63,897 nucleotides of DNA from Bacteroidota bacterium (GTDB lineage: Bacteria; Bacteroidota; Bacteroidia; Bacteroidales; Prolixibacteraceae): positions 1-63,897 of the forward strand of contig JAUYMU010000091.1 of assembly GCA_030698405.1 (NCBI GenBank), in the 5' to 3' direction. The notes under the pieces were generated by a model. It was not told the origin of the DNA. It saw only the letters and a program-made list of their open reading frames with translations, and made no database searches. Made by a program: the position numbers and the translations under genes. This document shows, one piece after another, positions 1-63,897 of the stretch (position 1 is the first letter of the stretch; each line of letters starts with the position of its first letter).

Positions 1-160
1 ACTTCAAATATAGTGACTTATGTCGAAATATGCAACTTTTTTAGTAAATTTAATTCATTAAATATCAGATATTTAACGTTATTTAATAATAATATGCAAA
101 TGCTGATTATCAAGCATTTAGCTCCTCCGAAATGTTAGTAATTCATTTATTCATTTTTTA

Positions 161-196
161 AGCCCTCCCTTTGGGGGAGGGTTTGGGAGGGGCTTT
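161..196. repeat. GC-rich palindromic repeat, copy 1
   Basis: A C-run/G-run block (agccctccc, ttgggggaggg, tttgggagggg, cttt) that can fold on itself lies 3' of the ABC permease gene. Related blocks occur at 1362-1412, 1497-1527 and 40336-40373, all built as AGCC(C)CTCCC, a short spacer, a C-run and then a matching G-run. The rest of bases 1-160 is AT-rich and I see no gene in it. Confidence 0.75.
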
Positions 197-198
197 GG

Positions 199-1446
199 TC
201 ACACCTTTCCCCAATATTTTTCTTCTTTCAGCAAACGTTTCAATCGTGGCAGAGAAATGACAGCCAATAAAATAAAAGGCAGAAAACAGGCCAGTGGAAT
301 CAACGCGTGAACAATGGCTTCGCCCCTCATGGCTTGCGAAATGAATATTTTAATCCAGTACGTGAACGGAAAAATGTACGAAAATATACTGGCAGCCAAG
401 GGCATCGAAAATTGAGGAAATGTCAATCCTGAAAAAGTGAGCGCCATCATGGAATAGGCGCTGGCCAGCGAAAGACCCAAACGCAGATTTGCCGTTGCCG
501 AAATCAGAAAAACAGATAGTATTTGGTAGGTCATAATTAGGTACAGTTCCGAAATCAGCAGAAAACCAAAACTTCCCTGAAGCGGTGTTCCGATTTGCAA
601 GAAAAGGATCACATTCATCACCATTGCATTGATGAACAGCAGGATGGTATATGGCAGCAGCTTTCCGGCCAGCGCCACAATCAGGCTTCCACCTGCATGT
701 TCGAGCCATTCGGGGCCTGTGCCTTCTTTTACTTCAATACCCACCGCAAACACGGTCGCCAGTAAGGTGAAAAGCACAATCATCAGCGGCAAAAGTGCCG
801 TCAGGAGAAAATATGAATAGTTGCCAAACGGGTTAAAAAGAACATGTTGCTGTAATTTAACCGGTTGTATTTTAGCTTTTGCCTGAATTTCGGACATACC
901 GCTTTTCATCGCTACCTGTAATTTTATTCCTCCTGAAAGTGTTGCCAGCGATTTGTAAATCCCTTTCTGAAGAAAACCGCCTTTCAGAATATTCGAATTG
1001 TTTACAAATACCTGCACCGTTTCGTTTCCGCCTTTCAGAATGTGTTTTTCTGTTCCGTCGGGAATAATTACAATCGCATCCAGCTTGCCCTCTTTCATTT
1101 CCTGATAGGCTTCGCGTTGGTTAGGATAATGTTTGATTACTTCAGCTTCAGGAGTTGCACCAATCCACATCTCGATTTTACGCGACAAGTTGGTGTTGTC
1201 CAGATCGACAATTCCGACCGGAAGGTTGCGTGGAACACCATCCGAAAAAACAGACAGCAGAATGATGAACGAAATCAGGGGGCCGATTAGGGTAGTGAAA
1301 AGGTAAATTGTTGAACCTGTCATCCGGTCGATTTCCCTGAAAAAGACTCTAAAAAAAGGAGAGCCTCCCCCCAACCCCGAAGCCTCCCCCGACCCCTCCG
1401 AAGGAGGGGAGGAAGAATTGGTATGCGAATGTTTATTAGTTGGCAT
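199..1446 (-). CDS. ABC-2 type transporter permease of an efflux operon
   Basis: This is an inner-membrane permease of the ABC-2 (YhgE/YbhR-like) type, 415 residues. One membrane helix lies at about residues 44-66, followed by a large extracytoplasmic domain of about 140 residues, then at least five hydrophobic helices from about residue 207 to 400, the usual ABC2_membrane_3 layout. It is the last gene of a minus-strand operon behind a TolC-like outer-membrane channel and an HlyD-like adaptor, so it probably drives export across the whole envelope. No ATPase gene is present in the operon. Residues 12-29 (rich in S, G, P and E) are encoded by the GC-rich repeat at 1362-1412, so the N-terminus looks extended by repeat insertion. 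Met42 (1323) is an alternative start, but the conserved basic stretch just before it favours an upstream start. Confidence 0.85.
   Translation of the reverse strand: MPTNKHSHTNSSSPPSEGSGEASGLGGGSPFFRVFFREIDRMTGSTIYLFTTLIGPLISFIILLSVFSDGVPRNLPVGIVDLDNTNLSRKIEMWIGATPEAEVIKHYPNQREAYQEMKEGKLDAIVIIPDGTEKHILKGGNETVQVFVNNSNILKGGFLQKGIYKSLATLSGGIKLQVAMKSGMSEIQAKAKIQPVKLQQHVLFNPFGNYSYFLLTALLPLMIVLFTLLATVFAVGIEVKEGTGPEWLEHAGGSLIVALAGKLLPYTILLFINAMVMNVILFLQIGTPLQGSFGFLLISELYLIMTYQILSVFLISATANLRLGLSLASAYSMMALTFSGLTFPQFSMPLAASIFSYIFPFTYWIKIFISQAMRGEAIVHALIPLACFLPFILLAVISLPRLKRLLKEEKYWGKV
1362..1412. repeat. GC-rich palindromic repeat inside the permease 5' coding end, copy 2
   Basis: The block agcctcccc/ccaacccc/gaagcctccccc/gacccctcc/gaa/ggaggggagg lies in frame inside the permease gene and encodes residues 12-29. 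It is of the same family as the copies flanking the gene, but lies in the opposite orientation to copies 1 and 3. Confidence 0.75.
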
Positions 1447-1496
1447 AATACTTTTTTCAATATAAAACTATTCCGGATTACCGCGATTTTTAAGTT

Positions 1497-1527
1497 CCCT
1501 CTTTTGGAGGGGATTTAGGGGAGGCTA
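1497..1527. repeat. GC-rich palindromic repeat overlapping the HlyD stop codon, copy 3
   Basis: The block ccctcttttggagggg/atttagggg/aggcta overlaps the 3' end of the HlyD gene. The TAA stop (1515-1517) and the last two or three codons of the adaptor lie inside the repeat, so the insertion probably trimmed or replaced the original C-terminus. Confidence 0.7.
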
Positions 1528-2495
1528 ACCAACACACTCATTCCGGGGCGAAGTCCTTCAATTTCAGTTGTCGGAACGGCATGTATTTCAAACGATTTCA
1601 TGTCGAATCCTCCTGAAGTTTTGGTAGATGTCCAGGTGGCAAAATCGGCCATTGGACTGATGAAATTTACTTTAAAAGTAACTTCTCTGTTTCCCAGCGC
1701 GGGGATGGTTGTTTTGATTTCGCTGCCCATCCTGATGTCGGAAAGCAAATCTTCGCGTACATAAAATGTTGCCCAGCTGTCCTCCGTATCGAGGATCGTA
1801 ATTACCGGAAATCCGGTTGGAACCAGTTCTCCCCGTTCAGAAACAATGTTGGCAACTTCGCCCGATGCCGGAGCTTTTGCCTGCGTTTCGGCCAGATAAG
1901 CTTCCACTTCGGCAATTCCGCCTTCCGCCTGATTAACCAGTTCCTGAGCCGAACGTTTGTCTTCGGACCGGGCGCCTTTCACAGCTTTTTCCCACTGAAC
2001 TTTTGCCGCATTGGCAGTTTCGCGACCAGCCTTCATTTGTGTTTCTGCCTCGTCTTTTTTCTGTTCCGAAACAACTCCGTCCCTAAACAGATTTTCAACC
2101 CGCGTAAAAGTTTTTTCGTATAAACGAGCCGCAGCCTCGGCTTTCAGGTACATGTTATATGCCGCCTGAATATCTTCCGATTGCGCTCCGTTTTGCGCTT
2201 TCATGCTTTGAGCCTGTGCTGCATTCCTGAGAGCAGTTACCTGCAACAGTTTTGCGTCAATTTCCGGACTGCTGATCGAAAAAAGGAAGTCGCCTTTTAC
2301 CACTTTTTGCCCTTTCTTAACCGCAATGCTGTCAATCCTTCCGGGAATTTTGGAAGCAACCCTGAATTGCGTGGCTTCAATTTCTCCCTGAATCTCGAGC
2401 GGAAGCGGACGCGTAATCAGCCAGGTTGTATAGAGCAGAAATATCAGTAATGCTGTAAAAAATAGCCCGATAATAAAGTTTCTTGTTTTGTTCAT
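1515..2495 (-). CDS. HlyD-family periplasmic adaptor (membrane fusion protein)
   Basis: The 326-residue protein bridges the inner-membrane permease and the TolC channel. An N-terminal membrane anchor (about residues 6-26, FIIGLFF...) is followed by a barrel-sandwich/lipoyl-like half, a long alpha-helical hairpin (about residues 75-215, rich in A, K, E and Q) and the second lipoyl half with the beta-barrel domain. The frame stays open upstream, but the ATG at 2495 (MNKTRNF) is chosen because the anchor begins right after it and because it lies 13 bases past the TolC stop. The last codons come from a GC-rich repeat. Confidence 0.9.
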   Translation of the reverse strand: MNKTRNFIIGLFFTALLIFLLYTTWLITRPLPLEIQGEIEATQFRVASKIPGRIDSIAVKKGQKVVKGDFLFSISSPEIDAKLLQVTALRNAAQAQSMKAQNGAQSEDIQAAYNMYLKAEAAARLYEKTFTRVENLFRDGVVSEQKKDEAETQMKAGRETANAAKVQWEKAVKGARSEDKRSAQELVNQAEGGIAEVEAYLAETQAKAPASGEVANIVSERGELVPTGFPVITILDTEDSWATFYVREDLLSDIRMGSEIKTTIPALGNREVTFKVNFISPMADFATWTSTKTSGGFDMKSFEIHAVPTTEIEGLRPGMSVLVSLP

Positions 2496-2508
2496 TGTAT
2501 CGTGGATT

Positions 2509-4020
2509 TTAGAATGATTCAGTAATTGCCTGACTGCTTGTCTGGTATTCGAGAAACAAGTCTGGACTTCCGCAAACCTGCACCAGTGTTGCAAGTGTCA
2601 CATCGTAGTTATACATGGCCTGTAGCCGATCCATTTTCACCTTGGCCAAAAGCAGATTGGCATCCACCAACTCTGTTGAAGTTGACAATCCTTCGCGAAA
2701 AGCTTTCTCGCGGCTATCCACATACGTTTTGGCAAATTCGAGCATCTTGTCAAGCTCTTCCAGTTGTTCCACCTGCATTCCGAGTTGCTGATGCAGCTTT
2801 TTGATGACGGTTTTTATGTCCTCCCCGGCTTTCAGGCCAGCCTGTTCCACCTGATCTTCCTTGAATTTGGCAGCCTGAAGGTTCCGGTAACGCGAGTTCC
2901 CTTCAAAAAGTGACCATTTCAGGCCAACGCCCACCAGCCAATCGGGTACGAAGGGTGATAAATCCTTGTTGGCCAAATCGTAAGTTCCGGTGAGGGCAAC
3001 AGTTGGCAAATAATTGCTTTTCTCAAGCTTCACACCTGTTGCAGCCAGTTCTCTTTTCGAATCAACCTGCTTTAATTGCGGGTTATTTTCCATGGCCATT
3101 TTGATGAAAAAATCTTCATCTTCAATACTTTTCAGGATAAAGAGTTGACTTGCGGGAATTAAATCGCTGCTGTCGCCCACGGCCATCGTATTTTGAAGCG
3201 CCCGTTTTACAATGGTAGACTCGCGCCTGGCCTTTTTCAATTCACGTTCGGCGTCGGAGCTTGCAACCTGGGCGTGCAAATGCTCAACTCTGGCAATTTG
3301 TCCCTGTTCACTCAGTTTCTCCGAATCGAAAAGATGCTTTTTCATCGCCTCCGAAACCTGTTCACGTACTTTACAGGCTTGTTCAGCCAACACCAGTCCG
3401 TAATAGCGGGTAGCCAGTTCGCTCAGTAGTTCGCCCTGTTTTTGTTTTTTCTGAAGTCCTGCCTCTTCTTCGTAAATCTGCGATGCTTTGTTGGCTGCGT
3501 TAATTTTTCCACCGGTATAAAGCGGCCAGATAAAATTGGCATTTACCGCCGCAAATTGTTTTTCCTGAATCATTTTATCCCATTCTGCAGTATTTATGGC
3601 TGCCTGTCCTTCCTTAATTTTTCCGCGCAAAACCTGGGTGCTGACATTGTCGGGTAAAATCGGCATCACGCCTGAAGTCGCTGGATCGGGATTTGGAACT
3701 CCGGAGAAATTGCCGTATTTGCCCAAAACCTCGTAAAGCGGATTGATGGCATCGCGCACCGGAGTGAGGTCGAGTGTGAGCGGATCGGCCATCTGTACTG
3801 CATTTGCTGTAATGAAAACGCGTGGAGCACGCAGTCCGAATGCCGCTTTTCTATCTGCTTCTTTTTCGCGGATTTCAAATCCAGCCTGTTTCAACACGTG
3901 ACTATTCTGGTTCATTTGCTCATAAGCATCCGAAAAAGTCAATGGGTTGGTAGTTCGTTCCTGACTGTTTACACTGAAACTAATCAGTAGCAGCGCAACA
4001 ATCGTAATAATTTGTTTCAT
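2509..4020 (-). CDS. TolC-family outer membrane efflux protein
   Basis: The 503-residue protein has a signal peptide (about residues 1-19, MKQIITIVALLLISF...), then two long helical repeats typical of outer membrane factors, with many heptad-like A/L/E/K stretches (about residues 180-285 and 380-490) and a channel-forming strand region with the conserved pattern GLKWSLFEG. It is the first gene of the operon with the HlyD adaptor and ABC permease, so it is the exit duct of a tripartite pump. Substrate cannot be told from the sequence. A weak promoter-like element (TTCATTTG on the minus strand) lies just upstream. Confidence 0.92.
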   Translation of the reverse strand: MKQIITIVALLLISFSVNSQERTTNPLTFSDAYEQMNQNSHVLKQAGFEIREKEADRKAAFGLRAPRVFITANAVQMADPLTLDLTPVRDAINPLYEVLGKYGNFSGVPNPDPATSGVMPILPDNVSTQVLRGKIKEGQAAINTAEWDKMIQEKQFAAVNANFIWPLYTGGKINAANKASQIYEEEAGLQKKQKQGELLSELATRYYGLVLAEQACKVREQVSEAMKKHLFDSEKLSEQGQIARVEHLHAQVASSDAERELKKARRESTIVKRALQNTMAVGDSSDLIPASQLFILKSIEDEDFFIKMAMENNPQLKQVDSKRELAATGVKLEKSNYLPTVALTGTYDLANKDLSPFVPDWLVGVGLKWSLFEGNSRYRNLQAAKFKEDQVEQAGLKAGEDIKTVIKKLHQQLGMQVEQLEELDKMLEFAKTYVDSREKAFREGLSTSTELVDANLLLAKVKMDRLQAMYNYDVTLATLVQVCGSPDLFLEYQTSSQAITESF

Positions 4021-4176
4021 GTCATAAATGTTTTCTGATACAAATGAACTGACTTAATAGAACAAAACAGTATATAAGTCGAATAAATTAAAATTTGTAT
4101 CCTCGAATTAAACTTCTCTTAATATGAATGTCATCGGAGGAAATAGTTCAAGTCTTATTGAAACAAGCAGAAATTG

Positions 4177-4184
4177 TATCTTTA
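4177..4184 (+). promoter_or_regulatory. Possible promoter of recX
   Basis: TATCTTTA matches the Bacteroidota -7 consensus TAnnTTTG at all but the last base and lies 16 bases before the recX start codon. Confidence 0.35.
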
Positions 4185-4200
4185 GCTAAAAATTACTCCG

Positions 4201-4668
4201 ATGGAATTATCGCGCGAACAAAATATTGCCTACGACAAAGCAGCTGTTTTATGCAGCAGATCTGAAAAATGCACCTCCGAAATTCAGGAGAAACTCAAGC
4301 TATTCGGACTTTCTGTTGAAGAATCTCAACCGGTTATTAAGAAGCTGGTAGATGAAAAATACATCGATGACGAGCGTTTTGCACGGGCATTTGTAAAGGA
4401 CAAATTCAGGTTCAATCATTGGGGAAAGCAAAAAATCGAATACATGCTTCGGGCAAAAAAAATAAATCAGGAAATTCTGGCGCTTGCTTTTGAAGAAATT
4501 GAAGACGAAGGTTATGCCGATGAACTCCTGAAATTGCTGACAGACAAGGCTAAAACTGTTAAAGGGAAAGATCAGTACGACAAACGCAATAAACTAATGC
4601 GTTTCGCGATGGGTAGAGGTTTTGAATCGGGGAAGATTTATGCTGCGCTGAAGGAAATGGGGATATGA
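4201..4668 (+). CDS. recX: Regulatory protein RecX
   Basis: The 155-residue protein has the RecX family features: an N-terminal YDKAAVLCSRSEKCTSEI helix, the conserved DEKYIDDERFARAFVKDK core (about residues 59-76) and tandem three-helix repeats ending in a glycine-containing helix. RecX binds RecA filaments and restrains recombinase activity. It is not next to recA here, which is common outside Proteobacteria. It is transcribed away from the efflux operon and is followed after 50 bases by a sialidase-like gene that probably has its own promoter. Confidence 0.92.
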   Translation: MELSREQNIAYDKAAVLCSRSEKCTSEIQEKLKLFGLSVEESQPVIKKLVDEKYIDDERFARAFVKDKFRFNHWGKQKIEYMLRAKKINQEILALAFEEIEDEGYADELLKLLTDKAKTVKGKDQYDKRNKLMRFAMGRGFESGKIYAALKEMGI

Positions 4669-4718
4669 ACAGCCAGTTCTTCTACTGTTTCTGCTATTCA
4701 AACTTAAAATCATAAATC

Positions 4719-5747
4719 ATGAAACTTTTACTACTATTTTTTATAGCTGTTGTGGCCTTTTCGTGCCAAAACAGTATCCCTAAAAGCTGTAAAATAGTGG
4801 GCAACGAGTATATTTTCGAAAAAACTCCCTTTCAGGAATGCCATGCTTCTACGATAATTGAATTAAACGACGGATCACTTCTGAGTGCCTGGTTCGGCGG
4901 AACAGGAGAAGGGAACGAAGATGTTGGCATCTGGACTTCAGGCAAAAAAGGTGATTCATGGAGTGCTCCAACTGAGGTTGCAAATGGAATAGTTAGTGAT
5001 TCACTGCGCTTTCCGTGCTGGAATCCGGTACTTTTCCGAACGGATAGTATTGTTTCGTTGTACTACAAAATTGGTCCCAACCCACGCGAATGGTGGGGAA
5101 TGTTAGTTCATTCAACCGATGAAGGCCAAACCTGGTCGGCTCCAGAAAAGCTTCAGGACGGTATTTTAGGATCAATCAAAAATAAGCCGGTAGTTTTAAC
5201 TTCGGGAGTAATTTTAAGTCCTTCGAGCATTGAAACGAATGACGGCCAGTGGCATTCACATATTGAGCGCTCCACGGATGGTGGAAAAACATGGGAAATG
5301 ATTAACATCGACCCTGAAAATCCAGCCAAGGTGATCCAACCAACTCTTTTGCTTTATCCTGAAGATAAAATTCAGGCTTTGATGCGCAGCAACCAGAATT
5401 ACATCATGGAAAGCTGGTCGGTTGATGAAGGGAAAACATGGAGTCCGCTGGCAAAAACTAAAGTGTTAAACCCGAATTCGGGGATTGATGGCGTAACACT
5501 TCATTCCAGATTACAGGTGCTGATTTACAATCCAATGGAAAGTGGTGCAGATTGGGTGAATGGGAGGAACAAGCTAAATGTAGCGGTGTCGGTTGATGGG
5601 ATAAACTGGCAGGATGTAGCGATTCTTGAAAATCAGCCAAGTGGTGAATTCAGTTATCCGTCAGTTATTCAAGCCTCCGATAGAACCGTTCATGTGGTTT
5701 ATACCTCCAACCGGAAATCGATTAAGCACGTTGTGCTGAAGTTTTAA
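4719..5747 (+). CDS. Sialidase/neuraminidase-fold lipoprotein with Asp boxes
   Basis: The 342-residue protein starts with a lipoprotein signal peptide (MKLLLLFFIAVVAFSC, Cys about residue 16). The body is a BNR/sialidase-type propeller: Asp boxes of the form S-x-D-x-G-x-T-W occur at residues 132-139 (STDEGQTW) and twice later (STDGGKTW, SVDEGKTW). It resembles PF13088-type glycosidase-like proteins more than classical GH33 sialidases, so the substrate may not be sialic acid. It would be anchored in the periplasm or outer membrane and act on host or plant glycans. Confidence 0.8.
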   Translation: MKLLLLFFIAVVAFSCQNSIPKSCKIVGNEYIFEKTPFQECHASTIIELNDGSLLSAWFGGTGEGNEDVGIWTSGKKGDSWSAPTEVANGIVSDSLRFPCWNPVLFRTDSIVSLYYKIGPNPREWWGMLVHSTDEGQTWSAPEKLQDGILGSIKNKPVVLTSGVILSPSSIETNDGQWHSHIERSTDGGKTWEMINIDPENPAKVIQPTLLLYPEDKIQALMRSNQNYIMESWSVDEGKTWSPLAKTKVLNPNSGIDGVTLHSRLQVLIYNPMESGADWVNGRNKLNVAVSVDGINWQDVAILENQPSGEFSYPSVIQASDRTVHVVYTSNRKSIKHVVLKF

Positions 5748-5809
5748 GCTAAAATAAATACTGAAGGTCTGTGAATAAAAAGTATTCATTGCCATTCAGT
5801 ATCAGAAAA

Positions 5810-6184
5810 TCACAACTCCCGATCTTTTTCAGTTGTGTATGTTATCAGATTCTTGTCAATCTCAACCAGAAATGACGAAGAATTGCTCAATTTTTCAATC
5901 GCTGTTAAAATCTGCGAAATAGATTCAATAAGATCAGAAGTTGAAATATTCCCTAAATTTACTTTTATCAGCTTTCTGGGACTTCCATCAACAAAAAAAC
6001 TATTTCGAAAATCGGAATCTTTGGTGATTACAATTAAATCATTGGAGTCTGCGAATTTGCAGATATCGCGATCTTTAGTATTCCATTTGTCAAGAATCTG
6101 ATTGACATGGATTGTCTCAAAACCAGCCTTAGAAAGGAAATTAACTACCTTATAGGAAATATGGACATCACATAAAAATTTCAT
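5810..6184 (-). CDS. DUF5615-type PIN-like protein, likely toxin
   Basis: The 124-residue protein fits the DUF5615 PIN-like family (reduced VapC relatives): MKFLCDVHIS at the start and VITKDSDF in the middle, giving the acidic residues D6, D40, D56 and D58 expected of a metal-dependent RNase site. Its ATG overlaps the TGA of the upstream DUF433 gene (shared base 6184), so translation is probably coupled. DUF433-DUF5615 pairs are an established genomic pairing thought to be toxin-antitoxin modules. Toxicity is inferred, not seen. Confidence 0.85.
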   Translation of the reverse strand: MKFLCDVHISYKVVNFLSKAGFETIHVNQILDKWNTKDRDICKFADSNDLIVITKDSDFRNSFFVDGSPRKLIKVNLGNISTSDLIESISQILTAIEKLSNSSSFLVEIDKNLITYTTEKDREL

Positions 6185-6411
6185 CAGGCAACTTCGTTAA
6201 TTGATCTACCTGCAAGGTATAATTTAGCAAAATTCAAACACGCCAAAATATCCTCCTTTTCCAATTCCGGATGATCTTCAATGATTTCGTCGATTGTCAT
6301 GCCCGAACCAAGCATATCAATAACTACCTCAACAGGCCATCTCATTCCTCGTACGCAAGGTTTCCCATGGCAAATTTCCTTGTTAATTGTAATTCTACTG
6401 AGCTGATTCAT
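6184..6411 (-). CDS. DUF433 protein, likely antitoxin
   Basis: The 75-residue protein has the DUF433 signature: ICHGKPCVRGMRWPVEVVIDMLGSGMT in the first half, then EIIEDHPELEKEDILACLNFAKLY, a winged-helix/MerR-like DNA-binding fold of the VapB-like type. It is the first gene of a two-gene unit with the PIN-like protein and probably neutralises it and represses the operon. Two copies of the -7 element TACTTTTG lie directly upstream. Confidence 0.87.
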   Translation of the reverse strand: MNQLSRITINKEICHGKPCVRGMRWPVEVVIDMLGSGMTIDEIIEDHPELEKEDILACLNFAKLYLAGRSINEVA

Positions 6412-6426
6412 AAATTCATGTTTTTA

Positions 6427-6455
6427 CAAAAGTACTGATAATTGCAAAAGTACAA
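6427..6455 (-). promoter_or_regulatory. Promoter of the DUF433/PIN-like pair
   Basis: On the minus strand the element TACTTTTG, a perfect TAnnTTTG -7 match, occurs at 6434-6427 and again at 6452-6445. The proximal copy has a TTG (6455-6453) 18 bases upstream as a -33 element. The 18-base direct repeat could also serve as the antitoxin's operator. Confidence 0.6.
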
Positions 6456-6476
6456 TTGACAACTCTTGTTGTTTCT

Positions 6477-7397
6477 TTAAAACGAATCGACCTCCCGATA
6501 AGCCTTAATAAAAGCAACTTCGCCTTCCTTTCCTTTGATGCTTCGGCCATGTTCGCAGCACAATGTACCATCGTAGCCTTTGCTGTGAATATGCTTGAAC
6601 ACATTTTTATAATTGATTTCGCCGGTCGTTGGTTCGTTTCGTCCCGGATTATCGCCAATGTGGAATGCGGCTATACTTTTCCATGCTTTGTTAATGTTCG
6701 GAATCAGGTTTCCTTCGGTAATCTGCTGATGGTAAAGATCGTCAACCAGTTTACACGACGGATGATTAACAGCCTCGCAAATCATGTGTGTTTGCGGAAT
6801 CTTGGTCAGAAACAATCCCGGGTGGTTCGTCCATGCGTTGAGAGGCTCCATTACCAGAATCAGTCCGCTTTTTTCAACCACTTCGCAGCACATTTTCATG
6901 TTGTCGATCACGTTGGCGGTCTGGTAATCCCATTCCAAACCTTCGTCGAATCGGCCAGGAACAACCAAAGCCCATTTGGCTCCTGTGCGTTTGGCACATT
7001 CAACACCTTCCTGCATTTTCTTTTTCAGCATGTCTTTGATGGCCGGATCTTGGGTGACCATCGACTTTACAGAAAAATCAGCATACAGCACGAATGGTCC
7101 CAAATCCATGTTCCGGCGGGCCAGTTCAGCAGCAATTTTTTCCTGAATTGCAGGTTCTTTCCCCATTAGTCCATTGTCGAAAATAGCCCTGAAACCCTGA
7201 TCGCTCATGAATTTAATCTGGTCGAACAAATCTTCGCCGGCATGTTCTTTAAATGTGCCGAAGTTTGGAGCATATTTCAGTTTGAATTTAGCTTCGTTAG
7301 ACACTGTCCCTCCTGAAGCAAAAGCTTTTGATGAACCTGCAAGGCCAACAGCAGCAATGGTTCCGGCTGCATTGCGTAAAAATGATCGTCTTTCCAT
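6477..7397 (-). CDS. Tat-exported TIM-barrel sugar isomerase (hydroxypyruvate isomerase-like)
   Basis: The 306-residue protein opens with a twin-arginine signal (MERRSFLRNAAGTIAAVGLAGSS), so it is exported folded. The mature part is an AP-endonuclease-2/xylose-isomerase-type TIM barrel close to hydroxypyruvate isomerase: LVMEPLNAW carries a metal-binding Glu, KLVDDLYHQQ the Asp/His ligands, IAAFHIGDNPGRNEPTTGEINY and CCEHGR the later metal and substrate residues. In Bacteroidota, Tat-exported members accompany Gfo/Idh oxidoreductases in carbohydrate or inositol-type metabolism. The true substrate is unknown. A MITE-like repeat lies 20 bases upstream of the start. Confidence 0.8.
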   Translation of the reverse strand: MERRSFLRNAAGTIAAVGLAGSSKAFASGGTVSNEAKFKLKYAPNFGTFKEHAGEDLFDQIKFMSDQGFRAIFDNGLMGKEPAIQEKIAAELARRNMDLGPFVLYADFSVKSMVTQDPAIKDMLKKKMQEGVECAKRTGAKWALVVPGRFDEGLEWDYQTANVIDNMKMCCEVVEKSGLILVMEPLNAWTNHPGLFLTKIPQTHMICEAVNHPSCKLVDDLYHQQITEGNLIPNINKAWKSIAAFHIGDNPGRNEPTTGEINYKNVFKHIHSKGYDGTLCCEHGRSIKGKEGEVAFIKAYREVDSF

Positions 7398-7416
7398 AGT
7401 ATTATAGTTTTAGTTT

Positions 7417-7516
7417 ATGAAACGAACATGCCGCTGAATTAATCTCAATGGAGGCGGCGCAAAAATGAATGAAAATCAATGTTCTAAGTGAATGCTCTCT
7501 GGCATGTGAGTTCCAT
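7417..7516. repeat. MITE-like element with terminal inverted repeats, copy A
   Basis: The 100-bp element has inverted ends: ATGAAACGAACATGCC (7417-7432) and, read on the other strand, ATGGAACTCACATGCC (7516-7501), 13 of 16 identical. Its interior aligns closely, in reverse orientation, with the element at 31098-31197; similarity extends to AGCGTTC just outside (to 7525). It lies 20 bases upstream of the exported isomerase gene. The rest of the 424-base gap to 7821 shows no gene. Confidence 0.75.
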
Positions 7517-7821
7517 GAGAACGCTTAATAATCAATCAATTAATATCGTTATTTTCGAATGAATTTGCTGAAATATTCGGTTTCGGTTTCTGTTTTTGCC
7601 TGTGCCTTCTTTTTATTTTCGACCCGAAGATAAGAATCTGTTTGTCTGAACGCAAATGTTATTAAAAATTTAACCATTCTGGTCTGGTAGGTTTTTCTGA
7701 AATTTCAGGACTCCATCCAAAAAAGTTTTCTAATTTTATCGAGCTAAAAATTCGGAAAACTAAGAGGCTGTTTAAATTCAAATAGTTTCTAAATTTATAA
7801 ACCAATTAAATTATACCTAAA

Positions 7822-8979
7822 ATGATGAATCGTAAATTACGCATGGGAATGGTCGGTGGCGGCAGTGATGCTTTCATTGGAGCTATTCACAGACTTGCCG
7901 CTTTTATGGACGGACAAATCGAACTGGTCTGCGGCTGTTTCAGTATCAATCCTGAAATTTCACTTTCCTCCGGAAAATCGTATTACCTTCCTGAAAACCG
8001 GGTATATAGCACGTATCAGGAAATGTTTGAAAACGAAATAAAACTGCCTGAAGGCGATCGGATGGATTTTGTAACCATCGTAACGCCCAACTTCGCGCAT
8101 TTTGGTCCGGCCATGATGGCGCTCGAAAATGGCTTCAACGTAGTAATCGACAAACCAATCACTTTTACCCTTGACGAAGCGCTTCAACTTCAGGAAAAAC
8201 TAAAAGAAACAGGTTTATTGCTTGCATTGACCCACACATACTCAGGTTACCCGGCAGTAAAACATGCCAAACAAATGGTTGCCGAAGGTCAATTGGGCAA
8301 AATCCGCAAAATATTTGTTGAATATCCCCAGGGATGGTTGTCTTCAAAACTCGAAGACTCCGGAAATCCTCAGGCATCGTGGCGAACCGACCCTAAACGC
8401 TCCGGAAAGGCCGGTGCCATGGGAGACATTGGTACACATGCACATCATTTGGCCGAATACATTACCGGTTTAAGAACTACTTCGCTGTGTGCCGAACTGA
8501 ATGTATTTGTTCCCGGTCGTTTGCTTGACGACGATGGCGCTGTTTTACTTCGTTTCGACAATGGAGCCAAAGGTGTTTTGATTGCAACTCAGATTGCCGC
8601 CGGCGAAGAAAATGCGATTCGGATTCGTGTTTACGGCGACAAAGGTGGATTGGAATGGGCACAAATGGAACCCAATACCCTTATTGCCAAATGGGTTGCA
8701 AAACCTACAGAAATATTGCGCGTTGGTACTTCCATGGGAGCTGCCGCTGCTGCAAATACCCGTACTCCGGGCGGACATCCGGAAGGTTATCTGGAAGCTT
8801 TCGCCAATATTTACCGCAATTTCTCGTTTACGCTTCGGGCTAAAATGAATGGTGAAGAAGCAAAACCTGAATGGCTCGATTATCCGGGCGTTGAAGATGG
8901 TATCCGTGGAATGCAGTTCATTGATGCTGTTGTTGAAGCAGGATACAATGATGATGTGAAATGGGTACCATTTAAATAG
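7822..8979 (+). CDS. Gfo/Idh/MocA-family oxidoreductase (cytoplasmic)
   Basis: This 385-residue NAD(P)-dependent dehydrogenase has an N-terminal Rossmann fold (GMVGGGSDAFIGAIHR, residues about 8-23), the VVIDKPITFTLDEA motif with the catalytic-region Lys (EKP becomes DKP), and a C-terminal beta-sheet substrate domain beginning near GKIRKIFVEYPQGW with GAMGDIGTHAHHLAEY supplying the conserved Asp and His. No signal peptide is seen. It probably oxidises or reduces a hydroxyl of a sugar or cyclitol. The downstream TIM-barrel and second Gfo/Idh protein suggest a shared pathway. Confidence 0.88.
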   Translation: MMNRKLRMGMVGGGSDAFIGAIHRLAAFMDGQIELVCGCFSINPEISLSSGKSYYLPENRVYSTYQEMFENEIKLPEGDRMDFVTIVTPNFAHFGPAMMALENGFNVVIDKPITFTLDEALQLQEKLKETGLLLALTHTYSGYPAVKHAKQMVAEGQLGKIRKIFVEYPQGWLSSKLEDSGNPQASWRTDPKRSGKAGAMGDIGTHAHHLAEYITGLRTTSLCAELNVFVPGRLLDDDGAVLLRFDNGAKGVLIATQIAAGEENAIRIRVYGDKGGLEWAQMEPNTLIAKWVAKPTEILRVGTSMGAAAAANTRTPGGHPEGYLEAFANIYRNFSFTLRAKMNGEEAKPEWLDYPGVEDGIRGMQFIDAVVEAGYNDDVKWVPFK

Positions 8980-9135
8980 TTCCAAGTTTCAGGTTTCAAG
9001 TTCCAAGTTCTGCCCTGATCATTGTCTTTGCATAATACCATCGACCTATTTGGTTATTCAGTATTGGATATTGAAAATTGGATATTTACATCATCTATTT
9101 GTAAGAAATATTTTTAAAATTTGAAGTTAAACAAT

Positions 9136-9169
9136 ACTCATCCGATGAACTCAAAGTCATCGGATGAGT
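9136..9169. repeat. 13-bp-stem hairpin 5' of the TIM-barrel gene
   Basis: ACTCATCCGATGA (9136-9148) pairs perfectly with TCATCGGATGAGT (9157-9169) over an 8-base loop. There is no T-run after it, and it ends 16 bases before the ATG at 9186, so it is a leader hairpin rather than a terminator. A near-identical inverted copy lies after the same gene at 10225-10258. Confidence 0.8.
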
Positions 9170-9185
9170 TCAAAACAAAAATATC

Positions 9186-10178
9186 ATGGGCAGACCAGTA
9201 ACTTTATTTACCGGACAATGGGCCGACCTTCCCTTTGAAACTATATGCGAAAAGGCGCTTGAGTTTGGCTACGATGGCCTCGAGCTTTGTACCTGGGGCG
9301 ATCACATGGAAATCGACAAAGCCGATCAGGCTTATTGCGATGCACGCAAAGAAATTCTTGCCAAATACGATCTTCAGTTATTTGCTATTTCAACCCATTT
9401 GGTTGGACAGTGCGTGTGCGATTTAATCGACGAGCGCCACAAAAGCATTTTACCCGATTATATCTGGGGAGATGGAGATCCGGAAGGCGTGCGTCAACGT
9501 GCCGCCGCCGAAGTAATCAAAACCGGAAAGGTTGCTAAAATGCTGGGACTTGATACGGTCATCGGCTTTACCGGAAGCTCAATATGGCACATGCTGTACG
9601 CGTTTCCTCCGGTCAATCAGGATATGCTGAACAAAGGCTACGAAGATTTTGCCAAACGCTGGATTCCGATTCTGGACGAATACCAAAAAATGGGTATCAA
9701 ATTCGCGCTGGAAGTGCATCCTTCGGAAATCGCTTTCGACATTGCAACTGCTCGTCGCGCCTTGAAAGCAGTCAATAACCATCCTGCATTCGGATTCAAT
9801 TTCGACCCCAGTCACTTCGGATACCAGGGTGTTGATTACGTGAAATTTATCTACGAATTCTCCGACCGTATTTTTCATGTTCACATGAAAGATGCTTATT
9901 GGAGCGAACACCCGATGGATATTGGCGTTTTCGGCGGACACACCGATTTCGGCGATAACCGTCGCTACTGGAACTTCCGGAGTTTGGGCCGCGGAAAAGT
10001 GGATTTCGAAAACATTATCCGTGCTTTGAATGACATTAAATATACCGGACCGCTTTCCGTAGAATGGGAAGACAGCGGCATGAACCGCGAAGCCGGAGCT
10101 GTAGAAGCCTGCGACTTCGTTCGTTACAGCGATTTTGATCCTTCGGACGTGGCTTTCGACGACGCTATGCAAAAGTAG
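9186..10178 (+). CDS. Sugar phosphate isomerase/epimerase-like TIM-barrel protein
   Basis: The 330-residue protein is an AP-endonuclease-2-type TIM barrel with metal-site motifs in order: [12 protein letters not shown] near the start, [39 protein letters not shown] and [17 protein letters not shown]. No signal peptide is visible, so it is cytoplasmic. Such proteins isomerise or epimerise keto sugars, or act on 3-keto-glycosides together with Gfo/Idh dehydrogenases. It sits between two Gfo/Idh genes on the same strand. The gene is bracketed by inverted copies of the same hairpin; the 3' copy ends in a T-run and should terminate transcription. Confidence 0.85.
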
Positions 10179-10191
10179 TTTCAGATTCCCC

Positions 10192-10204
10192 GCCTGCGGC
10201 AGGC
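10192..10204. repeat. Short perfect palindrome GCCTGC-G-GCAGGC
   Basis: A 6-bp-arm GC-rich palindrome sits between the TIM-barrel stop codon and its terminator. Confidence 0.6.
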
Positions 10205-10224
10205 AGGAAAGTTTCAAGTTATGC

Positions 10225-10267
10225 ACTCATCCGATGACTTTGAATTCATCGGATCAGTTTTTTTTAA
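10225..10267 (+). terminator. Intrinsic terminator after the TIM-barrel gene
   Basis: ACTCATCCGATGA (10225-10237) pairs with TCATCGGATCAGT (10246-10258) with one mismatch, followed by a run of nine or more T. Read on the other strand it is almost identical to the hairpin at 9136-9169, including the loop. Confidence 0.85.
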
Positions 10268-10368
10268 ATTGTATTGGCTTACTTTCATAGAATGGGAAAG
10301 CATGCGGTCACAAATTGTTGCCGCATCAGATCAGGCCAAGAGGAATACTTTTATCTAAATCAACTAAA

Positions 10369-11685
10369 ATGACCAACAGAAGAAACTTTTTAAAAAGTAC
10401 AACAACCGCGGCAGTGGGGCTGAGCCTTGCTGCTACAATGCCAATTCCAATAAGTTCGTGTGTAGGCGCCAACGATAAACTTCGTTGCGGCGTAATTGGC
10501 ATCAACGGAATGGGATTTGCCGATCTGGCAGCTTTCCTACGCCAAAAAAATACCGAATGCGTTGCCATTTGCGATGTGGACAGCAATGTTATGAATAAAC
10601 GTGCTGCTGAAACTGAAAAAGCTCAGGGCTTTAAACCAAAATTATACAGCGATTACCGCAAACTTCTGGAAGATAAAGATGTGGATGTGGTGATTATCGG
10701 TACACCCGACCACTGGCATTGTTTGCCGATGGTGGAAGCTTGTCAGGCTGGAAAAGATGTGTATTGCGAAAAACCACTGGGCAATTCGATCGAAGAAATC
10801 AACATCATGGAACGTGCCGCCAACAAATACAAAACGGTGGTTCAGGTTGGAATGTGGCAACGAAGCGATCCGCACTGGATGGCCGCGGTTGACTTTGTAA
10901 AATCAGGAAAACTCGGAAAAATCCGCACTGTCCGTACCTGGGCATACCAGGGATGGATGGAACCAGTTCCTGTTAAACCTGATAGCGAAGCTCCGGCTGG
11001 TGTTGATTACGACTTCTGGCTCGGACCTGCTAAAAAACGTCCTTTCAATCCGAACCGTTTTCATTTTAATTTCAGGTGGTATTACGATTATGCCGGAGGT
11101 TTAATGACCGACTGGGGAGTACACATTATCGACTACGGTTTATTCGGAATGGGTGATCCTTCGCCAAAATCAGTAATGTCGATGGGTGGAAAATACGCTT
11201 ATCCTGAGGATGCTGCTGAAACTCCAGACACATTGCAGGCTTTATTTGAATTCGACGGGCACACCATGCTTTGGGATCACGGAACCGGCATTGATGGCGG
11301 TTACTACGGTCGCAACCACGGCGTTGGGTTTGTGGGAAACAATGGGACCTTGGTGGTTGACCGCGATGGCTGGGAAGTTATTCCTGAACGTAAAAAAAAT
11401 GCCGACCTGATTGAACGGGTGCCTTTACAGAAAGGAACAGGTAAAGGACTCGACTACCACATGGCCAATTTCATTGAAGGCGTGAAAGACCGCAACCGCA
11501 ACCTGAATGCCAGTATTGAAATCGCAGCAAATACAGCACGTGTCGCTCATTTGGGAAATATTGCCCTGCGCACAGGACGCCGTTTGTATTGGGATCCTGA
11601 AACCAGCAAATTTATTAACGACGAGGAAGCCAACAAGTTTCTGGTTCCTGAATATCGCGCTCCATGGGCGTTGCCTAAGATTTAG
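10369..11685 (+). CDS. Tat-exported Gfo/Idh/MocA-family oxidoreductase
   Basis: The 438-residue protein starts at ATG 10369 (MTNRRNFLKST...), where a twin-arginine signal with a hydrophobic stretch begins; an upstream in-frame ATG at 10315 would bury this signal. The mature protein has the Rossmann start LRCGVIGINGMG, TPDHWHCLPMVEACQAGKDVYCEKPLGNS with the Glu-Lys-Pro motif, and a large substrate domain containing FRWYYDYAGGLMTDWGVHIID. Exported members usually carry their NAD(P) cofactor through the Tat pathway. A Cys after about 31 residues (PISSC) could allow lipidation. It probably works with the exported isomerase at 6477-7397. Confidence 0.87.
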   Translation: MTNRRNFLKSTTTAAVGLSLAATMPIPISSCVGANDKLRCGVIGINGMGFADLAAFLRQKNTECVAICDVDSNVMNKRAAETEKAQGFKPKLYSDYRKLLEDKDVDVVIIGTPDHWHCLPMVEACQAGKDVYCEKPLGNSIEEINIMERAANKYKTVVQVGMWQRSDPHWMAAVDFVKSGKLGKIRTVRTWAYQGWMEPVPVKPDSEAPAGVDYDFWLGPAKKRPFNPNRFHFNFRWYYDYAGGLMTDWGVHIIDYGLFGMGDPSPKSVMSMGGKYAYPEDAAETPDTLQALFEFDGHTMLWDHGTGIDGGYYGRNHGVGFVGNNGTLVVDRDGWEVIPERKKNADLIERVPLQKGTGKGLDYHMANFIEGVKDRNRNLNASIEIAANTARVAHLGNIALRTGRRLYWDPETSKFINDEEANKFLVPEYRAPWALPKI

Positions 11686-11712
11686 AATTGAACGGTTAAA
11701 TCGTATTTTTTT

Positions 11713-11742
11713 AAGCCCGATGCTGAATGCACCGGGCTTTTT
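11713..11742 (+). terminator. Intrinsic terminator after the exported oxidoreductase
   Basis: AAGCCCG (11713-11719) pairs with CGGGCTT (11733-11739) and is followed by T. The loop ATGCTGAATGCAC is itself partly self-complementary. The remainder of the gap to 12045 (about 300 bases) is AT-rich and shows no convincing gene. Confidence 0.8.
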
Positions 11743-12045
11743 AATGTGCGGTTAATCAAAAAAACAGGAACAAACTGCATCACCCAAATCCATTTAAAAT
11801 CCAACTTTCCTGCGATAATTGGCATCTTGAAAAGTCAAAAAATATGTCGCGAAACACTTCTTGTTGAAAATACAATAATAATTTGGCTTTTTTTTCTTTT
11901 CTTTCGGAAAGTTTATAGATATTTGACTCAAATACAACTGACTTTGCGGACTTATAAAGCTGTTTCAGGAATAACAACAAACAATCCTAACCAGTAAAAA
12001 CCAACGTTTGTAGAAAAGCTATCCTTAAAATAAAAAATCAGGAAT

Positions 12046-14484
12046 ATGAAATTTGGACATTTTGATGATAAAAACAGGGAATACGTTATTGACAACCCAA
12101 AAACTCCCTGGCCATGGATCAATTACCTGGGCAATGAAGATTTTTTCTCACTCATATCAAACACTGCCGGCGGATATTCTTTTTACAAGGATGCCAAATT
12201 CCGGCGTTTGACACGTTATCGCTATAACAATGTTCCGATGGACAGCGGAGGTAAATATTTCTACATCAAGGATGGTGATACTACTTGGTCGCCTGGCTGG
12301 AAACCCTGCAAAACCGAACTCGACAGCTACGAGTGCCGTCATGGGATGAATTATACCTCGATAAAAGGTGAGAAAAATGACGTTTCAGCCACTGCGCTTT
12401 ATTTCGTTCCGTTAAAAACCTGGGCTGAAGTTCAGAAACTAAGCCTGACCAATAACTCGAATGAAGTTAAGAAACTGAAAGTATTCTCATTTGTCGAATG
12501 GTGTCTGTGGAATGCTGCAGCCGACATGGAAAACTTCCAGCGAAATTTTTCGACCGGCGAAGTGGAAATTGAAGATTCGGTGATATACCACAAAACCGAG
12601 TACAAGGAACGTCGCGACCATTTCGCTTACTATTCGGTAAATGTTCCGGTTCAGGGTTTTGACACTGACCGCGAATCGTTCTTCGGATTGTACAATGGAT
12701 TTGACGAACCTCAGGTTGTTGCTGAAGGAAAACCACGCAACACCGAAGCACATGGCTGGTCTCCAATCGCTTCGCATTACCTCGAAGTTGAATTGCAGCC
12801 CGGAGAAACCAAGGAATTTGTCTTCGTTTTGGGTTATGTTGAAAATAAAGAGGACGAAAAATGGGAATCGAAAAACATCATCAACAAGACCAAAGCCAAA
12901 GAAACCATTGCGAAGTTTAACACTGTTGTAAAAGTGGATGCCGCTTTGGCCGAATTGCGCGAATATTGGGACAACCTGCTGAGTGTTTACACGGTAGATT
13001 CCGGCGACGAAAAGCTCGACCGAATGGTCAACATCTGGAACCAGTACCAATGTATGATTACCTTCTGCTTTTCGCGTTCTGCTTCATACTTCGAAAGTGG
13101 TATCGGCCGTGGAATGGGTTTCCGCGATTCGAATCAGGATTTGATTGGCTTCGTACACCAAATTCCTGAACGTGCCCGCGAACGTATTATCGACATTGCT
13201 TCGACCCAATTTCAGGATGGAGGCTGCTACCACCAATACCAACCGTTGACGAAGAAAGGAAACAACGACATCGGTGGCGGATTTAACGACGACCCGATGT
13301 GGTTGATTCTTGGAACGATCAGTTACATCAAAGAAACAGGCGATTTTGGTATCCTGACAGAAATGGTTCCTTTCGATAACGACATGTCGGTTGCACGCAC
13401 GTTGTTTGAGCACTTAACCGTTTCGTTCGATCATGTGGTGAACAACCTCGGACCTCACGGATTACCCCTCATTGGCCGCGCCGACTGGAACGACTGCCTG
13501 AACCTGAACTGTTTTTCGAATGATCCGAACGAATCGTTCCAGACCACCGAAAACAAATCAGAAGGAACAAAGGCTGAATCATTGATGATTGCCGGGCTGT
13601 TTGTGATTTATGGCCGCGATTATGTCACGCTTTGTAAAAAGCTTGGAAACGACGATGAAGCCAACCGCGCCCAGTCCCACATTGATGCGATGATTGATGC
13701 CGTGAAAAAACATGGTTGGGACGGCGAATGGTTTATCCGCGCCTACGACTACTACGGAAATAAAATAGGCAGCAACGAAAACGAAGAAGGTAAAATCTTC
13801 ATCGAATCGAACGGATGGTGCACCATGGCCGGGATAGGCAAGGAAGAGGGACTTTGCGAAAAAGCTTTGGATTCAGTTAAGGAACGATTGGATTGCGAAC
13901 ATGGAATAGTACTGAACAATCCTGCCTTTACAAAATACTACATCGAGTACGGCGAAATTTCGAGCTACCCAGCCGGTTATAAAGAAAATGCCGGAATATT
14001 TTGCCACAATAATCCGTGGATCATGATTGGCGAAACGCTAGTCGGCAACGGGAACCGTGCCTGGGAATATTACCGGAAAATTTGTCCGTCTTATCTGGAA
14101 GAAATAAGCGAATTGCACAAAACCGAACCATACGTATATGCACAAATGATCGCCGGTAAAGACGCGTTCAAACCGGGGGAAGCCAAAAACTCGTGGCTAA
14201 CCGGAACGGCTTCGTGGAACTTTTACGCGATCACGCAATTCATTCTCGGCATACAACCCGATTACGATGGTCTGATCGTTGATCCGTGTATCCCAACCGA
14301 TTGGAAAGGCTTCAAAATCAGCCGCAAATTCAGGGGAGCAGAATATCACATTGACGTTCAGAACCCGAATGGTGTGTCAAAAGGTGTGAAAGAAATCATC
14401 GTTGACGGAAAATCACAGACTTCAAATCTGATCCCTCTTTTCGAAGATGGTGAAGACCATGAGGTGAAGGTGATTATGGGGTAA
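12046..14484 (+). CDS. GH94 phosphorylase, probably cellobiose phosphorylase
   Basis: The 812-residue protein matches the length and order of GH94 cellobiose phosphorylases: an N-terminal beta-sandwich starting [15 protein letters not shown] and [14 protein letters not shown], then an (alpha/alpha)6 barrel with [26 protein letters not shown] and the catalytic [11 protein letters not shown] (Asp480-Asp483 region, general acid) and a C-terminal jelly roll. It splits beta-1,4-glucosyl disaccharides with phosphate to give glucose 1-phosphate, saving one ATP. It lacks a signal peptide, so it is cytoplasmic. Chitobiose phosphorylases are the main alternative, but the N-terminal motifs favour cellobiose. 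Confidence 0.87.
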
Positions 14485-14507
14485 AACGTTCATTTTAATA
14501 GAAATGA

Positions 14508-14540
14508 AAAACCCCGGTACAGGATCTGTATCGGGGTTTT
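14508..14540. terminator. Terminator after the GH94 gene
   Basis: AAAACCCCG, TACAG, a 3-base loop, CTGTA and CGGGGTTTT form a strong hairpin flanked by A-run and T-run, so it can work in both directions. Confidence 0.88.
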
Positions 14541-14619
14541 ATTTGACACAAATTCTGTCATTTTTAGTCTATAATTTGTTAAATTTGAAAATCGCTTGAA
14601 AAAATAAATCATTTGAAAA

Positions 14620-15459
14620 ATGGGAAACATTAAGCTTTTTCAAAACCAAAAGATAAGATCCTATTGGGACGAAACCGAACAGCAGTGGTATTTTTCGGTG
14701 GTTGATGTTGTTGGAGCATTGACTGACAGCGTAAACCCCCGCGACTACTGGTTCAAGATGAAGAAAAGAGAAAAAGGGTTCGGCATTGAGTTGTCGACAA
14801 TTTGTCGACAACTCAAACTGGAATCGCTGGATGGAAAAAAATATGCAACTGACTGTTCGAACACTGAAAGCTTGTTTCGTATCATTCAATCCATTCCATC
14901 GCCCAAGGCCGAACCGTTTAAGCAATGGCTGGCAAAAGTTGGTTACGAACGTGTTCAGGAGATTGAAGACCCTGAACTAGCACAGGAAAGGATGAAATAT
15001 CTCTATGAGCAAAAAGGGTATTCCAAAGATTGGATTGATAAACGCATACGGGGAATTGCCATTCGCCAAAATTTAACCGACGAATGGAAGGAACGGGGAA
15101 TCAAAAGCGATCGCGATTTTGCAATCCTTACTGCTGAAATTTCAAAAGCTACTTTTGGATTGGTACCATCTGAATACAAAGAGATCAAAGGATTAACAAA
15201 AAAATCGCAAAATCTTCGTGATCACATGACTGATTTTGAATTGATATTTACCATGCTGGGCGAAAAAGTAACCACTGAATTATCGCAAACTGAAAGACCT
15301 GACACTTTCCCGAAAAGCAAACAAATTGCCCGAAGAGGTGGAAATGTCGCCGGTGTTGCCCGGAAGGAAACAGAAAAAGAATTGGGAAGAAGCATTATTT
15401 CAGGTCAAAATTTTTTGGGACAATCAGGTAATGACGAAACGCTACCTATCGAGGAATAA
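14620..15459 (+). CDS. BRO-N domain protein (phage antirepressor-like)
   Basis: The 279-residue protein has an N-terminal BRO-N domain (IKLFQNQKIRSYWDETEQQWYFSVVDVVGAL, then PRDYWFKMKKRE) followed by the conserved blocks RIIQSIPSPKAEPFKQWLAKVGYERVQEIEDPELA and RGIKSDRDFAILTAEISKATFGLVPSEY seen in stand-alone chromosomal BRO proteins (sometimes annotated as DinD-like). Its role is unknown; the domain binds DNA in phages and insect viruses. No phage genes surround it. A perfect 27-bp palindrome lies inside the coding sequence at 14788-14814. The stop is 9 bases from the convergent helicase gene. Confidence 0.8.
   Translation: MGNIKLFQNQKIRSYWDETEQQWYFSVVDVVGALTDSVNPRDYWFKMKKREKGFGIELSTICRQLKLESLDGKKYATDCSNTESLFRIIQSIPSPKAEPFKQWLAKVGYERVQEIEDPELAQERMKYLYEQKGYSKDWIDKRIRGIAIRQNLTDEWKERGIKSDRDFAILTAEISKATFGLVPSEYKEIKGLTKKSQNLRDHMTDFELIFTMLGEKVTTELSQTERPDTFPKSKQIARRGGNVAGVARKETEKELGRSIISGQNFLGQSGNDETLPIEE
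14788..14814. repeat. Perfect 27-bp palindrome inside the BRO-N gene
   Basis: GAGTTGTCGACAA and TTGTCGACAACTC are exact reverse complements separated by one T. It encodes the conserved protein stretch LSTICRQLK. Confidence 0.8.
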
Positions 15460-15468
15460 TATTCCTAT

Positions 15469-16779
15469 TTAAATCACCGTCACCTTAACTTTTTTACTTT
15501 TCAACCTGCTGTTATCAACCAGTTTAATAAGTGAATTTACTTCGGAAGCCTGCACTCCTACAAAAGCGCAATCTGTTTTGATTTCGATGGTTCCAATCTG
15601 GTCGCTGCTCAGTTTGCCTTGTTTCATGAATAATCCGGCAATGTCTCCTTTCGATATTTTATCTTTTCTTCCTCCTGAAACAAACAATGTTTTCCAGATG
15701 GAAGCCGATGGTTTGGGTGATTGCTGCATTTCTTCAACTTCTGCGTTTTCAACAAAATCCGGTAAATTTTCATTCTTCCATTTCAGAACATAGGCCGTTC
15801 CATCATTGAACATCCGGGCGGTGCGTCCGTTGCGGTGTGTAAATTCATGGGCTCTCTGCGGAAGCTGAAAATGAACAATGAATTTAATTTCCGGGATATC
15901 AATTCCTCTGGCTGCCAAATCGGTAGCAACAATCAGCTGGTGAGTTCCGTTCCTGAATTTGATGAGCGCCCGTTCACGGTCTTTCTGCTCCATCCCGCCA
16001 TAAAATAATCCGTGTCCGATGTTATGGTAGTTCAGGAAGTCACTCACATCCTGGATGGTATCCTTGAAATTGCAGAAAATGATTCCGGGTTGATCTCCTA
16101 AATGGCAAAGTAACTCGGTCAATGTTTCCAGCTTATCCGGTGAAGAGGAAAGTACTGTTCTGACTTTCAACTGCGAAGTTCCCTGATCGAGGTAATTGAT
16201 AATTGTTGGATTCTTTAGCCCGACAAACTTCGGAATTTCAACTTCCTGCGTTGCCGATGTCAGTATCTTTTTCTGAACATTCGGTAATAAGGCCAATATC
16301 TCTTTCATCTCAACTTCGAACCCAATCTCCAGCGATTTATCGAATTCGTCGAGCACCAAAGTGGTTATAAATTCCGAAGAAAAATTTTCCCTCCGCAAAT
16401 GATCGGCAATTCTCCCTGGAGTGCCGATCAAAATGGCCGGACGATGTTTAATTTCCGTTTTATCTTTCGAACCGGCTCTTCCGCCGTAAACCGCGTTTGC
16501 TTTGTAACCGGTTCCCATTTCGCGGACAACCTGCTCAATTTGAATGGCTAGTTCTCTCGAAGGAACTACAATCAGCACCTGAACTTCAGGACAATTAATG
16601 TCCAGTTCGGCAATGATCGGCAGCAGAAATGCCAGTGTTTTACCTGTTCCGGTTGGGGAAAGCAGTACAATTTCAGGACTGGAAAGGATGGCCTCCTGGG
16701 TTTCTTCCTGCATCACATTGAGTTTTTCAATGTTCAGTTTATCCAGAATATTTGTTTGATTTTTAATCGGACTTGTCAT
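15469..16779 (-). CDS. DEAD-box-family RNA helicase with DbpA-type RNA-binding domain
   Basis: The 436-residue protein has all SF2 helicase motifs: Q motif NVMQEETQEAI, motif I SPTGTGKT, Ia PSRELAIQ, Ib GTPGR, motif II LDEFD, motif III SAT, IV IIFCNF, V DLAARGID and VI HRNGRTAR. Motif II reads D-E-F-D instead of D-E-A-D and motif VI ends TAR instead of TGR. The last 75 residues resemble the DbpA RRM-like domain that binds 23S rRNA hairpin 92, so a role in ribosome assembly is likely. A promoter -7 element lies only five bases before the ATG, suggesting a very short leader or leaderless mRNA. Confidence 0.9.
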   Translation of the reverse strand: MTSPIKNQTNILDKLNIEKLNVMQEETQEAILSSPEIVLLSPTGTGKTLAFLLPIIAELDINCPEVQVLIVVPSRELAIQIEQVVREMGTGYKANAVYGGRAGSKDKTEIKHRPAILIGTPGRIADHLRRENFSSEFITTLVLDEFDKSLEIGFEVEMKEILALLPNVQKKILTSATQEVEIPKFVGLKNPTIINYLDQGTSQLKVRTVLSSSPDKLETLTELLCHLGDQPGIIFCNFKDTIQDVSDFLNYHNIGHGLFYGGMEQKDRERALIKFRNGTHQLIVATDLAARGIDIPEIKFIVHFQLPQRAHEFTHRNGRTARMFNDGTAYVLKWKNENLPDFVENAEVEEMQQSPKPSASIWKTLFVSGGRKDKISKGDIAGLFMKQGKLSSDQIGTIEIKTDCAFVGVQASEVNSLIKLVDNSRLKSKKVKVTVI

Positions 16780-16783
16780 TTGG

Positions 16784-16791
16784 CAAAGGTA
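16784..16791 (-). promoter_or_regulatory. Promoter -7 element of the DEAD-box helicase
   Basis: TACCTTTG on the minus strand is a perfect TAnnTTTG match and lies four bases before the annotated ATG (16779). Transcription would begin at or next to the start codon. The surrounding gap 16792-16884 shows nothing else. Confidence 0.5.
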
Positions 16792-16884
16792 CAGTTAATT
16801 TAAAAGATTGCTGACAGAGTTCCCATTAGAATAAAAACAAACTAAAATCCTTGAATTAAAGGCATTTACTTTCAGTGGACAGTA

Positions 16885-18972
16885 TTATCGATTGATTACT
16901 AATTTCTGTGTTAATACACCCTTATTTGAATTCAAGATGATAATGTAAGTTCCATTTTGAATAGTTGATATATCAATCTTTCCACCAGATAAATAATGTT
17001 GTGATAAAATTTGCCTACCAATCAGATCAACAATTTTTAATTCAAAATTTCCTTCATTTTCGGCCTGAATATGAATAAAATCGGATGCGGGATTTGGATA
17101 AATATTTAGGCGATCCTCAATTTTAGTGACTTCGGTATTAGATAATAGAATGTTTTTAATGTCATGCTTCCATATCCCATTTCCATTTGTTCCGGCGTAA
17201 AGTGTATCATTAAATATCTTAATTGAAGTCACAAATTTATTACCTAATCCAACATTTAAAGATTTCCAATTCTGTCCATAATCGTTTGTGTAAAACACGC
17301 CGTTGGAAGTTGTAATAAAAAGAGTCTTACCCTTGTAAGTAGATGAATAAATTCCCCTGCTTACATCAAGAACATCGTTTAAGTCAAGTTTATTGCTGGT
17401 AAATGACCATGAATTTCCGGCATCTCTGCTTACATACATTCCTGTCCCATGAACATTTACATAAAGCGCATCAGTCGTTTTTGTTAAATCATCTAATTGC
17501 AGATCAGTTGGCAAACCAGTATTTGATAATTCCCATTTTCCCCCTGAATTTAATTTAAGAAGTTCGGCATAGCCACAGGCTAGCGCAAATGGGATGGAAT
17601 TGTAAACTACAAACCCATTGAAATGATTGCAATACAGACTGGGTAAACTCAAATTATACCACCAATCTGCGCCCAAATCATCAGTAGCATACATCATTTC
17701 ATCTTCGAAAGCATAAAGTGTTTTATCTGAAATATACATTGAATAGGAATCATCACGCCCAAAAGGTACGGGATGATTTAGATTTTTCCAGCTACTGCCA
17801 TCATCTTCAGAATAAATAATGAATGGGGAATCAGGATCATTCTCCACAGAGAGCAAAAGTGTATCGTCCATTGCGACAACTGAACCAAAATATCTTTTTG
17901 AGACAGGGGGCGTAATTTCATTCCAGGAATTTCCATTCGTTGAAGAATATACCTTCTCATTATCATTGGCAACTATTGCCTTACTGGTGATTGCCATTGA
18001 TCTAACTGAAGAACAAATAATTCCTTCATTGTTTTTTAACCAATCATTACCTTTTTTATAAAAGAACCCATGACTTGATGTTCCGCAAGTAAGTACGGTA
18101 TCTATTCTGGCTAAGGTAGTTACATTTAGATCAGTTAACCCGGAATTTAAATTACTCCACGTTACACCCTTATCCCTGGAAATGTATATTCCATTTCCCA
18201 AAGTAGTCACATAATAATCGTCTCCAAATTTATTGAGTGAACTGACTGTTGAGCCGAACGAATAGACTTCTTCCCAGGAATCGCTTTTGTTTGAACTTGA
18301 GTATAGCTTATTCTGTATGCCCGCAAAAATGGTCTCATCAATTGCTTTAAGGAATTTGATTTTGCTGGGATCAGGTATTCCGTTACTTGCCGGGCTCCAT
18401 GATATCGGGCTGACATTTGTCTTAAAAAGACCATCTGGTGTTACACAGAAAATTACATTGCTTAAATGTTCAATTAAAGTTACATGCCGCAGTTTACTTC
18501 CCGTTATACGATCTGTAAAATAAGGTAATCCATCATTGAATGCCTCCCATTTGTCTGAAAACCCTTTGGACTTCTTAAATCCAAAGTTTCGAGTACCAAC
18601 ATACAAACAAGTATCAGTGGAATTGATCGCATAAATATTTACACTATTTAAGGTTTGTCCATATGAAACCGGGTTACTGTCGGGACTTGACAAATCTAAA
18701 ACCATAATTCCAGCAGTTGTACCAACAAATAATGAATCTCCCTTTTTCGCATGTATATTTAAAGAAATATCACCGCTGTAGTCCCATTTTCCGGAATTAC
18801 TATCTGAACTATATAATGCGCAACTGGTACCAATATATAGCTTCCCATTGTTTTCAAATATCCCGTTAATGTTTGTTGCAGCAATTGGGCCACCTGTCTG
18901 AACCCATTGCGAAAAAGCAATTTGTGTTGTGAATAAACAAAATGCAATAAAGGTTAGAAGTTTTATTTTCAT
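16885..18972 (-). CDS. T9SS-secreted beta-propeller protein (sorting domain type A)
   Basis: The 695-residue protein has a signal peptide (MKIKLLTFIAFCLFTTQIAFS), then a long series of propeller blades with BNR/YCF48-like motifs (S-x-D-x-G-x-x-W type, for example SEDDGSSWKNLNH, SRDAGNSWSF, TNDYGQNWKSLN), and a C-terminal type IX sorting domain of about 75 residues opening LNIYPNPASDFIHI and ending GVLTQKLVINR. It is exported to the surface by the Bacteroidota type IX system. It has no recognised catalytic motif; adhesion or glycan binding is possible. The gene is more AT-rich than its neighbours. Confidence 0.88.
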   Translation of the reverse strand: MKIKLLTFIAFCLFTTQIAFSQWVQTGGPIAATNINGIFENNGKLYIGTSCALYSSDSNSGKWDYSGDISLNIHAKKGDSLFVGTTAGIMVLDLSSPDSNPVSYGQTLNSVNIYAINSTDTCLYVGTRNFGFKKSKGFSDKWEAFNDGLPYFTDRITGSKLRHVTLIEHLSNVIFCVTPDGLFKTNVSPISWSPASNGIPDPSKIKFLKAIDETIFAGIQNKLYSSSNKSDSWEEVYSFGSTVSSLNKFGDDYYVTTLGNGIYISRDKGVTWSNLNSGLTDLNVTTLARIDTVLTCGTSSHGFFYKKGNDWLKNNEGIICSSVRSMAITSKAIVANDNEKVYSSTNGNSWNEITPPVSKRYFGSVVAMDDTLLLSVENDPDSPFIIYSEDDGSSWKNLNHPVPFGRDDSYSMYISDKTLYAFEDEMMYATDDLGADWWYNLSLPSLYCNHFNGFVVYNSIPFALACGYAELLKLNSGGKWELSNTGLPTDLQLDDLTKTTDALYVNVHGTGMYVSRDAGNSWSFTSNKLDLNDVLDVSRGIYSSTYKGKTLFITTSNGVFYTNDYGQNWKSLNVGLGNKFVTSIKIFNDTLYAGTNGNGIWKHDIKNILLSNTEVTKIEDRLNIYPNPASDFIHIQAENEGNFELKIVDLIGRQILSQHYLSGGKIDISTIQNGTYIIILNSNKGVLTQKLVINR

Positions 18973-19106
18973 GGCTATATTCTTAAATTGACAAGTGCCC
19001 CGATTATCTATAGTTGATCTTCAACCGATTCAAAGTTAAGCATAATATATATCATACAATAATATCTCGTAAGTTTATTTTGGATCAGACTTCGGAAGAA
19101 TGTATA

Positions 19107-20252
19107 TCAAAAAATAACTGTCAGCAGATAACCCAATATTGCTCCGCCAATTACAACCAGTGCGCTGTTCACTTTTTTGAAGCTGAAAGTGAATGCGATG
19201 CTTACAATTCCTATTAAAATGGTTCGCCAATCGGTAATGCTTTCTTTGCCCATTTCGTAACAAATCGCAACAATAATTGCTACTGAAGCCACATTTACCG
19301 CGTCAAGAAAAGACGAGAACAAGATAGAATTCCTCATTTTCCGAACCAATGGATTGAGCAATGCTACAAATACAAACGAAGGCAGAAATATCGCGATGGT
19401 TGAAACTGTGGCGCCCGTCCACCCGTTGATTTGGTAACCGACAAAAGTAACCGACGAAAAAAGTGGCCCCGGGGTGAATTGCCCGACAGCTATCGCATCA
19501 ATCAGTTGTTGCCGAGACAGAAGTCCGGTAGTGACCAATTCAGCGTCTAAAAAAGCGAACAACACGTATCCACTTCCATAAAGTATCGCTCCTATTTTCA
19601 GGAAAATCAGGAATAAATTAAGGTTGGTTATTGATCCGATTGAAACATTGGTAATTTGAAGGAATGCAAATGGAAAAATAGAACCGGCGCCCGGTTTGAA
19701 CTGGTTGTTCCTGATGGCTGTAAGCGCCAATGCAAAGAATCCTGCCCCAAACATGACAAAGATTTCATTGAATCCAAGCAGTGATAAAATCAAAGCAGTC
19801 AGTCCGAGAATTCCCAACTCAATGGTTTTCAATGATTTTTTTGCCAATGGCAAAATAGCTGCAAGGATAATGGCAATTATCGCAGGTTTTATTCCGTAAA
19901 TGAATGGTTGAACTTCAGGAAGTTGTCCGTATTGTTTGTAAAGCCAGGCGAAAATACCGGTAATAAAAACGGCTGGAAGTATAAAACACAGTCCCGCAAC
20001 AATTAACCCTTTCCAACCGGCTTTTTCGTGCCCGATGTGAATGGCCATTTCGGTGCTGTTTGGTCCCGGAATCAAGTTCGTGGCGCCAATCAAATCAAGG
20101 AAATGTTGCTCGCTTATCCATTTCCGTTTGGCTACCACTTCGTCACGGAACATGGCTATATGAGCAGCCGGACCACCAAATCCAATCGTACCCAGTTTCA
20201 GGAATAAACCCGCAACTTCCTTTAACTTAACGGCCTCTTTTTCTCTTTCCAT
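19107..20252 (-). CDS. chrA: Chromate transporter ChrA
   Basis: The 381-residue protein carries two CHR domains in tandem: the first opens LKEVAGLFLKLGTIGFGGPAAHIAMFRDEVV and contains LIGATNLIPGPNSTEMAIHIG, the second repeats GSGYVLFAFLDAELV and AIAVGQFTPGPLFSSVTFVGY, with about ten hydrophobic helices. ChrA exports chromate. The ATG at 20252 (MEREKEAV) is preferred to an upstream TTG at 20273; either way the gene overlaps the end of the DoxX gene, so the two are co-transcribed. Confidence 0.9.
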   Translation of the reverse strand: MEREKEAVKLKEVAGLFLKLGTIGFGGPAAHIAMFRDEVVAKRKWISEQHFLDLIGATNLIPGPNSTEMAIHIGHEKAGWKGLIVAGLCFILPAVFITGIFAWLYKQYGQLPEVQPFIYGIKPAIIAIILAAILPLAKKSLKTIELGILGLTALILSLLGFNEIFVMFGAGFFALALTAIRNNQFKPGAGSIFPFAFLQITNVSIGSITNLNLFLIFLKIGAILYGSGYVLFAFLDAELVTTGLLSRQQLIDAIAVGQFTPGPLFSSVTFVGYQINGWTGATVSTIAIFLPSFVFVALLNPLVRKMRNSILFSSFLDAVNVASVAIIVAICYEMGKESITDWRTILIGIVSIAFTFSFKKVNSALVVIGGAILGYLLTVIF

Positions 20253-20667
20253 TCTTCTTCCGGTGAAAATCAATTGACCAATATCCGCCTCCTCTAATAA
20301 TTAAAAACAGCGTTCCGATAAACATGCTAAAATCGGTTCGGGATTCGTGGGCGAATTTCCAGAAACTACTTTGCAGCATTGGAAATTTGGTGGTGATAAT
20401 TGCTACTGAAATAGTTATAAAAAGCATGAAAGATGCGATTCGGGTAAGCAATCCGACCAATAATAAAATTCCGCACAGAATTTCCACAGCTCCAACAAAT
20501 GGAGCCAAATATTCAGGATAAATAATGCCGATTTTGATGAAACGTCCAACACCAAGGGCTTCAGGAAACATAAATTTCTGAATTCCTTCTGAAAGGAAAA
20601 CTGCGCCAACCAATAAACGTATCAGAATGGTGGTTTTCGAATTGTCGGTTTGAGTAATGTTAAGCAT
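20227..20667 (-). CDS. DoxX-family membrane protein
   Basis: The 146-residue protein has four hydrophobic helices and the DoxX pattern: RLLVGAVFLSEGIQKFMFPEALG near the N-terminus, then APFVGAVEILCGILLLVGLLTRIAS and a C-terminal RGGGYWSID. DoxX proteins are small quinone- or redox-linked membrane proteins of uncertain function. The gene runs 26 bases into the downstream chrA, indicating coupled translation; DoxX may support the redox side of chromate defence, which is inference. Confidence 0.85.
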   Translation of the reverse strand: MLNITQTDNSKTTILIRLLVGAVFLSEGIQKFMFPEALGVGRFIKIGIIYPEYLAPFVGAVEILCGILLLVGLLTRIASFMLFITISVAIITTKFPMLQSSFWKFAHESRTDFSMFIGTLFLIIRGGGYWSIDFHRKKNGKRKRGR

Positions 20668-20857
20668 ATTGCCAAAGTTTGTTGATTAAAGAACCGAAGT
20701 TAAACCATTCTTTCCTGATCACAAAAGAATGATCGATCCTTCCATAAAAAAGTGATGAAGATTATTCAGGAAAGTATTCAACTGCCGGATTTTTCCTATT
20801 TTATTGGTCGGTAATTTTTCCCATTTTTGATCCTTCAAATCCACACTCAAATCAATC

Positions 20858-23434
20858 ATGAATATCAAAAACCTTATCCCTGTATTTTCCTCGCTCATCC
20901 TGTTATTCGGATGTCAGCACAAAGACCCCAATCTGATGGTTACAACTGAACTTTCGGCAAGCTGGAGTTATACTGAGGCCGGTAAAAATGAATGGTTACC
21001 AGCAACTGTTCCCGGAAGTGTTCATACCGATCTGCTCCAAAATGGGTTGATTAAAGATCCTTTTTACCGCCTGAACGAACACGATCTGCAATGGATCGAC
21101 AAAGTAAACTGGGAGTATAAAACCACCATTAATGTGGGTGCAGATTTTATGAGACACGATCGGGTTGCGCTGGACTTTAAAGGTTTGGACACGTATGCCG
21201 ATGTGTTTGTAAACGACTCTCTGGTACTTTCGGCCGATAACATGTTCCGCGAATGGCTGGTCGATGTAAAAGCACAACTTCAGGAAGGAACAAACGAACT
21301 CCGGATATTATTTCGCTCGCCGATTGTTGAAGGGCTTAAAAAGTACGATGCCAACGAATATGTGATTCCGGTTTCGCCCAACGATTTGGCCGAAATTGGT
21401 CAGGTGGAAGGCAATAAAATGGTGTCGGTTTATACCCGAAAAGCTGGCTATCATTTTGGCTGGGACTGGGGGCCGCGTCTGGTTTCAAGTGGATTATGGC
21501 GTCCGGTATTTCTGACAGCCTGGGACGATGCCCGTATTGAAAACCTGCACCTGAAACAAAATTCAGTTTCGGAAACTGAAGCCACACTGACAGCCGTTTT
21601 TGAGATTGATGCCAGTGCCGCAAATAATGCAACCATCAGTATTGAAAACGATGGGGTTGAACTTGCGAAGGCCGATGTACAACTGACGGAAGGTATTTCA
21701 ACATATTCGGTTGATTTTAAAATTGCCAATCCAAAACTTTGGTGGACCAATGGACTGGGCGAAGCTCATTTGTACAATATCAAAGGCAAACTGGCCATTG
21801 GCAAACGTTTCGCTGAAAAATCAGAACGTATTGGTATCCGCACTCTTGAGCTGGTTCGCGACAAAGACGAAAAAGGAACTACATTCTATTACAAGCTGAA
21901 TGGCGTACCGGTTTTTATGAAAGGAGCCAACTACATTCCGAACGACGTTTTCCCTGCCCGTGTGACGGAAGAAATGTACCGGAAAGTCATTCATACTTCC
22001 AAAATATCGAATTTCAACATGCTTCGTGTTTGGGGCGGTGGAATTTATGAAAACGACCTTTTCTATGATTTGTGCGATGAAAACGGCTTGCTGGTTTGGC
22101 AGGATTTTATGTTTGCATGTGCCATGTTCCCGGGCGATGAAGCTTTTCTGGAAAACGTAAAGCAGGAAGCAACCGACAACATTAAAAGACTACGTAACCA
22201 CCCGAGTATTGCCATGTGGTGCGGAAACAACGAAATTCTGGCGGCCTGGTTTGGCTGGGGCTGGAAAACGCAGGAAGAAGCCAAAAGCAAAGAAAACGCT
22301 GATAAAATTTGGAAATCGTACACCGATATTTTCCTGAAAGTTTTACCTGAAGCTGTTGCTGCCAACGATCCGGCACGCAGTTACTGGGATTCATCGCCTT
22401 CTTCAGGTCCGGGTATTCCGGCAGATTTGGCCAATGGCGACGAACATTACTGGGGCGTTTGGTGGGGAAAAGAACCATTTAAAAACTACGCTACCCACAT
22501 TGCACGGTTTATGAGCGAATACGGGTTTCAATCTTTTCCTGAATTGAAAACCGTAAAACAATATGCAGCTCCCGAAGATTACGACATTTTCTCGGAGGTT
22601 ATGAAGTCGCACCAGCGTTCGTCAATCGGAAACGGAACCATCGAATATTACATGCTTCAGGACTATAAAAAACCGAAAAACTTCGAATCGTTCCTGTATG
22701 TAAACCACGTATTACAGGCCGAAGGAATCAAGTTTGCCGTTGAAGGACACCGCCGCGCTGCTCCTTATTGTATGGGAAGTTTGTACTGGCAGATTAATGA
22801 TTGCTGGCCGGTTGCTTCGTGGAGTTCGACCGACTATTACCAGCGTTGGAAAGCTTTGCAATATTTCGTTAAGAAAGGTTTCGAACCAGTTTTGGTTTCA
22901 CCTTATCAGGATAAAGACTCGCTGAAAGTGGACATTATCAACGACAAACTAACTGAAATTAAAGCGCAGTTGGTAATTAAAGTACTCGATTTCTCCGGAA
23001 ATGAAATCAGGAAAGAAGTGAAGGAAGTGACTGTTCCCGCGAACTCAAGCAATACCTTTTTTGCAACAAGGACATTTCAGTTCCTGATGAACCTTCAGCC
23101 CAGAACGCAATTTATTGTGGTCGAACTGGTTGAAAACGAAAAAATAATTTCGGATAATACACTATATTTCAGACCGATAAAAGATATTATACTTCCAAAG
23201 CCAAATGTGAAATATGAAGTTAATGCAGTTGATGGCGGTTTCGAAATTACCCTGAACTCCGATCAATTGGCAAAAAACCTATACATGACCATTGGCGATG
23301 AAGAAGGATTTTTCAGCGATAATTATTTTGACCTGATTCCCGGAAAAACAGTTAAGGTAAAGCTTGAAACGAATATTTTGAAAGAAAAACTGGACGGAAT
23401 ATTTGCCATTCAAACACTCGATTCTTCATTTTAA
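20858..23434 (+). CDS. GH2 beta-mannosidase lipoprotein
   Basis: The 858-residue enzyme starts with a lipoprotein signal (SLILLFGC, Cys about residue 19). Domain order is that of GH2 beta-mannosidases: jelly-roll sugar-binding domain (about 30-200, with HFGWDWGPRLVSSGLWRPV), an Ig-like domain, the TIM barrel with the acid/base Glu459 in MWCGNNEI and the nucleophile Glu554 in FMSEYGFQS, then C-terminal Ig-like domains. It releases beta-linked mannose from mannan or N-glycan core ends in the periplasm. No SusC/SusD genes lie nearby, so it is not in a classical polysaccharide utilisation locus. Confidence 0.92.
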   Translation: MNIKNLIPVFSSLILLFGCQHKDPNLMVTTELSASWSYTEAGKNEWLPATVPGSVHTDLLQNGLIKDPFYRLNEHDLQWIDKVNWEYKTTINVGADFMRHDRVALDFKGLDTYADVFVNDSLVLSADNMFREWLVDVKAQLQEGTNELRILFRSPIVEGLKKYDANEYVIPVSPNDLAEIGQVEGNKMVSVYTRKAGYHFGWDWGPRLVSSGLWRPVFLTAWDDARIENLHLKQNSVSETEATLTAVFEIDASAANNATISIENDGVELAKADVQLTEGISTYSVDFKIANPKLWWTNGLGEAHLYNIKGKLAIGKRFAEKSERIGIRTLELVRDKDEKGTTFYYKLNGVPVFMKGANYIPNDVFPARVTEEMYRKVIHTSKISNFNMLRVWGGGIYENDLFYDLCDENGLLVWQDFMFACAMFPGDEAFLENVKQEATDNIKRLRNHPSIAMWCGNNEILAAWFGWGWKTQEEAKSKENADKIWKSYTDIFLKVLPEAVAANDPARSYWDSSPSSGPGIPADLANGDEHYWGVWWGKEPFKNYATHIARFMSEYGFQSFPELKTVKQYAAPEDYDIFSEVMKSHQRSSIGNGTIEYYMLQDYKKPKNFESFLYVNHVLQAEGIKFAVEGHRRAAPYCMGSLYWQINDCWPVASWSSTDYYQRWKALQYFVKKGFEPVLVSPYQDKDSLKVDIINDKLTEIKAQLVIKVLDFSGNEIRKEVKEVTVPANSSNTFFATRTFQFLMNLQPRTQFIVVELVENEKIISDNTLYFRPIKDIILPKPNVKYEVNAVDGGFEITLNSDQLAKNLYMTIGDEEGFFSDNYFDLIPGKTVKVKLETNILKEKLDGIFAIQTLDSSF

Positions 23435-23456
23435 TAAGCTTTAAATAGCCATTTCA

Positions 23457-23502
23457 AAATCCCCTTTGGTGCAGAAATATTATTTTCACTAAAGGGGATT
23501 TG
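23457..23502. terminator. Terminator after the beta-mannosidase gene
   Basis: AAATCCCCTTT and AAAGGGGATTT are exact complements separated by a loop with GTG...CAC at its base. It is symmetrical and can act both ways. Confidence 0.8.
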
Positions 23503-23564
23503 TTTGATTTTGAAAATGGTAGGCATAATATTTTCGAATCCGTTTTTTCATAATGATTTTTTCA

Positions 23565-23572
23565 TAGCTTTG
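23565..23572 (+). promoter_or_regulatory. Promoter -7 element of the response regulator
   Basis: TAGCTTTG fits TAnnTTTG exactly and lies 34 bases upstream of the ATG at 23607, with T-rich DNA at the -33 position. Confidence 0.55.
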
Positions 23573-23606
23573 TTGTGCCTTAAAATATTCACGAAAGAAC
23601 TAGCAT

Positions 23607-23987
23607 ATGGATTATAATTTTATCGGTAAAACTATTCTGATTGTTGAAGACGAGGAAGTTAGCCGGTTCTTTTTTGAAAAAGCATTGAAGAAAACAAGGG
23701 CAAATCTCTTTTTTGTAAACGATGGTGTTGAGGCCGTTGAAATGATAAGAGACAACACTGAAATTGATCTTGTTTTAATGGATATCCGGCTTCCACGAAT
23801 GAATGGAATTGAAGCTACGGCAAAAATAAAAGAAATAATTCCTGAAATTCCAATCATTATACAAACGGCTTATGCGATGCATTCAGCTCAGGATGAAGCG
23901 CGAAGCAGTGGTTGCGATGAATTCATAACCAAACCTATCAAAATAGAAACATTGCTTTCTATCCTTAAAAAGCACCTGATTTATTAA
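23607..23987 (+). CDS. Stand-alone CheY-like response regulator
   Basis: The 126-residue protein is a single receiver domain: acidic pocket EDEE at residues 14-17, phosphoacceptor Asp59 in LVLMDIRLPRMNG, Thr in IIQTAYAM and Lys in FITKPIKI. There is no output domain, so it acts by protein contact, typically with a hybrid kinase encoded elsewhere. Its last four bases overlap the end of the convergent yraN gene. Confidence 0.92.
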   Translation: MDYNFIGKTILIVEDEEVSRFFFEKALKKTRANLFFVNDGVEAVEMIRDNTEIDLVLMDIRLPRMNGIEATAKIKEIIPEIPIIIQTAYAMHSAQDEARSSGCDEFITKPIKIETLLSILKKHLIY

Positions 23988-24349
23988 TTCACAGGTGGAT
24001 AAAAAGCATCTTTAAAGTGCTCTATTTCAAAACTTCTTCCGTAAAAAACAATCGAAACTACATCAAACCGGGTATCAAGATTGACATTGTTCTCCTGAAT
24101 GTAAGCTTCAGCGGCATTTACCAAAAACCGTATTTTTTTGTTTGAAACAGCTTCTGTCGGATGCTCGTACGAATCGGTTCCCCGTGCTTTCACTTCTACA
24201 ATAACCAGTTCGTTGCCATCTTTTGCAATGATGTCAATTTCCAGATGATGCGAATGCCAGTTCAGCGCCAGTATTTCATATCCTTTTGATCGAAGATGTT
24301 CAACGGCCAGCTCTTCACCTTTTCGTCCGAGTTCTTGTGCTTTGCTCAT
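23984..24349 (-). CDS. yraN: YraN family protein (UPF0102)
   Basis: The 121-residue protein has the family pattern GRKGEELAVEHLRSKGYEIL, then HHLEIDIIAKDGNELVIVEVKAR, a restriction-endonuclease-like core with the E...D...E-x-K acidic set. Members are thought to be nucleases linked to DNA repair or recombination; activity here is not shown. Its start overlaps the end of the LD-carboxypeptidase gene by four bases, so they form one operon. Confidence 0.9.
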   Translation of the reverse strand: MSKAQELGRKGEELAVEHLRSKGYEILALNWHSHHLEIDIIAKDGNELVIVEVKARGTDSYEHPTEAVSNKKIRFLVNAAEAYIQENNVNLDTRFDVVSIVFYGRSFEIEHFKDAFYPPVN

Positions 24350-25251
24350 GGCTGAATCTGTTTAAGAGTGCAGGTATTACCAACTTCCAGGGAATATTTG
24401 GCGCCTAACATCAGCGATAGGTTTTTGGGAATATGGCCGACCGGAAAGTCGAAGCAAACAGGGAATTGGTAGTCCTTAACAGATTCCAGTATGATTTCAT
24501 AAGCCGATTTGCCAAAAGGACTTTCATTGTCTTTCATGTCGGTAAAACCTCCAACCACCAATCCGGCCAGATTTTTTAGCTGTCCAGTCAAACGGAGGTT
24601 CTGCATCATCCGGTCGATGTGGTAAAGGTATTCCGACAAATCTTCGATCAACAGAATTTTTCCCAAAGTTTCAAGCTGCCATGGAGTTCCCTGAAGGCTG
24701 TAAAGCAACGATAAATTTCCTCCAACCAGTTCTCCTGAACAAACTCCGACACGATTCATCGAATGAGCAGCAGTCTCGACCTGCGATATTCCTGATGAAA
24801 GCAAATCCATCAGGCTTAAAAAACTTCGGGTTGGTTTTTTATTTTCAAGAAAAAACGCAGGCATGGCGCCATGAATACTTGCCAATCCAAGTTTATTCAT
24901 GATTGAATGTAAAATAGTTACATCGCTGAACCCAACCAGCCATTTCGGGTTTTTCAGCAAAGGAGAGAAATCAATTTTTTCAATGATCCGAACTGATCCG
25001 TAGCCGCCACGTGCGCAAATAATGGCTCTGGTTTGCTTGTCGTCAATGGCTTCCTGTAAATCATTCGCACGTTGCTGATCGCTGCCTGAATACTGAAAAT
25101 TCCTGTTGAAAACGTGTTTCCCTACCAGCACTTCATAGCCAATATCCTGTAATAACTCAATACCCGGAAGCACTTTGTCTTTTTGCACTTTGCCGGCAGG
25201 AGCTGTAATGCGAATGCGGTCGCCTTTTTTTAAGTTTTCAGGAAAAATCAT
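24346..25251 (-). CDS. LD-carboxypeptidase (S66 family)
   Basis: The 301-residue serine peptidase cleaves the L,D bond of tetrapeptides during murein recycling. Family motifs: RIRITAPAGKV at the start, IICARGGYGSVRI (about 78-90), the nucleophile Ser109 in LVGFSDVT, IHGAMPAFF and the Glu-containing LIEDLSEYLYHIDRMM. MccF-type immunity peptidases share this fold, but the context favours cell-wall recycling. The upstream mscL gene ends close by and is probably in the same transcript. Confidence 0.88.
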   Translation of the reverse strand: MIFPENLKKGDRIRITAPAGKVQKDKVLPGIELLQDIGYEVLVGKHVFNRNFQYSGSDQQRANDLQEAIDDKQTRAIICARGGYGSVRIIEKIDFSPLLKNPKWLVGFSDVTILHSIMNKLGLASIHGAMPAFFLENKKPTRSFLSLMDLLSSGISQVETAAHSMNRVGVCSGELVGGNLSLLYSLQGTPWQLETLGKILLIEDLSEYLYHIDRMMQNLRLTGQLKNLAGLVVGGFTDMKDNESPFGKSAYEIILESVKDYQFPVCFDFPVGHIPKNLSLMLGAKYSLEVGNTCTLKQIQP

Positions 25252-25263
25252 TGACGCACTAAT

Positions 25264-25692
25264 TTATTTCTTCTTCAGCAGGTCTCTTATTTCGGCCAGC
25301 AAAACCTCTTCGTTTGAAGGAGGAGGTGGGGCAGGAGCTTCAACCACAACAACTTCTTCTTTCTTTTTCATTGAGTTCATGGCTTTGATCATCATGAAAA
25401 TGGCGAATGCAATAATCAGAAAATCAACAGTTGTTTGAATGAAGTTTCCGTAATTAATAGATACTGCCTGGGTTGTAACAACTCCGGCGGCATCAATGAT
25501 CGGATCTTTCATGATAATTTTGAGATCGGTGAATTTTACCCCACCAAGCAGAAGCCCGATTGGAGGCATGATTACGTCAGCAACTATGGAACTGACTATT
25601 TTCCCAAAAGCGCCACCAATGATGATACCCACTGCCATGTCAACTACATTTCCGCGCATGGCAAAAGCCTTAAATTCTTTTACTAGACTCAT
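25264..25692 (-). CDS. mscL: Large-conductance mechanosensitive channel MscL
   Basis: The 142-residue protein has the MscL hallmark N-terminal helix and pore helix ([28 protein letters not shown]), a periplasmic loop with [11 protein letters not shown], a second membrane helix ([20 protein letters not shown]) and a charged C-terminal bundle [31 protein letters not shown]. It opens under hypo-osmotic shock. A Pro-rich link of four prolines precedes the C-terminal helix, as usual for the family. Confidence 0.96.
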
Positions 25693-25755
25693 AAAGATAA
25701 AGTTTTAGGTTAATGACTATTAAACTTGATATATATAGGATGTCAATGGAAATAT

Positions 25756-26715
25756 CTAACCAAACTTCAGGTATTTTTCGGGATTAAAAATTACGTTTAA
25801 TTTTTGAGATAGCAACACAATTTCAAAATTATTATTTCCTAAAATTTCACCATCGGCCTCACCAGCAATCATGTGAGCCGAACTAATTAAAATATGCCTG
25901 GCATTGTGGGTTGAAACCCGGGGATCATTAATGAATTTTCCTGAATACAATCCGGCCAGGTTGCGAAGGATTCCGAACAAACCGATTTTCCGGATGATGG
26001 TTACCTGAAAATGGCCATTATCGGGCACTGCTCCCGGAGCCTGCATCATTCCACCGCCATTAAATTTGCCAATACCGGTGCTGACCGAAAAAATCAGTTC
26101 ATTAATCTCCTGTCCGTCAATAGAAATTTTGGTTTTGGCAGCCTGGTAATTCCATAAACTTGAGCCCAAAGCCTGAAGGTACAGCGAAATCCCTTTTCTG
26201 CCTTTATCCTTTAGACGGTTTGTTTTTTCGGTAACATTGGCATCAAATCCAAATCCGGCCATGTTGGCAAAATAACAGGTTTTTGCCGATTCGTTTTCTG
26301 TAAAAGAAATCCGGCCAACATCCTGACGCATGGTATTGCCCTTTTGCAATAGTTTTATTGCTGATTTATATTCGTTTGGAATTCCAAAAGTTTTTATCCA
26401 GTCGTTACCGGTGCCAACAGGGATCATTCCGATAGTTATTTCTTCAGGAAGACACACCGTTTGCGAAAAGATTCCATTTACTGCTTCATTTAGTGTGCCA
26501 TCGCCTCCGGCAATGATCAGGTTTCGAAATCCCTGCACAATGGCTTCAGTGGTTAATTGAATAGTATGTTTAGGAAATTCCGAAACTTTTAATTCATATT
26601 CAAAGCCATGTTCGTGAAGCGTTTTGAGTATTTTTGCCTGATCTTTCTTACCTCTTCCTGATCCGGCATGTGGATTCAGAATAACAAACCATTTTATTTT
26701 CGATGGTTTTTCCAT
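25756..26715 (-). CDS. Diacylglycerol/lipid kinase family protein
   Basis: The 319-residue protein has the DAGK catalytic domain motifs: FVILNPHAGSGRGKK at the N-terminus, LIIAGGDGTLNEAVNGI as nucleotide-binding loop and IPVGTGNDWIKTFG, then a beta-sandwich C-terminal half with GGGMMQAPGAVPDNG. Members phosphorylate diacylglycerol, ceramide-like lipids or related substrates (YegS/DgkB type). The bacteria that make sphingolipids, including many Bacteroidia, use relatives for sphingolipid bases, so the substrate stays open. Confidence 0.88.
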   Translation of the reverse strand: MEKPSKIKWFVILNPHAGSGRGKKDQAKILKTLHEHGFEYELKVSEFPKHTIQLTTEAIVQGFRNLIIAGGDGTLNEAVNGIFSQTVCLPEEITIGMIPVGTGNDWIKTFGIPNEYKSAIKLLQKGNTMRQDVGRISFTENESAKTCYFANMAGFGFDANVTEKTNRLKDKGRKGISLYLQALGSSLWNYQAAKTKISIDGQEINELIFSVSTGIGKFNGGGMMQAPGAVPDNGHFQVTIIRKIGLFGILRNLAGLYSGKFINDPRVSTHNARHILISSAHMIAGEADGEILGNNNFEIVLLSQKLNVIFNPEKYLKFG

Positions 26716-26749
26716 GCATGAAAATTGTGCTTTTTATAAATATTTCAAT

Positions 26750-27403
26750 TCAGCCCAACAGTAATTCTGCAAGTTCATCAACTGATTCGACCATATAATC
26801 CGGATTACAGGCATTGAGCGAATCGGGCGTTCCAAAGCCGTAACCTACAGCGATGGCCGAAATTTCATTTTCTTTGGCGCCAATCAAATCATAGTGTGTG
26901 TCACCGATCATCGCCACCGAAGACGATGGCCGAATACGGTTCCGGTCCATTAATTCTGCAATCAATTGTCCTTTTCCTGAATGTTTTCCGGTTGTCTCGG
27001 CACCTTGCAGATCATTAATGTACCGGTCGAATTCAAAATGCCGGACAATCATTTTTGCATATTTCTCCAATTTTGAAGTAACTACATAAATATGCTTTCC
27101 TGAAAGGTACAACTCTTCCAGTAATTCAGTTATGCCTGAATAAGGTTCGTTTTCGTACAATCCTTTTTCGCCAAAATAAGTGCGGAAATGTTCCACTGCC
27201 AGATTTGTATTGCGCTCATTTAGCCCAAACAGGTTTTTAAATCCATCCTGAAGTGGCGGACCAACAAAGCGTTCGAGAATTTCGCTGCTGTAACCGTCTA
27301 TTTGCATTTGTCTGAGGGCATATTTCAACGAATTGCCGATTCCCAGGCGGGGATTGGTCAGGGTTCCATCGAGGTCGAAAAGAATGTGGGTAAATTGGGG
27401 CAT
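26750..27403 (-). CDS. HAD-family phosphatase, phosphoglycolate phosphatase-like
   Basis: The 217-residue protein has HAD motif I LFDLDGTLTNP (nucleophile Asp and acid/base Asp), an alpha-helical cap with LERFVGPPLQDGFKN, motif II VVTSK, the Lys in GKHSGKGQ and motif IV MIGDTHYDLIGAKENEI. The arrangement is that of Gph/PpaX enzymes, which dephosphorylate 2-phosphoglycolate or pyrophosphate. Exact substrate is uncertain. Confidence 0.87.
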   Translation of the reverse strand: MPQFTHILFDLDGTLTNPRLGIGNSLKYALRQMQIDGYSSEILERFVGPPLQDGFKNLFGLNERNTNLAVEHFRTYFGEKGLYENEPYSGITELLEELYLSGKHIYVVTSKLEKYAKMIVRHFEFDRYINDLQGAETTGKHSGKGQLIAELMDRNRIRPSSSVAMIGDTHYDLIGAKENEISAIAVGYGFGTPDSLNACNPDYMVESVDELAELLLG

Positions 27404-27434
27404 AATAGGTATTTGTGGGTACAGACGCGTTTGT

Positions 27435-27468
27435 GGCGTAGAGACGCGATTAATAGCGTCTCTACGCC
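27435..27468. repeat. Hairpin repeat GGCGTAGAGACGC / GCGTCTCTACGCC
   Basis: A perfect 13-bp inverted repeat with loop GATTAATA lies between the HAD phosphatase and the monooxygenase-like gene. The same GTAGAGAC...GATTAAT...GTCTCTAC family occurs at 28001-28044. Confidence 0.85.
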
Positions 27469-27485
27469 ATTTATTAAAATTCTTC

Positions 27486-27785
27486 CTACGGATTCAGGTT
27501 AATGAAAATGCGTTTCTTCGTTCGGCTGGCGGTTTTGGCTTTTTCTTCAAGCGAATCGTAGTCGGCTTTTCTGCTTTTTACAAAATCATTGAATGCTTCT
27601 TCCGATTGCCATTCGTCGATCACCAGAAATATTCCGTCACCTTCGCCACTTTCAAGCACATCGGTTCCCTGGTAGTCGGACGATTTGCTGAAGAATTTCA
27701 CCCAATCGCCTTTCGGATCGTAAAACGATTCAAATTTTTCACGTTCCTTAAATTTTACTTTCAATTCCCAAATTACCTTAAACAT
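27486..27785 (-). CDS. Antibiotic biosynthesis monooxygenase (ABM) domain protein
   Basis: The 99-residue protein is a dimeric ferredoxin-like ABM-type domain: an N-terminal strand VIWELKVKFKEREKFESFY, then VLESGEGDGIFLVIDEWQSEEAFNDFVKSR. Such proteins are small oxygenases or stress-related proteins of unknown substrate. It is a single gene flanked by a palindromic repeat on one side and by the RNA candidate on the other. Confidence 0.7.
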   Translation of the reverse strand: MFKVIWELKVKFKEREKFESFYDPKGDWVKFFSKSSDYQGTDVLESGEGDGIFLVIDEWQSEEAFNDFVKSRKADYDSLEEKAKTASRTKKRIFINLNP

Positions 27786-27872
27786 AGACTGAGTGATTGA
27801 TGATTTATTATTGATGAATGATTATTGAAATGCAAATGTGCGGAAAAAGTATTTCAGAATCAACCATTCATG

Positions 27873-27902
27873 AAAAAACCGCCTTCTCGTGAGAAAGCGG
27901 TT
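27873..27902 (-). terminator. Intrinsic terminator downstream of metG / RNA candidate
   Basis: On the minus strand AACCGC, a mismatch, TTCTC, a 2-base loop, GAGAA and GCGGTT fold into an 11-bp hairpin followed by six T. It is the strongest minus-strand terminator in this area. Confidence 0.85.
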
Positions 27903-27990
27903 CCGATTTATAGAGTGTAAGCAACCGATCCGCCTTGACGACGGTACTGAGGCTTACGAAAACCGCACCAACAGTAGTTGGCACGATTGT
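27873..27990 (-). ncRNA. Candidate structured small RNA or metG 3' leader
   Basis: Between metG and the ABM gene the minus strand can fold into three stems. They are CCAAC/GTTGG near the 5' end, then an outer stem GTAAGC (27957-27952) with GCTTAC (27922-27917) enclosing CCGTC/GGCGG with loop GTCAA, and finally the terminator hairpin at 27902-27873. The order of stems plus terminator is like a small regulatory RNA of about 110-120 nucleotides. No Rfam family is recognised, and it could be a processed 3' end of metG mRNA. Confidence 0.4.
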
Positions 27991-28000
27991 ATTTTGGCAG

Positions 28001-28044
28001 GTAGAGACACGATTATTCAAAGACGCGATTAATCGCGTCTCTAC
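28001..28044. repeat. GTAGAGAC...GTCTCTAC palindromic repeat
   Basis: GTAGAGAC (28001-28008) pairs with GTCTCTAC (28037-28044), and inside lies the perfect palindrome AGACGCGATTAATCGCGTCT (28021-28040). It ends 11 bases from the metG stop and belongs to the same family as 27435-27468. Confidence 0.85.
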
Positions 28045-28054
28045 ATTGGTTGAA

Positions 28055-30088
28055 TTATTTTATTTCCGACCCGTTTTTAACTGGCGTTGTGGGTGTCACA
28101 AATTTCAGAGAACCGTCGGCATCCTGCGCCATCAGGATCATTCCCTGCGACTGAATTCCTTTCAGTTCTTTGGGTTCGAGGTTCACCAGAATGCTCACCT
28201 GCCGGCCAATAATTTCTTCGGGATTGTAATATTCGGCAATGCCCGAAACCACAGTGCGTTTGTCGATTCCGGTGTCGATGGTCAGTTTCAGCAACTTTTT
28301 GGTTTTGGGTACACGCTCGGCTTCCAGAATGGTTCCGGTGCGAATGTCCATTTTGTTGAAATCGTCGAAGGTGCAGTTTTCTTTGGCTGGTGCAACGGTT
28401 GCATTGGCTACTTCGTTGGCCTTTTTGGTTGCCAATAATTTATTTACTTGCCTTTCAATCACCTCATCCTCAATTTTTTCAAACAGCAATTCAGGAGTAT
28501 TTACCTGATGACCGCCCGGTAACAAATCGGTGCGTCCCAAATTGCTCCAGTTCAGTTCGTCCATGTTGAGGAATCCACGCAGTTTATCCATGCTAAATGG
28601 AAGGAACGGCGCGAAAATGACGGTAAGGTTGGCTGTAATCTGCAAACTTACGTACATGATGGTTTTCACGCGTTCAGGATCGGTTTTTACCACGATCCAC
28701 GGCTCTGCATCTGCGAGGTATTTGTTGCCCAAACGTGCCAGATCCATCGCAAACTTTAGCGCTTCCCGAAAACGGTATTGGCCGATGCTTTTCTCAACTT
28801 CAGCCTTTATTACTGAAATTTCGGCCAATGCAAGTTTATCCGTTTCGGTAAGTTCTCCTATTTCAGGAACTTTTCCGGCGTAATATTTTTGAGTTAAAAC
28901 CAGTGCTCGGTTGACAAAATTGCCCAGCACAGCCACCAGTTCATTGTTATTGCGGGTCTGAAAATCTTTCCAGGTAAAATCGTTGTCTTTTGTTTCAGGC
29001 GCGTTGGCGGTGAGCACGTATTTCAGCACATCTTCCTTGCCCGGAAACTCTTCCAGATATTCGTGCAGCCAGACTGCCCAGTTGCGTGAGGTCGAAATTT
29101 TGTCGCCTTCGAGGTTCAAAAATTCGTTGGCCGGAACGTTTTCCGGCAAAATGTACGAACCTTCGGCTTTCAGAATAACCGGAAAAATGATGCAATGGAA
29201 AACGATGTTGTCTTTTCCGATGAAATGCACCAGTTTGGTTTCAGGATTTTTCCACCATTTTTCCCAATCAGGCGTTAATTCTTTGGTGGCCGAAATGTAG
29301 CCAATCGGCGCATCGAACCACACATAAAGCACTTTGTTCTCAGCGCCCTCAACCGGAACCGGCACTCCCCAATCGAGGTCGCGGGTTACGGCACGCGGCT
29401 GCAAACCGCCGTCGATCCAGGATTTACACTGGCCGTAAACATTCGATTTCCATTCCTTGTGACCTTCCAAAAGCCATTCTTTCAGCCAGCCTTCGTATTG
29501 ATCGAGTGGCAAATACCAGTGTTTGGTTTCTTTAAGTTCCGGAACGTTTCCGCTAATCATCGACTTCGGGTTGATCAGTTCGTTCGGGCTCAGCGCACTT
29601 CCGCAGCTTTCGCACTGGTCGCCGTAAGCCTTTTCAAAACCGCATTTAGGGCAGGTTCCGGTGATGTAGCGGTCGGCCAAAAACTGTTTGTTCTCGGCGT
29701 CGTAATATTGTTCTGAGGTTTTTTCGATGAATTTTCCGTCCTGATAAAGCTTCAGGAAAATTTCGGAAGCAGTTTCATGGTGAATCGGGTCGCTGGTTCG
29801 GGCATAAATATCGAACGAAATCCCGAAACGTTGGAAAGAATCTTTGATCATGCCGTGGTATTTGTCCACGATATCTTGCGGGGTAACACCTTCATTCTTG
29901 GCTTTCAGGGTAATTGGAACACCGTGTTCGTCGGAGCCGCCGATAAAAGCCACTTCCTGTCCGTTCATCCGGAGAAAACGGGCATAAATATCAGCGGGAA
30001 CATACACGCCGGCAAGGTGGCCGATGTGAACCGGTCCGTTGGCATACGGCAAAGCCGAGGTAATGAGGGTACGTTTAAAGTCAGTCAT
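28055..30088 (-). CDS. metG: Methionine--tRNA ligase
   Basis: The 677-residue class I synthetase charges initiator and elongator tRNA-Met. Visible motifs: [16 protein letters not shown] (HIGH), a zinc knuckle with CPKCG and CESCG (about residues 145-165), GKDNIVFH and [12 protein letters not shown] (KMSKS variant KISTS), then the anticodon-binding helices. The last 110 residues form a C-terminal EMAP-II/OB-type tRNA-binding domain ([26 protein letters not shown]). This is the normal length for Bacteroidota. A -7 element lies at 30114-30121. Confidence 0.97.
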
Positions 30089-30113
30089 TGTGCAATGATT
30101 TTATTGAGGGTGA

Positions 30114-30121
30114 CAAAGATA
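30114..30121 (-). promoter_or_regulatory. Promoter -7 element of metG
   Basis: TATCTTTG on the minus strand fits TAnnTTTG exactly and lies 25 bases before the metG ATG. The gap 30122-30242 otherwise holds only a short direct-repeat tract (CAGTCGCAGTCGCAGT). Confidence 0.5.
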
Positions 30122-30242
30122 AGCGAAAATTTGAGTCAAAAAGGAAAAGTGTTCAGTCGCAGTCGCAGTAAACATGCCAAATCACATATTTTTCTGTTTT
30201 CTGTTTTAGTTACCCGATAGCGAATCATGCATCAATGTGGGA

Positions 30243-30767
30243 TTATCTCTCGTTGCTCGTTCCATCTTCAAAAAGTTGATTGATTGTTTTCATGGCTAAA
30301 AACATCTTCTTGCTATCGGGGAGTAGAATAAATCCATACTTCGCATAGAATTCTTCTGCTTTTTTATTCAGTGGATCAACTACAACTGCAAAAGAACCAA
30401 TTAATTGAGTCAATTCGTAGCTTCGATTTAGTGCATTAATTAACAAAATTGCACCAACTCCTTTTCCCTGGTATTTTAAATCAACAGCTAACCTGCCCAA
30501 AAGGGTTGTAGGTATCGACGAATATGATTTTGGTAACTGTTTCTTAAAGTTTTCCGGAATTAAATCCAATGGGATACTATTGTTTGAAAGGGTATAATAG
30601 CCTTGTATTAACGCATTGGATTTATCGGTTAAAAGGAAGCAAGTTGATAATTTTCTTTTTATATCCTGATTTGCCTGATCTCTTAGATATTTATCGAGCA
30701 TCATTTCACCACACGAAAATTCATTCTTTGGATGAGAAGAATTCAGCAGTTCTGTTAATCCATTCAT
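30243..30767 (-). CDS. GNAT acetyltransferase, TacT-like toxin
   Basis: The 174-residue protein has the GNAT fold with the acetyl-CoA loop DLKYQGKGVGAILLINAL, an N-terminal FSCGEMMLDKYLRDQANQDIKRK typical of TacT/AtaT-type toxins, and EFYAKYGFILLPDSKKMFLAMKTI at the end. TacT-like enzymes acetylate the amino group of aminoacyl-tRNA and stop translation. It overlaps the upstream DUF1778 gene by four bases (ATGA), the standard antitoxin-toxin order. Confidence 0.87.
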   Translation of the reverse strand: MNGLTELLNSSHPKNEFSCGEMMLDKYLRDQANQDIKRKLSTCFLLTDKSNALIQGYYTLSNNSIPLDLIPENFKKQLPKSYSSIPTTLLGRLAVDLKYQGKGVGAILLINALNRSYELTQLIGSFAVVVDPLNKKAEEFYAKYGFILLPDSKKMFLAMKTINQLFEDGTSNER

Positions 30768-31054
30768 TTGGATAGCAGATTGTTATACTGTTTGGCCGCA
30801 GCAATCAATTTATCATTAGGTTTTGCTGCATTTATAATGGCATCGAAGAAAATCTCACTATCCTTTTGAGAGGCAAGTACTGTTTCTGTTTCCTGAATGA
30901 TCATTTTTGCTTTTTCCTGAACAGCTGATATCACAAAATCAGACAGGTTCCGATAACCACCCAACAATGCCGCCCGTTCAAAGATAACTTTCTGTTCTTT
31001 CGACAATCGGGTATCAAACCGGGCTTTTTCTGTGTGTGTTTCTGCCGTTTTCAT
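30764..31054 (-). CDS. DUF1778 antitoxin, TacA-like
   Basis: The 96-residue protein has an N-terminal ribbon-helix-helix domain (ARFDTRLSKEQKVIFERAALLGGYRNLSDFVISAVQEKA) and a C-terminal tail that would wrap the acetyltransferase toxin (ETVLASQKDSEIFFDAIINAAKPNDKL, with the D-x-I-x-N-A-x-x-P-N pattern typical of TacA-type antitoxins). It binds DNA, represses the pair and neutralises TacT. A MITE-like element sits 43 bases upstream. Confidence 0.88.
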   Translation of the reverse strand: MKTAETHTEKARFDTRLSKEQKVIFERAALLGGYRNLSDFVISAVQEKAKMIIQETETVLASQKDSEIFFDAIINAAKPNDKLIAAAKQYNNLLSK

Positions 31055-31097
31055 CCGAAAAAATCGTTATTAATTTGTTGATTATTTGAGCGTTCGG

Positions 31098-31197
31098 ATG
31101 GAACTCCATGCCAGTAGATTTCCACTTCGAACTATATTTTCATTCTATTTTTGTGCCGCTACCGTTGAAATTAATTACAGCGGCATGTTCGTTTCAT
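31098..31197. repeat. MITE-like element with terminal inverted repeats, copy B
   Basis: The ends are ATGGAACTCCATGCC (31098-31112) and, on the other strand, ATGAAACGAACATGCC (31197-31182). The interior matches copy A (7417-7516) in reverse orientation; similarity extends outward to AGCGTTC at 31089. A perfect -7-like element TATTTTTG (31146-31153) lies inside, reading rightwards. The remaining bases up to 31291 show nothing. Confidence 0.75.
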
Positions 31198-31291
31198 GCT
31201 TTTACTTTTTTGCAAACATACCTATATTTTTTATCAGGAGCAACTATGTACGGAAAATATGCGTACAGAATAATTGTTTCGTTTTCGAATT

Positions 31292-32857
31292 CTATTCTTC
31301 CTGCGTATACTTAAAAAACTCTTCTGTCGATTGAATACGGATTTTACCGCTTCGTCCGCTGTCGGCCCAACCAATTGCTGATGGACCGGATTGCCCGTTT
31401 AAGCCGCTTCTGCCATTGGGATTTCCGTAACCGCCTCTTCCGCCGTGGCCTCCGCTACCTCCTGATCCATGCATTCCGCCCGAACCTCCTTCGCTGCGGA
31501 CTGTAATCAGATGTTTATATGGCATTGCATCATCGGTAAAATACAGGGTGATATTTCCTCCGTATCCGCCCTGACCGCCCAATCCACCGGGGCCTCCCCA
31601 ACCGCCGTCACCACCATCGCCGCCGGGTCCTTGTTTTTCGACTTCCACTACCACCTCAATTTCTTCGTCAACATAAATGGTTTCGGTTACCTCAACATCT
31701 ACTTCCACTTCATATTCTTTTCCTTCGCTGTCGGTTTTCTTTTGTTTTTCTTTCCTGATAACCTTTTTGCTAACCGGTTTTTTAACGATTCGTTTTTCGA
31801 TGTGTTTTTCGATCCATTTTTCACCTTCCAGTCCTGCGCCTCCGGAGCCGCCATTTCCTCCGGATCCTCCGAAGCCGCCTGAACCACCATTCGACGAAAC
31901 ATCAAGTTTTCCACCTTCAGGATTAATCAGGTAACGAAACTCTTCGCCTGTCCAAAGGTTCTGGGCATAAACATATAACAAGTCGTAATTTAAAACCGAA
32001 TCACGGTAAAGGTCAGCCCAAACCCCTATTTCAGGACCATCGGAACCAAATTCCCCATCATAACCAGCTTGCCCATGATAACCATGATTACCCGGCGAAC
32101 CGGAACTTCCGCTCATTCCTGAAAAGCCAGGTGTGCCGGAACTACCTCTAAGATTAAGCGTGTAGGCATGTTTATAATCAAGCAGAACCGAAAAAGTATC
32201 GGTTACTGATTTATTGCGCAATGAATTGACAATTAAGGACGAACGATGGTTCTCAATCAAGGTGAAATCAGGTTCAATTGTGAATTTTCCATTTTTCCAC
32301 AAACCTCCTTCCACTGAAAACTGAAAGTTCTCCGATTCACGGCTGTTACGCAAATCGGAGCAGATTCTGATCTGACCGTTGTTAAATTCTGTCAGTAGTT
32401 CTCCTTTAATCTGACTTCCGGGAGCTTTGTCAAATCCGGATGTTGGCCGGTATTCAATTTTTGTTTCGTAGTTCAGCGGCAGCAAAAGCCCTTTTACAAG
32501 CTCCGGCTGCTTTCGTGGCCATGCTTTGATGTCGATGTATTTTCCTTTGGATGGAATAAGTTCCTCATTCACTGAAATGCGGCCGGAAAAATCAGTTCCT
32601 CCCGAAACCTCCACTTTGTACCTCATCCACCAAACATTTCCGCCGCTCAATCCGACCGTTTTTCTGACTTTCCCATTTTTGTAATATGAAATGATCCCAA
32701 TTCGAAACGATTCCCTTGGAAGAATCAATTGCTGATCGTCAAAAACCAGTTGAATGGAATCGATTTTGGGTATAAAAAGAAAAGTCGCCGCAGTGCAGTT
32801 TGTTCCTGAAAACAGGATAGAAGAGAGTATGATCAGATGCAAGAAGAAACTTTTCAT
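31292..32857 (-). CDS. Secreted glycine-rich, collagen-like protein of unknown function
   Basis: The 521-residue protein has a signal peptide (about residues 1-23), a roughly 200-residue N-terminal globular part rich in beta-strand patterns, and then Gly-rich tracts: a collagen-like G-x-y stretch (about 238-285, with GTPGFSG, GSPGNHG, GQAGYDG), a GGSGG tract (about 335-355), a strongly charged spacer of K/E/V (about 356-415), and two more GG tracts (about 416-445 and 465-505). Gly tracts frame a beta-strand module (NITLYFTDDAMPYKHLITVRSEGG). I recognise no family. It is probably surface-exposed and structural or adhesive. No T9SS domain is visible, so the export route past the periplasm is open. 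Confidence 0.7.
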   Translation of the reverse strand: MKSFFLHLIILSSILFSGTNCTAATFLFIPKIDSIQLVFDDQQLILPRESFRIGIISYYKNGKVRKTVGLSGGNVWWMRYKVEVSGGTDFSGRISVNEELIPSKGKYIDIKAWPRKQPELVKGLLLPLNYETKIEYRPTSGFDKAPGSQIKGELLTEFNNGQIRICSDLRNSRESENFQFSVEGGLWKNGKFTIEPDFTLIENHRSSLIVNSLRNKSVTDTFSVLLDYKHAYTLNLRGSSGTPGFSGMSGSSGSPGNHGYHGQAGYDGEFGSDGPEIGVWADLYRDSVLNYDLLYVYAQNLWTGEEFRYLINPEGGKLDVSSNGGSGGFGGSGGNGGSGGAGLEGEKWIEKHIEKRIVKKPVSKKVIRKEKQKKTDSEGKEYEVEVDVEVTETIYVDEEIEVVVEVEKQGPGGDGGDGGWGGPGGLGGQGGYGGNITLYFTDDAMPYKHLITVRSEGGSGGMHGSGGSGGHGGRGGYGNPNGRSGLNGQSGPSAIGWADSGRSGKIRIQSTEEFFKYTQEE

Positions 32858-33008
32858 TGTGCTGAAAATAGGTTTATGGCAATTCTATGCTAAATAACAA
32901 AAACCATTCCGATTTATGATGCATAATTAAAACAAATAATATCCTGGAAAAGCCCATCAATTTCCATGGTCAATGTTAGGATTGGTGTTGAACTCAGGTT
33001 TCTAATAA

Positions 33009-33038
33009 TTGGATATGCCCCTCATTGTTTTACTTTTG
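33009..33038 (+). promoter_or_regulatory. Promoter of the TauE/SafE gene
   Basis: TTG (33009-33011) and TACTTTTG (33031-33038) are separated by 19 bases, the classical Bacteroidota -33/-7 arrangement, and lie 24 bases before the ATG at 33062. Confidence 0.75.
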
Positions 33039-33061
33039 TGCCCTTATCCTAAAAATGGTGT

Positions 33062-33817
33062 ATGGAATTTTTCTCCTCGCTGCAAATAAATGCACTCGAA
33101 TGGGTCATCATCATGGCTTGCGGAATGCTGATCGGAATGTCGAAAGTTGGCGTTCCGGGTGTTTCGATGATTGTGGTGCCGGCACTGGCTTTTATTTTTG
33201 GAGCCAAAGCTTCCACAGGTGTTTTACTTCCCATCCTGATGATGGCTGACATTTTTGGTGTTGCCTATTATCGCCGTCATGCCAACTGGGGTCATTTGAT
33301 AAAAGTTCTGCCCTGGGCGGTGATCGGGCTGTTACTGGCTTTATGGGTAGGAGAGAAGGTGAACGACGAACAATTCAAAAATCTGATCGCCATTTTGGTA
33401 TTTCTGAGTATCGGTCTGATGTTGTGGCAGGACAAACGAAAAGGTACAAATCTTTTCCCCGACAAATGGTGGTTTGCAGCTTCGATGGGAATTCTGGGAG
33501 GTTTTGCCACCATGATCGGCAATGTGGCCGGGCCGGTTTTTGCCATTTATCTGCTGGCTATGCACCTTCCGAAGAACAGTTTTATTGGCACCGGCGCATG
33601 GTTTTTCATGATCATCAATTTTACCAAATTCCCGCTACAGCTTTTTGTGTGGGACAATATTAGCCTCGAAACTTTGACCATCGACCTCATAACATTGCCT
33701 GCCATTGCATTGGGGGCTTTCGCCGGAATTCGACTGGTAAAAATTATTCCTGAAAATACTTACCGCGGATTCGTTATCGCGATAACTGCAATTTCAGCAT
33801 TCTTATTATTGCTTTAA
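33062..33817 (+). CDS. TauE/SafE-family sulfite exporter-like membrane protein
   Basis: The 251-residue protein has about eight hydrophobic helices and the TauE/SafE repeats: GMLIGMSKVGVPGVSMIVVPALAFIFGAKASTGVLLPILMMADIFGVAYYRRHANW in the first half and MGILGGFATMIGNVAGPVFAIYLLAMHLPKNSFIGTGAWFF in the second. It is an anion (sulfite or sulfoacetate-like) permease by family; the substrate is unknown. Confidence 0.9.
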   Translation: MEFFSSLQINALEWVIIMACGMLIGMSKVGVPGVSMIVVPALAFIFGAKASTGVLLPILMMADIFGVAYYRRHANWGHLIKVLPWAVIGLLLALWVGEKVNDEQFKNLIAILVFLSIGLMLWQDKRKGTNLFPDKWWFAASMGILGGFATMIGNVAGPVFAIYLLAMHLPKNSFIGTGAWFFMIINFTKFPLQLFVWDNISLETLTIDLITLPAIALGAFAGIRLVKIIPENTYRGFVIAITAISAFLLLL

Positions 33818-33989
33818 TCTTTTTTTTAATTTTTCCTTCCTGAATACCACCATTCCCAAAATCATTTTTACGTTTTAACTGTTTTGTAATTATTTATTAA
33901 ACGAATAAAGATTATTCTGAAAGTTCTATTAGATTGATTTATTGGATGTTTTGATGTGTCGCCGATTACAAACCGATTAATTTAATCGT

Positions 33990-34022
33990 TTTGTAATAAT
34001 TCTGTAACAGGCTTGTAATAGC
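33990..34022 (+). promoter_or_regulatory. Pho-box-like array of three 11-bp direct repeats
   Basis: Three contiguous 11-base units, TTTGTAATAAT, TCTGTAACAGG and CTTGTAATAGC, share the core YTGTAAY at exactly 11-base spacing, the helical geometry of PhoB-type response-regulator sites. It lies 54 bases upstream of the porin start and 8 bases before a -7-like element (34030-34037), the place of an activator that replaces the -33 element. A further TTTTGTAAT core lies upstream at 33882. The rest of 33818-33989 shows no gene. Confidence 0.7.
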
Positions 34023-34029
34023 ATCATTT

Positions 34030-34037
34030 AATCTTTG
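34030..34037 (+). promoter_or_regulatory. -7 element of the phosphate operon
   Basis: AATCTTTG differs from TAnnTTTG by one base and lies just behind the Pho-box array and 39 bases before the porin ATG. Confidence 0.5.
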
Positions 34038-34075
34038 TATCGGCTTAAAGTTCAAAAAACAAATCTTGAGTATAA

Positions 34076-35062
34076 ATGAAAAAAACATTGTTAACAACGT
34101 TGGTGGTACTTTGTATCACTCTAATTGCTATGTCGCAGGAAACCAAAGAAGTATTTAAACCACATGGGAAACCAATTATCAGGGTTTTCAGTAATGCACA
34201 CACCACGTTTGCCGATGGAGAATCCAAATCGGCTTTCGAACTTACCCGCGTTTATTTGGGTTACGAGCATTTCTTTAGCGAGAACTTCTCCGGAACAGTT
34301 GTTTATGATGTGGGGAATCCGGGTACCGGGAAATTGCAGATGACTGCTTTTGTAAAAAATGCTTTCCTGAATTACAAGTACGAAAATCTTTCGGTCGATT
34401 TTGGGTTGATCCCCACTACTCAATTTAAGGTTCAGGAAAACTTCTGGGGATACCGATACATGGAAAAAGTGTTTCAGGATGCTTATGATTTTGCTTCGAG
34501 CGCCGATTTGGGAACCAGTATAACCTATAAATTTAACAGCATACTGAGCGCTGATGTGGCTTTATACAATGGCGAAGGCTATAAGAAATTACAGTCAGAC
34601 GACTTCCTGAAATCTGCAATTGGATTGACAATTACTCCGGTAAAGCAAATCATTTTGCGGGGAATGGTCGATTTTATGGGAAAAGACAGTGCGCAAATTA
34701 CCTATGCCGGATTTGCCGGATTTAAAACAAATAAAATTTCAATCGCAGCCGAATACAATTATCAGAAAAATCATTTGATGATTGATGGCAGAGATTTTTT
34801 CGGACCATCATTTTACGCAACTTACGCTGCTACGAAACAAGTGAAAATATTTGCCCGCTTCGATGATCTTCAGTCGAATACCCCTTCAGGAAAAACTGAA
34901 AACTGGAACCTGACCAATGACGGTAAACTCATTATGGCAGGGTTTGAATATTCGCCCGTTTCAGGAATAAAATTAACACCAAATTATCGTGGCTGGAATC
35001 CGGCCAACGAATCAGCACCATTCGTTTCAACACTAATGTTGAACTGCGAAATAAAATTTTAA
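34076..35062 (+). CDS. Outer membrane porin of the phosphate operon
   Basis: The 328-residue protein has a signal peptide (MKKTLLTTLVVLCITLIAMS), then alternating amphipathic strands ending with a C-terminal Phe (NCEIKF), as expected of an outer-membrane beta-barrel of the porin/OprP-like type. It is the first gene behind the Pho-box-like array and 21 bases before pstS, so it probably brings phosphate or organic phosphate esters through the outer membrane. Specific binding residues cannot be assigned. Confidence 0.8.
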   Translation: MKKTLLTTLVVLCITLIAMSQETKEVFKPHGKPIIRVFSNAHTTFADGESKSAFELTRVYLGYEHFFSENFSGTVVYDVGNPGTGKLQMTAFVKNAFLNYKYENLSVDFGLIPTTQFKVQENFWGYRYMEKVFQDAYDFASSADLGTSITYKFNSILSADVALYNGEGYKKLQSDDFLKSAIGLTITPVKQIILRGMVDFMGKDSAQITYAGFAGFKTNKISIAAEYNYQKNHLMIDGRDFFGPSFYATYAATKQVKIFARFDDLQSNTPSGKTENWNLTNDGKLIMAGFEYSPVSGIKLTPNYRGWNPANESAPFVSTLMLNCEIKF

Positions 35063-35083
35063 AAACAAAAAAAATCTATTATC

Positions 35084-36142
35084 ATGAAAGCAATTATTAC
35101 CGTTTTAGTATTGGCAGTAATATTTAGTTCTTGTCAAAACTCAGCAAAAAAGAAGACAGCAAACGAAAAAGTTTCCATAACCGCTGCCGGAGCAACATTC
35201 CCGCTTCCGTATTACAACCTTGTATTTAAAAATTATACTGAAAGTAAAGGAACGTTGGTTACTTACGGAGGGATCGGTTCGGGTGGAGGAATCCGCAGCC
35301 TGACTGATAAAGTGGTAGATTTTGGGGCTACTGATGCATATCTGGAAGATAAACAATTGGCTGAAATGCCTGCACCGGTTGTGCACATTCCAACATGTTT
35401 GGGCGCAGTTGTTATCGCCTACAATCTGCCGGGAGTTGACGAATTGAAATTATCGAACGAGTTACTTGAAAAAATCTTCCTTGGTGAAATTACCAAATGG
35501 AACGACCCGCAGATTACCGCAAATAATTCAGGAGTGAAACTTCCGGCCAAAGATATTATTTTTGTTCATCGCTCGGATGGTAGCGGAACAACTCATATTT
35601 TTTCGGATTACATGACCAAAATAAGCGCCAAATGGGCTGAAAAAGTTGGAACGGGGAAATCTCTGAACTGGCCAGTTGGCATGGGCGCCAAAGGAAACCC
35701 GGGAGTTGTTGGAACTGTTAGCCAAACTGAAGGCGCCATCGGATATGTTGGATCAGAATTTGCCTTTGCCCAAAAAATACAGATGGCAAAAGTTCAGAAC
35801 AGTCAGGGCGAATATGTTTTGCCAACCATTGCTTCGGTTAGCGCTTCTGCCAAAGGAGACATTCCTGATGATACCCGCATCATGCTGACCAATTCAAGCG
35901 ATCCGGAGTCATATCCGATCAGCGGTTTTACATGGATTATTCTTTATAAAGAACAATCGTATAATGGACGTTCATTGGCACAGGCTGAGGAAACCCTAAA
36001 ATTACTGGATTGGCTGGTGAGTGCCGAAGCTCAGGCTGAAGCCGCGAATGTGAACTATTCACCGCTAACTGATGATGCAGCAGCAAAGGCAAAGGCAATT
36101 CTTCGCACCGTTACTTACGAAGGAAAAGCAATCCTTAATTAA
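35084..36142 (+). CDS. pstS: Phosphate ABC transporter substrate-binding protein PstS
   Basis: The 352-residue lipoprotein (Cys in VIFSSC) binds phosphate in the periplasm. Binding motifs are present: ITAAGATFPLPYY, TYGGIGSGGGIRSL, VDFGATDAYL and FVHRSDGSGTTHIF (Arg and Ser/Gly/Thr around the ligand). The mature core is followed by LVSAEAQAEAANVNYSPL. It is the first gene of pstSCAB, spaced 16 bases from pstC. Confidence 0.95.
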   Translation: MKAIITVLVLAVIFSSCQNSAKKKTANEKVSITAAGATFPLPYYNLVFKNYTESKGTLVTYGGIGSGGGIRSLTDKVVDFGATDAYLEDKQLAEMPAPVVHIPTCLGAVVIAYNLPGVDELKLSNELLEKIFLGEITKWNDPQITANNSGVKLPAKDIIFVHRSDGSGTTHIFSDYMTKISAKWAEKVGTGKSLNWPVGMGAKGNPGVVGTVSQTEGAIGYVGSEFAFAQKIQMAKVQNSQGEYVLPTIASVSASAKGDIPDDTRIMLTNSSDPESYPISGFTWIILYKEQSYNGRSLAQAEETLKLLDWLVSAEAQAEAANVNYSPLTDDAAAKAKAILRTVTYEGKAILN

Positions 36143-36158
36143 AACTCAAAAGAGCTAA

Positions 36159-37010
36159 ATGAACAGCGACAAGATTACAAAAATCGTATTATTTTCTGTT
36201 TCATTTATCATCCTGATAATTGCAGGAGGTATGGTGTTCTCATTGGTTGGGGGCGCCATCCCTTCGTTTAAAACTTTTGGTTTAGGGTTTATTACTTCAT
36301 CGCAATGGGATCCAACTGACGGACGGGAAAATTACGGGGCTTTGCCATTTATTGCCGGAACCCTTATTACTTCTTTTGCAGCATTGATCATTAGTTTTCC
36401 ACTTTCGTTTGCGACCTCTTTGTTTTTAGGCGAGTACTACCGGAATACACGAGTTGCCAAAATTTTGGGTACGATGGTCGATTTATTGGCCGGAATCCCA
36501 TCGATCGTTTATGGTTTGTGGGGATTTTATATCCTTCGCCCATTTTTAATCGGATTAGGTTTCGAAAATCAGGGATTTGGGGTTTTTACCGCAAGTATTG
36601 TTTTGGCAATTATGATTATCCCATATGCAACCTCGCTGAGCAACGAAATTATTTCCATGGTTCCGAACGATCTGAAGGAAGCTGCTTATTCGCTGGGTTC
36701 GACACGATACGAGGTTATCAGGTATGTTACTGTTCCGGCGGCACGATCAGGAATTTTCGCCGGTTATATTCTCGCTTTTGGGCGGGCTTTGGGCGAAACG
36801 ATGGCAGTTACGATGCTTATTGGCAATGCCAACCGTATTCCAGATAGTTTGTTTTCGACCGGGAATACGATGGCTTCCGTTATTGCCAACCAGTTTGGTG
36901 AGGCCGACGGACTAAAACTTAGTTCGCTTATTGCAATCGGACTGTTACTTTTTGTGATTACCGGAATTGTAAACGGTATCGGGAAAATGATCATTAAAAA
37001 AATGAATTAG
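36159..37010 (+). CDS. pstC: Phosphate ABC transporter permease PstC
   Basis: The 283-residue inner-membrane protein has about six helices, the typical PstC opening FGLGFITSSQWDPTDGRENYGALPFIAGTLITS, and the EAA cytoplasmic loop around LKEAAYSLGSTRYEVIRYVTVPAARSGIFAGYILAFGRALGETMAVTMLIGNA, which contacts PstB. It is followed by pstA after three bases. Confidence 0.95.
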   Translation: MNSDKITKIVLFSVSFIILIIAGGMVFSLVGGAIPSFKTFGLGFITSSQWDPTDGRENYGALPFIAGTLITSFAALIISFPLSFATSLFLGEYYRNTRVAKILGTMVDLLAGIPSIVYGLWGFYILRPFLIGLGFENQGFGVFTASIVLAIMIIPYATSLSNEIISMVPNDLKEAAYSLGSTRYEVIRYVTVPAARSGIFAGYILAFGRALGETMAVTMLIGNANRIPDSLFSTGNTMASVIANQFGEADGLKLSSLIAIGLLLFVITGIVNGIGKMIIKKMN

Positions 37011-37013
37011 GAA

Positions 37014-37892
37014 ATGAAGGTAGTCAGCGAAATAGATAATATCAATTCAAGAATCCGGAAAGACCGTGTCTTTCTGGGGCTTGTGGTACTTTTCTCTGTA
37101 ATAACAGTTTCACCAATTATTCTGATCATTTCGAAGCTGATTGAAAAGGGTTACAAACAACTAAGTTTTGGATTTCTGATTGAAAAGACTCCCGATACAA
37201 TGCAAGCAATGGCAGCCATTGCCAACAATGAATTAATCCCGGGAGGTATTGTAAACGGCATACTTGGTACTGTGCTGATGGTTGTTCTTGCTTCGGTTTT
37301 CGCTATTCCTGTAGGAATCATCACTGGTGTTTATCTATACGAAAATCAGGAAAAATGGATGGCAAACCTTACCCGTAGCATATCTGATATTTTGCAGGGA
37401 GTTCCTTCCATTGTGCTGGGGCTGATTTCCTATTTGTGGGTAGTAAAACATGTTACCAATGGTTTTTCGGCAATGGCCGGAAGTTTTGCATTGGGCATCA
37501 TGATGTTGCCGATGATTGTACGTTCGACCGAAGAAACCCTGAAAATGATTCCGCAAACCCTAAAGGAGGCCGGACTTGCATTGGGAATTCCTTATTGGCG
37601 GGTGCTATTCGGTATCCTGATCCCAACCGGTTTCAGCGGGCTGATGACTGGAATACTGCTTGCTGTTTCGAGGGTTATTGGCGAAACAGCGCCATTAATG
37701 CTCACAGCTCTTGGAAGTTCGGTTATAAATACGAATATTGCGAAGCCAACCAGCGCCATTCCATTGCTGATCTGGGAGTTTTACAACGATCCGAACATGG
37801 TGGATATGATTTGGAGTTCGTCACTTTTGCTCATGATTATTGTACTTGCATTCAACCTGACTGCAAAGCAGGTTGCAGCTAACCGAAAATAA
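37014..37892 (+). CDS. pstA: Phosphate ABC transporter permease PstA
   Basis: The 292-residue protein forms the permease pair with PstC. It has the PstA opening GGIVNGILGTVLMVVLASVFAIPVGIITGVYLYEN, LTRSISDILQGVPSIVLGL, and an EAA loop QTLKEAGLALGIPYWRVLFGILIPTGFSGLMTGILLAVSRVIGETAPLMLTALG. The gene lies between pstC (3-base gap) and pstB (7-base gap). Confidence 0.95.
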   Translation: MKVVSEIDNINSRIRKDRVFLGLVVLFSVITVSPIILIISKLIEKGYKQLSFGFLIEKTPDTMQAMAAIANNELIPGGIVNGILGTVLMVVLASVFAIPVGIITGVYLYENQEKWMANLTRSISDILQGVPSIVLGLISYLWVVKHVTNGFSAMAGSFALGIMMLPMIVRSTEETLKMIPQTLKEAGLALGIPYWRVLFGILIPTGFSGLMTGILLAVSRVIGETAPLMLTALGSSVINTNIAKPTSAIPLLIWEFYNDPNMVDMIWSSSLLLMIIVLAFNLTAKQVAANRK

Positions 37893-37899
37893 AAAATAA

Positions 37900-38679
37900 A
37901 TGAACACAAACATATTACAGGTAAAAGATCCGATTCTGTCCATCGAAAATTTGTCGGTGGCATACGACAAAAATGTGGCGGTAAAAGATGTGTCAGTCGG
38001 GATTAAAAAGAACAATGTGACGGCCATCATGGGGCCTTCAGGTTGCGGGAAAAGCACGCTCTTACGCGCATTGAACCGCTTGCACGAACTTTACGAAAAC
38101 ATACATACAACCGGTACAGTTACACTGAACGGCGAAGATATTTTTAAAATGTCGCCCATCAAATTACGCCGGAAAACGGGGATGGTTTTTCAACGGCCTA
38201 ACCCGTTTCCTACGATGAGCATTTACGACAATGTAATAGCAGGTTACAAATTGAATGGCATCAGCCAGAAGAAACAGGAACGCGATGAAATTGTGGAACG
38301 CTCGCTACGAGATGTCGCTTTATGGGACGAGGTGAAAGATTCGCTTACGAAAAAGGGAACTTTTTTAAGCGGCGGGCAACAACAAAGGCTTTGTATAGCG
38401 CGTGCTTTGGCCTTTAATCCTGAAATTATTTTGCTCGACGAACCAACTTCCGCACTCGATCCGGTGGCAACCTCCAAAATTGAGGATTTGCTCATTACGC
38501 TGAAGGAAACCTATACGATTATAATGGTCACACACAACATGTCGCAAGCCGCACGCATTTCAGATTATTCGCTGTTTATGTATCTTGGTGAACTGGTTGA
38601 GTACGGCAAAACAAAAAACATGTTTACCAATCCGCAGGACAGGCGAACAGAAGAATACCTGACCGGAAAATTTGGTTGA
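37900..38679 (+). CDS. pstB: Phosphate ABC transporter ATPase PstB
   Basis: The 259-residue ATPase energises phosphate uptake. Walker A GPSGCGKST lies at residues 45-53, the signature LSGGQQQRLCIARALA and Walker B IILLDEPTSALDP follow, then H-loop VTHNM. NRLHELYENIHTTGTVTLNGEDIF is the usual PstB-specific insertion. The next 99 bases to phoU contain a repeat-like inverted tract (38690-38725). Confidence 0.96.
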   Translation: MNTNILQVKDPILSIENLSVAYDKNVAVKDVSVGIKKNNVTAIMGPSGCGKSTLLRALNRLHELYENIHTTGTVTLNGEDIFKMSPIKLRRKTGMVFQRPNPFPTMSIYDNVIAGYKLNGISQKKQERDEIVERSLRDVALWDEVKDSLTKKGTFLSGGQQQRLCIARALAFNPEIILLDEPTSALDPVATSKIEDLLITLKETYTIIMVTHNMSQAARISDYSLFMYLGELVEYGKTKNMFTNPQDRRTEEYLTGKFG

Positions 38680-38689
38680 CGTTCTGGCT

Positions 38690-38725
38690 TCTGGCCGCCA
38701 GCCGCTAGCTGCCGGTAGCTATCGT
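38690..38725. repeat. Imperfect repeat tract between pstB and phoU
   Basis: GGCTTCTGGCCGCCAGCCGCTAGC is a run of overlapping imperfect palindromes (CTGGCCGCCAG, GCTAGC, CCGGTAGCTATCG) in the 99-base gap, of the kind scattered in Bacteroidota genomes. No terminator T-run follows. Confidence 0.5.
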
Positions 38726-38778
38726 AAGTTGCTAAAGTATTCCTAACATTATTAACGATATAAGTAAAAAGAAAAGCA

Positions 38779-39498
38779 ATGTCAGTAAAAAAAGACGAAT
38801 CGATAAAAGAGATATTGGCTGATTACGAATCACTTGCCAATCTGGTTTTGACCCAGCTTGATATGTTGGAAACTCACATTTCAAGCAGCGAGTTGCACCT
38901 GACCGACGAACAGCACCACATTATTCACGAAAACGAAGACAAGCTTGACAAGTGGGAGGTGAAACTAAGCGATAAAATCGTGAATACCATTGTGCTTTAT
39001 CACCCGGTTGCCTCCGAAATACGCCAGCTTATAGCACTTTACCGGATTGTAATTAGTTTAGAGCGGATTGGCGATTTAGCCATCAGCATTACTAACTTTA
39101 TGAAAAAAATAAAAAACGAAGAGGTGTATGCCAGCCTGTCGGATTTTATTTCGAACATGATGATACTGAGTGTGAAAATGGTGAAGAATGCCATGCTTTC
39201 GTTCATCAATAAAGACATGGATTTGGCCATCTGGACCATTAAAAACGAAGCAGTTGTTGACGAATTAAACAGGAAGATGCTAAAAAAGGCGATCGGAAAA
39301 GCACAAAAAGCGGAAGAAAAAAAGCATATCCTGATCAGTTTTATCAATATCAAAGAAATGGTTTCCAACATCGAACGGATTTCGGACCATGCTGCAAACA
39401 TTGCCGAAGCATCCATTTATGCTTACGAAGGCAAAGACATCAGGCATCGCCGCCGACAAGAACTTGAGGAAAAACAAAAACCATCAGAAAATGAGTGA
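38779..39498 (+). CDS. phoU: Phosphate signalling protein PhoU
   Basis: The 239-residue helical protein is a duplicated PhoU bundle: DYESLANLVLTQLDMLETHI and LSDKIVNTIVLYHPVASEIRQLIALYRIVISLERIGDLAISITNFM in the first repeat, NIERISDHAANIAEASIYAYEGKDIRHRR in the second. It inhibits the phosphate kinase when phosphate is plentiful. Its stop overlaps the start of the response-regulator gene by eight bases. Confidence 0.94.
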   Translation: MSVKKDESIKEILADYESLANLVLTQLDMLETHISSSELHLTDEQHHIIHENEDKLDKWEVKLSDKIVNTIVLYHPVASEIRQLIALYRIVISLERIGDLAISITNFMKKIKNEEVYASLSDFISNMMILSVKMVKNAMLSFINKDMDLAIWTIKNEAVVDELNRKMLKKAIGKAQKAEEKKHILISFINIKEMVSNIERISDHAANIAEASIYAYEGKDIRHRRRQELEEKQKPSENE

Positions 39499-40171
39499 CA
39501 CATATAAAATATTGGTTGTTGACGACGAAAAGGATTTGTGTGAAATCCTTCAGTTCAATCTGGCCAGCGAAGGTTTCGATATTGAAGTTGCCTATTCAGG
39601 AGAAGAAGCACTGACAAAGTCGATTGACCGTTTCGATTTGTTGCTGCTCGATGTGATGATGGGCGGGATGTCGGGCTTTAAACTGGCCGACAAAATAAGG
39701 AAGGAACTTGGACTCCAGGTTCCGATTATTTTCCTGACTGCCCGCGAAACTGAAAACGATATGCTGACCGGATTTAATGTTGGTGCAGATGATTATTTGT
39801 CGAAACCTTTTTCGATTAAGGAACTGGTGGCGCGCATAAAGGCGGTGTTGCGCCGTGGTAAAACAGTGGAGGTTAAGCCAAAGCTTATTGCCATTGATAA
39901 CATGGAACTTGATTTGAACCGCAAATCGGTAACCATCGACAATCTACCCGTTTTGTTAACCCGCAAAGAGTTCGAAATTCTGGTGATGCTGATTTCGAAT
40001 AAAGGCAAATATCTTAGCCGCCAGGAAATTCTGGACCGCATCTGGAGTGATGATGTGATTGTAACTGAGCGAAATGTGGACGTGAACATTGCCCGCCTCC
40101 GGAAAAAAATAGGTGAATTTGGTAATTGCATCAAAGGCAGATCGGGATACGGATACTGTTTTGAAAATTAA
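39491..40171 (+). CDS. phoB: PhoB/PhoP-type response regulator of the phosphate operon
   Basis: The 226-residue regulator starts at ATG 39491 (MSDTYKILVVDDEKD); a longer frame upstream runs inside phoU and is discarded. The receiver domain has the DDE pocket and phosphoacceptor Asp54, Thr in FLTAR and Lys in LSKPF. A winged-helix OmpR-type DNA-binding domain fills the C-terminal half (NRKSVTIDNLPVLLTRKEFEILVML, then VNIARLRKKIGEFGNCIKGRSGYGYCF). It is the probable binder of the array at 33990-34022. The name follows its operon position beside phoU. Confidence 0.88.
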   Translation: MSDTYKILVVDDEKDLCEILQFNLASEGFDIEVAYSGEEALTKSIDRFDLLLLDVMMGGMSGFKLADKIRKELGLQVPIIFLTARETENDMLTGFNVGADDYLSKPFSIKELVARIKAVLRRGKTVEVKPKLIAIDNMELDLNRKSVTIDNLPVLLTRKEFEILVMLISNKGKYLSRQEILDRIWSDDVIVTERNVDVNIARLRKKIGEFGNCIKGRSGYGYCFEN

Positions 40172-40187
40172 TAGCCCCCTTCCCGCT

Positions 40188-40205
40188 CTCCGCCAGCTGG
40201 CGGAG
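40188..40205. repeat. Perfect 18-bp palindrome CTCCGCCAG/CTGGCGGAG
   Basis: The palindrome lies 17 bases after the response-regulator stop, in the 223-base gap before the kinase gene. The rest of that gap holds AT-rich simple-sequence tracts and the GC-rich repeat copy 4. Confidence 0.8.
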
Positions 40206-40335
40206 GAAGGCTTTGGCAGTTGCTTCGAAGTGGAAATAAGGAGCAAGGAACAAGAAATAAGAAATAAAAATAAAAAAATTTCCAATAATGAATGATCATT
40301 ATCCAATAACCAATAACGATGATCGAAGCATTCTT

Positions 40336-40373
40336 GCCCCCTCCCCCTGTGGGGAGGGCTGGGGAGGGGCTTC
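40336..40373. repeat. GC-rich palindromic repeat, copy 4
   Basis: The block gccccctccccc/tgt/ggggaggg/ctggggaggggcttc is of the same family as the repeats around the efflux operon (161, 1362, 1497) and lies 22 bases upstream of the kinase ATG. Confidence 0.75.
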
Positions 40374-40394
40374 TGATCGAAAAAAGCTATTAAT

Positions 40395-42167
40395 ATGATT
40401 GTACAACGCACCTTTCGCCGTCGGATATTTATTAACTTCTTTGTTGTATTTTCAGTATTTACCCTCGCAGTTCTGGGTTACCAGTACGACCGGGAAAAAA
40501 GCTACCGTACTGGCCAGCTTGAAAATACGCTTGAAAATATTTCAGAAGTAACACACCGATACATCGAGCATAAACGGATTTTCGAATCAGGTGATTTTAA
40601 ATCACTCGATACGCTGAAAATGCTTTTGCCAATAGAAAATACACGGCTAACAATTGTAGATATGACCGGTAAAGTTGTGTATGACAGCTTTGTTGCAGAT
40701 GTTCAGCCTGTTGAAAATCACCTGAAACGACCCGAAGTCCAGAAAGCGCTCTATTCAGGAAAAGGTACAGATATTCGTCTATCGAATACCACCAATCAGA
40801 AGTTTTACTATTATGCAAAAAATTGCAAAAAATATTTTGTGCGGACAGCCGCCTTATACAACGTCGATATGGCGAAATTCCTGAAAACCGAGCGTACATT
40901 CCTGGTTTTCGTGGTTTTCCTTTTTATCCTGATGTGGGTTTTACTTCATTTTACCACCCGTCGGTTGAGCGAATTTATCGTCAAGCTGAAAGATTTTGCG
41001 CTAAAAGCCGGGCAAAATGAAGATATTTCGAAGATGGACAGCAACTTTCAGGACAATGAACTGGGCGTAATCCGTAAGCAAATTATTCAGATTTACGACA
41101 ATCTGAAAACTGCCAAAGATGAGTTGACCAGCGAACGGGAAAAATTATACGGGCATCTTCAGGTGCTGAAAGAGGGTATCTCGATATTTACCCCTGGGAA
41201 AAATAAAATACTGGCCAACAGTCACTTTATTCAGTTTATAAACATGATTTCAGATAAATCAACTATCTCGGCCGAACATGTTTTTTCTATTCCTGAATTC
41301 AATAAAGTTGTTGAATTCGTTGACAAGTACCGCGAAAGCGATCTTCAAACTCAGAACAAAGAGTTGCCCCATATTGAATTCACCATCGAGAAAAGTGAGA
41401 AATTTTTCCATATCAGATGTATCATTTTTGTGGACAAAAGTTTTGAGGTTTTGATAAGCGATGTGACACGTCCTGAAAAACAGCGACTGCTAAAACAGCA
41501 GCTTACTTCCAATATTGCCCACGAACTGAAAACTCCATTATCGTCGATCAAAGGTTATCTGGAAACCGTTTTAAACAACCCGAATATTCCGGCTGAGAAA
41601 CAGACTTATTTTCTGGAGAAAGCCTTTGCACAATCGCAGCGACTGACCGATTTGCTCAACGATATTTCGTTGCTCAACAACATTGAAGATGCAGGTGGTT
41701 TGTTCGAATTTAAACCGTTGATGCTGAAACCTGTAATCCGCGATGCCATTGAAAACCTGAAAATCAGGCTTACCGAAAGGAATATGGATTACAAGATTGA
41801 TGTTGATAATGAAGTAGTTGTTAACGGAAATGAATCGTTGTTGTTTTCTGTGTTCCAAAATCTGGTCGAAAATTCGATCAATTATGCCGGTAACAATACA
41901 ACTATTTCTATACGGAAATACCTTGAAGACAACAAATTCTATTATTTCCAATATACAGATTCAGGTTCCGGCATTCCTGAAGAACACCTGCCACGCATTT
42001 TCGAACGTTTCTACCGTGTTGATTATGGCCGTTCGCGTGAAACAGGGGGAACCGGGCTTGGGCTTTCGATTGTGAAAAATGCAATCATGCTCCACAAAGG
42101 CGAGATATCAGTAAAAAACCGTCCTGAAGGAGGACTTGAATTTCTGTTCTCGCTGGCGAAAAGGTAA
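40395..42167 (+). CDS. phoR: PhoR-like sensor histidine kinase
   Basis: The 590-residue kinase has two membrane helices (about residues 10-28 and 170-192) with a small periplasmic domain between, a PAS-like linker (about 250-350), the DHp helix with phosphoacceptor His376 in NIAHELKTPLSSIKGY, and a HATPase domain with NLVENSINYA, DSGSGIPEEHLPRIFERFYRVDYGRS and TGGTGLGLSIVK. Its position after the response regulator supports a phosphate-sensing role with PhoU and PstSCAB. The large periplasmic loop differs from that of E. coli PhoR but is usual in Bacteroidota and Gram-positive bacteria. Confidence 0.88.
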   Translation: MIVQRTFRRRIFINFFVVFSVFTLAVLGYQYDREKSYRTGQLENTLENISEVTHRYIEHKRIFESGDFKSLDTLKMLLPIENTRLTIVDMTGKVVYDSFVADVQPVENHLKRPEVQKALYSGKGTDIRLSNTTNQKFYYYAKNCKKYFVRTAALYNVDMAKFLKTERTFLVFVVFLFILMWVLLHFTTRRLSEFIVKLKDFALKAGQNEDISKMDSNFQDNELGVIRKQIIQIYDNLKTAKDELTSEREKLYGHLQVLKEGISIFTPGKNKILANSHFIQFINMISDKSTISAEHVFSIPEFNKVVEFVDKYRESDLQTQNKELPHIEFTIEKSEKFFHIRCIIFVDKSFEVLISDVTRPEKQRLLKQQLTSNIAHELKTPLSSIKGYLETVLNNPNIPAEKQTYFLEKAFAQSQRLTDLLNDISLLNNIEDAGGLFEFKPLMLKPVIRDAIENLKIRLTERNMDYKIDVDNEVVVNGNESLLFSVFQNLVENSINYAGNNTTISIRKYLEDNKFYYFQYTDSGSGIPEEHLPRIFERFYRVDYGRSRETGGTGLGLSIVKNAIMLHKGEISVKNRPEGGLEFLFSLAKR

Positions 42168-42176
42168 TCCGGAAAA

Positions 42177-43130
42177 CTAAAATACCGCTTTCACAATCTT
42201 TCGGGTATTGTCAGAAACTCCGTAAGTATAAATATGCAGGCTCGGAACCTTGTTGGCAATCAGGTCTTTGGACTGAAAGATTGCCCATTCCGTTCCAACT
42301 ACTTTGGCATCGACGTCGGTTTTGCATTTGATTAGTTCTGCAGCCAGTTCTTTCGGAATATCAATACTGAACAATTTCGGCAGAACCGTCAATTGGTTCT
42401 TCAGGTTGATTGGTTTAATTCCCGGAATAATCGGCACCTGAATACCAATTGCCCTGCAACGATCTACAAAATCGTAGTATTTCCGGTTGTCGAAAAACAT
42501 CTGTGTCACAATGTATTCGGCTCCTGCATCCACTTTTTCCTTCAGGTATTGAAGATCAATGTCAGCATTCGGCGCTTCAAAATGTTTCTCCGGATAACCA
42601 GCCACACCAATACAAAAATCCATCGGTGCCGTGTTTCTTAAATCAAGTTCCAGGTATTTCCCTTTGCGCAGATTCACAATCTGTTCAACCAGTTGGTTGG
42701 CATTTGAATGTCCGTTTGGATCTGGCCTGAAAACATGTTCGCCCTTGTTTCCGTCGCCACGCAAGGCAAGCACATTTGTGATGCCCATAAAATTGAGGTC
42801 GATCAGCACATGTTCAGTTTCGCTTTTCGAAAAGCCGCCGCATAAAATATGCGGAACCACCGGAATACCGTATTTATACTGAATGTTTGCTGCAATCGCA
42901 ACTGTCCCGGGGCGTTTGCGGACTGTCCGTTTTTCAATGTGGCCGTCAGGAAGTTCAACATACACCATCTCATCGCGGTGAGTGGTTATGTTGATGTACT
43001 TCGGATCAAAATCCACCAAACTCTCAATGGTATTGTATATTTTGCTGGTATCGTTTCCTTTGAGCGGAGGCAAAAGTTCAAACGAGAAAATGGTCTTGTC
43101 GCTTTGATTGATAATGTCAATTACTTTCAT
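42177..43130 (-). CDS. metF: Methylenetetrahydrofolate reductase MetF
   Basis: The 317-residue FAD enzyme reduces 5,10-methylene-THF to 5-methyl-THF, the methyl donor of MetH encoded nearby. Motifs: FSFELLPPLKGNDTSKIY at the start, ITTHRDEMVY, GITNVLALRGDGNKG, CIGVAGYPEKHFEAP, VTQMFFDNRKYYDFVDRCRAIGIQVPIIPGIKPI. A 36-residue reading frame starting upstream overlaps its ATG. Confidence 0.95.
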   Translation of the reverse strand: MKVIDIINQSDKTIFSFELLPPLKGNDTSKIYNTIESLVDFDPKYINITTHRDEMVYVELPDGHIEKRTVRKRPGTVAIAANIQYKYGIPVVPHILCGGFSKSETEHVLIDLNFMGITNVLALRGDGNKGEHVFRPDPNGHSNANQLVEQIVNLRKGKYLELDLRNTAPMDFCIGVAGYPEKHFEAPNADIDLQYLKEKVDAGAEYIVTQMFFDNRKYYDFVDRCRAIGIQVPIIPGIKPINLKNQLTVLPKLFSIDIPKELAAELIKCKTDVDAKVVGTEWAIFQSKDLIANKVPSLHIYTYGVSDNTRKIVKAVF

Positions 43131-43227
43131 AGTATCGATTGTTGAAATGGAAAATCATATCAGCTACAAACATAACACCCAAACCCAAAATGAAAGCAAT
43201 TAGGGCAGTTTTTGTTGAATTTTTCAT
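43117..43227 (-). CDS. Possible 36-residue single-span membrane peptide upstream of metF
   Basis: The minus-strand frame 43227-43117 encodes 36 residues beginning MKNSTKTALIAFILGLGVMF and ending with a polar tail rich in Asn and Tyr. It has a short basic head, a hydrophobic segment of about 17 residues (ALIAFILGLGVMFVA), then a polar tail. Its TGA overlaps the metF start (ATG at 43130), so translation would be coupled. A one-mismatch -7 element (GATATTTG) lies at 43265-43258. No homolog is recalled; it could be chance. Confidence 0.4.
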   Translation of the reverse strand: MKNSTKTALIAFILGLGVMFVADMIFHFNNRYYESN

Positions 43228-43340
43228 GGATTTTAATTATTCGGTTACATTTTCTGGCAAATATCGGAGAATTACCTTGGATTTCTAAAGTTGGGTTTAG
43301 ATTTTCGAGGTAAGAAATCAAATGTGTTGATGCATTTTAT

Positions 43341-43652
43341 CTATGCGATTTCTAATCCAGTTCTTTTTACCAAATCAACCAAAGGTGAATTGTCGTCGCT
43401 ATAAAAACGTTTTGTACCAACTAAAAAGGGTTCAATCCTTGAATTAACTTTCCGGGTCAAGTTCCATATTTTACCAGCCAGATAATCGTCGGTATCGTTA
43501 TCTGTCACAATCATCAAATCAATATCGCTTTCGCTTGTTGCTGTATTGGTCAGGTAGCTTCCATACAAAAAAGCTTTATCTACTGATATTGCTTCCGATC
43601 GCAATAGATGGACATAGTTTCGTGATATTTCAATTGCCTCAATTTGAGTCAT
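43341..43652 (-). CDS. MNT-type nucleotidyltransferase-domain protein
   Basis: The 103-residue protein has the minimal nucleotidyltransferase signature LYGSYLTNTATSESDIDLMIV (G-S-x(n)-D-x-D), as in MNT antitoxins that AMPylate HEPN toxins. No HEPN partner is present on either side; the neighbours are metF and a repeat-rich gap before metH. It may be a solitary or decayed module, or act alone. Confidence 0.75.
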   Translation of the reverse strand: MTQIEAIEISRNYVHLLRSEAISVDKAFLYGSYLTNTATSESDIDLMIVTDNDTDDYLAGKIWNLTRKVNSRIEPFLVGTKRFYSDDNSPLVDLVKRTGLEIA

Positions 43653-43758
43653 AGCTACTTTTAAATTACTCGTTTGAAGGCGAACTCTATTCCGTCCGAA
43701 AGAGATCGCCGCTTTGTTTTTGATTTCTGCGCGGACGGTTTCTTTTATATTCTCAAAT

Positions 43759-43788
43759 CCGTCGGCTAAAGCCAGACGGCAAAGGATA
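43759..43788 (-). repeat. TATCCTTTGC-hairpin repeat, copy 1
   Basis: On the minus strand TATCCTTTG is followed by CCGTC...GGCTTTAGCC...GACGG, a hairpin. Copies 2 and 3 are at 43827 and 63802. Together with copy 2 it forms a long inverted repeat (GCAAAGGATA...TATCCTTTGC) in the 321-base gap between the MNT gene and metH, which otherwise holds no gene. Confidence 0.7.
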
Positions 43789-43826
43789 TTATCTCATTGA
43801 TTAACAGATGAGTTTGTTCAGCCCAC

Positions 43827-43855
43827 TATCCTTTGCTCCCGATAAAAAATCGGGA
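43827..43855 (+). repeat. TATCCTTTGC-hairpin repeat, copy 2
   Basis: TATCCTTTGC is followed by the perfect stem TCCCGAT/ATCGGGA with a five-A loop. The lead motif is identical to copies 1 and 3 while the hairpin differs. Confidence 0.65.
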
Positions 43856-43973
43856 CAGGCCTGTTCCGCTTTAGCGAACGGACTAAAGTTTGTAATTTCA
43901 AATGATCGGATCAGCACCAACCCTCCGATAACTATAAGGTTCACAAGACTGAACACTGCGACTGAACACTTTT

Positions 43974-46900
43974 TTATATTCCTTTATAATTCAAATTTGA
44001 TGGCATAAATTGTTCAATCACTTCAACTGAAACTCCTTTGCGGCGGGCGTAATCTTCCACCTGGTCTTTGCTGATTTTCTCGAGACTGAAATATTTTGAT
44101 TCCGGATGTACAAAGAATTCGCCACTCACAGAAGAAGTGGGGTACATCATAAAGTGTTCGGTAAGTTCCATCCCCAAATCAGTAGCATTCAGCATATTGA
44201 AAAGGTTGCCCTTTTCGTGGTGTTCGGGACAGGCCGGATAACCCAATGCCGGGCGTATTCCCTGGTAATCAACATGAAGCATTTCCTCCAGTGTCAGGTT
44301 TTCGTCAGGTACATAACCCCAATATTCCTTGCGGACTTTTTCGTGCAGTACTTCGGCAAATGCTTCGGCTAAACGATCGGCCAGCGCTTCCAGCATTATT
44401 GCATTGTAATCGTCGTGGTCGTCGTGGAAATGCTTCATCCATTTTTCGATGCCAATACCGGCAGTCACAGCGAAACCGCCAAAATAGTCGGCTTTGCCAC
44501 TTTCAATCGGAGCTACAAAGTCAGACAGGCAATAATTTGGCGACCCACCTTTTTTTTCTTCCTGCTGCCGGAGATGGTAAAAACGGCCAATTTCTTTGGT
44601 GCGGGTATCATCTTCAAAAATAACAATGTCATCACCATCGGCATTTGACGGCCAAATGCTGAAAACACCATTTGCCTGAACCATCTTTTCTTCGGCCATC
44701 CGATCAAGCATCCGGTTGGCGTCAGCATACAATTTCCGGGCTTCCTCGCCCTGATGTTCGTCGTTTAGGATATCAGGAAATTTGCCTTTCAGTTCCCAAA
44801 CAAAAAAGAAGAATGTCCAGTCGATGTATTTCCGTAGCTCCTGAATCGGGAAGTCAATCAGTTGTTTGACGCCGATAAAATTGGGTTTGTAAATCGGTGT
44901 GTTGTTCCAATCCAGTTTAAATTTGTTGGCACGGGCAGCGGCAATCGGCAGGTATTTTTTTGCCTTCTTCTGACTGTGAAAATTCCGAATGGTCTGATAT
45001 TCATCGCGTATATCGGCCAAAAACTGTTCATTTCCTGAAATCAGGTTTGAAACAACGCTCACCGCGCGCGATGCGTCTTTCACGTGAATGACCGTATTTT
45101 TATACTGTGTGGCAATTTTTACCGCAGTGTGTATTTTCGAAGTGGTTGCACCGCCTACCAAAAGCGGCAAGTTCATGTTTCGGCGATCCATTTCAGCAGC
45201 CACTTCCGTCATAATTTCGAGTGAAGGGGTAATCAGTCCGCTCAGTCCAATGATATCGACATTTTCCTGAATGGCAGTATCCAGAATTTTACTGGTTGGA
45301 ACCATTACGCCCAAATCGATCACCCTGTAGTTGTTGCAGCCCAGAACCACCCCAACAATATTTTTTCCGATGTCGTGCACGTCACCTTTAACAGTGGCCA
45401 TCAGCACCACTTTCCGGTTGTCGGTGGTATCGAATTTGTCTTTGTCGGCTTCGATGTACGGGAGCAAATAAGCCACGGCCTTTTTCATTACCCGCGCCGA
45501 TTTGATCACCTGCGGAAGAAACATTTTTCCGGCGCCAAATAAGTCGCCAACGATGTTCATTCCATCCATCAGCGGACCTTCAATAATATTTAGCACAGGC
45601 GAATAATGTGGCAATGCTTCTGCCAGATCAATCTCAATGTAATCGGGCAATCCTTTGATCAGCGCATGTTCCAGTCGTTTTTCAACCGGAAGTTCCCGCC
45701 ATTCATCGATGCGCTCTTCTTTGGCATCCTGAGCTTTTAATGTCTGGGCAAATTCGAGCAATTCTTCGGTTGCTTCAGGTTTTTTATTCAGGACCAGATT
45801 CTCCACTTTCTCCAGAAAATCCTTGGGAATTTCATCGTAAATCTGCAACATTCCGGGATTCACAATGCCCATGTCGAGCCCGGCTTTGATCGCATGAAAC
45901 AAGAAAACTGAATGAATTGCTTCGCGAACCTGGTCGTTTCCACGGAAGGAAAATGAAACATTGCTGACCCCGCCACTTGTTTTGGCATGTTTCAGATTTT
46001 TCTTGATCCAGCTCACCGCATTAATGAAATCCACCGCATAATTATAGTGTTCTTCCATTCCGGTGCCGATGATCAGGATATTCGAATCGAAAATGATGTC
46101 CTGCGGCGGAAAGTTGATTTCGTTGACCAGAATGTTGTAGGCACGCTGGCAAATTTGAATTCGCCTTTCAAAAGTGTCGGCCTGTCCGTCTTCATCGAAA
46201 GCCATTACCACAACCGCCGCCCCATATCGTTTCAGCAGCTGTGCCTGTTTCCGGAACACCGCTTCGCCTTCTTTCATGCTTATTGAATTCACAATTGCCT
46301 TACCCTGCAGGCATTTCAGGCCAGCTTCTATCACTTCCCATTTCGATGAATCGATCATGATCGGAACGCGTGCAATATCGGGTTCGGCCATCAGCAATTT
46401 CAGGAAAGTAACCATTTCCTTTTTGGCATCAATCATGGCATCGTCCATGTTTACATCGATGATCTGTGCGCCCTCGTCAACCTGATTGCGGGCAATGGCA
46501 AGCGCTTCCTCGTATTTTTCCTCCTTGATCAGCCGGGCAAACTTACGCGATCCGGCCACGTTGCAGCGTTCGCCGATGTTCACAAAATTGGTTTCCGGAG
46601 TAAGAACAACCGGTTCCAGTCCGCTAAGAATGGTATGTTTACTTTTTTTTCTCCGGTGATGGGGTTCTGATTTAGCTGCAATTTTCGCAAGTTCGCGAAT
46701 GTGATCAGGAGTTGTTCCGCAGCAACCGCCAATAATGTTTACGAATTTGTTGTCGAGAAAATCGCCCACCTGATGCGCCATTTCAGCAGGAGTTTCATCG
46801 TATTCGCCAAACTGGTTGGGCAATCCGGCATTCGGATAAGCGCTGATGAAAAACGGCGCTTTTTTGGAAAGTTCTTCCAGATAGGGTCGCAAGTCTTTGG

Positions 46901-47648
46901 CTCCCAGCGAGCAGTTCAGGCCAATACTCAGCAAATCGATGTGCGAAACCGATGCCAGAAAAGCTTCGACAGTTTGTCCTGAAAGTGTTCGTCCGCTTGC
47001 ATCGGTTATTGTTCCTGAAACCATTACTGGCAGGCGGATTCCGCGTTCTTCCAATTCATCTTCAATGGCGAATAGTGCTGCTTTGGCATTCAGTGTATCG
47101 AAAATGGTTTCAACCAGCAGCAAATCCACCCCGCCATCTAGCAAGCCTTTTAACTGTTCTCTGTACGATGCTTTTACCTCGTCAAAAGTTACTGAGCGGA
47201 ACCCCGGATCGTTAACATCCGGAGAAAGCGAAAGGGTTTTGTTCATCGGACCAATTGCCCCGGCTACATAGCGCGGTTTCTCCGGATTTTTGGCGGTAAA
47301 TGCTTCGGCAAGCTCAGCAGCCAGGCGCGCTGATTGAAAGTTAAGCTGGTAAACCCATTCTTCCAAATGGTAATCGGCCTGCGAAATGCTTGTGGAGTTG
47401 AAAGTATTGGTTTCGATGATGTCGGCGCCTGCTTCCAGAAATTCGGCATGAATCTCCCTGATAATTTCAGGTTTCGTGATCGAAAGCAGATCGTTGTTTC
47501 CTCTCAGATCGTATTGAAAATCAGTAAAAATTGCGCCGCGGAAATCTTCTTCCGACAGTCGGTATTTCTGAATCATGGTTCCCATGGCACCATCGAGTAC
47601 CAAAACCCGTGATTCGAGTTCTTTGCGTATATCTTTTTTTATAGTCAT
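43974..47648 (-). CDS. metH: Cobalamin-dependent methionine synthase MetH
   Basis: The 1224-residue enzyme has the full four-module set: homocysteine-binding barrel with zinc Cys ligands (GLNCSLGAK and [11 protein letters not shown]), folate-binding barrel ([30 protein letters not shown]), cap plus cobalamin domain ([25 protein letters not shown] with the axial His, then [13 protein letters not shown]) and the AdoMet-activation domain at the C-terminus ([34 protein letters not shown]). It transfers the methyl group of 5-methyl-THF to homocysteine. The 522-base gap upstream has no visible riboswitch. Confidence 0.97.
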
Positions 47649-47864
47649 AACAAATTGGTCTATCTACAATTCCAGATAGAAAGAGTAAAATATGGTTTTA
47701 TTAATTTTTAAAGCTTAACAATCTCAGAGGCATTCGGTTCTTTCATATTTTGATGATAAGTTTTTGCAGAGGATTATTAAGAATATTGGCAAAAATAATT
47801 TCAATATACCGAAGTATCAAATAAAACCTTATTTTGTGTAACTGGTTTTGGTTAAAGATGAATT

Positions 47865-47987
47865 TTAATTGAGCTCCCATGGTCTCAAATGATTTATTCC
47901 TTCATAGTCTGAAAATTTGACATCGTCGAGCGAAACAACTATTTTCTGGCGATTGTCTTTAATTAACAACAGATTGCCAAATATATT
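47865..47987 (-). pseudogene. Short coding remnant of an unknown protein, C-terminal end
   Basis: A minus-strand frame without a start codon reads 40 residues ending KIVVSLDDVKFSDYEGINHL and then RPWELN and TAA. Its composition looks protein-like, not random, but I do not recognise the family. It lies in the gap between metH and the methyltransferase gene and is probably the tail of a deleted gene. The rest of 47649-48120 shows no gene. Confidence 0.3.
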
Positions 47988-48120
47988 TCAACTGTATTTG
48001 AAAATTTCTGTAAATACAGATATTTTTCAATCACGATTGAATTATTTGTTCTGAGATTCTTGGTGAGCTTTATAGAAGCCGGCAAAATGCATCGAAACGC
48101 AAAATCCGGATTATTCTGAA

Positions 48121-48137
48121 TATTCCTTTTTGGAATA
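48121..48137. promoter_or_regulatory. Controller-protein operator in front of the methyltransferase gene
   Basis: TATTCC, five T and GGAATA form a 17-bp inverted repeat that differs by one spacer base from the site at 51268-51284. It covers the -33 region of the methyltransferase promoter (TATCTTTG at 48149), so binding there should repress methylase synthesis. Confidence 0.7.
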
Positions 48138-48148
48138 ATTAATTTTAG

Positions 48149-48156
48149 TATCTTTG
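48149..48156 (+). promoter_or_regulatory. Promoter -7 element of the methyltransferase gene
   Basis: TATCTTTG matches TAnnTTTG exactly and lies 14 bases before the ATG at 48171. Confidence 0.65.
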
Positions 48157-48170
48157 CAAAAATAGTTACA

Positions 48171-49865
48171 ATGAAAGAAGTCACGATAAAAAACTCAGGT
48201 TCAACTTTTACTCCAACAAAATTAGCTGATTTCTTGGCTGATAAGATATTTGATGAACTTAATGGCACGTTAAAATCATCTTATACGATACTTGATCCGG
48301 CATGTGGTGAAGGCGAATTATTGACTTCCATTGCAAAGAAATTCCAATTACAAGGTACTCCTGTAAATATTGATATTAAAGGCTTTGATACGAATATTGA
48401 TTATATTGTTTCTGCCAAATCGAATCTTAATGGGTTCAATAATTATTCGGTGGATATACAAAATCAGGATTTTCTTGAAACCACCGGTGCGTGTGAAGAG
48501 CCAGTGGATTTGTTTAGCCCGAAAATCGAATCTGAATACGCTGATATTGTTATCGCCAACCCGCCTTATGTTCGGACTCAAATACTTGGATCAGAAAAGG
48601 CTCAGCAAATAGCCAAACGCTTTAATCTGAAGGGTCGTGTTGATTTGTATTATCCTTTTCTAATTGCTATGACCAATGTGTTAAAAAAGGGTGGGATATT
48701 GGGCGTGATTACCTCAAATCGATATTTATTTACGAAAAGTGGTGAAACTATTCGTAAGTTTCTTCTTGAGAATTATGAATTATTGGAGGTCATAGATCTA
48801 GGAGATACAAAGATTTTCGATGCTGCTGTTTTGCCTGCCATCTTCATCGGGCGGAAAAAAGCGAATAAAAAACAACTTTCAGAACCTTGCCGGTTTGCTA
48901 AAATTTATGAAGAACTTAATGGTTTAGGAAAGCAAACAATACAATCAGATTCCCTATTTGACGTTTTAAATTCAAAACAGTCAGGCACTTATCTGGTAAA
49001 AGAAAAGAAATACAATTTAAATATCGGATTGTTAAAGCACACCACAAACAAAGCTGACATCTGGCAGATGACTAATAGAAATGAGAATGATTGGATTAAA
49101 AAGATTAAATCATATACCTCATTTGTAATTGGAGACCGGTTCAATGTTCGTATTGGTGTAAAATCATGTGCTGATAAAGTATTCATTAAAGAGAGTTGGG
49201 AGAATGAATCAATTAAACCAGAAGATGTTTTATTTAAAAAACTTATCTCTCAGGAAAATATTCAGCGATGGTGTTTTTCATCGGTCAACGATTTGAAAAT
49301 TTTATATCCACATTACTCTGAAAACGGAAAACGTCTGGTCATAAATTTGGAAGATTATCCCAATGCTAAAGCATATTTTGAAAATCATAAAGAACAATTG
49401 TCAGGACGAAAATATTTGATGGATGCCGGACGAAATTGGTTTGAAATGTGGGTTCCTCAGAATCCGGCTTTTTGGGTTTTGCCTAAATTAGTTTTTCCGG
49501 ATATTAGTATTGATGCCAGATTTTATTATGATGAAAACGGCTCAGTTGTAAATGGGAATTGCTATTGGATTGTTGCTCAAAATGAAGAAGAAAAGGAGTT
49601 ATTATTTCTAATACAGGGCATTGCCAATTCTGATTTAATGTCGCGATACCACGATTTGTGTTTCAATAACAAGTTGTATTCTGGCAGAAGACGGTATTTT
49701 AGTCAGTATATTGAGAAATACCCAATACCTAATCCAAAGGCTCAAAGCTCAAAGCAGATAATTGCAATAGTTAAACAACTTAATGAATTATCGGCTGATA
49801 ATAAAGATGTTACTGAATTGGAAAAGGAACTTAATAGATTTGTAGAAAAGGCTTTTGGCTTTTAA
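48171..49865 (+). CDS. Adenine-specific DNA methyltransferase of a type II system
   Basis: The 564-residue protein is a gamma-class N6-adenine methyltransferase (Eco57I-like): AdoMet-binding LDPACGEGELL at residues 41-51, catalytic NPPY at 130-133 and the conserved LGVITSNRYL, with a C-terminal target-recognition region of about 300 residues containing W-rich blocks (FEMWVPQNPAFWVLPKLVFPDI). Its length and layout resemble M.PstI and M.SalI types. The gene is AT-rich relative to cysS or metH, suggesting acquisition by transfer. It converges on the endonuclease gene. Confidence 0.9.
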   Translation: MKEVTIKNSGSTFTPTKLADFLADKIFDELNGTLKSSYTILDPACGEGELLTSIAKKFQLQGTPVNIDIKGFDTNIDYIVSAKSNLNGFNNYSVDIQNQDFLETTGACEEPVDLFSPKIESEYADIVIANPPYVRTQILGSEKAQQIAKRFNLKGRVDLYYPFLIAMTNVLKKGGILGVITSNRYLFTKSGETIRKFLLENYELLEVIDLGDTKIFDAAVLPAIFIGRKKANKKQLSEPCRFAKIYEELNGLGKQTIQSDSLFDVLNSKQSGTYLVKEKKYNLNIGLLKHTTNKADIWQMTNRNENDWIKKIKSYTSFVIGDRFNVRIGVKSCADKVFIKESWENESIKPEDVLFKKLISQENIQRWCFSSVNDLKILYPHYSENGKRLVINLEDYPNAKAYFENHKEQLSGRKYLMDAGRNWFEMWVPQNPAFWVLPKLVFPDISIDARFYYDENGSVVNGNCYWIVAQNEEEKELLFLIQGIANSDLMSRYHDLCFNNKLYSGRRRYFSQYIEKYPIPNPKAQSSKQIIAIVKQLNELSADNKDVTELEKELNRFVEKAFGF

Positions 49866-49965
49866 GGATTGAAAACACATTGTCCATTGTACAAGTCAAA
49901 AAAGCTCATCGGGATTGAACGTTGGCATTTAAAACTAACATCACTTACATAAGTGAAAATTTCAC

Positions 49966-50976
49966 CTAATTTTCCCCGGGGGCAAGAATGATACCTTCGA
50001 TGATGCCGGTTTTCGGATCTGTAAGTGCAATCAAATAGCGGACATCAAATGTCGTGAGATTATTTTCTTCAAATACTATTTCTTCTTTTTCCGGACTAAA
50101 TCTACCTAAATCAACAGTCTGAGCATCTTGTACTTTTACCTCTAACAATTGATTCGGAATATCAGGAAACCCACCAATTAGATTCTTGTTAACAGCTATT
50201 TCATAGCCCAATAATTCCAAAGTCATTCGTTCCAAAGCTTGACCCCGATTTTTTGTCGAATTACTTTGGAGTACTCGTCCAATGAGTTTTTTCGCAACCA
50301 TTTCAACTAAAAGCCCGATAGAATATAGATTTTGAAGATTCGGTTCATTTGCGATGGAATTATTGTGTTTTCCGTAAGTGTCTGTAATGTAGTAGGATAA
50401 TTTTTTGCTGTCATGAAAGGAAAGTATTTTACTCTCACTTGTATAAATCTGGTTCCTGGCTTTGTTTGAAATCAACAACTGATGCTTTATCGTTGGCTTT
50501 CCAAATTTTCCAAAATGAGTTTCAACGTAATCAGCTGTCAATATTACAATTGACGCAATTTTGTTATTCTCACGATCAATTTTTACAAATACATATCGTA
50601 CCTCATTGCATTTCAGCATTGCACCTGAATCATACCTGACCAAAACCGTTTTGCAATTTGGTATTCTGTTCCATACTTGTAGATTATAAGATGTTCCGGT
50701 CGTAACAATATAGGTATCTATCAATTCACGTAACATTTTAGGAACACCTTTTTTCCTTGGGGGTACAATTTCAAACTCATTTTCTATGGCTCCTTCTGGC
50801 AATCCATTTGTAAAAAGCTCATTGGCAATAAGTTTCCGTATGTTAGTACCGTCAGTTCTTGTTTTACCTGTAAGTTTAAACTCTTTTCCAATTAAGCCTT
50901 TTAGAATTTCAGGTAATTCTTTTGTATCAGTTAAATGGGCTGGTGATTTGGGCGGAATTTTAAATGCTTTATCCAT
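49966..50976 (-). CDS. Probable type II restriction endonuclease (PD-(D/E)XK)
   Basis: The 336-residue protein has no strong family name visible, but its C-terminal part shows a nuclease motif: NRGQALERMTLELLGY, then GGFPDIPNQLLEVKVQD with Asp272, Glu279 and Lys281 as the PD...E-x-K set. Its place beside the methyltransferase, six bases behind a controller-type regulator gene, marks it as the restriction enzyme. The recognition sequence cannot be read from the sequence. Confidence 0.78.
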   Translation of the reverse strand: MDKAFKIPPKSPAHLTDTKELPEILKGLIGKEFKLTGKTRTDGTNIRKLIANELFTNGLPEGAIENEFEIVPPRKKGVPKMLRELIDTYIVTTGTSYNLQVWNRIPNCKTVLVRYDSGAMLKCNEVRYVFVKIDRENNKIASIVILTADYVETHFGKFGKPTIKHQLLISNKARNQIYTSESKILSFHDSKKLSYYITDTYGKHNNSIANEPNLQNLYSIGLLVEMVAKKLIGRVLQSNSTKNRGQALERMTLELLGYEIAVNKNLIGGFPDIPNQLLEVKVQDAQTVDLGRFSPEKEEIVFEENNLTTFDVRYLIALTDPKTGIIEGIILAPGEN

Positions 50977-50982
50977 AATTCT

Positions 50983-51222
50983 TTATCTCGTGGTTTCAGT
51001 ATCAGGAATAAAGAATGTAATGGGTTGATTATAAAGCTTGGCTAATTCCAATAAAATTAAGAAATCGACACGTCTTGCCCCGTTCTCGATTTTTGAGAGT
51101 TCACTTTGTGAAACAATCTTACTATCAGCGACTTGTTTCTGTGATAATCCTGTATTTTCTCGCGCTTCAATCAGTTTACTAGAAAGATAACGTCTTTTTT
51201 TGCTGTAATCATTTCTATTCAT
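50983..51222 (-). CDS. Restriction-modification controller (C) protein, XRE family
   Basis: The 79-residue protein is a single HTH_3/XRE domain (LIEARENTGLSQKQVADSKIVSQSELSKIENGARRVDFLILLELAKLYNQPITFFI), the size and form of C proteins such as C.PvuII. It sits upstream of and in the same operon as the endonuclease gene. C proteins bind operators next to their own promoter, first activating then repressing C and R, and often repress M; sites of one sequence in front of both M and C support this. Confidence 0.87.
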   Translation of the reverse strand: MNRNDYSKKRRYLSSKLIEARENTGLSQKQVADSKIVSQSELSKIENGARRVDFLILLELAKLYNQPITFFIPDTETTR

Positions 51223-51267
51223 AACTTTTAAATATTCCTTATTGCAATATTATAGAATATGATTCGT

Positions 51268-51284
51268 TATTCCATTTTGGAATA
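51268..51284. promoter_or_regulatory. Controller-protein operator between C and cysS
   Basis: TATTCC, ATTTT and GGAATA form a 17-bp inverted repeat nearly identical to the one before the methyltransferase gene. It lies 16 bases upstream of a -7-like element of the C gene (TAATATTG, minus strand, 51252-51245) and 37 bases before the cysS -7 element. A further TATTCC half-site with a GAATA partner surrounds that -7 element (51233-51259). Confidence 0.7.
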
Positions 51285-51320
51285 TAGGAAGTTTCACAGC
51301 CCCATTTCATCAATAATTTT

Positions 51321-51328
51321 TACATTTG
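51321..51328 (+). promoter_or_regulatory. Promoter -7 element of cysS
   Basis: TACATTTG fits TAnnTTTG exactly, 16-22 bases before the likely cysS start codon. Confidence 0.65.
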
Positions 51329-51349
51329 CAGCATCTAAAATCAATGATC

Positions 51350-52825
51350 ATGATTCAGGAAATACAGATTTACAACACGCTTACCCGCAAGAAAGAAGTT
51401 TTTGAACCGATTGTTCCCGGCAAGGTAGGGTTGTACGTTTGTGGCCCAACGGTTTATGGTCCGCCTCATCTGGGTCATGCCCGCTCAGCGATTAGCTTCG
51501 ATTTAGTATTTCGTTTCCTGAAACAGATTGGTTACAAAGTTCGTTACGTGCGCAACATTACCGATGTTGGCCATTTGGTGGCCGATGCCGACGAGGGTGA
51601 AGACAAAATTGCAAAACAAGCCAAACTTGATGAACTGGAGCCAATGGAAGTGGTTCAAAAATACACCAATATGTACCACGAGGCAATGGCGCTGCTCAAT
51701 CTGGAATCGCCCAGCATTGAACCGCGTGCTTCAGGGCATATCATTGAGCAGATAGAGGAAGTGAAGAAAATACTTAGCTCCGGATATGGTTATGAAAGCA
51801 ACGGTTCTGTATATTTTGATGTCGAAAAATTTGCTTCCGAAAATGAATACGGAAAACTTTCGGGTCGAAAAATTGAAGACCTGATCAGCAACACACGAAC
51901 GCTGGATGGTCAGGATGAAAAACGCTCCGGATTGGATTTTGCCATCTGGAAAAAAGCACAACCAGAACACATTATGCGCTGGCCATCGCCCTGGAGTGAA
52001 GGATTTCCGGGATGGCACATGGAATGTACCGCCATGAGCTGCAAATATCTGGGTGACACTTTCGACATTCACGGTGGCGGAATGGATTTGACTTTTCCGC
52101 ACCACGAAGCCGAAATGGCGCAGGCTCAGGCAGCCCATGGAAAACCTGCCGTTCGCTATTGGATGCACAACAACATGATTACCCTGAACGGCCAGAAAAT
52201 GGGCAAATCGCTCGGAAACGCCATTTCACTCGAAGAATTTTTTAGCGGAAATCATCCACTTCTTGAAAAAGCTTACAGCCCGATGACCATCCGCTTTTTC
52301 ATGTTGCAGGCGCATTACCGGAGCACGCTCGATTTCTCGAACGAGGCGCTTCAGGCTTCAGAAAAAGGATTGGAACGCCTGATGAAAGCCGTTTCCAAAA
52401 TTGAAACCTTGCCTGTTTCTGAAACTTCTTCAGTAAATATTGCGGAACTTTCAAACAATTGCTATACTGCAATGGGCGACGATATGAACAGCCCCATTGC
52501 GATGAGTTATTTATTCGAAGGGGTGAAAATCATCAATTCGGTTGCCGACGGAAATACCAGTATTACGCTGGCTGATCGCGATGCATTAAAATCGCTTTTC
52601 AACGCTTTTGTTTTCGACATTTTTGGGTTGAAAACTGAAAATCAGGCAGAAGCAGGAAATAGCGAAGTGCTGAACGAAGTGGTTGCTCTGCTGATGAAAC
52701 TTCGTGCTGAAGCCAAAACCAATAAAGACTGGGCAACTTCGGACAAAATCCGCAACGAACTGGCCGCAATCGGATTTGATATCAAGGATGGCAAAGAAGG
52801 TGTGAGCTGGGAGTTGAAGAAGTAA
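51350..52825 (+). CDS. cysS: Cysteine--tRNA ligase
   Basis: The 491-residue class I synthetase has [24 protein letters not shown] (zinc Cys and HIGH variant HLGH), [41 protein letters not shown], and the KMSKS variant KMGKSLGN, then the DALR helical domain and a short C-terminal domain. The ATG at 51350 (MIQEIQIYN) is preferred because it leaves a short leader behind the -7 element; ATG 51344 is equally possible, and the longer frame from 51326 overlaps the promoter. Confidence 0.96.
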
Positions 52826-52881
52826 ACAGTGGTCAGTCACAGTCACCAAAAATCAGTATTTACAGATTTATTCAATTTCTC

Positions 52882-53403
52882 CTATTGATCAGGTTGACAA
52901 TCACCTATTATTTTCAATAAACCCGTACTTTCATCTTCTGAAAGCTCCTTGTAATTCAGAACGTTTCCGAGTAATTTAACTGATTCCTGAAGTTGCTTCA
53001 ACTGCTCATTTTGCTGAAGTAGCCGACGTTCGTTGATCGAAAAACCCTGAATCAAATAATCTTTCAAAATTTTGTTGGCCCAAATACGGAATTGGGTTCC
53101 TCTTTTTGATTTAATTCTATAACCGACTGATATGATTACATCAAGGTTAAAAAACTCAATATTTCGTTCAACTTCTCTGTCTCCTTCAAGTTGAACTGTT
53201 GCAAAATTTGCAACAGTTGCTTCCATATTCAGTTCTTTCTCTTTGAAAATGTTATTTATATGTCTGGATATAACCGACTTGTCTCTTTGAAAAAGTTCGG
53301 TTAATTGCATCAGATTTAGCCAAACCGTATCATTCTCCAGTTTAACCTGAATTTCAGTAGTGCCGTCTTGTGCTTTGAATATCTGTATTTCTGAATTGTT
53401 CAT
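52882..53403 (-). CDS. RhuM-family protein, C-terminally truncated
   Basis: The 173-residue product keeps the RhuM N-terminal module (EIQVKLENDTVWLNLMQLTELFQRDKSVISRHINNIFKEKEL, NLDVIISVGYRIKSKRGTQFRIWANKILKDYLIQGF) but stops after the coiled-coil, at STGLLKIIGD followed by five foreign residues. Complete RhuM proteins run to about 300-350 residues with a Fic-like/toxin-like C-terminal half. The stop lies 57 bases from the end of cysS, so the second half was probably deleted. Confidence 0.8.
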   Translation of the reverse strand: MNNSEIQIFKAQDGTTEIQVKLENDTVWLNLMQLTELFQRDKSVISRHINNIFKEKELNMEATVANFATVQLEGDREVERNIEFFNLDVIISVGYRIKSKRGTQFRIWANKILKDYLIQGFSINERRLLQQNEQLKQLQESVKLLGNVLNYKELSEDESTGLLKIIGDCQPDQ

Positions 53404-53448
53404 CCGACCTAAATTTTTCTTAAAAGTACGAAATTATGAGTAAAATAA

Positions 53449-54138
53449 TCAGGCGGTTGCAAGCGTAGCGATACTTACCCTTGCGTCAGTTTTGGAAATA
53501 ATGGCCTGGGCACAGGCTTCGAGCGTCGAGCCGGTTGTCACCACATCGTCAACCAACAAAATGTGTTTTCCTGAAAATGCTTCCGGATCGGTTAATTCGA
53601 AAATTCCTTCCACATTTTGCCACCGCTCGAAACGGGCTTTTCGCGTTTGTGTTTCGGTTGCGGTAATCCTTTTCAGGTTGTCGTCTGAGAGTTGTTTTTG
53701 CATTTGTAGTGCAATTCCTGAAGCAATCCACCAACTCTGATTGTACCCGCGCTTTTTCTCTTTCAGCAGGTGAAGCGGCACCGGACAAATCACATCGACA
53801 GAGGTGAAATTTTCAGACATCAACAAATCAATACCGAATTGTTTCCCGATTTCCGCACCCAGTTCTTTCATTCCCTTGTACTTGAGGTTGTGTAGCAGCG
53901 ATTGGTATTTACTGCCTTTGCTGAAATGGAAAAATGCGGTGGCATGTTCAATTCTCACCCTTCCGTAGAAAAGTTGGGCGACCGGATTTTCAGGTTCAAG
54001 GTGAAAATTTGTTCGCGGAATATGGTGCAGGCAGTGCAGGCAAATCCACTGTTCCTGCTCAATCAGCTTATCGCCGCATGTGACACACAGATTTGGAAAA
54101 ATCAGTTCGGTAAGGTAATACAGAATAGGGGAGTTCAT
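53449..54138 (-). CDS. ComF-family phosphoribosyltransferase-like protein
   Basis: The 229-residue protein has an N-terminal zinc-ribbon (CVTCGDK and CLHC, about residues 17-40) and a PRTase domain with VDVICPVPLHLLKEKKRGYNQSWWIASGI and HILLVDDVVTTGSTLEACAQAI, the diphosphate-binding loop. ComF/GntX relatives are involved in DNA uptake or phosphoribosyl metabolism. Function in Bacteroidota is not established. Confidence 0.88.
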   Translation of the reverse strand: MNSPILYYLTELIFPNLCVTCGDKLIEQEQWICLHCLHHIPRTNFHLEPENPVAQLFYGRVRIEHATAFFHFSKGSKYQSLLHNLKYKGMKELGAEIGKQFGIDLLMSENFTSVDVICPVPLHLLKEKKRGYNQSWWIASGIALQMQKQLSDDNLKRITATETQTRKARFERWQNVEGIFELTDPEAFSGKHILLVDDVVTTGSTLEACAQAIISKTDARVSIATLATA

Positions 54139-54279
54139 CGTGTAATTTTAGTTGTTTAGTTTTCAGTGAGATAATTGATTAGAAAGTTACGGAATAATAT
54201 TAAATCATAATTTATTTGGTTGAGATTTTTTTTCAGTAACTTAGTGAGGAAAATTTGACAAATCATAAAAATTGCAACT

Positions 54280-54339
54280 ATGAAACGAGCATGTTCGTTA
54301 AACACAGTCAAGGATGGATATTTCACATGCGAGTTCCAT
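54280..54339. repeat. MITE-like element, short copy C
   Basis: ATGAAACGAGCATG (54280-54293) and, on the other strand, ATGGAACTCGCATG (54339-54326) form the inverted ends seen in copies A and B. The interior is about 40 bp shorter. It ends 28 bases before the DJ-1/PfpI start. Bases 54139-54279 are AT-rich and hold no gene. Confidence 0.65.
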
Positions 54340-54367
54340 CCGGCAAATAAAAATAAATTATATACGG

Positions 54368-54943
54368 ATGAAAAAGGTATTATTCTTAACAGGAGACTTT
54401 ACAGAAGATTACGAAACAATGGTTCCGTTTCAGATGCTTGAAATGGTTGGGTATGAAGTTCATGCTGTTTGTCCGGATAAAAAAGCCGGGGATACAATTA
54501 AAACAGCCATTCACGATTTTGAAGGTGACCAAACATACACTGAAAAACCGGGTCACAACTTCGCGTTGAATTACAGTTTTAACGATGTTAATGTGAACGA
54601 TTACAGCGGATTGGTAATTGCCGGCGGACGGGCGCCTGAATATTTGAGATTAAACGCGAAGGTGATAGAAATCGTGAAACATTTTTTTGCTGAAGATAAA
54701 CCCGTTGCTGCAATTTGCCATGGGATTCAGATTTTAACTGCTGCAGGTGTCGTAAAAGGAAGAAAACTCACCGCTTATCCTGCTGTTGGTCCTGAAGTAA
54801 CACTTGCCGGAGGCGAATTCCAGAATATTCCGGTCAACGCAGCTTTTGTAGATGGTAATCTGGTAACTTCGCCAGCCTGGCCTGCCCATCCTGCTTTTAT
54901 ACGTGAATTCTTGAAAATTATGGGAGCAACGATTACGATCTAA
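54368..54943 (+). CDS. DJ-1/PfpI-family protein
   Basis: The 191-residue class I glutamine-amidotransferase-like protein begins at ATG 54368 ([16 protein letters not shown]) and has the nucleophile Cys117 in [10 protein letters not shown] with [13 protein letters not shown] before it and [21 protein letters not shown] after. Members are glyoxalase/deglycase-type or chaperone-like stress proteins, or intracellular peptidases. The upstream longer frame runs into a MITE-like repeat and is discarded. Confidence 0.87.
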
Positions 54944-54946
54944 AGG

Positions 54947-54998
54947 AAAAGTCAGCCAATATACGCCCGATAGATGGCCGTTTATTGGCTGACTTTTT
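54947..54998. terminator. Bidirectional terminator between DJ-1 and M2 peptidase genes
   Basis: AAAAGTCAGCCAATA (54947-54961) and TATTGGCTGACTTTT are exact complements around a 21-base loop, with A-run and T-run ends serving both convergent genes. Confidence 0.9.
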
Positions 54999-55010
54999 AT
55001 CATACAATTT

Positions 55011-56681
55011 TTATTCAACAAACTGCTTTGCGTAATATTTGGCTGTCAGCTTTTCGCCTGTGGCTTTTTCGATCATCTCGTTCCATGAATACCGGGCTCC
55101 GGGGAGAAATACGTTTTTCCTGAGATAGTCTCCCACAGCTTTTTCGCCAACAAGCGATTGGTTTTCAGTAATATTGGTCGTCATGTAGCTGTACAGTTGC
55201 GAAGCAAGAAGTTCTCCCAACAGGTAATTGTGGTAGTAGCAAGGATAGAGTGCAACATGAATTTTGGTGGCCCAGTCGGGCATGTTGCGGCCTTCAGGAT
55301 TTTTTATCATCTGGTAATTCTCAACCATGTCCCACCACAATTTATTCAGGTCCTGATCTGGATTTTCGTACATCGACTTTTCAAAACGGTACATCACCTG
55401 AGCCCAGCGGCTGAATACAAGCATCTGGAGCCGGAGAGACTTTCGGCTGTCTTCAGCGATTTTAACGCTTTCCGTTGAATCGATGATCCCCATGTTCAGC
55501 ATCCATTCAGGATTGGTAGCCATGCGGCCAAACATGTTGGCGATTGCTTCGGTGGTAAATGTGTGGGCGGCATCCCTCAAAGTGAAAGGCAGCGACCGGT
55601 CGTTATAGTATGAATAAACGCCGTGTCCGAGTTCATGAAGGATGGTGTTCATCCAGTAGGAGTCTGGACGAATATTGTCAAGTGTGCGCACATCACCTTC
55701 ACGATCAATATCGGTGCAGAAAGCATGTTGGTTCTTTCCGGGTTTTTCGTAAAGGTCACTCTTTGCAAGAATGGCATCAACATTCAGTCCGATGCCGTCA
55801 TAAAAAGTAGCTACAAGTTTTACCGGATCCTGGTCTTTGTAGTACTTGTCAAAATTCACCGGATAAATTTCAGGAGCTTCCTGAAAAAACCTGTTTTGGT
55901 AATGCCATGGTTGCAAATCTTCCACTGCTATCTTGTACCTTTTTGCAAAATAGGCATCAATTTCGCCCTTCAACTGTGCGAAATTACCTTTTGTCAGGTT
56001 GTCGAGTTCATCGAAAGTGGCAGTTACTTCAGCAGGATCCTGGCCCGAAAGTTTAAGGCTCATTTCGTGGTAATTGCTGAACCCAAGGTTTTGTGCAATC
56101 AGATTGCGGTGTTTTGCCAATTTGATAATATCTTCGGCAACCACTGGCCCGAGCTGTTTGTGGGCTTCCCATGTTGCCTGAAGTTCAGTGTTTGAAGTTG
56201 AGGTTCTGAGCACATCTTCCACCTGATTGTCAGAAAGTTCCTTTTCATTCACCTTTACCCTGAAGTTCAGGTATTTCTTGTTGATTTCGGTTTCCATAGA
56301 AAGCCGGGTAGCAATAAGACTTGTGTCTACCTGTTTCCCAAGATAAGCATCATAAATAATTTCCAACTGACGCAGCAGCAGCGAATCTTTCACTGCATTC
56401 GATTCTTTGATCTCCTTCAGCTCTGCAAATGCTTTTTTATCGGTGAAGTATTTATCAAGTTCAAAGGCAGCTTTTTCACTAATCGCCAAATCGGCATCAT
56501 TTCCGGAGATATTGGCGTTCCACGAAGTAAGCGCCGATTCTTTGTATAGTGGAATGACCTTTGCGTCATAAGCAGTAAGAAATTCCCTGAGTCGTTTTTC
56601 CATTTTTTCCTGTTTGGTTGAACACGATACCCCAATTGAGATCGTCAATACGAATGCAATAAATAATTTTATATTTTTCAT
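55011..56681 (-). CDS. M2-family (ACE-like) zinc metallopeptidase lipoprotein
   Basis: The 556-residue protein starts at ATG 56681 with a lipoprotein signal (FVLTISIGVSC). The catalytic zinc motif is His349-Glu-Leu-Gly-His353 followed by AAHTFTTEAIANMFGRM, which supplies the third ligand Glu, as in peptidyl-dipeptidases related to angiotensin-converting enzyme. It would trim dipeptides from peptide C-termini in the periplasm and lies divergent to a DPP7-type dipeptidyl peptidase, suggesting a shared peptide-scavenging task. Confidence 0.88.
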   Translation of the reverse strand: MKNIKLFIAFVLTISIGVSCSTKQEKMEKRLREFLTAYDAKVIPLYKESALTSWNANISGNDADLAISEKAAFELDKYFTDKKAFAELKEIKESNAVKDSLLLRQLEIIYDAYLGKQVDTSLIATRLSMETEINKKYLNFRVKVNEKELSDNQVEDVLRTSTSNTELQATWEAHKQLGPVVAEDIIKLAKHRNLIAQNLGFSNYHEMSLKLSGQDPAEVTATFDELDNLTKGNFAQLKGEIDAYFAKRYKIAVEDLQPWHYQNRFFQEAPEIYPVNFDKYYKDQDPVKLVATFYDGIGLNVDAILAKSDLYEKPGKNQHAFCTDIDREGDVRTLDNIRPDSYWMNTILHELGHGVYSYYNDRSLPFTLRDAAHTFTTEAIANMFGRMATNPEWMLNMGIIDSTESVKIAEDSRKSLRLQMLVFSRWAQVMYRFEKSMYENPDQDLNKLWWDMVENYQMIKNPEGRNMPDWATKIHVALYPCYYHNYLLGELLASQLYSYMTTNITENQSLVGEKAVGDYLRKNVFLPGARYSWNEMIEKATGEKLTAKYYAKQFVE

Positions 56682-56802
56682 AGTTGTGAGTTTTGGATGT
56701 ACGAAGGTAATAGAAAGACCAATAAATTTCATTTTTATCTTGGCACTTTATTGTTATTATTGCCGGACCCAAAATTAAAAAAAACCAAAATCAACTTTGA
56801 CC

Positions 56803-58947
56803 ATGATGAACATTAAAAAATCGGGATTATTATTGCTTTCAGTCCTCATTTTGTCGGTTAACTCATTGCGTGCTGATGAAGGAATGTGGATGCTTCCCCT
56901 GATTCAAAAGCTGAACAGTAAAGAAATGTCAGAAATAGGGTTTAAGCTCTCTGCAAAAGATATTTACGACATCAATAAGTCAAGTTTAAAAGATGCAATA
57001 TTGCAGTTTGGTGGCGGCTGTACTGCCGAAATAATTTCCAAAGACGGACTTGTTTTAACCAACCACCATTGCGGTTACGGTGCCATTCAGAAATTGAGTG
57101 CTGTCGATCACGACTATCTGCAAACCGGTTTTTGGGCCATGAATCGCGATGAAGAACTTCCGGCCAAAGGTTTAACTGTTACTTTTCTGGATCGGTTTGA
57201 AGATGTTACAAAAGAAGTAACGGAGGCGATGGCTGCTGCAACAGATTCAAAAGCCAAAGAAGAGGTTTTAAAAACGATATCAGATCAGCTGTCGGCCAAT
57301 GCTGTGGGCGAAAGCAAATATCTGAAAGGCAGGGTAGCCTCCTATTTCGGGGGCAATCAATACTATTTGATCATCACCAAAACATACAATGATATTCGTT
57401 TTGTAGGCGCACCTCCTTCTTCGATTGGCAAATTTGGAGCAGATACCGATAACTGGATGTGGCCCCGACACACCGGAGATTTCAGTATGTTTCGTATTTA
57501 TGCCGGAAAAGACAATAATCCGGCAGAATTTTCGATGGACAATGTTCCCTACCAGCCCAAAAAGTTTCTGACTATTTCTTTGAAAGGCATCAAACAGAAC
57601 GATCCGGCTATGATCCTCGGTTATCCGGGAAGAACCAATCGTTTTATGACTTCTTATGAAGTGAAGGAGACCAGCGAAATTACCAATGCAGTAAGCATTC
57701 TTGTGCGGGGAATTCGTCAGAATATATTAATGACCGACATGGTGGCTGATCCAAAAGTCAGGTTGATGTATGCGAGCAAATATGCGGGATCGTCGAATGG
57801 CTGGAAGAAATGGATTGGCATGAATGAAACTTTTGAAAAATTAAAAGTTTACGAACGGAGGGCTGCAGAAGAGAAGGCCTTCACTGAGTGGGTTGCGGCT
57901 GATCCTTCAAGAGTTGAAAAATATGGCAACGCGTTGGGAAATGTGAAATCAGCAATTGAAGATCGGGCAAAATTACAGTTCACTCTGAGATATTACATGG
58001 AAGCTCTTGGTTCAATCGAATTAACTTCTGCCGCAACGCGCTTTAGTCCGAAACCTGACGACGAGAACAAAGAGGGAAGAGGTGGCCGACCGAATTATTC
58101 GGCAAATCCTTCCGATTTTTACAAGGACTACAATTTCGCTACCGACAAAAAGGTTGCAAAAGCCATGATTGCACTTTTCAAAGAGAAAGTGCCTGCAACC
58201 GATCACCCTGATTTTTACAAAACCATTGATTCTGACTATCAGGGAAATATAGATGCTTATGTTGAAGCTATGTTCGGCAAATCGGTATTTGCTTCCGAAG
58301 AAAAACTAAAAAAAGCCCTTGCCGGTGATAAAAAAACGATGGAAACAGATCCTGCATATGTGGCCGGAAAGGATATTTCCGACGCGATGGTAAAATACTT
58401 AAAGGATATTGAACAATACCGAACATTGTATGCACAAGGTCAAAAACAATATATTGCCGGTACGCTGGAAATGAACGAAGGAAAAGCAATGTATCCTGAT
58501 GCGAACTCCACCATGCGGATGACTTACGGAAAAGTACTGAATTACTCGCCCAAAGATGGAGTAATCTATGATTTTGTTACAACTTTGGATGGTGTGATGC
58601 AGAAAGAGGATTCGGAAAACTGGGAATTTGTTGTTCCGGCCAAGCTTAAAGAATTGTACAACGCCAAAGATTTCGGGCCGTATGCCTTGAAGGATGGCCG
58701 TATGCCGGTTGCTTTCCTTACCAACAACGACATTACCGGGGGCAATTCAGGCAGCCCGGTATTGAACCGCAAAGGAGAACTGATTGGAACAGCATTCGAT
58801 GGAAACTGGGAATCGATGAGTGGAGACATTATTTTTGAACCATCACTGCAACGCTGTATCAATGTTGATATACGCTATACCCTCTTTATCATGGATAAAT
58901 TCGGTGGAGCAGGTTATTTACTCAACGAAATGAAGATTTTGAGATAA
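56803..58947 (+). CDS. Dipeptidyl-peptidase 7-type S46 peptidase
   Basis: The 714-residue protein has a signal peptide and a chymotrypsin-like S46 fold with a helical insert. With the ATG at 56803 the catalytic His is His89 in TNHHCGYG, the nucleophile Ser649 in NDITGGNSGSP, and the specificity residue 18 positions on is Gly667 in TAFDGNWESMSGDI. DPP7 has Gly at this place while the acidic-specific DPP11 has Arg, so DPP7 with preference for hydrophobic P1 is expected. A TTG at 56797 is an alternative start. Confidence 0.9.
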   Translation: MMNIKKSGLLLLSVLILSVNSLRADEGMWMLPLIQKLNSKEMSEIGFKLSAKDIYDINKSSLKDAILQFGGGCTAEIISKDGLVLTNHHCGYGAIQKLSAVDHDYLQTGFWAMNRDEELPAKGLTVTFLDRFEDVTKEVTEAMAAATDSKAKEEVLKTISDQLSANAVGESKYLKGRVASYFGGNQYYLIITKTYNDIRFVGAPPSSIGKFGADTDNWMWPRHTGDFSMFRIYAGKDNNPAEFSMDNVPYQPKKFLTISLKGIKQNDPAMILGYPGRTNRFMTSYEVKETSEITNAVSILVRGIRQNILMTDMVADPKVRLMYASKYAGSSNGWKKWIGMNETFEKLKVYERRAAEEKAFTEWVAADPSRVEKYGNALGNVKSAIEDRAKLQFTLRYYMEALGSIELTSAATRFSPKPDDENKEGRGGRPNYSANPSDFYKDYNFATDKKVAKAMIALFKEKVPATDHPDFYKTIDSDYQGNIDAYVEAMFGKSVFASEEKLKKALAGDKKTMETDPAYVAGKDISDAMVKYLKDIEQYRTLYAQGQKQYIAGTLEMNEGKAMYPDANSTMRMTYGKVLNYSPKDGVIYDFVTTLDGVMQKEDSENWEFVVPAKLKELYNAKDFGPYALKDGRMPVAFLTNNDITGGNSGSPVLNRKGELIGTAFDGNWESMSGDIIFEPSLQRCINVDIRYTLFIMDKFGGAGYLLNEMKILR

Positions 58948-59006
58948 AAGGAAAAATGATTGTCCGTTTGCAAACCTGACCGGTATTTTGTGGCTGGCAA
59001 TTGTGG

Positions 59007-59060
59007 TCATTTGGTAGTCATTCTGTTGTGATTTCGGGTAACTTAATGACTACCAAATGA
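59007..59060. terminator. Long inverted repeat between dpp7-type and kinase genes
   Basis: TCATTTGGTAGTCATT (59007-59022) and AATGACTACCAAATGA (59045-59060) are perfect 16-bp arms with a 22-base loop between two convergent genes. No long T-run follows, so it could be a terminator or another structured element. Confidence 0.6.
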
Positions 59061-59108
59061 CTTTTGACATTTGGTAAATTCACGGATACTCACAAAGGAA
59101 ATCAGTTG

Positions 59109-61253
59109 TCAGGTTGTCGTTGCAGGCAATGTAAATGAAACAACAGTGCCTTTATCTTTTTCGCTGTCTATTGTGATCGTTCCTTTGTTTTTCTCTATAA
59201 AATCTTTGACGAGGATTAACCCCAAACCGGTACTCTGTTCATCTTCAGTGCCGGTGGTATGATGTGTATTGCTAAGATCAAATATTTTTGAGAGCGATGA
59301 TTTTGCAATTCCAACCCCATTGTCTGTAATGCTGATATTTGCGTTATTCATGTTATTGACATCGGTTTTGATGATTACCGAACCGCCCCTGGGAGTGAAT
59401 TTAATGGCATTGCTGAGTAGATTGCGCACAATGGTCTGAGCCATGTTGGGGTCAGCCAGCACAAAAATCTCATCATTTAGTTCAAATCTGATATCAATCT
59501 GTTTGTTATCGGCAGATTGTTTTAAGCCTTTTATCGAATTTTGAATCACATCGGTTAGTTTCAATTCCGTCGGATTGAATTCAATTTTGTTTAATTGTGA
59601 TTGCGCCCAGATAAGCAGATTCTCCAGCAATACACTTACACTTTCTGCTGATTTATAAAGTGTCAATAATATTTTTTTTAATTCTGCCGGGCTGTGATCA
59701 TTAAATGTTTCGTTGAGATACTCGAGGAAAACAGCAAGATTCCCGGTTGGTCCGCGCAAATCATGTGCAATGATGGCGAAAAATTTGTCTTTCGCAGCGT
59801 TGGTTTCCTTTAGCTGGAGGTTTTTATTCCGGATTTGATGGGCAAACCAATAGATGGATATGGAAACTAAAAATGCTACAACGATTCCAAAAATCATAAT
59901 TAATTGTGAAATCCTTTGTTGTTTGATTATAAGGGAGTTAATTTCGTTTTGTTTTTCCAGCTCTATAATCTGCCCGTTTTGTCTGTCAAGTTCATAAATC
60001 GCCTGCAACTGCTCAATTTTTATGTTTGCAGCGCCCGAAAGAATTAAATCCTGAATTTCAATTTGTTTTTTCTGGCTACCAATTGCATTTTCAAGATCAT
60101 TGATGCTCAAATAAACTTCGGTCAACTTTAGATAAATGTTTAACTGGATTTTCGTTTGGTTGTTTGCTATAGCCAAATCCAAGCCTCTGTTTAAACTTTT
60201 AAATCCCTCATCTATTTGGCCTTTTCCAATAAGGCACAATCCGAGGTACTCATATATAGTGGGCAAACTAAGTACGTCGCCAACTTTATTTTTTATCCTG
60301 AGTGACTCATTTAAATAATTTTCAGCCAGCTCATAATTTCCCATTGAATATTCAATCATACCAAGGTTCTTTTGGGAGTTTGAAAGGCCATATTCTGATT
60401 TATTGGCGGTATATATTTTCAATGTATTATCAATGTACTTATGTGCTTCCTTGAAATTACCCGATTCTAATTTGAGTAATCCAATCTGTTCATAACAAAT
60501 AGCTACTCCGTTTTGGTTTCCATCAACAGAAGCCATTTTTGTATATATTTCCAGTGCCTCCTGAAAATATTCAAGCGCTTTTTGAGGGAGTTTTAAGTCA
60601 GAGTATATCCGTCCCAAAATATATGCTGACCAGGCATTGCCCTCTGAAAAGCCTGCTTTTTCATAATTTAGCTTTGAGTTGACGATGTACTCTATTGCTC
60701 TGTCATATAGTCCGTTTACCCTGAATATAGTTCCCATCATTGAGTAGGAAGAACCCATGATTTTGAAATTGTTCGATAACCGGCAGGCCTGAAGAGAGGC
60801 ATTAAAATACTCAAGTGCATGTATTTCGTCCCTGCGATTGTACGTAATTACACCCTTACGAAGCAGTATTTCTCCTTTGTACCAATTATCACCTGAAACC
60901 GCTACGATTGTTAAGGCTGTATCATAATAAGCCTCAGCAAAATCCTTGTTATTCATTACGTCATATACTCTTCCCAGTACAAAATAAGCGCGCATTTCCA
61001 GGTTTTTATTTTTCGCAGTTTTTGCAGCAGATAGCGCAGAATTTGCCAGTTCCTGTGACTCAGGTTTTTCAGTTTCCATGATTCGAAGGGCAAGTTCCAA
61101 TTGAGTGGCGATTTTATCGGATCCTTTCTTGGTATTTAGTTCTTTACGGAGACTGTCTGTTTGGGTAAAGGCAGATTTTTCCTGAGAGGAGGCTGAGTAA
61201 GCAATCACAACGGTTAATACAAATAGAAAAGACCAGATAATATTTTTATTCAT
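59109..61253 (-). CDS. TPR-containing sensor histidine kinase
   Basis: The 714-residue protein has a signal peptide, about eight tetratricopeptide-like helix pairs (residues about 40-390, for example SAYILGRIYSDLKLPQKALEYFQEALEIY), a coiled coil, one membrane helix (about 452-474), and a kinase core with His497 in AIIAHDLRGPTGNLAVF, NLLSNAIKFTPRGG and STGLGLILVKDFIEKNKG. The TPRs would lie in the periplasm and may sense protein or peptide ligands. No response regulator lies adjacent. Confidence 0.9.
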   Translation of the reverse strand: MNKNIIWSFLFVLTVVIAYSASSQEKSAFTQTDSLRKELNTKKGSDKIATQLELALRIMETEKPESQELANSALSAAKTAKNKNLEMRAYFVLGRVYDVMNNKDFAEAYYDTALTIVAVSGDNWYKGEILLRKGVITYNRRDEIHALEYFNASLQACRLSNNFKIMGSSYSMMGTIFRVNGLYDRAIEYIVNSKLNYEKAGFSEGNAWSAYILGRIYSDLKLPQKALEYFQEALEIYTKMASVDGNQNGVAICYEQIGLLKLESGNFKEAHKYIDNTLKIYTANKSEYGLSNSQKNLGMIEYSMGNYELAENYLNESLRIKNKVGDVLSLPTIYEYLGLCLIGKGQIDEGFKSLNRGLDLAIANNQTKIQLNIYLKLTEVYLSINDLENAIGSQKKQIEIQDLILSGAANIKIEQLQAIYELDRQNGQIIELEKQNEINSLIIKQQRISQLIMIFGIVVAFLVSISIYWFAHQIRNKNLQLKETNAAKDKFFAIIAHDLRGPTGNLAVFLEYLNETFNDHSPAELKKILLTLYKSAESVSVLLENLLIWAQSQLNKIEFNPTELKLTDVIQNSIKGLKQSADNKQIDIRFELNDEIFVLADPNMAQTIVRNLLSNAIKFTPRGGSVIIKTDVNNMNNANISITDNGVGIAKSSLSKIFDLSNTHHTTGTEDEQSTGLGLILVKDFIEKNKGTITIDSEKDKGTVVSFTLPATTT

Positions 61254-61470
61254 CTTTTTATAATACTTAAAAATCCAGAATAGAGACTGTAAAAAGTGAT
61301 GTTAGATATTTGTAATCAAGTTGTTAGTTTGCAAACATCTAATTAGATGCAATCATATTCAGGATGAAAAATAAGAATAAAAGCTGAGAAATTAGTAAAG
61401 AGTTGTTAATGCCTGCTTTGCAAATAGTAATATTCCTTTAGTGGTGGTGGTTTATTTCTTGTTCACGTGA

Positions 61471-61929
61471 ACCACGGGTAACCAGAGCCAATCGCTAGAA
61501 GAAGTCGATAAAATTCGAGACATCATTACACATCTTCTTAGTGCTGGCTTGACCTGGACTGACAGAGTAGGAAGGACATTTCCTTCAGAAGAAAAAGATA
61601 TTCTCATAATTGCCCCATATAACGCTCAAGTCAGTGTTCTAAAAGAGGCACTACCTCAAATATCTGTAGGAACCGTTGATAAGTTTCAAGGACAGGAAGC
61701 CTCGGTTGTTATCTATTCAATGACCAGTTCATCACCACAAGACGCTCCAAGAGGAATGAGTTTTTTGTACAGTCCGAACCGATTGAATGTGGCAACCAGT
61801 CGCGCCAAATGTATTAGTATTCTTGTTGCATCTTTGAATTTGTTTGAGGCAGAATGTAATACCATTGAACAAATGAGATGGGCAAATGGCTTGTGTTTAT
61901 ACAGAGAAATGTCCACAGAGATAACATAA
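61471..61929 (+). pseudogene. C-terminal remnant of a TM0106-type RecB-like nuclease/SF1 helicase
   Basis: The open frame runs from a stop at 61468 and carries helicase motifs V (VGTVDKFQGQEASVVIYSM) and VI (NRLNVATSRAK), preceded by NQSQSLEEVDKIRDIITHLL and WTDRVG, and ended by SLNLFEAECNTIEQMRWANGLCLYRE. The tail resembles TM0106-family RecB-like nuclease/helicase proteins of 1,000 residues or more, so only the last 150 residues remain. There is no start codon at the true 5' end. The break coincides with the palindrome GTTCACGTGAAC (61461-61472). Confidence 0.75.
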
Positions 61930-62104
61930 AATACGGTACTGAAGATCCGTCCGATAGGAAAAATAGTAAAAGTATTGGGAGTGTAAATTAAACTCTGTCT
62001 GATTTAAGGGTACTTCAGAAAATTTCTTGCTAAACGTCGTTATATGCTGAATAGTATTCATTTATTAATCTTGTCGTTATTTGTTGTCTGTAGTCATTTG
62101 GATT
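61930..62104. other. Gap between the helicase remnant and the BrxL-like gene
   Basis: About 175 bases of AT-rich DNA with no gene, repeat or terminator that I can support. Confidence 0.5.
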
Positions 62105-63715
62105 TCAATCAATTTGCCGGATATAGGTTATTTCACAATTCCTGCATTGCCGTTGTTCCTGCATTACATCAGATATATCAAAACGAAAGGCTGGTTTCTC
62201 AAAAATATCAAGTCCACGACCGAGTTTTATTTTCCAACCATTATTTGCAACAATGCTGCGATCATGTAGATCCTGAAATTCATAACTGAAGATGATTCCG
62301 GAATCCCTCAAAGATTCCTTTATTTCATCAAAGTTGGCAGTTGATGTGGGAGTATATTCTATGTCGTTCCATGAGACAATATGCAAATTTACTTCTTCCT
62401 CCTTTTTTTTGTTCTGAATAAGTATCGAACAGAATTCTAACAGATTGCGGAATTGATGCGGATGTCGTATGTATGGATCAGTCAATGTAATTTCTGTAGC
62501 TCCTTTAAGATAATCACCAAATAGCTTCTTATAGGAGATTCCTTTTTGATTATCCCTAATAATGATTTCTTTCTCTTTAAGTTCTGGTACAATTATTTCA
62601 GCTTTGACTGCTGATTTATCCGGATCTTCAGTCGAAGAGATTTCTTCAGCACCATCTATTGTTTCTCCATTTAACTTTTCAAGGGTTTCGATCTTTATTT
62701 TTTTGTTGGATGAATTGATTTTGTAACTGAATTCAACAGGAGAATCCTTAAATGTTTCGTCAATCACATAAAGCTGATCCTTGACTCTTTTCCGCCCTTC
62801 TACTGCAAAATCAATCAGTTCAAGTGCTTCTTTTTCACTCATCTGTTTGTTTGGGTAAATTAGCTTTACCAGACCTGAGAATGTTTTCCGGATTGCTAAT
62901 TTATCTCTGCCCGTATAGGACGGATCAAAGTCAACATACTGATCAACCAGATTGGTATAATCGTACTTTCGGAACTGCTTCAGAATTTCTGCCAAATAAT
63001 CAACAATGAAACCAAACTCTTTAGAGAATACACTTTCCTTTAGGATATTGACTTCCCATCCAGGAATATAAAGATGAATTCTATCGAGGAATGCTCCTTT
63101 GATATATGCTGCCGGGATGGATTCAAAAAGATGAGTCTCGCGGAGCATGAAAGGAACGGTGTGCTTTGTGTTTCCTACAAATGCCATAGAAGCATAGGCT
63201 TGAATGGTTTCTTTTCCTCTGTTGAATGATTTATTTGCCATGTAATTTTGCATGATATTGACCATGTCGCCATCTGCACGTTTTGAGCCAACCACTTGTT
63301 CAAATTCATCCAGACAAATCACATCCCAATACCCAACTAATCCGATTTTGCCTTTGCCAGTATTGCTTACAAAAAGCCGGGCACTGGTCACATCGCCACC
63401 TGAAACTAAAACTCCATGAGGCGAAAGTTCTGAAAAGACATGAGATTTACCGGTTCCTTTGGGCCCAAGTTCGATGAAGTTATAGTTGTTCTCAACATGG
63501 GTAATCAGTCTTGATAACTGAATCAATTTTCCCCTCCGGTTGAAGAATTCAGGATTCAATCCGATACTATGCATTAGTAAATCAATCCATTCGTCGGTAT
63601 CAAAATGCTGTCGTTTTTCGATTATTTCTTCCAAATCGACTCCTGAAACCTGAATCGGTTTTACGGTTTCTATGACCCATCTGGACTTGATCCCATCGGA
63701 GGAATCGTATCCCAT
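62105..63715 (-). CDS. BrxL-like AAA+ protein with MITD1-like C-terminal domain, 5'-truncated
   Basis: The 536-residue frame matches the middle of BREX protein BrxL: TDEWIDLLMHSIGLNPEFF, AAA+ Walker A GPKGTGKS (84-91), Walker B ICLDEFE, sensor Asn182 in FVGNTKHTVPF, Arg finger Arg212 in FLDRIHLYIPGWE, and EGRKRVKDQL near residue 305. Instead of the Lon protease domain it has a C-terminal part (about 395-536) with ITLTDPYIRHPHQFRNLL and LHDRSIVANNGWKIKLGRG, then EKPAFRF, strongly like the phospholipase-D-like domain of MITD1. The frame stays open upstream to a stop at 63824 and BrxL homology continues through KKLLSGGGVWCIL, so the N-terminus is lost; translation may restart at Met 63715. Confidence 0.8.
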   Translation of the reverse strand: MGYDSSDGIKSRWVIETVKPIQVSGVDLEEIIEKRQHFDTDEWIDLLMHSIGLNPEFFNRRGKLIQLSRLITHVENNYNFIELGPKGTGKSHVFSELSPHGVLVSGGDVTSARLFVSNTGKGKIGLVGYWDVICLDEFEQVVGSKRADGDMVNIMQNYMANKSFNRGKETIQAYASMAFVGNTKHTVPFMLRETHLFESIPAAYIKGAFLDRIHLYIPGWEVNILKESVFSKEFGFIVDYLAEILKQFRKYDYTNLVDQYVDFDPSYTGRDKLAIRKTFSGLVKLIYPNKQMSEKEALELIDFAVEGRKRVKDQLYVIDETFKDSPVEFSYKINSSNKKIKIETLEKLNGETIDGAEEISSTEDPDKSAVKAEIIVPELKEKEIIIRDNQKGISYKKLFGDYLKGATEITLTDPYIRHPHQFRNLLEFCSILIQNKKKEEEVNLHIVSWNDIEYTPTSTANFDEIKESLRDSGIIFSYEFQDLHDRSIVANNGWKIKLGRGLDIFEKPAFRFDISDVMQEQRQCRNCEITYIRQID

Positions 63716-63801
63716 GGTTAAAATACACCAGACGCCTCCTCCGCTTAATAATTTTTTATGAGTATCCGGTTGTGTACCTAAATAGTTAAATATTGAGCGA
63801 T

Positions 63802-63830
63802 TATCCTTTGCCGTTGACTTTAGTCAACGG
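63802..63830 (+). repeat. TATCCTTTGC-hairpin repeat, copy 3
   Basis: TATCCTTTG is followed by the palindrome CCGTTGACT/TT/AGTCAACGG. It coincides with the point where the BrxL-like reading frame loses homology and meets a stop codon. Bases 63831-63897 add GGGCTTTAGCCC (63853-63864) and GGCTAAAGCC, further palindromic repeats; no gene is visible there. Confidence 0.7.
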
Positions 63831-63897
63831 TTGAAGGGGAAATGTGACACATGGGCTTTAGCCCAATGCACTGTGGCTAAAGCCTTTCACCGTGGTC

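Follow-up and report, generated by a model that had tools for sequence, protein, structure and literature searches.

Described BrxL proteins and the present locus

In the cited section of PMC10164562, the solved BrxL of LonP type uses its N-terminal and AAA+ domains to form rings on DNA, two of which are joined tail to tail through its C-terminal domain. In the section cited of PMC12839542, a survey of 2026, 1030 of 2913 Type-1 BREX taxa with BrxL display an HKD-type domain where LonP would otherwise stand, with an arginine substituted for the lysine of the motif. From the place of the domain, its fold class and its motif as given there, we take this HKD-type class to be the MIT_C family (PF16565). 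That family is listed among BREX genes in the relevant part of PMC12715929, which credits an earlier study; in the portions of texts covered, our literature search brought up no other paper that connects MITD1 or MIT_C to BREX or BrxL.

The window considered here (the whole stretch of DNA analysed, 63,897 nucleotides) is an entire contig, C58, of a genome from the Prolixibacteraceae, whose assembly stopped inside a dispersed repeat. The feature adjoining this repeat is interpreted, with a probability of about 0.87, as the 3' remnant of a brxL gene from a Type-1 BREX operon, belonging to the sub-type with MIT_C instead of LonP, which lost its 5' end at the repeat and is most likely non-functional (Table 1).

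The fusion of a BrxL AAA+ domain with MIT_C is an already described BREX variant and not a new one. The sequence-only reading did not treat it as a characterised system, though it allowed for its presence in databases; the design is in fact documented by the PADLOC BrxL profile PDLC02508, of which positions 144-695 (of 698) aligned to residues 6-534 of the open reading frame, by the NCBI annotation, which labels plasmid proteins of the same design brxL, and by the cited parts of PMC12839542 and PMC12715929. Together with the plasmid operons described below, the profile, the annotation and PMC12839542 rule out an undescribed system. Like the BrxL proteins with a C-terminal HKD/MIT_C domain (PDLC02508; cited section of PMC12839542), the window protein combines the AAA+ part with a PLD-fold domain replacing LonP; in contrast to them, it is devoid of the first 139 residues, no other BREX gene was found in its genome, and it displays asparagine for the aspartate of the HKD position, as do 10 of 37 aligned rows. 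The window copy itself, a degraded specimen of this known variant, matters little.

Table 1. Features at the end of the window (residues are those of the 536-aa frame unless indicated)
Feature	Position	Strand	Remarks
Helicase C-terminal fragment	61549-61929	+	AAA_12 positions 108-193 of 195; best PADLOC profile MkoA
3' part of brxL (536 aa)	62105-63715	-	Residues 140-675 of intact G011 brxL, 96 % identical
MIT_C / PLD-fold domain (PF16565)	62117-62542	-	Residues 392-533, Pfam 2.2e-44
BrxL AAA+ ATPase domain (PF13337)	62741-63679	-	Residues 13-325, Pfam 9.1e-122
Residual brxL coding DNA upstream of internal ATG	63716-63757	-	In frame, without ATG/GTG/TTG start
Part of dispersed inverted-repeat element	63758-63897		Occupies expected place of brxL 5' end

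Domain organisation of the remnant

The open reading frame starts at an internal ATG. A span of 62105-63800 had been given for it at first; the frame is real, but the end at 63800 overshoots the start codon. Its AAA+ part was attributed to BrxL by the sequence-only reading and this was confirmed here, both by the BrxL_ATPase match and by NCBIfam TIGR02688 (4.5e-117, above its cut-off); TIGR02653, a BrxL model of 675 positions, aligned with the AAA+ stretch only and remained below its cut-off. The MIT_C match was full length (profile positions 1-142 of 142), and the three C-terminal motifs quoted beforehand were all present in the translation. Residues of this domain comprised D413-P-Y-I-R417, Q421, H484-x-R486-x4-N491, G-R-G-L-D503 and R522-x-C524. 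The reported absence of Lon residues also held, since no Lon_C family was found in the frame at E<=1 with a Pfam library that did detect Lon_C (6e-16) in another BrxL, the second one of the sister genome G011 described below. Neither BrxL_N nor a MIT domain was matched by Pfam in the window frame, and the loss of the brxL 5' end had been missed by the earlier reading.

Distribution of the fusion

MIT_C matches (E<=0.001) were encountered in 30 of the 395 genomes surveyed from the phylum, 27 being above cut-off. Among the 26 matches of at least 129 bits, 24 lay in open frames of 673-709 aa; the remaining two were the window gene (frame of 572) and locus L089 (1070). Six further matches were weak (<=48.8 bits) and located in other frames. 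In L089 (790-3411), MIT_C of the 1070-aa frame was followed by Sel1 repeats (11 stretches), and the available stretch displayed no BrxL ATPase match.

When the window frame was compared by BLASTP with the fetched loci, 49 frames matched, of which 36 spanned the query from <=60 to >=480 and covered both domains. These 36 corresponded to 33 distinct genes by place, as genes were shared between loci L047 and L058 and among L035, L048 and L059. The other 13 were partial at a locus end, had another C-terminus or matched in the MIT_C part only (L089). Of the 13 genome_contigs loci, 11 displayed PglZ directly upstream of brxL, and the other two started inside brxL. Among these 11, the C-terminal domain is not complete in five: the contig stopped short of MIT_C in L044-L046 and within it in L037 and L041. 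The survey of genomes proposed by the sequence-only reading did reveal that the fusion recurs with BREX neighbours.

Plasmid records were searched as well: 322 out of 72,556 held a match. In 22 of these, a single place accounted for 80 % or more of the query, and the best 20 covered 97-100 %. The three plasmid operons examined all displayed the same order, namely DUF1819 (brxA), DUF1788 (brxB), brxC, pglX, pglZ and brxL. In viral contigs no relative was confirmed by a scan sensitive to close relatives alone, and no relative of the C-terminal domain was found in phages.

Fold and conserved residues of the MIT_C domain

The resemblance to MITD1 claimed from the sequence was borne out by profile and by fold. 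With the C-terminal 146 residues as query against PDB sequences, phmmer returned human MITD1 (4a5z, 2ymb) at ~1e-28 as the sole significant match, the next one being at 0.78. The structure model of the whole 536-aa frame was poor (pLDDT 61.6) and was left aside. For the domain, the AlphaFold prediction from nine sequences reached a pLDDT of 81 and a pTM of 0.79, with domain residues 117-136 below pLDDT 50. Its top five Foldseek matches were all MITD1 (E 2e-12 to 1e-11, TM up to 0.79 by query length, rmsd 3.3-4.1), and PLD-fold enzymes came next, Zucchini first at E 0.002. The profile and AlphaFold/Foldseek checks that had been suggested confirmed both domains, and the C-terminal one displays an MITD1-like PLD fold. 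Residues DPYIR, HDR, NNGW and GRGLD were shared with the C-terminal domain of human MITD1; the match includes no AAA+ part.

The domain alignment consisted of 38 rows (BLASTP relatives at E<=1e-3, identical rows dropped) and leans to close relatives. In it, D413, R417 and Q421 were invariant in 38 out of 38 rows, R486, G493, W494, G501, L502 and D503 in 37 out of 37, and R522 and C524 in 36 out of 36, while H484 was found in 36 out of 37. Judged from the alignment, such conservation says that the pocket probably does something, without pointing specifically to a nuclease.

The HKD motif is H-x-K-x4-D, and the window protein deviates from it by displaying H-x-R-x4-N. In the published reading, MIT_C is proposed to be an active HKD-type endoDNase that degrades the phage DNA bound by the BrxL ring; the cited section of PMC12839542 puts this forward from sequence and structure, by way of an HRD motif. 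The nearly constant histidine, the aspartate encountered at position 491 in 26 of 37 rows and the PLD-fold enzymes that follow MITD1 in Foldseek are consistent with it. However, the usual lysine is replaced by arginine in all 37 rows, position 491 is N in ten of them (window protein included) and S in one, human MITD1 also displays N at this place in the phmmer alignment, and no PLDc family of Pfam matched the C-terminal domain at E<=1. The printed "HKD" reading of MIT_C-type BrxL rests on a motif whose aspartate is asparagine in 10 of the 37 aligned sequences, and we consider DNA cleavage plausible at somewhat less than even odds.

The domain may otherwise be a structural clamp that replaces the LonP-like domain, pairs two BrxL rings and holds a DNA or phosphate ligand in its pocket without cutting. 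MIT_C occupies the same place in the chain as the LonP-like domain, which joins the rings in the solved BrxL (cited section of PMC10164562), and its catalytic set is altered, both of which suit a clamp; on the other hand, the invariant D, R, Q, R, D, R and C, accompanied by a histidine in 36 of 37 rows, seem to exceed the needs of a dimer surface. We regard the clamp as a tentative possibility. By analogy with the LonP type, the BrxL rings of intact relatives would form on DNA through the N-terminal and AAA+ domains, MIT_C would take the place of the domain that joins two rings, and the conserved H-x-R-x4-[D/N] and D-P-Y-I-R residues would make up a pocket that binds phosphodiesters and either cuts DNA or grips it. 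For the C-terminal domain of these relatives, we consider an action on DNA phosphodiesters or the pairing of BrxL rings the most likely role.

The nearest solved structure is MITD1, the PLD fold of which is reported to bind membranes (title of Hadders 2012); this BrxL class may cut DNA, hold DNA or bind something else. The sequence-only reading had envisaged that lipid binding by MIT_C, as in MITD1, ties BREX to the membrane, where immunity would then act. The family and fold are indeed those of the MITD1 domain, for which PI(4,5)P2 is given as ligand in a review table (cited part of PMC9776629). Human MITD1, however, works at midbodies in cytokinesis and has an N-terminal MIT domain, which is what ESCRT-III subunits bind (cited part of PMC9477494), and such a domain finds no match in the window frame; the operon partners that were identified belong to BREX and serve to modify and restrict DNA. 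Nothing beyond MITD1 homology spoke for immunity at the membrane, and a membrane tie is very unlikely. It is somewhat speculative, but conceivable, that a module binding phosphodiesters or phosphoinositides has passed between phage-defence systems and the cytokinesis machinery of eukaryotes; if the module is shared by both, a ligand found in one would be testable in the other.

An intact orthologue in a sister genome

Genome G011, of the same genus and assembled as one contig, contains an intact brxL (L047, L057, L058) at the end of a BREX operon, in contrast to the 5'-truncated window copy; the two proteins are 96 % identical over all 536 residues. The G011 protein is 675 aa long and composed of BrxL_N (residues 11-142), BrxL_ATPase and MIT_C, and the window frame starts at its residue 140. 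Its N-terminal and AAA+ parts align with the solved BrxL structures (8emc, 8emh) over query residues 5-484, whereas the C-terminus of the latter is LonP-like, another fold (cited section of PMC10164562), and the window copy is without the N-terminal domain. The operon displays the complete Type-1 BREX gene set in the order brxA-brxB-brxC-pglX-pglZ-(PLD protein, DUF6088, AbiEii)-brxL, where BrxC was identified by its Pfam helical domain and PglX is an Eco57I-type methylase.

The genes between pglZ and brxL (L057:14701-17532) encode a PLDc_2 protein of 392 aa and a DUF6088/AbiEii pair. Near the operon, a 1803-aa protein without Pfam match at E<=0.01 is encoded at L058:2598-8009; a phage-integrase-family gene is located in the same stretch. 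A second BrxL of G011 (L056:1027-3081; G011:C1 near 3063087) is 685 aa long and displays BrxL_N, BrxL_ATPase and Lon_C, so that one genome holds both C-terminal types of BrxL.

Probable loss of the 5' end and search for the other BREX genes

In the assembled sequence, brxL is cut at 63757/63758, where the inverted end of the dispersed element is located and the repeat takes over from the 139 missing N-terminal residues. DNA identity with G011 extends from 62097 to 63760, and BLAST alignments to some other copies of the repeat reach slightly into the brxL side, to 63744. One copy (C17:28453-28657) is 205 bp long with 11-base inverted ends. The element displayed at least 48 matches in its own genome, itself included (E<=0.001; 40 of 88 candidates scored), and several contigs of the assembly begin or end at an element of this type. 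An intact brxL continuing beyond the contig end was rejected, as the assembled gene gives way to the repeat at 63757-63760. Simple insertion of the repeat into brxL was not supported either, because the DNA search of the assembly (40 of 58 candidates scored) found no brxL 5' part. The gene would have been the last of a Type-1 BREX operon, and its 5' end would have been lost, together with BrxL_N, at the repeat (63758).

The rest of BREX was not recovered from the same genome, in which a single BrxL was found and brxA, brxB, brxC, pglX and pglZ were not found alongside. No brxC was detected with the BrxC profile (none in the one genome; the same profile matched in 2 of 14 genomes as a control). 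BREX-type pglZ was not found either, the sole match of the PglZ profile being a response-regulator/PglZ fusion of 518 aa, which we take to be PorX-like. The operon DNA of G011 (14,251 bases, including the 5' part of brxL), by which alone brxA, brxB and pglX were sought, yielded one match among the 40 of 58 candidates scored, that is 140 bases at 71 % in the AbiEii part. The missing genes could sit on a contig that the assembly, with its 138 contigs and a completeness of 99.84 %, does not include. With a 5'-truncated remnant and no other BREX gene found, immunity from the window copy is unlikely.

A simple codon count between the window and G011 brxL gave 113 synonymous and 20 non-synonymous changes and no frameshift in the remnant. 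For the whole remnant pS was 0.33 and pN 0.016, compared to 0.30 and 0.003 in the AAA+ part and 0.47 and 0.029 in the MIT_C part. Strong constraint over most of the divergence from G011 implies a recent break; continued use of the fragment is a less likely alternative. That the truncated frame is a domesticated short protein still in use, composed of AAA+ and MIT_C without the N-terminal domain, is highly improbable: the frame was kept open at a pN/pS of ~0.05 relative to G011, but the codon at which it could first start encodes an internal Met of brxL and lies 42 bases from the repeat, further BREX genes were not found, and the divergence includes the time before the break as well as the G011 branch. 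For the window copy, the most likely interpretation is a BREX remnant of recent origin and without function.

Neighbourhood of the remnant

The helicase fragment next to the remnant (Table 1) is probably a second decayed gene beside brxL. Further inward, the histidine kinase region displayed a long DNA match in seven out of 22 relatives. As the longest of these ends at 61439, the part of the contig from 61440 onwards gives the impression of a variable stretch of defence genes in decay. No known RNA family was detected in 61200-63897 at gathering score. Contigs C58 and C70 may possibly be joined, being identical over 75 bases at their ends; two other contig ends, however, differ from these by one base only, and in four relatives no C70 match was found in the stretches (2.6 to 6.7 kb) adjoining the histidine kinase. 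Another short dispersed repeat is located at 58950-59090, between a peptidase S46 gene and the histidine kinase, with many matches in its own genome and in relatives of the same genus.
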